From assembly GCA_018656645.1 (NCBI GenBank), contig JABHZL010000059.1, positions 1 to 32,109 on the forward strand: 32,109 nt of DNA, written 5' to 3'. Under the pieces are notes generated by a model, which made no database searches, had not been told where the DNA came from, and saw nothing but the letters and a program-made list of their open reading frames with translations. The stretch is from Phycisphaerae bacterium. GTDB lineage: Bacteria > Planctomycetota > Phycisphaerae > Phycisphaerales > SM1A02. Shown piece by piece: positions 1-32,109 of this stretch. Made by a program: the position numbers and the translations under genes. Every line of letters begins with the position of its first letter. The stretch's first letter is position 1.

Positions 1-175
1 AGGGAAGGTGGTGAAAAACCACCGCGGACGCGCCGCCGTAACGGGATTGCCAGAAATGGCTATTTCTTTCCAAAGAACCACTGCTCTTTTTTGAGTGGGA
101 AGGTAGGAAAGCAAGAAACCCCGAAGCCGGAAAACCTCACTTGTCAGTCAGTGTTACCCGCGCGAATCGGGTGGA
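1..175 (+). promoter_or_regulatory. Cobalamin riboswitch, 5' end cut by the window edge
   Basis: The aptamer landmarks of the cobalamin riboswitch family (Rfam RF00174) occur in the right order. They are the GGGAA core at 2-6, a GGTGG/CCACC hairpin at 7-23, the GCCGCCGTAACGG block around 32-44, a CCACTG...GTGGGAAGG arm at about 77-106, and the AAGCCGGAAAACCT 3' box at about 124-137. The 5' strand of the closing stem lies outside the window. Two small hairpins follow: ACCCG/CGGGT at 156-172, which may be the 3' kissing-loop stem, and TTGCCC/GGGCAA at 184-199. There is no U-tract terminator before the gene at 241, so control is more likely at ribosome access; the Shine-Dalgarno AAGGAGG lies at about 228-234. 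The 3' boundary is approximate. Confidence 0.88.
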
Positions 176-240
176 GTCTCTGATTGCCCCATTGGGCAAA
201 ATGACACCATCTCGCGTGGAGTTTTAGAAGGAGGCCGCGT

Positions 241-1122
241 ATGCCGACCACATCTTTAATCGTTTTTGCACTACTCACTAATCCCTTTGCTGATTCCGTC
301 ATTTCTTATGATGCCGGAACCGGCGCTACAGATGGGTACACCGACCCAACAGCAGCAATTGGTGAACCAACTCGTTTTACTGGCGAAGGTGTTTGGCCAA
401 GTGTCGTCAGTCAATTCAATCCACCCTTTATGACAAACGAACTTGTTTCTATTGGTATTGGCGGTGAATTAGTTCTCTCATTTAATGAACCCGTATTAGA
501 TGATCCAACGAACCCCTTCGGCATTGATCTCATCGTGTTTGGAAATACTGGATTCATTGATGGTTCCTGGCCAAGCGGAGTTGTCGATGGCATGTTCAGT
601 AATGATGGTGGACAACTTGAAGTTTCAACAGATGGTGAAACGTGGGTGTTAGTTGAAGGTATCTCAGTTGATGACGCATGGCCAACATGCGGGTTTGTAG
701 ATAGTGGCATATATGACGACATCCCTGGCAATGAGACAACGAACTTTACATTGTCAATCGATCCCCGACTCACTGTTGATCATGTCAACGGTCAAGGATT
801 TGCAGCCCTACACAATTACTACAGCACTTCGGGTGGCGGCGTACCTGTTGATCTTGCAAGCACTGGTTTAGCGAGTATCTCATTTGTTCGCATTACCGCA
901 AGCCCAAATGCTGAACTTTCACCTGAAATTGACGGCGTTTCTGATGTTGCTCCTCAAATGCCTGGCGATGTTGACATGAACGGTGTTGTAAATGTATCTG
1001 ATTTACTTGAGGCAGTTGCAAACTTCGGCGCCATGCCCCTTGGCGGACCACTTGCCGATTTCAACGGCGATTTTATGATTGACGTAAGTGATCTCCTAAC
1101 GATCATCGGCAACTGGTCATGA
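241..1122 (+). CDS. Secreted beta-rich protein with C-terminal dockerin-like module, B12-riboswitch controlled
   Basis: Function unknown. The 293-residue product starts with a short hydrophobic stretch (residues 5-12) and a possible signal cleavage near residues 17-19; the n-region carries no positive charge, so the signal is weak. Residues 20-235 are rich in Gly, Asp, Ser and aromatic residues, as in extracellular beta-sandwich proteins, and from memory resemble surface or PEP-CTERM-type proteins of planctomycetes and verrucomicrobia (not checked). Residues 242-293 hold two 12-residue EF-hand-like calcium loops (243-254 and 273-284) in a dockerin-like arrangement, which suggests docking to a cohesin-like partner or a surface structure. 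The start is fixed by a strong AAGGAGG six bases upstream. The stop overlaps the next ATG by 4 nt. The riboswitch points to B12-dependent repression and so to a possible role in B12 or precursor capture (inference). Confidence 0.85.
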   Translation: MPTTSLIVFALLTNPFADSVISYDAGTGATDGYTDPTAAIGEPTRFTGEGVWPSVVSQFNPPFMTNELVSIGIGGELVLSFNEPVLDDPTNPFGIDLIVFGNTGFIDGSWPSGVVDGMFSNDGGQLEVSTDGETWVLVEGISVDDAWPTCGFVDSGIYDDIPGNETTNFTLSIDPRLTVDHVNGQGFAALHNYYSTSGGGVPVDLASTGLASISFVRITASPNAELSPEIDGVSDVAPQMPGDVDMNGVVNVSDLLEAVANFGAMPLGGPLADFNGDFMIDVSDLLTIIGNWS

Positions 1123-1850
1123 ATCGAGCACGTGCATTTACGTTGATTGAACTACTCGTTGTAATTGCAATTATTGCGATTGTGATCTCAATGTTCATCC
1201 CTGCAATTGGTGCAACAACAAAACGCACGCAAACTATTCGTTGCCAAGCCAATCAACATGAACTTGTCGCATCTGCAATCCGTTACCGCAATGATCACGC
1301 AATTCACCCTCCCGCTATTTATTACGAACAAATTGCAGGAACATGGAATACGATTACATGGGACACGTTGATTTGGGAATATTCCACTGCCACTGAGCAG
1401 GCGATGATCTGCCCCGAGCATCAACGCGCTCGGGGTGGCGAAGGCGTTTGTGGAAGTGGATATAACTACAACACTGACTTCATAGGCGCAGAAGCGAGCA
1501 TGTTGCAAAGTTTAGAAAATGCAAGACAGGGCGTTTCGCCTTCTGCATGCAAACATCCTTCCCATGCGGCAATGTTTGGTGACGGCGGTGAGATCGGTGG
1601 TGGCATGGCTGGATATAAAACGAACCGTTTTATGCGCGCGCCAAAAGAAAATGATGGGGGTCTCTCAGGTGCAGGTAGCCAATCCTTTCGCCATAACAAT
1701 GCAACTGTAGTAGGTTGGCTTGACGGGCATGTCAGCAGTGTGACACAAAAATTTCAATCAACGTGCGAATACGAGCAGTGGGAAACTAATGGTTTCCTTA
1801 GCGATAACGATACTGCGTATGATCCTCGATCTTTGAGATTGTTCGATTAA
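1119..1850 (+). CDS. Prepilin-type (pseudopilin) protein with H-x9-DG motif
   Basis: This 243-residue protein begins with a class III prepilin leader: a short basic n-region, then FTLIELLVVIAIIAI as the hydrophobic helix. The residue before the cleavage site is Ala (ARA|FTLIE) rather than the usual Gly; Ala is tolerated in some pseudopilins. Near the C-terminus it carries His followed nine residues later by Asp-Gly (HNNATVVGWLDG), the H-x9-DG signature of the large planctomycete pseudopilin family. Such proteins are inserted in the inner membrane, cleaved and methylated by prepilin peptidase, and assembled by type II secretion or type IV pilus machinery. It overlaps the upstream secreted-protein gene by ATGA, so both should lie under the same cobalamin riboswitch. 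Its 3' end overlaps convergent moeA by 4 nt. Confidence 0.9.
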   Translation: MNRARAFTLIELLVVIAIIAIVISMFIPAIGATTKRTQTIRCQANQHELVASAIRYRNDHAIHPPAIYYEQIAGTWNTITWDTLIWEYSTATEQAMICPEHQRARGGEGVCGSGYNYNTDFIGAEASMLQSLENARQGVSPSACKHPSHAAMFGDGGEIGGGMAGYKTNRFMRAPKENDGGLSGAGSQSFRHNNATVVGWLDGHVSSVTQKFQSTCEYEQWETNGFLSDNDTAYDPRSLRLFD

Positions 1851-3049
1851 TTAAAAAACCGAAGAAACGGCACAAACGTACCTGCTGAAATTTCTGCATC
1901 TACGACAGGAAGTTTGGCAAGACCAGTTGTTTTTGCAGTGTGGCTCAAATCACCTGAACCTTGCCAAGATGGAATCACAATTTTCCCATCAACAATAGTA
2001 CATGGACGAAATGCAGTGCGATGCTTGTTTGGAATAACTGAATGAGACAATGGAAGTTTGGCCCATTGCAAGGCTGCATCAGTGCCAAGCATTGTCGAGA
2101 CGATTGGCAAACCAAATACATGTGCACATGCCAATGCAGAAACAGGATTACCTGGCAAACCAAGTACGATCGTATCATTTTGAGAACCTACCATGACAGG
2201 TTTTCCAGGTTGAATAGATGCACCATGTACCACAAACGAAACGTTTGATTTTTCAAATGCACTTGGGAAAAAATCACACTCGCCAGCACTAATTCCACCA
2301 ACAGTAATGAGCAAGTCGCAATCTTGCAATGCGACTGAGACTTCGGATGCTGTTTGCGCTGCGTCATCTTTGATGTGTTGATGTTTTAGGATTTCACACC
2401 CAAATGATGCAAAGAGAGAAGTGATCATTGGACCGTTCCCATTTCGGATTTGGTGGCGGGCTGGGTTTTGGGTTGGGGAGACAACCTCATCCCCACTTGT
2501 CAAAACAATGACCTTAGGTTTTCTCACTACTGGCAATACCACCTCTCCAACTGTGGCAGCAATACCAATATGCTGTGGCTTAAGTTTTGTGCCACTCCCT
2601 ACAACTACGTTTCCAACTTCCGCATCTGCACCGCACTTGTGAATTGCCTTCCCTGCATGTATTCCATCAACATGAAAGGTGACATTTCCACCTGCAAGGT
2701 CTCCCCGATCAGTCAATTCATGTTGCACAACTGCATCAAATTGAGATGGCACAGATGCTCCTGTTGCAATAGCAACACACGTGTGTTGTTTTCTCTCAAC
2801 AGATATGTCAGAACCAGCAGCGATTCGTGAAGTCACTTCCATCGTAACCCCCTGACGTATTTCACTTGCTACGACGGCGTACCCATCCATTTGCGAACGG
2901 TTATACGGAGGCAAGTTGCGATCTGCGATGATTGGTTTTGCCAGCACACGATCCACAGCATCAATCATCTCGACATTTTCACAATCAACAATCGGGGTGA
3001 CGATCTCCAATGCGTTATCTAGCGCTTTGTTGTAAGTGGGCAGTTCCAT
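1847..3049 (-). CDS. moeA: Molybdopterin molybdenumtransferase MoeA
   Basis: MoeA inserts molybdate into adenylylated molybdopterin at the end of molybdenum cofactor synthesis, in the cytoplasm. The 400-residue length is normal. Recognisable pieces are the N-terminal NRSQMDGYAV segment, GDEVV in the middle domain, GGISAGECDF in the MPT-binding domain (usually GGVSVGDYD) and GLPGNPVSA near the C-terminal side. A longer reading from 3094 would run into moaD; the ATG at 3049 lies 5 nt after the moaD stop and begins a normal MELPTYNKAL N-terminus. It is the last gene of a nadE-mutL-moaD-moeA run. Its stop codon overlaps the convergent pseudopilin stop by 4 nt, with no separate terminator visible. 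Confidence 0.95.
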   Translation of the reverse strand: MELPTYNKALDNALEIVTPIVDCENVEMIDAVDRVLAKPIIADRNLPPYNRSQMDGYAVVASEIRQGVTMEVTSRIAAGSDISVERKQHTCVAIATGASVPSQFDAVVQHELTDRGDLAGGNVTFHVDGIHAGKAIHKCGADAEVGNVVVGSGTKLKPQHIGIAATVGEVVLPVVRKPKVIVLTSGDEVVSPTQNPARHQIRNGNGPMITSLFASFGCEILKHQHIKDDAAQTASEVSVALQDCDLLITVGGISAGECDFFPSAFEKSNVSFVVHGASIQPGKPVMVGSQNDTIVLGLPGNPVSALACAHVFGLPIVSTMLGTDAALQWAKLPLSHSVIPNKHRTAFRPCTIVDGKIVIPSWQGSGDLSHTAKTTGLAKLPVVDAEISAGTFVPFLRFFN

Positions 3050-3054
3050 CTGTT

Positions 3055-3315
3055 TTAGCCACCGCTTACAGGTGGCAGTACTGCCATCGTGCATCCATCT
3101 GTCACTTCTGTATCTATATGTACAAGTTTTTCGTCAATTGCAAATGCACATGTCTGTTGCAACGAAGTGAGCGCAGTGTGCATACTTGCAAAATGGTCAA
3201 AGACATCTGCGACAGTTGATCCGATTCCAACAGTAATAGTTTGTTCACGCTCCCCCACTGCTTCTGCAGCAGCTGCAAAGAATAGAACCTTACAGGATAA
3301 TTTATCTTCTGCCAA
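3055..3315 (-). CDS. moaD: Molybdopterin synthase small subunit MoaD, probable TTG start
   Basis: MoaD is the ubiquitin-like sulfur carrier of molybdopterin synthase. It is charged at its C-terminal Gly-Gly as a thiocarboxylate and partners with MoaE, which is not in this window. The product ends in PPVSGG, the diagnostic tail, and has the beta-grasp opening CKVLFFAAAAEAVGERE. An ATG start at 3366 would put about 20 non-homologous residues in front and overlap mutL by 65 nt. A TTG at 3315 has GGAG exactly 7 nt upstream and gives 86 residues, the usual size, with a 14-nt overlap of the mutL end; I prefer it. MoeA follows 5 nt after the stop. Confidence 0.9.
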   Translation of the reverse strand: MAEDKLSCKVLFFAAAAEAVGEREQTITVGIGSTVADVFDHFASMHTALTSLQQTCAFAIDEKLVHIDTEVTDGCTMAVLPPVSGG

Positions 3316-5026
3316 AACGTTGCTCCAATTCTTCAATTGACAATCGCATTGTTGTTGGTCTGCCATGCGGGCAATTGCTACTTCTCTCAATTTCTCTTCG
3401 TCTTTGAAGAAGATCTCTCAGTTCGTGTTGGGTAAGTTGGTCCCCCGCCTTAATCGCTGCCTTACATGACATCATGTCGAGAATTTCTGAAAGCGCTTCT
3501 TCCTCTGTCGCCGGCAGATTGTTGCTCCCAAGCTTGTCAAGTAAATCGCAAATAAATTCTGTTCCATCTACATTTCTCGAAACCAACAACGTTGGCAACG
3601 CATACACAGAAATCGAAGCGGGACCCGATGGCGAAATTTCAATACCTAATTTCGTAAATAACGCTTGCTGTGTCTCAATGGCATCAAGCCAAGCACTGTC
3701 TGCAGGGAATGATTCAGGCACTAATAATTGTTGTGATTCAAGGTTACCTTCTGCCATGCGTGCTTTGAGTTCTTCAAACATCACACGTTCATGCAAGGCG
3801 TGTTGATCGATGATGAGAAGCCCTTGCTCATCCTGTGTGACGAGAAAGCATTTATGTACTTGAAGAACATCATCGCTTGCAAGAATCGTTGGCATCGGCG
3901 TTGGTTGCGTTAGATCGATCCCCGCAACAGCCTCCCTTGCTTGGTCAACTGGAAACGTAGACTGCATTCCAGTACCAAACGATTGTTGTGAACCAGTTGC
4001 TACATGCTGGTATGTCTCTTTTGGGTTGTACAGCGGAACAAAATTTTCTGCAGACAACGTTGAAGAAACGGATTTGTTGACTAAGCGCCACATGATATCT
4101 CGGTCACGAAAACGAACTTCGCTTTTTTGCGGATGCACATTTACATCAACAAGTGCTGGATCCATTTCAATAAATATCGCAGCGGTAGGCCAACGATTTG
4201 GTTCAATTAACCCTCTGTATGCTTCCTTGATTGCATGCGTCATTGAGGAATCTGAAATGGTCCGCCCGTTGACATGTACACGAAGATATTTTGACGTTGG
4301 CCTTGCAACTTCAGGCTTTCCAATGAGCCCCCACAAACGGACTCCCTCGGTTTCCCCTGAACATTCAATCATTTCTCCTGATAATTCACCCCCAAAAATA
4401 TCAAGCAAACGCGCGGTTGCAGAGCTTGGGGTGTAAGCGAGAATTGTGCGGTCAGCACTCTTGAGTGTAAAGCCAGTTTCATGGTGCGATGCAGCAAGAC
4501 GCTGGACAACATCACGAACGCGAGTTGTTTCAGCACCATCTGATTTTAGAAATTTTCTTCTCGCTGGTGTGTTGTAAAACAAACGGCGTACTTCAACAGT
4601 TGTACCAACACTCGCCGCAATTGGTTTTGAAATCGATGTGTCACCGCCATCGACGACAATTTGCATGGCTGATTCATCTTCTTCCCTACGACTTGTGATG
4701 GTAAGGTGACTCACCGAACCAACTGAGGCAATTGCTTCACCTCGAAAACCGAGCGATGCAATTGCTGCAAGATCTGCTTCATCAGTAATTTTACTAGTTG
4801 CATGAGAGGCAACTGCAAGTGGCAATTCCTCTGCAGCAATGCCACACCCATTATCGCTAACACGGATAAGGTCTTTCCCCCCATGTTCAAGTTGGATTTC
4901 GATTCTTGTGCTTCTAGCATCTAGGGCATTTTCTACAAGTTCCTTGACAACTGATGCTGGTCTATCGACAACTTCCCCTGCTGCAATCTGGTTGATCAAG
5001 ATTGGCGAGAGTTTGCGAATTGTCAT
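3302..5026 (-). CDS. mutL: DNA mismatch repair protein MutL, endonuclease type
   Basis: MutL couples MutS mismatch recognition to strand incision and removal. The 574-residue protein has the GHKL ATPase motifs ELVENALDA (29-37), DNGCGI (58-63) and GFRGEA (93-98). A short linker (about 330-385) leads to the C-terminal dimerisation domain. That domain has the metal-dependent endonuclease motif DQHA-x2-E-x4-E (407-418), SCKAAIKAGDQ (about 515-525) and the CPHGRPT zinc-site motif (552-558). It is therefore predicted to nick DNA itself, as in organisms lacking MutH. The ATG at 5026 overlaps the nadE stop as ATGA, which fixes this start over the longer reading from 5050. MutS is not in the window. 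Confidence 0.96.
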   Translation of the reverse strand: MTIRKLSPILINQIAAGEVVDRPASVVKELVENALDARSTRIEIQLEHGGKDLIRVSDNGCGIAAEELPLAVASHATSKITDEADLAAIASLGFRGEAIASVGSVSHLTITSRREEDESAMQIVVDGGDTSISKPIAASVGTTVEVRRLFYNTPARRKFLKSDGAETTRVRDVVQRLAASHHETGFTLKSADRTILAYTPSSATARLLDIFGGELSGEMIECSGETEGVRLWGLIGKPEVARPTSKYLRVHVNGRTISDSSMTHAIKEAYRGLIEPNRWPTAAIFIEMDPALVDVNVHPQKSEVRFRDRDIMWRLVNKSVSSTLSAENFVPLYNPKETYQHVATGSQQSFGTGMQSTFPVDQAREAVAGIDLTQPTPMPTILASDDVLQVHKCFLVTQDEQGLLIIDQHALHERVMFEELKARMAEGNLESQQLLVPESFPADSAWLDAIETQQALFTKLGIEISPSGPASISVYALPTLLVSRNVDGTEFICDLLDKLGSNNLPATEEEALSEILDMMSCKAAIKAGDQLTQHELRDLLQRRREIERSSNCPHGRPTTMRLSIEELEQRFGRR

Positions 5027-6660
5027 GATGGTTGCCTCGCTGATGTCCATGCCCGCTTCATGACAATTGGCATGGGGCGGCCACGACCAAAAGTCCGCGG
5101 TGCAATTTTGAGAATGACAGATGCTTGATCACGTTTAAATTGTGAACGGTCTACCATCGACAAGACCATATCGATTTGTGCCCGCGGAATACAAAGTGTG
5201 TTTTCTATTTCATCCGCTCCAAGATCGCCATCGATGTGTGGGATCAAAATAGCGTCTAGTTCTTCATAGGCAGGAAGCGAATCTTCATCTAATTGGTCAG
5301 GGCGCAATTCTGCTGATGGTGGTTTTGTGATGGAGTTTTCTGGAATAGGCGGAACATCAAATTGATTTGATGCATTAATCCATCTCGCCATTTCCCACAC
5401 TTCTGTTTTATACAAATCTCCAATAACTGAGATAGCGCCGCACATATCACCATACAACGTACTGTACCCAACTGCGAGTTCAGATTTATTTCCTGTAGCA
5501 AGCAAGAGTGCGTTGTGTTGGTTTGCTAACGACATTAACAACAAACCACGTAAGCGTGCTTGTGCATTTTCGCCTGCTAATCCGTCTATCTGCGAGTTAG
5601 CATCTGCATGGGTTCGTTCGAAAGCACTGTGAAGATGTTCGATAGGCAACGTGATTGCTTTTATCCCTAGGTTTTTAGCAAGTACTTCCGCATCTTCGAT
5701 TGAACCAAGCGAGGAATATCGTGATGGCATCAACATACCTGTGACTGCTTCTTTTCCTAAGGCGGCAACTGCAATCGTCGCCACTAGCGCTGAATCTATT
5801 CCGCCTGAGAGACCAAGTAATACTTCTTGATGTCCTGTTTTTTTACAGTAATCCTGTACACCAAGAACCAACGCTTGGAATCGTGCTTCATGGATATTTT
5901 TTTCAGGAACGATTCGAATCTCTTCCGTTTCAGTTTCTACAGATTCTTGAAAGAGCTTTGCTTCATACGAAACTCCTTCTGGCGTGCAGATGAACGAACC
6001 GCCATCAAAAATAAGGTCGTCATTTCCCCCAACTTGATTCACTACGACAACTTTACAACTATTGGCTTTGGCTATTTCCATCGCATGCTCTAGATGTCTT
6101 TTTCTTTTCTTCGCAACAAAGGGTGATGCACTTGGCGAAATAATCACGTCGCAATTCGATTTTAAAATGTTAGTGAGAGGATTTTCTTCGTATGTTGGCG
6201 CAGCATCTGCATCAAGGCCTCTCCAAAAATCTTCGCAAATAGCAATCCCAATCCGACCAACCTTCAAATCTACCACACCAGTTTTTGTGCCCGCCTCAAA
6301 GTAACGATCCTCATCAAAAATGTCATATCCCGGCAGTAAATGTTTATCAATCACTGCGATAACCTCGCCATCTTCAATCACCGAAATACTATTGCGAAAT
6401 CGACCTGTTGATTGTTCGAGTCTAGGATGCCCAACAAGGATCGTTGCCGAAACTGACTTTGCAATGCGATCGACTGCATGCTCGCATGCTTCGACAAAAC
6501 CACTGCAAAGGAGGAGATCTCTTGGAGGGTAGCCCGAAAGAACTAGTTCAGGAGCAACGAGCAGGTCAGCATTGCACGTACGCGCTGCATCAATCAGACG
6601 CTGGGTGTTGCCTTCGATGTCCCCTATCGTGGGATTGAGTTGCAGTATTCCGACTCGCAT
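5023..6660 (-). CDS. nadE: Glutamine-dependent NAD+ synthetase NadE
   Basis: NadE makes NAD+ from nicotinic acid adenine dinucleotide, ATP and ammonia. This 545-residue form carries its own glutaminase. The N-terminal nitrilase-fold domain has the catalytic triad Glu38 (VAPELVLSGYPPRD), Lys106 (IDKHLLPGYD) and Cys142 (GIAICEDFW). The C-terminal synthetase domain begins around residue 265 and has the pyrophosphatase-loop SGGIDS at 285-290. The start at 6660 (MRVGILQLNP) matches the family N-terminus; a reading from 6681 would begin inside the GC-rich hairpin at 6681-6710. It is the first gene of the run leading into mutL, with a 4-nt overlap. Confidence 0.96.
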   Translation of the reverse strand: MRVGILQLNPTIGDIEGNTQRLIDAARTCNADLLVAPELVLSGYPPRDLLLCSGFVEACEHAVDRIAKSVSATILVGHPRLEQSTGRFRNSISVIEDGEVIAVIDKHLLPGYDIFDEDRYFEAGTKTGVVDLKVGRIGIAICEDFWRGLDADAAPTYEENPLTNILKSNCDVIISPSASPFVAKKRKRHLEHAMEIAKANSCKVVVVNQVGGNDDLIFDGGSFICTPEGVSYEAKLFQESVETETEEIRIVPEKNIHEARFQALVLGVQDYCKKTGHQEVLLGLSGGIDSALVATIAVAALGKEAVTGMLMPSRYSSLGSIEDAEVLAKNLGIKAITLPIEHLHSAFERTHADANSQIDGLAGENAQARLRGLLLMSLANQHNALLLATGNKSELAVGYSTLYGDMCGAISVIGDLYKTEVWEMARWINASNQFDVPPIPENSITKPPSAELRPDQLDEDSLPAYEELDAILIPHIDGDLGADEIENTLCIPRAQIDMVLSMVDRSQFKRDQASVILKIAPRTFGRGRPMPIVMKRAWTSARQPS

Positions 6661-6680
6661 ATGCTTATGGTACCAATGCA

Positions 6681-6710
6681 ACGCGGCCCCGCAAAACTGC
6701 GGGGCCGCGT
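6681..6710. terminator. Perfect 12-bp GC-rich hairpin between response regulator gene and nadE
   Basis: ACGCGGCCCCGC at 6681-6692 and its exact reverse complement at 6699-6710 enclose a 6-nt loop. It lies 39 nt past the stop of the response-regulator gene and 21 nt before the nadE start, both on the minus strand. Neither strand has a T-run after the stem, so it is not a classical intrinsic terminator. It could end transcription poorly, stabilise the upstream mRNA 3' end, or be a processing site. Confidence 0.6.
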
Positions 6711-6749
6711 ATCACACACTGGTTCGTTGGAAAACCAGAAGGAAAGGAG

Positions 6750-7334
6750 TCAATATACGAGGGCAACGGCGTTTTCGATCGCATCGATCACTTGCCGTAC
6801 CGTGAAAGGCTTGCTGAGAACACCGTCAAAACCGCTGCATGTGAGGTGCGTCATTTGACCTTCAGTCATTCGACCAGTCATTGCGATCACCTTGGTAGCT
6901 TGTAGTTCAGCGTTGCCTTGGAATGATTTTGCAAATGTTGCGTAATCATCAGAGCAGAAGGAGAGGTCGAACAGCATGACGTGCGGTCGAAATCGCTCGC
7001 ATTCAAGCCCTGCTGTAAATGGGTTATTCGTTGTGTGAACAACATATTCTGTTTGGTCAGAGAACACGCGTTCTAGTGCACTAATGACTTCTTTGTCATC
7101 ATCAACGATCAACACGCGTGTGTTTCCGGACATGAGTCCATCGAGTGGAATACCGTGGGCTTGCATAAACTTCATCAATCCTTGAACAGGAATTCGTCGG
7201 TCCTTAGAGCCAGGGATTCGGTAGCCTTCGAGTTGACCAGAATCAAACCATTTACTTACTGTGCGAGCTGCAACATTACAGATCTTTGCGACTTCGCCAG
7301 TTGTGAGTACATCTTTTTCGAACGGATTCATCAT
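6750..7334 (-). CDS. Response regulator: excisionase-type helix-turn-helix plus receiver domain
   Basis: The 194-residue protein has a DNA-binding domain first, at about residues 8-60 (LTTGEVAKICNVAARTVSKW...GYRIPGSKDRRIP), of the MerR/excisionase HTH_17 kind. A CheY-like receiver follows at about 70-190. The receiver has the acidic pair in VLIVDDD, a phospho-acceptor Asp in VMLFDLSF, Thr in AMTGR and Lys in LSKPF, so phosphorylation looks possible. The order (HTH before receiver) is opposite to most response regulators. Two ATGs at 7334 and 7331 follow GAGG; either may be used. No sensor kinase is adjacent, and target genes cannot be inferred from the sequence. Confidence 0.85.
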   Translation of the reverse strand: MMNPFEKDVLTTGEVAKICNVAARTVSKWFDSGQLEGYRIPGSKDRRIPVQGLMKFMQAHGIPLDGLMSGNTRVLIVDDDKEVISALERVFSDQTEYVVHTTNNPFTAGLECERFRPHVMLFDLSFCSDDYATFAKSFQGNAELQATKVIAMTGRMTEGQMTHLTCSGFDGVLSKPFTVRQVIDAIENAVALVY

Positions 7335-7469
7335 TGCCTCGTTCACCTTCAAATTAAGAGTTCGTGAGTGTCGCAGCTCCGCTACGACGGGGTTACCCAA
7401 CCTGCATCGTCAGTCATATGAACGTAATTCAGTCGTAATACTAGGTTTATGATGAAAATTCAGCCAAAA

Positions 7470-7491
7470 GCTCGAAATAGCTATTTCGAGC
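7470..7491 (-). terminator. Probable intrinsic terminator after pckA
   Basis: A 22-bp perfect palindrome (arms CTCGAAATAG / CTATTTCGAG plus one flanking pair) lies 43 nt beyond the pckA stop. In the minus direction it is followed by TTTT, then GGCTG. The short T-run makes it a modest terminator. A role as a binding site for a dimeric regulator upstream of the response-regulator gene is the alternative. Confidence 0.55.
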
Positions 7492-7533
7492 GTCCGATAA
7501 AATTATTTGACTCGCGGCCGAGTTAACTAGCGG

Positions 7534-9102
7534 TCAAATTGGTCCGGCGTTGCGAACATCGTCAGACATATCGTATTTTTGGTCATTGGTGCGGAATTTT
7601 TGGGCGAGTTCGGTCGCTGTAGCATCGTATGCAGCACCATCAGCCCATGTTTGACGTGGGTCGAGCACTTCTGCTGGCACGTTAGGCGCAGTTGTTGGAA
7701 TATGCAAACCAAAAATTGGGTGTTGCACAAACTCTGACTGAGCGAGTGAGCCATCAAGAATTGCTGTCACGAACGCACGCGTATATTTCAAACTAAACCG
7801 TTCACCTGTGCCATAGGCACCCCCTGTCCAGCCAGTATTCAATAACCACACGTGAGAATCCTGTTCTTCAACTCGTTTAGCAAGCCACTGCGCATATTCC
7901 ATTGGTCTTCGTGGCAGGAATGGGCCGCCAAAGCAAGGGCTAAAATTAGGTTGTGGTTCTGTAATGCCCGCTTCGGTACCAGCAAGTTTTGAAGTGTATC
8001 CATTGATGAAGTAATACATCGCTTGCTCAGAAGTCAATTTACTCACGGGAGGCAACACACCAAACGCATCAGCGGTTAAAAAGATAACGTTTTTTGGATG
8101 ACCACAAACACTTGGAATAATTGCATCTGGAATGTAATCTACAGGATAAGCAACACGTGTATTTTCTGTTTTAGAACCATCGTCATAATCAGGAATACGT
8201 GTATTTTCATCAAGAACAATGTTTTCAAGAACAGCACCGAATTTAATTGCATCCCAAATTTGTGGTTCGCCTTCTTTTGAAAGTTTGATGCACTTCGCAT
8301 AACAACCACCTTCAAAATTGAAGATCCCATCATCACTCCAGCCATGTTCATCATCGCCAATAAGAGGACGGTTTGGATCAGCAGAAAGTGTTGTTTTCCC
8401 TGTACCACTTAAACCGAAAAACAAAGCAACATTTGACGAATCGTCTTTATCAACATTCGCTGAGCAGTGCATTGGGAACACATCTGCTTCTGTCATGTCA
8501 AAGTTCATTGCATAGAAAATTGATTTCTTTATTTCACCCGCGTACCTCGTTCCAACAATCACAACTTTCTTTTGTTCCATTGACTGAATCACTGCAACGG
8601 GACTGTTCAAACCACAAGATTCAAAATCATCAATTTGCAAATTACATGCGTTGATAATTGTCCAGTCTGGATCAAACCCTTTAGGCTCTGCTCCACGAAT
8701 AAACATCGTTGAAGCGAATAAACATTGCCACGCTTCTTCAGTGACGACTGAAACTTTTAATCTGTATCTCTCATCAGCACCAGCAAAGCCATCGAACCGA
8801 AACAGCTCGTCTCTTTTGCAGAGATGCTCCATCGCCATCGCTTCAATTTTTGCAAAGTTTTCTGGTGTAATAGGACGGTTTGTATTTCCCCAAGCAATTG
8901 CATCGTGAATCCCAGGCGTGTCTTCTACAAACTTATCGTTTGGACTCCTACCAGTTCGATCGCCAGTGTCACAACAGAGCGCGCCATTGGAAGCAAGACA
9001 ACCCTCGCCACGGCGAAGTGATCGCTCAACTAATTCTGCAGTAGAGAGATTTGAGTGGATCGTAATTCCAGGGAAAGACAGTGTTTCAGTTGCTGTAGTC
9101 AT
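7534..9102 (-). CDS. pckA: Phosphoenolpyruvate carboxykinase (ATP)
   Basis: PckA converts oxaloacetate and ATP to phosphoenolpyruvate, CO2 and ADP, the entry step of gluconeogenesis. At 522 residues it has the normal size for the ATP-dependent family. Visible signatures are TGDRTGRSPNDKF near residue 46, the Walker-A-type P-loop GLSGTGKTTLS (230-240), the metal-binding kinase-2 motif DDEHGW (250-255) and NTGWTGGAYGTGERF towards the C-terminus. The ATG at 9102 has AAAGGA seven bases upstream; the longer frame up to 9252 has no homologous content and runs towards the tRNA promoter. It is monocistronic, with a palindromic terminator at 7470-7491. Confidence 0.97.
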   Translation of the reverse strand: MTTATETLSFPGITIHSNLSTAELVERSLRRGEGCLASNGALCCDTGDRTGRSPNDKFVEDTPGIHDAIAWGNTNRPITPENFAKIEAMAMEHLCKRDELFRFDGFAGADERYRLKVSVVTEEAWQCLFASTMFIRGAEPKGFDPDWTIINACNLQIDDFESCGLNSPVAVIQSMEQKKVVIVGTRYAGEIKKSIFYAMNFDMTEADVFPMHCSANVDKDDSSNVALFFGLSGTGKTTLSADPNRPLIGDDEHGWSDDGIFNFEGGCYAKCIKLSKEGEPQIWDAIKFGAVLENIVLDENTRIPDYDDGSKTENTRVAYPVDYIPDAIIPSVCGHPKNVIFLTADAFGVLPPVSKLTSEQAMYYFINGYTSKLAGTEAGITEPQPNFSPCFGGPFLPRRPMEYAQWLAKRVEEQDSHVWLLNTGWTGGAYGTGERFSLKYTRAFVTAILDGSLAQSEFVQHPIFGLHIPTTAPNVPAEVLDPRQTWADGAAYDATATELAQKFRTNDQKYDMSDDVRNAGPI

Positions 9103-9216
9103 CGTATGTCCTTTGCAAAAAGACTCATTGAAGAAGTTGAGATAATCTGGAGATTCTACCGCAATTGTCGTCCATCTTCTAGGGAAAAAACGAGGCAAAT
9201 TTGCAAAGACAATTGT

Positions 9217-9245
9217 TTGACCCCAGGCCCTTCTGCGGATATTCT
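9217..9245 (+). promoter_or_regulatory. Sigma-70-type promoter of tRNA-His
   Basis: TTGACC (9217-9222) and TATTCT (9240-9245) are separated by exactly 17 nt. The expected start point falls about 4-5 nt before the mature tRNA 5' end at 9257. Confidence 0.7.
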
Positions 9246-9256
9246 GCCCCATCTAC

Positions 9257-9330
9257 GGCGATCGTAGCTCAGTTGGTAGAGCACCGGGTTGTGATCCTGG
9301 ATGTCGCGGGTTCGAGTCCCGTCGATCGCC
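9257..9330 (+). tRNA. tRNA-His (GTG)
   Basis: A full cloverleaf can be drawn. The acceptor stem GCGATCG pairs with CGATCGC, the D arm is GCTC/GAGC, and the anticodon arm CCGGG-TTGTGAT-CCTGG carries anticodon GTG. The T arm is GCGGG-TTCGAGT-CCCGT. The extra 5' G at 9257 opposite C73 at 9330 is the G-1:C73 pair specific to tRNA-His, which confirms the identity. CCA is not encoded. A T-rich run (CTTTTT) follows directly and may end transcription. Confidence 0.97.
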
Positions 9331-9340
9331 CTTTTTACTT

Positions 9341-10153
9341 TTAGGTAAATTGTATTCCACACTCACTGCAATTCGAGGCGCCAGCAACTTTTCTGGGATA
9401 TCCACAGTGAAAACAGTGGTCCTTAATCCAAGGGCGTTTACGCCAAATGAGGGCAATAACTATCCCCGGTCCACACAACCACAAACAGCCCATGATTGAA
9501 AGAATTAATGCACCAAAAGAACCTGTTGCACAATAACAATCTGTTCGCCTTCGTACGATAAGCATCAAAGGGACAGCGAGTAATAATTCAAAAAGCGTGC
9601 CTGCAAATAACCATCCTGTAATTCGCACAAGTGAACTTGGATCTTTATGCCGTCGTTGCACGAACACCCACAGTAACCAAGACCAGAACATCCAAGAAAG
9701 TAGAAGCACGCCAAACTCAACATAGAAAATATACATCTCTGGCAAACTCGTTGGGGAAAAAAAATCACTCCACTCAACAGCCCACCATCCAACAAAGAGT
9801 AGTGAGAAAATCGCCCACCCATCATCTGAAGGCATTGTCATTGACATATGCACAATCGACATCACCAACATCCCAAACATAATGGTCAGGATTGCCGCAA
9901 ACATTCCTGCGATGAGTACGCTGCGAAACAGCGGCTTTCCCTTCGAAGTAATCGTTGGTGGTTTAACCAATGGCAAGATAAAGATGATTTGCGAGCCAAC
10001 AAAAACCAAGACGGAAATTCCAACACCAAGCCAAGATATATGCGGAGCACTGTAGCCTGTCATTTGACCTCCATACAAAAAAGCAGTTGTTGTGAGGAGT
10101 ATCAGGATTGCTGAGATACTAAAAATCACCCATGATCGACGAGTCAATTGCAT
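9341..10153 (-). CDS. Polytopic membrane protein with C-terminal zinc ribbon
   Basis: Function unknown. The 270-residue protein has about six hydrophobic segments (around residues 10-28, 40-60, 78-105, 112-128, 143-165, 180-200 and 212-232, the exact number uncertain). It ends in a cytoplasm-sized tail with paired cysteines C247/C250 and C262/C265 (CFHCGYP...CSECG), a small rubredoxin-type zinc ribbon. From memory, short CxxCG...CxECG tails on otherwise unrelated membrane proteins are frequent in Phycisphaerae. It is transcribed away from the amidase gene at 10199, with only 45 bp between the two starts. Its 3' end lies 10 nt from the convergent tRNA-His gene. Confidence 0.8.
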   Translation of the reverse strand: MQLTRRSWVIFSISAILILLTTTAFLYGGQMTGYSAPHISWLGVGISVLVFVGSQIIFILPLVKPPTITSKGKPLFRSVLIAGMFAAILTIMFGMLVMSIVHMSMTMPSDDGWAIFSLLFVGWWAVEWSDFFSPTSLPEMYIFYVEFGVLLLSWMFWSWLLWVFVQRRHKDPSSLVRITGWLFAGTLFELLLAVPLMLIVRRRTDCYCATGSFGALILSIMGCLWLCGPGIVIALIWRKRPWIKDHCFHCGYPRKVAGASNCSECGIQFT

Positions 10154-10198
10154 AGAGACATATCGTCCATCTGTTGAATAGGGGGTAGAATCTCACAG

Positions 10199-10993
10199 AT
10201 GAACTTCCACGCCATCCAATTCGATGCAATCCTTCATGACTCTGCGGCAAACCGTCTTGAAGTAGAGAGACTTATTGCAGATATAAAACTTCAAGAGGGA
10301 GATTTTATTGTCTTGCAAGAAATGACCGACACCGGTTGGTCCATGAAACTCGATAGGATCACCAACATTGGTACTGTTCATTGGGCTTGCGAACTATCTA
10401 AAACATACTCGTGTTGGATTCAAGTTGGCTGGACAGCACTTGAAGGTGATCGAGGTAAAAATTGTGTTTCCATCTGCTCACCTAACGGAGAAAGCATCTG
10501 CACGTACGCAAAAGTGTTTACATGCAACCCCATGAATGAAAATGATTATTTTTGCTGCGGCGACGAGATTTTCATTGTAGATTTGGGAGAGATTACCGTT
10601 TGTCCATCAATTTGCTATGACGCACGTTTTCCTGAACTTTGGAGACCCGCAGCTGCTGAGGGTGTAGATGTCTTTACTGTATCTTCAAGTTGGCCCCACA
10701 AAAGGATCGCACATTGGGAGATGTTGCTCAAAGCAAGGGCTATCGAAAATCAATCCTACGTCGTAGCAAGCAACCGAATCGGCAAAGATGCTGTGTCGAC
10801 GTGGGGAGGAACTTCACTGATCATCTCTCACATGGGAGAAACCCTCGCCAAAGCCTCCGAAACGGAAACTGAAACAATATCTGCAGTAATTGACCCAACG
10901 CTCGCACATCAATGGAGAAATGAGTTTCCTGCCCATGAAGATATCCAAAAAGATTTACTTGGAACAATCAAAGTGACGAAGATCAAGGCTTGA
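10199..10993 (+). CDS. Nitrilase-superfamily amidase, closest to omega-amidase (YafV/NIT2) type
   Basis: Carbon-nitrogen hydrolases of this branch cleave omega-amides such as alpha-ketoglutaramate. The 264-residue protein has the complete catalytic set: Glu41 (VLQEMTDTGWS), Lys105 (CTYAKVF) and Cys139 (PSICYDARFPELWRP). The C-terminal stretch with HWEMLLKARAIENQSYVVASNRIG is typical of YafV-like enzymes. The substrate is not certain from sequence. The ATG at 10199 begins the usual first strand (HAIQFDA), but no good Shine-Dalgarno is present; a TAGAAT hexamer at 10186-10191 would start transcription almost at the ATG, so it could be leaderless. tRNA-Phe begins 36 nt after the stop on the same strand. 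Confidence 0.85.
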   Translation: MNFHAIQFDAILHDSAANRLEVERLIADIKLQEGDFIVLQEMTDTGWSMKLDRITNIGTVHWACELSKTYSCWIQVGWTALEGDRGKNCVSICSPNGESICTYAKVFTCNPMNENDYFCCGDEIFIVDLGEITVCPSICYDARFPELWRPAAAEGVDVFTVSSSWPHKRIAHWEMLLKARAIENQSYVVASNRIGKDAVSTWGGTSLIISHMGETLAKASETETETISAVIDPTLAHQWRNEFPAHEDIQKDLLGTIKVTKIKA

Positions 10994-11029
10994 TGCCGAT
11001 GCCCAAGTAGGTTACCCTTTGCACCCTTC

Positions 11030-11102
11030 GGCGAAATAGCTCAGTTGGTAGAGCACTGCACTGAAAATGCAGGTGTCCCCGGTTCAAGTCCGGGTTTCGC
11101 CA
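11030..11102 (+). tRNA. tRNA-Phe (GAA)
   Basis: The cloverleaf is complete. The acceptor GGCGAAA pairs with TTTCGCC with discriminator A at 11102. The D arm is GCTC/GAGC, the anticodon arm CTGCA-CTGAAAA-TGCAG gives anticodon GAA, and the T arm is CCCGG-TTCAAGT-CCGGG. CCA is not encoded. It sits between the amidase gene and purU on the same strand, with no terminator before purU. Confidence 0.97.
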
Positions 11103-11138
11103 TTTCGATCTCAACCGATCGCAATCAAGGATTCAACG

Positions 11139-11996
11139 ATGAACACAAAACAAGAAGCCGTGATTCTGGTCTCCTGCCCAGATCAACTTGGACTTGTTGC
11201 ACATTTGACTGCTGCCCTGCACGAAGCTGGATGCAATATTCTTGATGCAGCCCAATACACAGACACGCTTACAAACGTTTTTATCCAACGTATTCATATT
11301 TCGTGTCCACTTACCCATAATACGAAAACACTACAAAAACACCTCCAACCAATCATCAGCGAGTTTCAAATGAAGATTCATATTCGATGGACTGATGAAA
11401 CAAAACGAGTTGCTATTTTTGTTTCAAAAGAAGACCATTGTCTCCACGACCTTCTACTCCTTCACCGAGATGGGGACTTGCACTGCTCAATTGAGATGAT
11501 TATTTCAAATCATGAAGATCTTCATGATATTGCCAAGCGATTTGGCGTTCCGTTCCACCACATACCGGTCCTACACTCTGGTGATCCAAATGCAGAACAC
11601 CAACAAATAGAATTGTTACAAACACACAGCATTGATCTCGTCGTTCTTGCTCGGTATATGAGGATTTTCAGCGACACGTTTGCGCAGAAATTTTCGGAAA
11701 AAATTATCAACATCCACCATTCGTTTTTGCCCGCATTTGCTGGTGGAAAACCGTACCACCAAGCGTTTGAAAAAGGTGTAAAACTCATTGGTGCAACAGC
11801 GCATTATGCTACAGCGGAACTCGATGAAGGTCCTATTATCGAACAAGGTATCATCAGAGTTTCACATAAAGATTCCATCAAAGAAATGATCCGCAAAGGT
11901 AGAGACATCGAACGGACTGTTCTTGCAAGAGCAGTTCGTTGGCACCTCGAAGACAGAATTATCGTACACAACAACCGTGCTATTGTTTTCTCTTAA
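11139..11996 (+). CDS. purU: Formyltetrahydrofolate deformylase PurU
   Basis: PurU hydrolyses 10-formyltetrahydrofolate to formate and tetrahydrofolate, balancing one-carbon pools and supplying formate for purine synthesis. The 285-residue protein has an N-terminal ACT regulatory domain (about 8-80, beginning VILVSCPDQLGLVAHLT) and a C-terminal formyl-transferase-fold domain (about 90-285). The catalytic set is visible in NIHHSFLPAF (Asn, His) and ATAELDEGPIIEQ (Asp). The ATG at 11139 has AAGGA seven bases upstream; an in-frame ATG at 11067 lies inside tRNA-Phe and is rejected. Only 36 nt separate it from tRNA-Phe, so it may be co-transcribed with that tRNA. Its stop overlaps the convergent gene's stop by 4 nt. 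Confidence 0.95.
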   Translation: MNTKQEAVILVSCPDQLGLVAHLTAALHEAGCNILDAAQYTDTLTNVFIQRIHISCPLTHNTKTLQKHLQPIISEFQMKIHIRWTDETKRVAIFVSKEDHCLHDLLLLHRDGDLHCSIEMIISNHEDLHDIAKRFGVPFHHIPVLHSGDPNAEHQQIELLQTHSIDLVVLARYMRIFSDTFAQKFSEKIINIHHSFLPAFAGGKPYHQAFEKGVKLIGATAHYATAELDEGPIIEQGIIRVSHKDSIKEMIRKGRDIERTVLARAVRWHLEDRIIVHNNRAIVFS

Positions 11997-12541
11997 GCAG
12001 ATTCTCGCAAACGATCCAAACGCATTTTTGTTACTAATCTGTTGATCGTATCACCAGTCACAGTTGACGTTCCCATTCCGCCAATTGGATAATGTTCTGT
12101 AAGCGCTGCAGCAAGCCGATTCTCAGTTGCCATTACAAAGTATGCGGGGCGGCAGAGTACACTCGTTGCAAACTTCAACGCTCGACGCAGGTGCTTCGGT
12201 GTTGTTGCGATCACAAGCGTTTCTCCTTCTAGGGACATCGGGAGACATCGAAACTGCCAAGCTTGTCGAGTAGTTATCATTTCCTTCGCTTCTGTCCGAG
12301 GGATCTCAACAAACGGGTCGATCGTGCGTGTGTTTTGTGCATATTGGCATGCCCATGCATCTTCAATTGCTTCAGTAGAGATACTACACAGCGACTCTGC
12401 AATTACGCCGAAAGGTCGATTTGTCTCTCGCTGCTCTCTAAGAATTGCATCGACTTGTGATTCAGTGAGCATACCTTGCTCAATAAGAACTTCACCAAGG
12501 CGAAGTGGTTTCTTCATCTTCCATGATTTATTATTTGACAT
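11993..12541 (-). CDS. Stand-alone GspE/PilB N-terminal (MshEN-type) domain protein, possible c-di-GMP receptor
   Basis: The 182-residue protein corresponds to the N-terminal domain of type II secretion/type IV pilus ATPases with no ATPase domain attached. Residues 14-37 (RLGEVLIEQG...ILREQ) fit the 24-residue MshEN c-di-GMP-binding motif RLGxxLIxxGxLxxxxVxxxLxxQ. A 5-residue spacer (38-42) and a second, diverged copy (43-66, beginning PFGVIAESL, ending Q66) follow. Residues about 77-160 match the second half of the GspE N-domain (IPRTEAKEM...CLPMSLEGETLVIATTP...). The start is at 12541; an ATG at 12517 is also possible. No pilus genes are adjacent. The role as a receptor is inference from the motif. 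Confidence 0.8.
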   Translation of the reverse strand: MSNNKSWKMKKPLRLGEVLIEQGMLTESQVDAILREQRETNRPFGVIAESLCSISTEAIEDAWACQYAQNTRTIDPFVEIPRTEAKEMITTRQAWQFRCLPMSLEGETLVIATTPKHLRRALKFATSVLCRPAYFVMATENRLAAALTEHYPIGGMGTSTVTGDTINRLVTKMRLDRLRESA

Positions 12542-12591
12542 GCAGGAACCATCGGCACGCAGTACTCGTCTCTGAATAGTTGGAGCTTAAT

Positions 12592-12634
12592 AAAACCCGC
12601 CAAACGGCAATTCATGCTGATTGTGCGGGTTTTT
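12592..12634 (-). terminator. Terminator of the M29 aminopeptidase gene, possibly bidirectional
   Basis: AAAACCCGC at 12592-12600 pairs with GCGGGTTTT at 12625-12633 around a 24-nt loop, 20 nt beyond the aminopeptidase stop. In the minus direction the stem is followed by the T-rich end of the same repeat. The long loop lowers certainty. Confidence 0.65.
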
Positions 12635-12653
12635 GCTAGTTATAGGGCTTCGA

Positions 12654-13793
12654 TTAGCAGCAGATGGGTTCACCAACAAGATTTTCAGGGTTGAGGTCAA
12701 GCAAACGCTCGTCAACAAACATCCCATCTTTACGTATCACTTCACCATCAAAACTAATTGTGCCTCCACCATATTCTGGGCGTTGAATCAATACAAGATC
12801 CCAATGGACTTCTGACTTATTGCCATTGCACGCATCATCGTACGAATTACCCGGCGTGAAGTGCATGGAGCCAGCGATTTTTTCATCAAACAAAATATCT
12901 TTCATTGCTTCTTTAATAAAAGGATTGAATCCAATCGCAAACTCACCAACAAATCTCGATCCATCATCAGAATTAAAAATATCTTCAAGATGCTCTTCGC
13001 CTTGGTCAGCAGTAGCGCCAACAACTTTGCCATCTTTAAATTCAAGACGGATATTTTCAAATGAGTGACCTCGATAAATTGAAGGCGTGTTGTAATGAAT
13101 AACTCCATTCACTGAGTCTTTTACAGGTGCTGTAAATACTTCACCATCAGGAATATTCATATTTCCCGCACATGCGATTGCAGGAATATCTTTAATAGAA
13201 AATCGAAGATCAGTATCTCCAGGACCTTGAACATGCACTTGATCTGTTTCATTCATCACTGCAACTAATTTTTCAGCCGCTTCAGCCATTTTGCTATAGT
13301 CCAATGTACAAACGTCAAAGTAAAAATTCTCGAATGCTTCAGTATTCATTCCTGCAAGTTGTGCCATCGCAGGAGTTGGCCAACGCAAGACGCACCACTT
13401 TGTGTGATTTAGTCGACGTTTCATATGCACAGGAATCCCATATATTCGGCTTAGGGCTTGTTGACGTTCTGCGTCAACACCGCTTGCTTCGCTCACATTG
13501 TGAGATCCACGAAGACCAAGATAGGCATTCATCCGTTTCATTCGTTCGAGGTCATATGCAGACCACGTTTCGAATGCTTGATCAGAACCACCTGCTTGCA
13601 GGACTCGCATAATTTGCGCATCACGAATTGCGACGTGTGCGTTGCCTCCAACAGCTTGCACAACTTTGACCAATTCAACAATCATTTCACGTGGCATATC
13701 AAATGCTTCGATCAAAATATGCTCCCCTGCTTGCAATTGAGTTGAATGATGAATCAGTAGTTCTGCGAGTTTTATGTACCGTGGATCGTTCAT
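12654..13793 (-). CDS. M29-family aminopeptidase (AmpS/AmpT/PepS type)
   Basis: This 379-residue cytoplasmic metallo-aminopeptidase should release N-terminal residues from peptides using two metal ions. Family landmarks are present: PDGEVFTAP (first metal Glu), GEEHLEDIFNSDDGSRFVGEFAIGFNP (second Glu), GSMHFTPGNSY (His) and SEVHWDLV (His and Asp). Length and order are normal for M29. The ATG at 13793 follows AGGAGA five bases upstream. It appears monocistronic with its own terminator. The substrate preference cannot be read from the sequence. Confidence 0.93.
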   Translation of the reverse strand: MNDPRYIKLAELLIHHSTQLQAGEHILIEAFDMPREMIVELVKVVQAVGGNAHVAIRDAQIMRVLQAGGSDQAFETWSAYDLERMKRMNAYLGLRGSHNVSEASGVDAERQQALSRIYGIPVHMKRRLNHTKWCVLRWPTPAMAQLAGMNTEAFENFYFDVCTLDYSKMAEAAEKLVAVMNETDQVHVQGPGDTDLRFSIKDIPAIACAGNMNIPDGEVFTAPVKDSVNGVIHYNTPSIYRGHSFENIRLEFKDGKVVGATADQGEEHLEDIFNSDDGSRFVGEFAIGFNPFIKEAMKDILFDEKIAGSMHFTPGNSYDDACNGNKSEVHWDLVLIQRPEYGGGTISFDGEVIRKDGMFVDERLLDLNPENLVGEPICC

Positions 13794-13819
13794 AATTTTC
13801 TCCTAAAGACACATCGTAC

Positions 13820-13838
13820 TAAAAAACTACGTTGTAGT
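13820..13838 (-). terminator. Weak terminator candidate after the hflX unit
   Basis: In the minus direction a small stem ACTAC-AAC-GTAGT runs into six Ts. The stem is only 5 bp, so efficiency is doubtful. It lies between the end of the hflX unit (13902) and the aminopeptidase start (13793). Confidence 0.4.
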
Positions 13839-13882
13839 ACACCCGGTGGCCTACTAGCAGCATTCGATTCTCAATCCAACCC

Positions 13883-13910
13883 AACTATCAACTATCAACT
13901 ATCAACTATC
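13883..13910. repeat. Four tandem copies of the heptamer AACTATC
   Basis: Four exact, contiguous 7-bp units at 13883-13910. On the minus strand the unit reads GATAGTT, and the stop codon (TGA, 13904-13902) of the upstream-lying unknown gene falls inside the array. Confidence 0.95.
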
Positions 13911-14843
13911 AAACAAATCACTCGCTAAATCGGCAACTTCTGGTTGTAGCGAACACCCTTCCCGTATCCAGAGTTTTCCTTGGTATTGATGGTGCATTGG
14001 AGCGAGCCAAAACCACCCACCTAATTGCGAGGTTGTAAATTGATTCCCATTCCACAATCCATCATCACTCCTACCAACAGCAACCCTCGAACCCCGTGGT
14101 GGGTGTGTATCCCATCGCTCTTCATGTGATCCATAAAAAGCAGACTTCACATATTCAACACCAGTTGAGTTAGGAGTACAGACAAGCACCAAGTTTGCTT
14201 CCTTTGGCATAAATTGTTTTTGAGCGCGGCGGATCAACCTGACAACCCGTTCTGTGTGATCAACAAAGCCATCAGGAAACCCTATCACCAATGAAACACG
14301 CTTCTCATCATTTGGTGCAACAATTTTCACACCTCCAAGTTCATCGCCTCTCTCGTCAAGAACAACATGTTCATCCCCTAAACTTGCACGCTCAATGAAT
14401 TTTCCGGCAGCCATGACGAACTCCTGCATAGATGTATCGTCCAATCCATCATGCCAACGAATTTTGACTACAAACGATCTGTTTATTTTTTCAAGTATGC
14501 GTAATCTCGAAGAAATTGTGAGCCGCCGAGATGCAGTTCTTGTTCCACCAAGTCGCTTTACATGTACAAATAATGACAAACCATTTTTTTTAACATGCAA
14601 ATCTACCGTTTTCCCATTTGGTGTTGGAATCTCAACGGCAACTTGACATCCTGCTTGTCTTGCATGTCCTGCAACGAGTGTTTCAGCAAAACAATCGAGA
14701 AATCCTCTTCTTGTCTGACTTGCTTGAATTCTTCTGTACAAAACATCTAATTCTTGATCACCTTGCCATGATCGAATCATCCCAACAATTGCAGGGTTTA
14801 AATCATTTGCGAATACATCAAGACCTTGGTTCTGAGAAGTCAA
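13902..14843 (-). CDS. Unknown protein translationally coupled to hflX, possible nuclease-like core
   Basis: I do not recognise this 313-residue protein. It is soluble, with no signal peptide or membrane segment. Residues about 50-98 show a helix with Glu (CFAETLVAGHARQ), a strand with Asp (KTVDLHV) and a strand ending in HVK (LFVHVKR). That spacing resembles a PD-(D/E)xK nuclease core with His in place of the usual acidic residue; this is weak evidence. The C-terminal half is rich in Trp and Gly (QLGGWFWLAPMHH). It overlaps the hflX stop by ATGA, so it should be made together with HflX. Its last codons and stop lie in the heptamer repeat at 13883-13910. Confidence 0.75.
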   Translation of the reverse strand: MTSQNQGLDVFANDLNPAIVGMIRSWQGDQELDVLYRRIQASQTRRGFLDCFAETLVAGHARQAGCQVAVEIPTPNGKTVDLHVKKNGLSLFVHVKRLGGTRTASRRLTISSRLRILEKINRSFVVKIRWHDGLDDTSMQEFVMAAGKFIERASLGDEHVVLDERGDELGGVKIVAPNDEKRVSLVIGFPDGFVDHTERVVRLIRRAQKQFMPKEANLVLVCTPNSTGVEYVKSAFYGSHEERWDTHPPRGSRVAVGRSDDGLWNGNQFTTSQLGGWFWLAPMHHQYQGKLWIREGCSLQPEVADLASDLFDS

Positions 14844-16258
14844 GTTTGCTCGCTCCCATCATCCGTTTGCCCTAGTTGTCGATGCGGAGGAACGAGATAA
14901 CACGACTCCTGCTTTTCTATTGTGGGCCACAGCAATGCAATTGCATCAGCAGGTCTAGTGTCATTAATCAATAACCCACCACCAAGCGACATCAGTTGGT
15001 GCAACTGTCTCTCCCCAATTTTTACTCGATACAAAGTACGACGTTCTTTCCAGTCTCGCTCTACCACTTCTGTTCTTTTTTCAATAAAATCAACTGCTTT
15101 TCCAGCAGAGGTGTCTATACTCAATGCGACCTCACGAATAGGTCCCACAACAAATGATAGAACCTCACTTTCGAGCACATCAATGCCTTCTCGTGTCATT
15201 GCACTTAATTGGATTGCCTCAGGGTATAACGATGTAAGTACAAGCTTGTCGCTCAATTCTTTTATTTTGTCAATTTTATTGAGTATCAAAATACGAGGTT
15301 GATCCGTTGCGCCGAGATCGTCAAGTGTTCTTTCAACTGTCTCGAGTTGATGCGAGGCAGATTGATCTGCCGCATCGACTACTATCAATAATAATTGACA
15401 ATTAACTGTTTCTTCAAGCGTTGATCGAAAACTTGCAACAAGATGGTGAGGCAATTTTCTAACAAATCCCACTGTATCTGACAACATTGCACCAACGCCG
15501 CCTCCCAATTCCCATCGTTCTATTCTAGTTGACAAAGTAGCAAACAACTGATCATGCGACCATGCTCCACCTGCCGTAAGAGTATTAAAAATAGTAGATT
15601 TACCTGCGTTGGTGTATCCAACTAATCCAACAGTGAAATGATTTGTGTTTCGCTTTGCAACTTCACGAACAGACCGCTGCTGCATTCCCTCGAGTTCACG
15701 TCGTAATTGCTTCAAACGCCTTTGCACTAGCCTGCGGTCAATTTCTAACTGTTGCTCGCCAGGCCCTCGAGTGCCTATGCCAACTGGCGCGCCACCAGTC
15801 ACTTGACCAAGATGATCCCACATTGCGCGTAATCTTGGATAGGTATATTCAAGTTGTGCAATTTCGACTTGTAACCGAGCTTCTGATGTAGAGGCTCGAC
15901 TAGAAAATATGTCAAGAATAAGTTCACTTCGATCAATGATCTTTCGCTCTGTTGCTTCCTCAACATTTTGGATTTGCGCTGGTGTCAAATCATGGTCAAA
16001 GATAATCACAGAGGCATCGGTAGATTCAGCCAAATTACGAAGTTCATCTAATTTTCCTTTTCCAACGAACGTACGCCCCCTAGGCAACCTTCGTTTTTGG
16101 GTCAAATGTCCAACAACTTCTCCCCCAGCCGATGCTGTAAGAGCGGAAAGTTCAGCAAATCGTTCATCTAACGAGATTCTCTCACCTCGAAGGGTAAGAG
16201 CAACCAGAATAGCTCGCTCAGATACAACATTTAAATCTTCTCGTTTTTGATAACCCAT
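14840..16258 (-). CDS. hflX: GTPase HflX
   Basis: HflX is a ribosome-associated GTPase that splits stalled or inactive 70S ribosomes, especially under stress. The 472-residue protein has the N-terminal HflX domain with the Gly-rich GQVTGGAPVGIGTRGPGE region (151-168). A GTPase domain follows with G1 GYTNAGKST (214-222), G3 DTVG (261-264) and G4 NKID (327-330), then a C-terminal extension. The ATG at 16258 is chosen because the N-terminus then matches family length; a GTG at 16321 in the same frame would add 21 residues, and AGGAG at 16276-16280 is too far for the ATG, so the start is uncertain. The next gene overlaps its stop by ATGA. Confidence 0.94.
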   Translation of the reverse strand: MGYQKREDLNVVSERAILVALTLRGERISLDERFAELSALTASAGGEVVGHLTQKRRLPRGRTFVGKGKLDELRNLAESTDASVIIFDHDLTPAQIQNVEEATERKIIDRSELILDIFSSRASTSEARLQVEIAQLEYTYPRLRAMWDHLGQVTGGAPVGIGTRGPGEQQLEIDRRLVQRRLKQLRRELEGMQQRSVREVAKRNTNHFTVGLVGYTNAGKSTIFNTLTAGGAWSHDQLFATLSTRIERWELGGGVGAMLSDTVGFVRKLPHHLVASFRSTLEETVNCQLLLIVVDAADQSASHQLETVERTLDDLGATDQPRILILNKIDKIKELSDKLVLTSLYPEAIQLSAMTREGIDVLESEVLSFVVGPIREVALSIDTSAGKAVDFIEKRTEVVERDWKERRTLYRVKIGERQLHQLMSLGGGLLINDTRPADAIALLWPTIEKQESCYLVPPHRQLGQTDDGSEQT

Positions 16259-16270
16259 GCGGTACTGTCT

Positions 16271-16298
16271 TTGATCTCCTTGTGGTGTATGGTATTCT
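16271..16298 (+). promoter_or_regulatory. Candidate promoter for the S41 protease-tsaD unit
   Basis: TTGATC (16271-16276) and TATTCT (16293-16298) are 16 nt apart, in the space between divergent hflX and the protease gene. The match is moderate and other placements are possible. Confidence 0.35.
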
Positions 16299-16365
16299 AT
16301 ACAACAGTAGATAACACTCACAAATCATTTTTCTTAAAGGGGAATTCGGGGAAAGGACTACGACG

Positions 16366-17859
16366 ATGACACGCCGCTCACGCTTTATGCCGATCATGCT
16401 AGTAATACTCACCACGCTTGCAGCAGTACAACTGTCACTCGCGTTAACGTCTTCTACGCCAAGTTACGATTTTTACGATCCCCTCATCGATGTCCACAGA
16501 CTTGTCGTTGATCGCCATGTCATAGAACCAGATGAAAAAGAGATGCAAGAAGCTGCTATCAATGCAATGCTTAAATCACTCGATGATCCGTATTCAGTTT
16601 TTATTCCTTCTAGAGAAGTAGACACTTTTACAAAAGATCTTGAAGGAGATTATGCAGGTATTGGCGCAGAAGTGAGAATGGTAAAAAACGATGATCGCTT
16701 TGAACTCATGATTGTCAGCCCAATGGAGCAATCACCTGCACTTACGTCTGGCATTCTTGCTGGAGATATTGTCGAATCGATAGACGGCGAAGAAGCAACG
16801 GATGCGACAATCCATGAACTTGTCAGCAGACTTACTGGCCCCGAAGGTACAGATGTTGTGCTCCTAGTCAGACACACAGACGGAGAGAAGGAAGAAATCA
16901 CAGTCACTCGAGGACACATTATCTCTCGAACTATTTCTGGATTGATCCGCCGAAACCAACAGTGGAGTTGGTGCCTTGATGATGAGTTGGGAATTGCGTA
17001 CATAAAAATCAAACAATTTACAGGTTCAACCGTTGGGGAATTGCAACACGCTCTTTCACAACTTGAAGAACATGGGCTTATACATGGCCTAGTGTTAGAC
17101 CTTCGTGATAATCCAGGAGGCGCACTTGATGCTGCTATTGGTGTTGTTGACATGTTCCTTGAAGAAGGACAGATTGTTTCAGTGACTGGTAGGAGTAAAC
17201 CACAAAGTGGTGCAAGGGCTACTCCAAGACTTCTTACCGAAGTTCCAATTCTAGTTCTCATCAACGGAAACTCAGCCTCAGCATCTGAAATCGTTGCAGG
17301 CGCGTTGCAAGGGAATGACCGTGCCGTTGTTCTTGGCAGTCGGAGCTTCGGCAAAGGTTCAGTGCAAGAAGTGCAGGAAATTGCTGGTGGTTTACTCAAA
17401 CTTACCGTTGCACGATACGACCTGCCCACTGGCAGGACGATCGACAAAAAACTCACGGAAGATAAATCGCTTTGGGGTGTTGACCCTACTGATGGTCTTG
17501 TTGTCATCGAACCAATAGAAGACTACGTAGATCGAATTAAAACAACAGAACCTTACAGAGTCATCACAAACAATGAACCTGAAGACGCAAGATGTGGCGA
17601 TGCGGATTGGATTGAATCTGTTTTAGGCGACTTCCAACTCGCCCAAGCACTACGAGCATTCACTGCAAAACTAAATGATGGTGCGTGGCCAACTTTAAGC
17701 GAAGATGATCCCGTTGCGGCAAGCATTGATGATGAACTTGAAAAACTCGTTAAAGCAATGGAACTTCATTTAGAAGCCATAGAAGAAATTGAAACTCGAG
17801 TCGCTATTTTGCAGGGCGTTGCAGAGGAATCACAACAAAAAGAAGTAACAGAAGAGTAG
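16366..17859 (+). CDS. S41-family C-terminal processing peptidase (CtpA/Prc type)
   Basis: The 497-residue serine protease is exported by an N-terminal hydrophobic signal or anchor (residues 8-28). A PDZ domain (about 90-180) precedes the S41 protease domain (about 185-370). The catalytic Ser305 lies in NGNSASASE and Lys330 in SFGKGSVQ, 25 residues apart as in tail-specific proteases, with Gln334 completing the site. Such enzymes trim or degrade envelope proteins from their C-termini. The tail (about 430-497) is acidic and helical. AAAGGA lies eight bases before the ATG. It leads a closely packed unit; tsaD starts 6 nt after its stop. Confidence 0.93.
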   Translation: MTRRSRFMPIMLVILTTLAAVQLSLALTSSTPSYDFYDPLIDVHRLVVDRHVIEPDEKEMQEAAINAMLKSLDDPYSVFIPSREVDTFTKDLEGDYAGIGAEVRMVKNDDRFELMIVSPMEQSPALTSGILAGDIVESIDGEEATDATIHELVSRLTGPEGTDVVLLVRHTDGEKEEITVTRGHIISRTISGLIRRNQQWSWCLDDELGIAYIKIKQFTGSTVGELQHALSQLEEHGLIHGLVLDLRDNPGGALDAAIGVVDMFLEEGQIVSVTGRSKPQSGARATPRLLTEVPILVLINGNSASASEIVAGALQGNDRAVVLGSRSFGKGSVQEVQEIAGGLLKLTVARYDLPTGRTIDKKLTEDKSLWGVDPTDGLVVIEPIEDYVDRIKTTEPYRVITNNEPEDARCGDADWIESVLGDFQLAQALRAFTAKLNDGAWPTLSEDDPVAASIDDELEKLVKAMELHLEAIEEIETRVAILQGVAEESQQKEVTEE

Positions 17860-17865
17860 TGTGAC

Positions 17866-18909
17866 ATGACCCTCATTTTAGGAATTGAATCAAGTTGTGA
17901 TGAAACCGCTGCAGCAGTTGTGCAAGATGGTACAGATGTAATTTCTAACATCGTTGCATCACAAGATGAACTCCATCAAGAATACGGTGGAGTTGTTCCA
18001 GAGATTGCGAGCCGCGCGCATCTCGAAAGAATACTTCCAGTCATACAACAAGCTATATTAAAAGCAAACATCAACTTGCACGAAATCGATTGCATCGCAG
18101 TTGGCAACCGCCCTGGTTTAATAGGTTCTCTTCTTGTTGGTGTCGCGGCAGCAAAAGCACTTGCTTGGTCACTTGGCAAACCACTTGTCGCAGTCGATCA
18201 TGTTCTTTCACATCTTTGGGCTCCAATACTGAGTGGTAATACACCAGAATATCCCGCACTTGGGGTCGTGGTTTCTGGGGGGCATACTTCTCTTCTTCTT
18301 CTTGAAAATCCATCAACTGCAAGATGTATAGGCAAAACAATCGACGACGCTGCCGGTGAAGCATTTGATAAGGCTGCATCAATCTTAGAAATGGGTTGGC
18401 CCGGTGGACGACTGATAGACGAAGCAGCACAACACGGAACAGCTACCCATCGGCTTCCGCGCCCAAGATTAAAAAACAATGATGCTGATTTTTCGTTTAG
18501 CGGGTTAAAAACAGCACTTCTGTATGGTGTTCGTGGCAACCCCAAGAGAGAGAATGGAAAAACTGTTTTCCCAAGAGTTGCATCTTCTCTGAGCAAGCAA
18601 GAAAAAAATGATTGGTCAGCATCGTTCCAAGAAGCTGTTGTTGACACTATTCTTCGTGGCGTCAAAGAAGCAATCACGAGTCATAAAATTAACTGCATCA
18701 TTGCTGGTGGCGGCGTCTTGGCAAACTCACGACTTCGCCAACACCTTCTCTCACTTGCTGATCAAGAGCAACTCCAATTACACATTCCAGAGCTTTCGTA
18801 CTGTGTCGACAATGCCGCGATGGTCGCTGGCTTAGGTTGGCACCTTTTTTCCAACAGTCAGTTTGCTAACTTAGAATTGACAGCTAGTCCTAGGGGGATC
18901 GCATCATGA
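17866..18909 (+). CDS. tsaD: tRNA N6-adenosine threonylcarbamoyltransferase TsaD
   Basis: TsaD transfers the threonylcarbamoyl group to A37 of ANN-decoding tRNAs (t6A), working with TsaB and TsaE, which are not in the window. The 347-residue protein has the ASKHA nucleotide-binding opening LGIESSCDETAAAVV. The metal-binding pair is His112/His116 (AVDHVLSHLW), followed by VVSGGHTSL and the C-terminal metal Asp315 (YCVDNAAMVAG). Length is standard. It overlaps the downstream release-factor-like gene by ATGA. Confidence 0.97.
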   Translation: MTLILGIESSCDETAAAVVQDGTDVISNIVASQDELHQEYGGVVPEIASRAHLERILPVIQQAILKANINLHEIDCIAVGNRPGLIGSLLVGVAAAKALAWSLGKPLVAVDHVLSHLWAPILSGNTPEYPALGVVVSGGHTSLLLLENPSTARCIGKTIDDAAGEAFDKAASILEMGWPGGRLIDEAAQHGTATHRLPRPRLKNNDADFSFSGLKTALLYGVRGNPKRENGKTVFPRVASSLSKQEKNDWSASFQEAVVDTILRGVKEAITSHKINCIIAGGGVLANSRLRQHLLSLADQEQLQLHIPELSYCVDNAAMVAGLGWHLFSNSQFANLELTASPRGIAS

Positions 18910-19511
18910 GAACTACAAACACAAACAAAAATGGTCGCCGTAATCAAACCGCTTTGCCACCAATTGAAGATTTTATTCCAAAAGGCCACCGATTCATCGA
19001 AGGCGATCACCCTGCAATGATGAGTGAAGAGAATTTACTTAAAGAAGTTTCACTTTCATTTGGTAGAACCGGCGGACCAGGCGGTCAACACAGAAATCGC
19101 AAAGCAACTGCATGCACTGCAACACATGTCCCAACAGATATTACGGGTACTGCAACTGAGAGAAGAAGGCAGAGTGAGAATAGAACGCTCTCGGTTTCAC
19201 GTTTACGGAGAACACTTGCGATCATTCTCAGACGCAAAATAGACACGCGCAAATGGACCTGCAGCGATTTATGGAGAGAAAGGCAACAGGGCGAACAACT
19301 TCCAATCAATCCCAAGCACCGCGACTACCCCCACCTTCTTGCAGAATCGCTTGATTTACTGTTTGCTTTTGATTTTGATCTCGCAGCAACTGCTGCGTGC
19401 GCTTCTCTATCATCATCGCAAATTGTAAAACTAATAGCCCACGACAAACAAGCATTGGCTTGGGTCAACGAACAACGAGAGGAACGGGATTTATCCCCGC
19501 TAAAGTCATGA
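18906..19511 (+). CDS. Release-factor-like peptidyl-tRNA hydrolase with GGQ motif and extra C-terminal helix region
   Basis: The 201-residue protein has one class I release-factor catalytic domain (about 40-125) with RTGGPGGQHRNR, Gly-Gly-Gln at 59-61. In the family that glutamine drives hydrolysis of peptidyl-tRNA at the ribosomal P site. It lacks the codon-recognition domains of RF1/RF2 and so resembles ArfB/ICT1-type rescue factors. Those end in a basic tail that probes an empty mRNA channel. Here residues about 130-201 are instead a mixed, fairly acidic helical segment (DLLFAFDFDLAATAACASLSSSQIV...), so the mode of recognition may differ. It overlaps tsaD and the next gene by ATGA on both sides. 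Confidence 0.85.
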   Translation: MRTTNTNKNGRRNQTALPPIEDFIPKGHRFIEGDHPAMMSEENLLKEVSLSFGRTGGPGGQHRNRKATACTATHVPTDITGTATERRRQSENRTLSVSRLRRTLAIILRRKIDTRKWTCSDLWRERQQGEQLPINPKHRDYPHLLAESLDLLFAFDFDLAATAACASLSSSQIVKLIAHDKQALAWVNEQREERDLSPLKS

Positions 19512-20713
19512 ACCTTTCTGAAAAAATCGACAATTGCATCAATACTATCTTGCCCGAACTCATTAAGATTCGGCACGATCTTCACGCACATCCTGAACTT
19601 GGATACGAAGAAACCCGCACAAGTGAACTGATTAAGAAAGAACTGGCACACGCTGATGTTTCTTTTATTGACAATCTTGCTGGTGGCACAGGCGTACTTG
19701 GGCATATCGACGGAGAGGGAAACGAAGCTGTTGGCCTGCGTGCAGATATCGACGCTTTACCGATTACTGAAATCAATACATTCGATTGGAAATCATTGCA
19801 CGAAGGATGCATGCACGCATGTGGGCACGACGGACATACAACAATTCTTATTGGTGTTGCAAAAGTTTTATCTGAACTTGCAAAAGAATCAGCATTGCCT
19901 CATCCAGTCACATTCGTTTTTCAACCTGCCGAAGAAGGTGGCGGCGGCGGCAAAAGAATGGTCGAGGATGGATGCCTTGATGGATCTTGTATTGGACCGA
20001 AGGTTGCAGTGATGTACGGATTGCATGGCTGGCCACAGTGCAAAGAGAATCATGTTCAAACACGTGTTGGACCAGTCCTTGCTTCTGATATTGGCGTGAA
20101 CATTAAAATTACTGGAACAGGTGGGCACGCTGCGTTTCCACACTTTAGTCACGACCCAATTCTTTGTGCAGCAAATGTGATTACTTCGATGCAACAAATT
20201 GTTTCAAGGAACACAGACCCACTTGATTCACTTGTTGTTTCGTTGACACAAATCCATGGTGGCACTACACACAATATCATTCCAAGCAATGTGGATATCA
20301 CAGGTACTATTCGTTTTTTGCAGGATTCTACTGGCAAAATGGCAAAACGGAGAGTCAAAGAAATCGCCGAGTCAATCGCAGCTGCACACAACTGCACTGC
20401 TGAAGTCGCACTTGTCGATGGTTACCCTGTTACTCGAAATGATAAACATGCAGTTACGCACTTTTTTGAAACTGCGAATTCGGTTTTACCTGAAGAACAA
20501 GTTGGAGAATTCCCAGCACCAGTTATGGGCGGTGAAGATTTCTCTTACTACTGCAAAGAAGTTCCTTCTTGTTTTTTCATGGTCGGGCTGCTACCTGAAG
20601 GCAAAGAACAAATGCCATCACTACACCAACCAGACTTTGACTTTAACGACAACGTGATTCCAACATGCGTAAAAATGTTTTGTGAACTCGCGTTGCGTTA
20701 CAAAGGATTTTGA
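19508..20713 (+). CDS. M20D-family amidohydrolase (N-acyl-amino-acid hydrolase type)
   Basis: This 401-residue metal-dependent amidohydrolase probably removes an acyl group from an amino-acid derivative in the cytoplasm. M20D signatures are DLHAHPELGYEE (24-35), GLRADIDALPI (77-87), MHACGHDGHT with metal ligands Cys105 and His107, PAEEGGGG with catalytic and ligand glutamates 142-143, GLHGWP and PVMGGEDFSYY, plus a dimerisation lid in the middle. The exact substrate (hippurate, acetyl-amino acids, N-acetyl-diaminopimelate) cannot be decided. The ATG at 19508 overlaps the preceding stop as ATGA; an in-frame start at 19397 lies inside the previous gene and is rejected. Its 3' end overlaps the convergent HD-GYP gene by 16 nt. 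Confidence 0.92.
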   Translation: MNLSEKIDNCINTILPELIKIRHDLHAHPELGYEETRTSELIKKELAHADVSFIDNLAGGTGVLGHIDGEGNEAVGLRADIDALPITEINTFDWKSLHEGCMHACGHDGHTTILIGVAKVLSELAKESALPHPVTFVFQPAEEGGGGGKRMVEDGCLDGSCIGPKVAVMYGLHGWPQCKENHVQTRVGPVLASDIGVNIKITGTGGHAAFPHFSHDPILCAANVITSMQQIVSRNTDPLDSLVVSLTQIHGGTTHNIIPSNVDITGTIRFLQDSTGKMAKRRVKEIAESIAAAHNCTAEVALVDGYPVTRNDKHAVTHFFETANSVLPEEQVGEFPAPVMGGEDFSYYCKEVPSCFFMVGLLPEGKEQMPSLHQPDFDFNDNVIPTCVKMFCELALRYKGF

Positions 20714-22230
20714 GACGTATGTTTAGCGATCATTTGATCATACTCAGAAAAATCAAGCGTTAGAAAAACTTCAACAAGTTCAGGATCAAATTGTGAACCA
20801 GAACATTTTTGAACTTCCTCTAAAACTTCTCCTCGATCAAGCCCTTCTCGGTATGCTCTTGAAGAACACATTGCATCAAAAGCATCTGCAACTCCTAGTA
20901 AACGGCCAAAGAATGGCGTGTCTTTTTCCTTGGTTCCATCTGGATAGCCCCTGCCATCCCATCGCTCATGATGGGAACGAACACCCGGAAGCACTGTGCA
21001 AAGCTGTGGTACACCTGCAAGAATTTTTTCGCCAATGACAGGATGTTGCTTAATTCTGTCATATTCGTCGTCGGTTAATTTACCTGCTTTTCGAAGAATC
21101 GCTTCTGGAATACCTATTTTTCCAATGTCATGTACCAAACCACAAATGTGAATTTCTTCGAGGGTTGTGACTTGTACACCGACTGCCTCAGCAAGTGTTT
21201 TAGATAACCACGCAACACGTACCGAGTGACCTTGTGTGTAGGTATCTTTCGCATCGATTGCAGCAACGAGAGCTCCAACAGTTCCGAGTAATAACCCTTG
21301 CCGTTCTTCGGCATGGCGTCTTTCAATGTCAACACGCATCAAGTTCGACATTGCAAGTGCAGTTATTTCTGCAAGACCAGTACAAAACTCAACATCATCC
21401 ATCACATGCTGGCCTTGAAGTTGTCCATCGCGGTTATCTAAGTAGATACAGCCAGCTACTGCATGCCCGAGCATAATTGGAACACAAAGCGCTTCTTCGA
21501 TCGAATATTGCATGATCGACTGCGCTTGATCATCAACTACTTCCGTTCGTTGAAACCGAACGGGTTCGCCTTCAAGGGCTGCATCAAGAAGAGATCGGCT
21601 AATATTAGGAACACCATCGTTCACAATGCGACCCTTCGTTGCGAGTACTTCGACCATGCCTTCAGAACCAGCTGGCTTGACAATGGCAACATTTCCAAAT
21701 GCAGTTGCAGCTGCTGCTGCTTCAGCAACTGCTGCCGCCATTGCTACCTCTGAACCCGCTTCGTGAATTTCTCTACTGCAAGTCAATAGTGCCCTCAATT
21801 TTTCGTGGGCTAAGCCACCACCCTGTGTTTTTTCAATGCGGCGTATTGATGCCCCAGTCGCATGTAATGAATCGTCAATTGTCTGGGTTAAATTTCGTTT
21901 TTGATGTGGATCTACAACTTGAAAAGTGAATGGTTCAATGACAATCAAATCACCAGCTCTGATAGAAACTCCACGATTAGGCTCTAACCTAACACCATTG
22001 AGGGTAGTTCCATGTCGCGAACCATTGTCTTGAAGCGTCCACTTTCTACTCTTACCAACTTGGTGTGGAGTAAGAAAAGCGTGATCTCTAGATACTGTCG
22101 CGCCGGATGCCAAAATAAGATCATGCTCAGGCCGCCTGCCAATTGTTAGCATTTTGTCCCCACTTAACGCCAAAGTGAGGTTTTCTGGACCATGAATAGT
22201 CTTTAACTGGAGATCGGTACCTTCGCTCAT
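20698..22230 (-). CDS. FHA-GAF-HD-GYP signalling protein, probable c-di-GMP phosphodiesterase
   Basis: The 510-residue protein has three modules. An FHA phosphothreonine-binding domain (about 18-108) has GRRPEHDLIL, SRDH and NGSRHGTTLNG. A GAF sensor domain (about 140-300) follows. An HD-GYP phosphodiesterase domain (about 310-495) has GHSVRVA, the HD pair at 367-368 in VHDIGKIGIPE, HHERWDGRGYPDG (GYP at 428-430) and DAFDAMCSSRAYR. All HD-GYP metal-site motifs look intact, so c-di-GMP breakdown is likely, coupled to Ser/Thr kinase signalling through FHA. The ATG at 22230 begins just before the FHA fold; the frame upstream is not conserved-looking. It is divergent from rplK. Confidence 0.93.
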   Translation of the reverse strand: MSEGTDLQLKTIHGPENLTLALSGDKMLTIGRRPEHDLILASGATVSRDHAFLTPHQVGKSRKWTLQDNGSRHGTTLNGVRLEPNRGVSIRAGDLIVIEPFTFQVVDPHQKRNLTQTIDDSLHATGASIRRIEKTQGGGLAHEKLRALLTCSREIHEAGSEVAMAAAVAEAAAAATAFGNVAIVKPAGSEGMVEVLATKGRIVNDGVPNISRSLLDAALEGEPVRFQRTEVVDDQAQSIMQYSIEEALCVPIMLGHAVAGCIYLDNRDGQLQGQHVMDDVEFCTGLAEITALAMSNLMRVDIERRHAEERQGLLLGTVGALVAAIDAKDTYTQGHSVRVAWLSKTLAEAVGVQVTTLEEIHICGLVHDIGKIGIPEAILRKAGKLTDDEYDRIKQHPVIGEKILAGVPQLCTVLPGVRSHHERWDGRGYPDGTKEKDTPFFGRLLGVADAFDAMCSSRAYREGLDRGEVLEEVQKCSGSQFDPELVEVFLTLDFSEYDQMIAKHTSQNPL

Positions 22231-22281
22231 TACTAGCAATGTATCAGAAGCCCTAAATATTTGACCCACGCTCAGACTGAG

Positions 22282-22310
22282 TTGCCCAACTCTGTGGAAA
22301 TTGCTATGAT
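22282..22310 (+). promoter_or_regulatory. Promoter of the rplK-rplL operon
   Basis: TTGCCC (22282-22287) and TATGAT (22305-22310) are separated by 17 nt. The start point would fall near 22317, giving a leader of about 108 nt before rplK at 22425. This leader could hold an L1 autoregulatory site, but I could not identify one. Confidence 0.6.
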
Positions 22311-22424
22311 GCGTGGCTCGAAAGAAAACCGTTATGACCACTGTGCCGCGACCTCTGGCCGAGTTCGCTTCAAAGACCGTCTCGTAGACAATCTGGCATT
22401 GGTGGCAGGCAGGAGAAATCACAG

Positions 22425-22853
22425 ATGGCCAAACGTGTAGAAAAAGTATTTAAGGTGCTCGCGCCTGGTGGACAGGCAACCCCTGCACCACCTCTGGGAC
22501 CAGTTCTTGGTGCTAATGGCGTCAACCCAGGTCAATTTATACAGTTATTTAATGATCGAACGAAAGAACTAGGCGGCAAAGTCGTTGGCTGTATTGTCAC
22601 GCTTTATGCTGATCGATCATTTGATATCGAAATCAAATCTTCTCCAGCTGCTGAGCTACTCAAAGTCGCTGCAGGCGTTCCAAAAGGATCCGGCGTTCCC
22701 CACACCGACAAAGTTGGTTCAGTAACGCAAGATCAGTTGAAGTCGATTGCTGAAGAAAAAATGGAAGATCTCAATGCTGCATGCATCGAATCAGCCATGA
22801 AAATCATCGCTGGCACCGCAAGGTCCATGGGCATCACTGTGGAGGGCGCATAA
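22425..22853 (+). CDS. rplK: 50S ribosomal protein L11
   Basis: L11 binds the GTPase-associated region of 23S rRNA and is needed for stringent-response sensing. The 142-residue protein has the standard opening ([25 protein letters not shown]), the [20 protein letters not shown] linker and a C-terminal RNA-binding domain ending [13 protein letters not shown] precedes the ATG by nine bases. It is the first gene of rplK-rplA-rplJ-rplL. secE and nusG, which often precede rplK in bacteria, are not found upstream; a divergent HD-GYP gene is there instead. Confidence 0.98.
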
Positions 22854-22855
22854 CA

Positions 22856-23539
22856 ATGCCAAAACTTACAAAAAGAAATAAAGCAGCAGTTGAAATCGCT
22901 GAAAAAGGCAAAGAAAAGCACCAAGTAACGGATGCCATAAAACTTCTTAAGTCCTTTCCTGCTACAAAGTTCGATCAAGCTGTAGAGATCGCAATGCACC
23001 TCTCGATCGATCCACGTCAAGCAGATCAACAACTCCGCGGCGCTGTCTCCATGCCAAAGGGTGTCGGTCGATCGGCAAGAGTAGTTTGCTTTTGCCCAAG
23101 TGATAAAGCAGATGCAGCCAAAGCTGCAGGAGCTGTAGAGGCTGGTGGCGAAGATCTCGTCAAAAAGATTGAAGGCGGTTGGCTCGATTTTGATGTTGCT
23201 ATTTCAACCCCAGATATGATGCGGTTTGTCGGCAAATTAGGTCGTGCACTTGGTCCAAAAGGTCTCATGCCATCACCAAAAGCAGGCACTGTGGCAGCAG
23301 ACTTTGAGACTGCGGTTGCAGAATTTGCTGCAGGTAAAGTTGAATATCGCAATGATGATGGTGGAAATATCCACTGCGTTGTTGGAAAAATGAGTTTTTC
23401 AGAGGAAGACCTCGTCGAAAACCTCAATTTCTTTATCAATTTGATCACCAAAGCACGCCCAGCGGCTGTCAAAGGTGATTATGTCAAAAAATGTGTCATA
23501 AGCGGTACGATGACGCCAAGCGTGCGAATCGACGTCTAA
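22856..23539 (+). CDS. rplA: 50S ribosomal protein L1
   Basis: L1 forms the L1 stalk at the E site and is the classical translational repressor of the L11-L1 operon. The 227-residue protein shows DPRQADQQLRGAVSMPKGVGR, LGRALGPKGLMPSPKAGTV and the C-terminal TMTPSVRIDV. The start at 22856 follows the rplK stop by 2 nt; a longer reading from 22781 lies inside rplK in another frame and is not homologous. Confidence 0.98.
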   Translation: MPKLTKRNKAAVEIAEKGKEKHQVTDAIKLLKSFPATKFDQAVEIAMHLSIDPRQADQQLRGAVSMPKGVGRSARVVCFCPSDKADAAKAAGAVEAGGEDLVKKIEGGWLDFDVAISTPDMMRFVGKLGRALGPKGLMPSPKAGTVAADFETAVAEFAAGKVEYRNDDGGNIHCVVGKMSFSEEDLVENLNFFINLITKARPAAVKGDYVKKCVISGTMTPSVRIDV

Positions 23540-23561
23540 TCCAAGAGAGGAAAAATGACCA

Positions 23562-24107
23562 ATGAGTAAACCAGTCAAACAAATGATTGTTGCCGAATAC
23601 AAGCGACGCTTCGACGGCGTATCAAGTGGGCTCTTAATCGATATCCGCGGTATTGAAGCAACTACGAATAATGAGTTACGTGTTGATCTCCTTAATAAGG
23701 ATATTCACATTACCGTTTTAAAGAATTCACTTGCAAAATCAGCAATGCAAGGGACTGATTTAGAAGGACTTACGGAATATATTGAAGGTCCTACCGCGAT
23801 CGCATTCGGAGGAAATTCCGTCGTCGATGTAGCGAGAAATCTTGTGGATTGGGCCAAGAAAATCAAGAAATTAGAACTTAAAGCGGCTGTGCTTGACGGT
23901 CAATTTTTTGAGGGAACTGAAGGCGTGAAACGTCTCAGCAATTTCCCCACCAAAGAAGAAGCCCAAGGCACTGTCGTCCAACTTCTACTCTCCCCAGGCG
24001 GCAATGTTGTCAAAGCAGCAACCAGCCCAGGGGGCAATGTCGTTGGCATCGTAAAAGAAATGTCTTCTATGCTAGAAGATGGAAAAACAATCGAGAAGAT
24101 TGCATAA
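23562..24107 (+). CDS. rplJ: 50S ribosomal protein L10
   Basis: L10 anchors L7/L12 dimers at the base of the ribosomal stalk. The 181-residue protein has the N-terminal rRNA-binding domain (KQMIVAEYKRRF...GLLIDIRGIEA, KNSLAKSAM, GPTAIAFG) and a C-terminal helix for L7/L12 (KEMSSMLEDGKTIEKIA). A heptapeptide, SPGGNVV, occurs twice (144-150 and 155-161). GAGAGG lies 11 nt from the ATG at 23562, a wide spacing. An overlapping ATG at 23555, which opens only a four-codon frame, sits closer to it. Confidence 0.97.
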   Translation: MSKPVKQMIVAEYKRRFDGVSSGLLIDIRGIEATTNNELRVDLLNKDIHITVLKNSLAKSAMQGTDLEGLTEYIEGPTAIAFGGNSVVDVARNLVDWAKKIKKLELKAAVLDGQFFEGTEGVKRLSNFPTKEEAQGTVVQLLLSPGGNVVKAATSPGGNVVGIVKEMSSMLEDGKTIEKIA

Positions 24108-24208
24108 AGAACTATATGACATCGCGTTAGGGACTGGCCCCTTGGGGTTAAAAGTCGCACAGGGCGGCTCCTCTCCCACGCATGAAATTTTATTGGAGTA
24201 CGAATATT

Positions 24209-24619
24209 ATGAGCGAAGAAGCAACAGCAACAAAGGAATTTGATGCAAAAGTAAGCAAAATCGGCGATGAAATCGCAGGACTTACCCTTACCGAAGCAGT
24301 CGATTTAGCTGATTACATGAAGGATACCTACGGTATCGAACCTGCCGCTGGTGGCGCAGTCATGATGGCTGGCCCTGCTGATGGTGGCGGTGGTGGCGCT
24401 GACGAACAAACAGAGTTCGACGTTGTTCTTGAAGCTGCTGGCGAAAAGAAAATCGCAGTAATCAAGGTTGTCCGTGAAATCACTGGTCTTGGCCTCAAGG
24501 AAGCAAAAGGTCTCGTTGACGAAGCACCTAAGGCACTCAAAGAAAAGTGCACTGAGGATGAGGCCAACGATATTAAGACTAAACTTGAAGAAGCTGGAGC
24601 AAGTGTCAGTATCAAGTAA
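24209..24619 (+). CDS. rplL: 50S ribosomal protein L7/L12
   Basis: L7/L12 is the flexible stalk protein that recruits translation factor GTPases. The 136-residue protein has the N-terminal dimerisation helices and a Gly/Ala-rich hinge (about 50-70, with a run of five Gly). The C-terminal factor-binding domain has [33 protein letters not shown] and GASVSIK. The ATG at 24209 has GGAG ten bases upstream. A 101-nt gap separates it from rplJ, and a strong terminator follows at 24642. Confidence 0.98.
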
Positions 24620-24641
24620 TTTCGATCATCTGATCAATCAC

Positions 24642-24678
24642 AAAAATGGCCTGCAATTCACTTTGCGGGCCATTTTTT
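24642..24678 (+). terminator. Strong intrinsic terminator after rplL
   Basis: A 15-bp stem (24642-24656 with 24663-24677, one G-U pair, loop TTCACT) has a GC core GGCC/GGCC and ends in six Ts at 24673-24678. It ends the ribosomal-protein operon before rpoB. Confidence 0.9.
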
Positions 24679-24719
24679 ACGATGGACTGGCAACAGGTCC
24701 AAATCCGCCCCAAGTGCAT

Positions 24720-24749
24720 ATTTGCAAAAAAACCTCTTTTTTTGCAAAT
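24720..24749. repeat. Perfect 13-bp A/T-rich inverted repeat upstream of rpoB
   Basis: ATTTGCAAAAAAA at 24720-24732 and its exact reverse complement at 24737-24749 flank a CCTC loop. The rest of the 304-bp region between rplL and rpoB (24620-24923) holds the terminator at 24642-24678 and about 170 bp in which an rpoB promoter is expected; I cannot place one with confidence. The inverted repeat could be a backup terminator or a protein-binding site. Confidence 0.75.
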
Positions 24750-24923
24750 TATTTAAAGTTTTTGGCTCAATCGAGTTGTAAGAATCGGCTTGTGGGGATA
24801 CCCTACGATGCTCGGCAGCGGCGGTCGCGGCTCAACATGAACGAATAAATAAGCAAAAGCACACTTTAACGAGACATCAAGTGCAAATAAAGCACGATGT
24901 GGGCTCAGTTGTGAGGTTACTTT

Positions 24924-27900
24924 ATGGCGACGAACACGATACGCAACTTCGCGAAACGCGGAGATGCAATTCCGGTACCAAATCTAACACAAGTTCAAGG
25001 AAGAGCATATAGCAAACTCATCCAAGAAGATTGCGATCCACTAGAACGGGAACCAATCGGACTTGAAGGATTACTCAGAGAAGTATTTCCTATTGAATCA
25101 TACGATGGTTCGATGCGGGTTGAATATCTCTATTACAAGTTAGAGGAACCCCGATACACCACAGCAGAATGCAAAGAACTCCGAAGGACATACGGCTTGC
25201 CGTTCCGCATCGGCGTGCAATTTGTTCGTGACGAAGTTGCAGAAGTCATCAAAGAAGAAATTTATCTCGGTGAAATTCCATACATGATTGGTGGAGGCGA
25301 GTTTATCGTCAATGGTTCTGAACGAGTCATTGTCAACCAACTTCACCGTTCACCTGGAATTGACTTCCACCTCCTTGAAGATATTGGCGATAGGCAACTT
25401 CACAAGGCACGCATCATTCCTGAACGCGGTTCGTGGATCGAAATCGAAGTGACCAAAAAAGATGTTTTAGCAATGAAGATTGACCAATCTGCAAAAATTG
25501 CTGCAACAACTTTCCTACGTGCCCTAGACGAAGAATTCAGTTCTACTGAGAAAATCCTTGACTATTTTTATGATATCAAAGAAATTTCAGTAAACAAACT
25601 GAAGCCAGAATACTACTCAGCAGAGCACATCCTCGATGCTGAAACTGGTGAAGAACTCTGCAAAGTCGGCCAACCAATCGGTGACGCACTTGAAGCAATT
25701 CTTGCATCACCAATCAAGAAAATTTCTGTTATTGCAGATCCTGCAGACCCGCTTATCTTGAATACACTTGCAATCGAAAAACTCGACTTCCTTGCAGATG
25801 CAACCGAACACGAAGCCGCCCTTCTTAAAATTTACGGCCGCCTTCGCCCAGGCAACCCACCCCAAGTTGAAAAAGCACGTCAACTTTTTGCTGAAAAGTT
25901 CTTTGACGACAATCGATACCGTTTAGGTAAAGTTGGTCGTTTCCGCATCAATCGAAAATTCGATATGGACGTTTCTGAAGATGTCATGCATCTCCGTGCA
26001 GAGGATTTCCTTGCAGCGGTTGGTTACATTCACGATCTTCGCAGCAGAAAAGAAGGCGCAAGAGTCGATGATATCGATCACCTCGGTAACCGCCGACTTC
26101 GAACACTTGATGAACTTGCTGTTGAAGAAATGCGAAAAGGTTTCCTAAAACTTCGCCGAACTGTGCAAGAGCGAATGAGTGTAAAAGATCCAGAGGAACT
26201 TGCAAAAGTTGCTGATCTTGTGAACTCAAAAGCAGTTAGTTCTGCGATCGATTTCTTCTTCGGACGCAGTGAACTTTCACAGGTTGTTGACCAAACAAAC
26301 CCACTCTCAATGATCGTACACGAACGTAGGCTCTCAGCACTCGGACCAGGCGGTCTAAACCGCAAACGCGCTGGTTTTGATGTTCGCGACGTCCACGTTT
26401 CTCACTACGGACGAATCTGTCCGATTGAAACGCCTGAAGGCACAAACATTGGTTTGATCGCTTCACTTGGCATTTACGCAAGTATTGACGAGTACGGATT
26501 TATTCAAACTCCATACCGAACTGTTAAAAATCTTAAAGCAACGGATGACGTTAAACTTCTTCGTGCTGACGAAGAGATCAACACTGTCCTTGCACCTACA
26601 GAAGTTCTTGATGAATCTAGTAAAATTTCATCAGACCACGTGATCGCACGTCGCAGTGGCGACGTTACACAAGTCAACCCAGAAGATATTGAATACATCG
26701 ATATTTCTCCAAAACAACTTGTTGGCATCTCGGCTTCACTCATTCCATTCCTTGAACACGACGATGCAAACCGTGCATTGATGGGTTCAAACATGCAACG
26801 CCAAGCTGTGCCTTTGATCATTCCACAGGCTCCTTCAGTAGCAACAGGCATGGAACAATTTGTGGGTAAGGACTCAGGCCTTCTCGTGAAAGCAAAACGA
26901 AGCGGCACAATCACATACGTTGATAGTCAACGCATTCTCATTGATGATGCAGATGAATACTCACTCAAAACATTCCAGCGATTAAACGAACGCACGTGCC
27001 AATCACAAAAACCTATTGTGAAAATTGGCGAAAAAGTGACTGAAGGTCAAATCATTGCAGATGGCGCTTCCACAGTCAACGGCGAACTTGCAATCGGCAA
27101 AAATGTCCTTGTTGCATTCAACACATTTGACGGATACAACTTTGAAGACGCGATCGTCATCTCTGAACGTCTTGTCAAAGATGACACATTTACATCTATA
27201 CATATCGATTCGTTCACTGTAGAAGTTCGCGATACCAAACTTGGTAAAGAAGAATTTACACGTGACATTCCTAATGTTTCAGAAAAACAACTCATGAGCC
27301 TGAACGAAGATGGTGTCATCCGTAACGGCGCACGTGTTGGGCCTGGTGATATCCTTGTTGGCAAGGTTGTTCCTAAAAGCAAGAATGAACTCACACCAGA
27401 AGAAAAACTTTTACATGCCATCTTTGGCCGTGCCGGCGAAGATGTAAAGAATGAATCTTTGACAGTTCCAGCAGGCAGCAGCGGTGTTGTCATTGGCTCA
27501 AGCCACTTCAGCCGCCGTATGCATCTTGATGATGAGCAAAAAGTTGAGCTCAAACGCAAGATGGAAGCATATGAAGAAGAAATGAACGCAGAAGCAATTT
27601 CACTCTTCCGAGAAATGGTTCGCCAAATGAACCTCATCATCGGTACTGAAATGGTTGACTCTGCCACTCGTCAAAAAGTGGGCATGTCTGACATCCCTGA
27701 GGTTATTCTTGAACAAATTGAGAACTTCTCAGAGAAGTGGATCAAAGGTTCAAAGGACGCAAAAGAAAAAGCGTTCAAAATACACAATCGATATTGGCCA
27801 CGAATTCAAACAATCGAAACGGAAAAAGAACGAAAACTTGCACACATGAAGCGTGGTGACGAACTTGCTTCAGGTGTGCTTGAAAAGACTGTTGTCTATC

Positions 27901-28709
27901 TCGCAAACAAGCGAGCAATTTCTGTCGGTGACAAGATGGCTGGTCGACACGGTAACAAAGGTGTGATCGCACGTATTGTTGCTGAGGAAGATATGCCATT
28001 CCTTGAAGACGGTACGCCTGTTGACATTTTGCTCAACCCACTCGGTGTGCCTTCGCGTATGAACGTTGGCCAACTCCTTGAATTACACCTCGGGTGGGCA
28101 GCGAAAGTTCTAGGCTTCCAAGCAGTCACACCAGTCTTCGACGGTGCAACTGAATCAGAAGTTCTCGGAGCAATTGATGAAGCCAACGAGTACGTAGAAG
28201 GTCGTTGTGCTGAATTTGAAGCAACTGGTAATAACCCAGGTGGTCCAAGAGACATCATGGCAAGAATCCCATTTGGCGGAAAAGTACAATTGCATGATGG
28301 TCGCACAGGCGATGCATTCAAGCAGCCAACATCTGTTGGAGTCATGTACATGTTGAAATTGCATCACTTAATTGATGACAAAATCCACGCACGTTCAACC
28401 GGCCCTTACAGCCTGATCACGCAACAACCACTTGGCGGCAAAGCCAGAACAGGTGGCCAACGATTTGGTGAAATGGAAGTTTGGGCACTCGAAGGTTACG
28501 GTGCAGCGTACACGCTCCAAGAACTCCTCACTGTAAAAAGTGATGATGTTGATGGTCGCACCAAAATCTACGACTCCATGGTGAAAAACACTAACGTTCT
28601 CGAAGCAGGTATGCCTGTTGTATTCGATGTTCTTTGCCACGAAATTCGCGGTCTATGTATGAACATTGAACTTGAGAAGGACCAACCTGATAGCAGCAGT
28701 TTGCTGTGA
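24924..28709 (+). CDS. rpoB: DNA-directed RNA polymerase subunit beta
   Basis: RpoB forms one pincer of RNA polymerase and the rifampicin pocket. The 1261-residue protein is complete. The rifampicin region around 447-473 keeps the equivalents of E. coli L511, S512, Q513, D516, H526, R529, S531 and L533. Further landmarks are HYGRICPIETPEGTNIGLI, NVLVAFNTFDGYNFEDAIVIS, GDKMAGRHGNKGVI and, at the C-terminus, QPLGGKARTGGQRFGEMEVWALEGYGAA. GAGG lies seven bases before the ATG at 24924. It is separated from rplL by a terminator, so it probably has its own promoter. rpoC follows after 66 nt. Confidence 0.99.
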   Translation: MATNTIRNFAKRGDAIPVPNLTQVQGRAYSKLIQEDCDPLEREPIGLEGLLREVFPIESYDGSMRVEYLYYKLEEPRYTTAECKELRRTYGLPFRIGVQFVRDEVAEVIKEEIYLGEIPYMIGGGEFIVNGSERVIVNQLHRSPGIDFHLLEDIGDRQLHKARIIPERGSWIEIEVTKKDVLAMKIDQSAKIAATTFLRALDEEFSSTEKILDYFYDIKEISVNKLKPEYYSAEHILDAETGEELCKVGQPIGDALEAILASPIKKISVIADPADPLILNTLAIEKLDFLADATEHEAALLKIYGRLRPGNPPQVEKARQLFAEKFFDDNRYRLGKVGRFRINRKFDMDVSEDVMHLRAEDFLAAVGYIHDLRSRKEGARVDDIDHLGNRRLRTLDELAVEEMRKGFLKLRRTVQERMSVKDPEELAKVADLVNSKAVSSAIDFFFGRSELSQVVDQTNPLSMIVHERRLSALGPGGLNRKRAGFDVRDVHVSHYGRICPIETPEGTNIGLIASLGIYASIDEYGFIQTPYRTVKNLKATDDVKLLRADEEINTVLAPTEVLDESSKISSDHVIARRSGDVTQVNPEDIEYIDISPKQLVGISASLIPFLEHDDANRALMGSNMQRQAVPLIIPQAPSVATGMEQFVGKDSGLLVKAKRSGTITYVDSQRILIDDADEYSLKTFQRLNERTCQSQKPIVKIGEKVTEGQIIADGASTVNGELAIGKNVLVAFNTFDGYNFEDAIVISERLVKDDTFTSIHIDSFTVEVRDTKLGKEEFTRDIPNVSEKQLMSLNEDGVIRNGARVGPGDILVGKVVPKSKNELTPEEKLLHAIFGRAGEDVKNESLTVPAGSSGVVIGSSHFSRRMHLDDEQKVELKRKMEAYEEEMNAEAISLFREMVRQMNLIIGTEMVDSATRQKVGMSDIPEVILEQIENFSEKWIKGSKDAKEKAFKIHNRYWPRIQTIETEKERKLAHMKRGDELASGVLEKTVVYLANKRAISVGDKMAGRHGNKGVIARIVAEEDMPFLEDGTPVDILLNPLGVPSRMNVGQLLELHLGWAAKVLGFQAVTPVFDGATESEVLGAIDEANEYVEGRCAEFEATGNNPGGPRDIMARIPFGGKVQLHDGRTGDAFKQPTSVGVMYMLKLHHLIDDKIHARSTGPYSLITQQPLGGKARTGGQRFGEMEVWALEGYGAAYTLQELLTVKSDDVDGRTKIYDSMVKNTNVLEAGMPVVFDVLCHEIRGLCMNIELEKDQPDSSSLL

Positions 28710-28775
28710 CAGTAAGGCGCTGCCTTTTATCTGAACTACGCACATCAACTACTCTTGTAGATGGAAGAAAAAAGA

Positions 28776-31700
28776 ATGTCTGAAAACATCTTTGATAAAG
28801 TAAACGACTATGGATCAGTACGAATTGGTCTCGCAAGCCCCAGCGATATTCGCAGTTGGAGTTTTGGCGAAGTCAAAAAACCTGAGACAATCAACTACAG
28901 AACGTATCGACCTGAGAAGGACGGTCTTTTCTGTGAACGAATTTTTGGGCCTGAACGTGATTACGAATGTGGTTGCGGGAAGTACAAAGGCACCAAGTAT
29001 AAAGGCATCATCTGCGACCGCTGTGGTGTCAAGGTATGTCACTCGCGTGTTCGAAGAAAACGCATGGGGCATATCAACTTGGCTGCGCCTGTAGTTCACA
29101 TCTGGTTCTTCAAAGCACTGCCAAGTCGTTTGGGTACGCTCCTTGGCATGAAAACATCTGATCTTGAAAAGATCATTTACTTCCAAGATTACGTTGTACT
29201 TGATCCAGGAGATACCGAAAAGGAATACAGAGAAGTTATCACTGAAGATGAGTATCGTGAAATCACGACCAAAGGTGGATACGGACCTTTCCGCGCCGTC
29301 ATGGGCGCTGATGCTGTGCGAGAACTCATTGAATCAACTGACCTTTGCGAACTTGCTCAACAACTTCGTGAGGATCTCGCCGCAACTCGATCAAAACAGA
29401 AGACAAAAGACCTCGCAAAGCGGTTGAAACTCGTAGAACAACTTCGAGGCAGCAACAACAACCCGGAATGGATGATTCTTGAAGTCGTTCCCGTTATTCC
29501 TCCAGAATTACGCCCTCTCGTCCTTCTAGAATCAGGCAACTTTGCAACAAGCGACCTCAACGATCTATACAGGCGAATTATCAATCGAAACAATCGTCTC
29601 AAGAAATTGATGGATCTTAACGCTCCAGAAGTCATCATTCGCAACGAAAAGCGAATGTTGCAACAAGCAGTTGACGCATTGTTCGATAACGGACGATGTA
29701 GACGTCCCGTTTTAGGTAGTTCAAACCGACCACTCAAGTCAATCACTGACATGATCAAGGGTAAGCAAGGTCGCTTCAGAGAAAACTTGCTCGGTAAACG
29801 TGTAGATTATTCCGCGCGATCCGTCATCGTTGTTGGTCCAGAACTCAAACTCAACCAGTGTGGTCTTCCAAAGAAAATTGCATTGGAATTATTCCAGCCA
29901 TTTATTATTCGACGGCTCAAAGAACAAGGTTTAGCAGACACAATTAAATCTGCAAAACGCATGCTTGATCGTCGTGAACCAGAAGTTTGGGATATTCTTG
30001 AACAAGTTATTTATCAACACCCTGTCATGCTCAACCGTGCTCCTACCTTGCACCGTATGGGTATTCAAGCGTTTGAACCTGTACTTGTTGAAGGCAAAGC
30101 GATTACCCTTCACCCACTTGTATGTACTGGCTTTAATGCTGACTTCGATGGTGACCAAATGGCGGTCCACTTGCCGCTTTCTGTTGAAGCGCAAGCTGAA
30201 ACACAGGTCCTTATGCTTGCGACGAATAACATTTTCTCGCCCGCACATGGCAACCCACTCGTTTCACCAAGTCAAGACATCGTCATGGGTGTCTACTTTT
30301 TAACGCACATGGACGACAACGACACTCGCGAAGATAACGAACTTATGAAGTTCCGCAACGCCCAAGAAGCGTTGCTCGCGTATGACTTTGATCGAATTTC
30401 TTTGCAAGAACGAATCCAAGTTCGTCTTCCCCGCTACCCCACCTTTGTAAGTGAGGAAAAGGGTGAAATTGCTCCAATGCCAGAAAATGCTCGTATCGTC
30501 ACAACGGTAGGTCGCATTCTCTTCTGTGAAATTCTAGCCCAAGGCATGCCGTTCTATAACTGCACGCTCACGAAAAAGGGTTGCAGCCGTGTTATCGACG
30601 ACACGTATGACATCATTGGACGAGCAGGAACGCTAACGCTTCTTGATGACATGAAAGAAATTGGATTTAAAACTGCTACGTGGTCTGGTATTTCCATTGC
30701 CATTACTGACATGCGGATTCCTGCAACAAAACAAGAGTTGATTGATAAAACGCAAACAAAAGTTGACCGTATTGAAGACGCAACTGCAGCTGGTGCGATT
30801 ACCAATCAAGAACGTCACAACCAGTTACTTGACCTTTGGTCACACTGCCGCGAATCACTCACTGGCGAACTCATTAAGACACTTGAACTAGATCGCCGTA
30901 ACCCATCTGATAATTCAGAATGCGTGATCGGCTCTGCAGACGGTCTCAGGTATCTCAACCCTGTGTACCTTATGTCGACCTCAGGCGCTCGTGGCAACAT
31001 TAGCCAAATGCAACAACTTGCAGGCATGCGAGGTTTGATGACGAAACCAAGTGGCGAAATTATTGAAACGCCAATTCGAGCAAACTTCCGAGAAGGCTTG
31101 AATGTTCTTGAATACTTCTCATCCACACACGGTGCACGAAAAGGTTTGGCTGATACGGCATTGAAAACTGCTGACTCTGGTTACCTCACCCGCAAATTGT
31201 ACGACGTCGCACAATCCGTTGTTGTCAATGAATTCAACTGTGGAACAAAACGTGGCGTTACAAAACGAGCTGTATATAAGGGTGACGAGGTACACGTTCC
31301 ACTCCATGACCTCATCAAAGGTCGCACTAGCATGCAGACAATCATGAACCCTGTCACTGACACAACGATTGTTGCTGACAAGCAGATCATTGACGATAGC
31401 ATTGCTGAGGCACTAAGCAAACTCAATATTGATGCAGTGCAAGTTCGATCACCACTCACGTGTGAATCTCCCGGTGGTTGCTGTGCACTTTGTTACGGCA
31501 ATGACCTCTCAACAAGTGATCTTGTTGAAGAAGGCATGGCGGTTGGCACAATTGCTGCACAGTCTATTGGTGAACCAGGTACACAATTAACCATGCGTAC
31601 ATTCCACACAGGTGGTGTTGCATCCCGTGAATTTGTTGAAACAAATTACAAAGCCACGCAATCAGGAACAATGATGCTACGCGACTGCAACGAAGTTCCA

Positions 31701-32109
31701 CTTCCAGATAATGATAACGGGCACCTCATCGTTCTCAAACGAACAGGTGAATTGATCATTGTTGATGATAAGGGACGCGAACTTGATAATGCGTTCCGCA
31801 TTCCATACGGTGCTACTGTTCGAATTGCTTCTGGCACGAAAGTTAAGAAGGGCAACATCCTTGTTGAATGGGATCCTCACCGTACGCCAATTCTTGCAGA
31901 AAAAACCGGTAAAATTGTCTTCCAAGACATTGAACTCGGTACAACACTGCGACAAGAAGAAAGTAAAGGCAATATCGAATTGATCGTGACTGAACATACT
32001 GGCGATTTACATCCTCAAATTCTTATCCAAGATGATGATGGACGTACGCTTGACTTCCACCACTTGCCTGCAAAGGCTCGTATTGAAGTTAAAGTTGGCG
32101 AATCGGTCG
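28776..32109 (+). CDS. rpoC: DNA-directed RNA polymerase subunit beta', 3' end beyond the window
   Basis: RpoC carries the catalytic magnesium site. The frame runs open from 28776 to the window end (1111 codons), so the C-terminus is missing. Visible are the N-terminal zinc ribbon C65, C67, C80, C83 (CGCGKYKG...CDRCG), [19 protein letters not shown] and the active-site NADFDGD with Asp456, 458 and 460. The second zinc site includes C896, C903 or C902, and C906 ([12 protein letters not shown]). It is followed by the trigger-loop region [21 protein letters not shown] and a sandwich-barrel insertion. The ATG at 28776 has GGAAG in good position; an in-frame ATG at 28761 has none. Confidence 0.99.

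Follow-up and report, generated by a model that had tools for sequence, protein, structure and literature searches.

In most bacteria, c-di-GMP enzymes outnumber the known receptors. The stretch of DNA analysed here (the window; 32,109 nucleotides from a Phycisphaerae bacterium) contains a small gene that an earlier note, made from the sequence alone, had read as a free-standing MshEN-type domain and a candidate c-di-GMP receptor. Our literature search found almost nothing published on c-di-GMP signalling in this planctomycete group, only incidental mentions, and no description of a stand-alone MshEN receptor in the papers covered, largely openly readable main texts.

A single MshEN domain without an ATPase

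The gene is read on the minus strand from an ATG at 12541 to a stop at 11993 (Table 1). Pfam MshEN (PF05157) matches residues 81-152 of the product (E 7.6e-8, 32.7 bits, above the curated cut-off of 23.1 bits), and NF053729, the 53-residue c-di-GMP_motif model of NCBIfam, matches residues 14-64 (E 7.7e-12, 44.8 bits, above its cut-off of 38 bits). Because the Pfam hit falls on the second half and the NCBIfam hit on the first, both MshEN halves are present in the solo protein. MshEN is the sole Pfam domain in the 182 aa, from which the T2SSE ATPase core (PF00437) is absent, and no effector domain was found in them. Judged by its sequence, the solo protein is one complete MshEN/GSPII domain followed only by a short C-terminal helix, and the earlier reading of a free-standing domain was borne out.

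Table 1. Features of the solo MshEN gene and its surroundings, in window positions.
Feature	Position	Strand	Basis
Stand-alone MshEN (GSPII) domain protein, 182 aa	11993..12541	-	Profile matches and orthologues
c-di-GMP motif I, residues 14-37 (RLGEVLIEQGMLTESQVDAILREQ)	12431..12502	-	9/11 strict, 11/11 relaxed
5-residue spacer, residues 38-42	12416..12430	-	Spacing as in MshE (PMC5013675)
Diverged c-di-GMP motif II, residues 43-66 (PFGVIAESLCSISTEAIEDAWACQ)	12344..12415	-	3/11 strict, 8/11 relaxed
C-terminal subdomain (MshEN_C), residues 81-152	12086..12301	-	Pfam match
Family-specific R-Q-A-W-Q-F helix, residues 92-97	12251..12268	-	Conservation in 39 representatives
C-terminal helix, residues 163-181, conserved within the genus	11999..12055	-	
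Inverted repeat AAAACCCGC...GCGGGTTTT, separating the solo gene from the M29 peptidase gene upstream of it	12593..12633	.	Read from sequence
FHA-GAF-HD-GYP protein, probable c-di-GMP phosphodiesterase (context, unlinked)	20698..22422	-	Intact HHERWDGRGYP

An AF2 model of the N-subdomain (residues 10-72) reached a pLDDT of 93.5 and forms four helices over residues 14-70. The model superposes on c-di-GMP-bound V. cholerae MshE (5htl) with an rmsd of 1.1 A over 56 columns (TM 0.81), and a ranking of folds placed c-di-GMP-bound forms above apo PilF and PilB-PilZ complexes. Foldseek E-values were weak (0.01-0.1, at a probability of 1.00) owing to the short length of the model, only 63 residues. The full-length model, with a pLDDT of 61, is not good enough to show how the subdomains are arranged; its best 20 fold matches are all MshEN/GSPII domains. 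By sequence, the closest solved structures are the GSPII domains of T. thermophilus PilF, with GSPII-B and GSPII-C nearest, and V. cholerae MshE; the c-di-GMP-bound PilF GSPII-B and MshE come closest by sequence and by fold alike.

In addition to the four-helix N-subdomain, the solo protein shares with the N-terminal domain of MshE a tandem pair of 24-residue motifs set 5 residues apart, a C-subdomain and both Gly and both Gln of the ligand site. It differs in having no ATPase, in Pro-Phe for Arg38-Leu39 and Trp for Leu58, in the Cys, Phe or Tyr that its family carries for Gly47, and in the RQAWQF helix of the C-subdomain. In this helix, R92, Q96 and F97 are invariant and Q93, A94 and W95 nearly so among 39 representatives; the ATPase MshEN copies examined do not have it. 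E. coli NfrB, a glycosyltransferase-MshEN protein with a weak NCBIfam match, likewise has MshEN as a c-di-GMP receptor outside a motor ATPase, but its MshEN is fused to the effector under its control, whereas the solo protein has no such domain.

A conserved first motif and a fixed variant of the second

Both motifs were scored, strictly and in relaxed form, at the 11 defined positions of the published pattern RLGxxhhxxGhhxxxxLxxxLxxQ (Wang et al. 2016, PMC5013675). Motif I had been described as matching at every conserved position, which holds for the relaxed pattern; under the strict one it misses at M24 and V30, both conservative changes. The spacer is present as described, and the copy that follows it is indeed diverged. 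Motif II leaves even the relaxed pattern at E49, C52 and S53, three residues around the turn between alpha3 and alpha4. It fails the strict pattern with the ligand Gly and Gln retained and the first Arg and two Leu substituted. Numbered as in MshE, the sequence carries R38P, L39F, G47C, L54I and L58W and retains G11, G40, Q32 and Q61. The solo family has lost the C-subdomain Asp with which MshE contacts guanine.

The changes from Arg-Leu-Gly to Pro-Phe-Gly and from the last Leu to Trp recur in homologues across the order. Among 66 homologues, G16, Q37 and G45 are present in 66/66, P43 in 65/66, Q66 in 64/66, and F44 and W63 each in 61/66. The earlier note had made its proposal depend on whether homologues lose the essential residues of motif II, and they do not: both Gln and both Gly are kept in essentially all, with Arg38, Leu39 and Leu58 of MshE consistently replaced by Pro, Phe and Trp. 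In 39 representatives with <70% identity to one another, G16, Q37 and G45 are each found in 39/39 and Q66 in 37/39. Mean entropy in this set is 0.52 bits at the 12 ligand-contact columns and 1.96 in the remainder of the 53-residue domain, and 0/20000 permutations were equally low; the contact set takes in residues that build helix ends, and part of this conservation may be structural. The divergence of motif II is fixed in the homologues of the order and is not decay.

Published binders tolerate non-Arg first motif residues (Lys, Leu, Pro), and hydrophobic residues at this position give higher affinity (PMC11731258). GSPII-B and GSPII-C of T. thermophilus PilF bind c-di-GMP despite K, L and P there; one GSPII-C motif begins with P335, and full-length and truncated PilF proteins bind c-di-GMP at this site at 324-460 nM (PMC11731258). 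PilF differs from the solo protein in carrying three domains in one ATPase and in having hydrophobic clusters of Leu without conserved aromatics. PilF GSPII-A is a near-motif domain which does not bind, from causes outside the motif, its groove being blocked by an N-capped, extended helix alpha1 (PMC12002112). Unlike in GSPII-A, helix alpha1 in the model of the solo protein is not extended and begins at residue 15.

An old family found in a single order

A homologue was found in 56 of the 61 genomes searched, own genome included, at E 2e-21 or better. The solo gene was not found in four of them (G008, G026, G034 and G036), and G048 has fused paralogues only and no solo copy. Across 292 phylum-wide genomes, the family profile gave strong matches (E <1e-31) inside the window's order only, and no member of the family was found outside it; in the rest of the class and phylum, matches were weak (E 3e-18 or weaker) and fell mostly in frames as long as an ATPase (550-620 aa). 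Named close relatives are Phycisphaerales/Planctomycetota metagenome bins, and no plasmid copy was found. Some orthologues score below the NF053729 cut-off.

In a 69-row tree, the 38 solo proteins form one clade (99/92). A branch (100/99.7) separates this clade, joined by second solo paralogues and REC fusions, from every ATPase and other MshEN protein sampled. Rows inside the solo clade group mostly by taxonomic family, and the clade and this grouping indicate an old, vertically inherited family rather than a broken ATPase. Compared with its two nearest orthologues, the gene has a dN/dS between 0.03 and 0.07 (about 0.05); with orthologues in nearly all relatives, this shows that the ORF is not a chance one. 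Other planctomycete MshEN proteins without an ATPase core (MshEN-PilZ, L170; MshEN-AAA_lid_14, L167; a canonical solo protein, L169) group outside the order-level clade and have no PFG, W or RQAWQF. The MshEN-PilZ protein (L170:1926-2768, G069) has 280 aa, two c-di-GMP receptor domains in a small protein.

In GC-rich genomes, many homologues are surrounded by long ORFs (775, 446 and 417 aa); these ORFs were considered as fusions and rejected as upstream read-through. Genuine REC-MshEN fusions occur in G048 only, where two receiver-MshEN(PFG type)-zinc-ribbon-like proteins, an unusual combination, lie in tandem (L070:5667-7067 and L070:7145-8494). G314 encodes a C-subdomain-only version (L164:2193-2482) in which RREAWQF is present and both c-di-GMP motifs are lost. 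In G023, an ORF (L050:2987-3610) contains FFFNDTATTE, which we take to be translated Illumina adapter; it is likely assembly contamination.

Gene neighbourhood

In the window's genus, the solo gene stands beside housekeeping genes (HflX-type GTPase, M29 peptidase, carbon-nitrogen hydrolase). The inverted repeat upstream of it (Table 1) looks terminator-like and suggests a separate transcript for the solo gene; a separate analysis reported only a weaker, overlapping stem. Given these neighbours and this repeat, the neighbourhood says little about function.

The earlier note had also pointed to a c-di-GMP phosphodiesterase (20698-22230) and a pseudopilin (1119-1850) in the window. Both are supported, the former as an HD-GYP protein with a longer frame (Table 1) and the latter as a pseudopilin-like ORF with an N-methylation signal. 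The functional tie to the solo gene that their mention implied was rejected, the genes being 8 to 10 kb off and in unrelated transcription units. A cobalamin riboswitch aptamer occupies window positions 1-137 (62 bits, gathering 31.5), and downstream of it lie two genes: 241-1122 for a 293-aa protein that looks secreted and has a weak dockerin-like end, and 1119-1850 for the prepilin-like protein. The two are possibly a B12-controlled surface protein pair. The ORF listed at 11067-11996, a formyltransferase with an ACT domain, shares its first codons with a tRNA-Phe (11030-11102), and its true start must therefore be further downstream.

c-di-GMP turnover and candidate receptors in the genome

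The genome (2.0 Mb, 98% complete) belongs to a genus with genomes of about 2 Mb. It encodes one GGDEF protein with an intact GGDEF and three HD-GYP proteins with intact signatures, and the turnover set for c-di-GMP is complete; neither EAL nor PilZ was found in this genome. GGDEF is present in 61/61 genomes, and PilZ is absent in 13/13 genomes of the genus and present in 45/48 other relatives.

The absence of a secretion ATPase, on which the earlier note had relied, holds within the window but not for the genome, where nine T2SSE-family ATPases are encoded elsewhere, four of them with MshEN sequence; the implied isolation from such motors does not stand. Three of these four also have N-subdomains that match the c-di-GMP motif model, which makes them candidate receptors beside the solo protein. 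The candidate protein receptors found in the genome are the solo protein and the pilus ATPases only. The ATPase on contig C75 has no MshEN match, and a PilB/GspE-type ATPase on contig C135 (G000; L003:226-1851) has the C half of MshEN, no N half and no c-di-GMP motifs. On contig C96 (G000; L117:4481-6112), a gene for a GAF-HD-GYP phosphodiesterase lies directly upstream of one for a PilB-type ATPase with MshEN, an arrangement that suggests local c-di-GMP control of the pilus motor.

Strong counterparts of the single cyclase occur in most of the order. Three genomes that belong to one family (G040, G044 and G052) have this counterpart next to the solo gene, no more than about 60 bp away and in convergent orientation; this adjacency is suggestive only, since it comes from a single lineage and the genes are convergent. 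Strict co-inheritance of the two was unsupported: only G026 and G036 lack both, and the solo protein occurs in seven genomes from which this cyclase is missing.

Proposed function and competing explanations

The solo protein is well supported as a candidate receptor by its profile matches, its fold, the conservation of its contact residues and its retention across the order. We consider it probably a cytoplasmic stand-alone c-di-GMP receptor and adaptor with a remodelled second half-site. One c-di-GMP would be held in the N-subdomain (residues 14-70) between the tandem motifs, its guanine edges read by the Gly backbones of G16 and G45 and its ribose-phosphates bound by Q37 and Q66. R14, V30, L34 and F44 would pack against one base and P43, L15, I59 and W63 against the other, and the packing by F44 and W63 would put one aromatic into each half-site at leucine positions of MshE. 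By analogy with the established behaviour of MshE and PilF GSPII-B, binding would shift the orientation of the C-subdomain, and its invariant RQAWQF helix would then make or break a contact with a partner protein. We infer ligand binding, c-di-GMP as the ligand and the partner, and take the subdomain switch from PilF GSPII-B. The helix is the likely partner surface, and the partner would most likely be a component of the type IV pilus or type II secretion machinery. This default guess comes from PDB complexes (PilB-PilZ, GspE-GspL/EpsL), in which proteins of that kind are what MshEN-type domains touch. The C-subdomain-only version in G314 would fit a contact role of its own for that half and hints at a ligand-independent role.

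That version also fits a different explanation, which we regard as unlikely: a degenerate MshEN that does not bind and makes protein-protein contacts only, its motif residues persisting for the fold. XpsE and PilF GSPII-A are precedents, motif II is off the published pattern in all members, and not every orthologue reaches the NCBIfam cut-off. The replacement of all three of Arg38, Leu39 and Leu58, the loss of the guanine-contacting Asp and the loose co-occurrence with the cyclase count against a receptor as well. However, G11, G40 and Q61, which are lost in XpsE, are exactly the residues that the solo family retains, the two Gln persist in 66/66 and 64/66 sequences although they have no known role in the fold, and the contact columns are the best-conserved part of the N-subdomain.

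Binding might instead involve another ligand, with F44, W63 and Pro43 giving the second half-site a new specificity, for example for a mixed or different cyclic dinucleotide. The fixation of these three residues across the order with unchanged backbone and phosphate contacts would agree with this, as would the weak binding of cGAMP of which MshEN is capable (PMC5013675), but the genomes make c-di-GMP (the GGDEF count above) and the guanine-recognising Gly backbones are kept in both half-sites, which makes such a change improbable. Least credible is a detached N-domain acting in trans on a pilus ATPase of the same cell that has none. The ATPases on C135 and C75, with an MshEN_C half only and with no MshEN match, could be taken for such motors, but the solo clade stands apart from every sampled ATPase domain (100/99.7), and the solo protein has its own C-subdomain and no linkage to ATPase genes.

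The solo MshEN family is real and conserved, and its second half-site is a fixed variant. If the solo protein is a c-di-GMP receptor, its fixed Pro/Phe/Trp changes would broaden the consensus published for binding, and as a 182-aa single-domain protein it should express easily, making ligand, affinity and partner directly testable. It is conceivable, and we offer it only tentatively, that this order-wide, vertically inherited family is a main c-di-GMP receptor of PilZ-less, streamlined planctomycetes, where it may act via a partner protein rather than a fused motor through a remodelled Pro-Phe-Gly ... Trp half-site, possibly with altered specificity.
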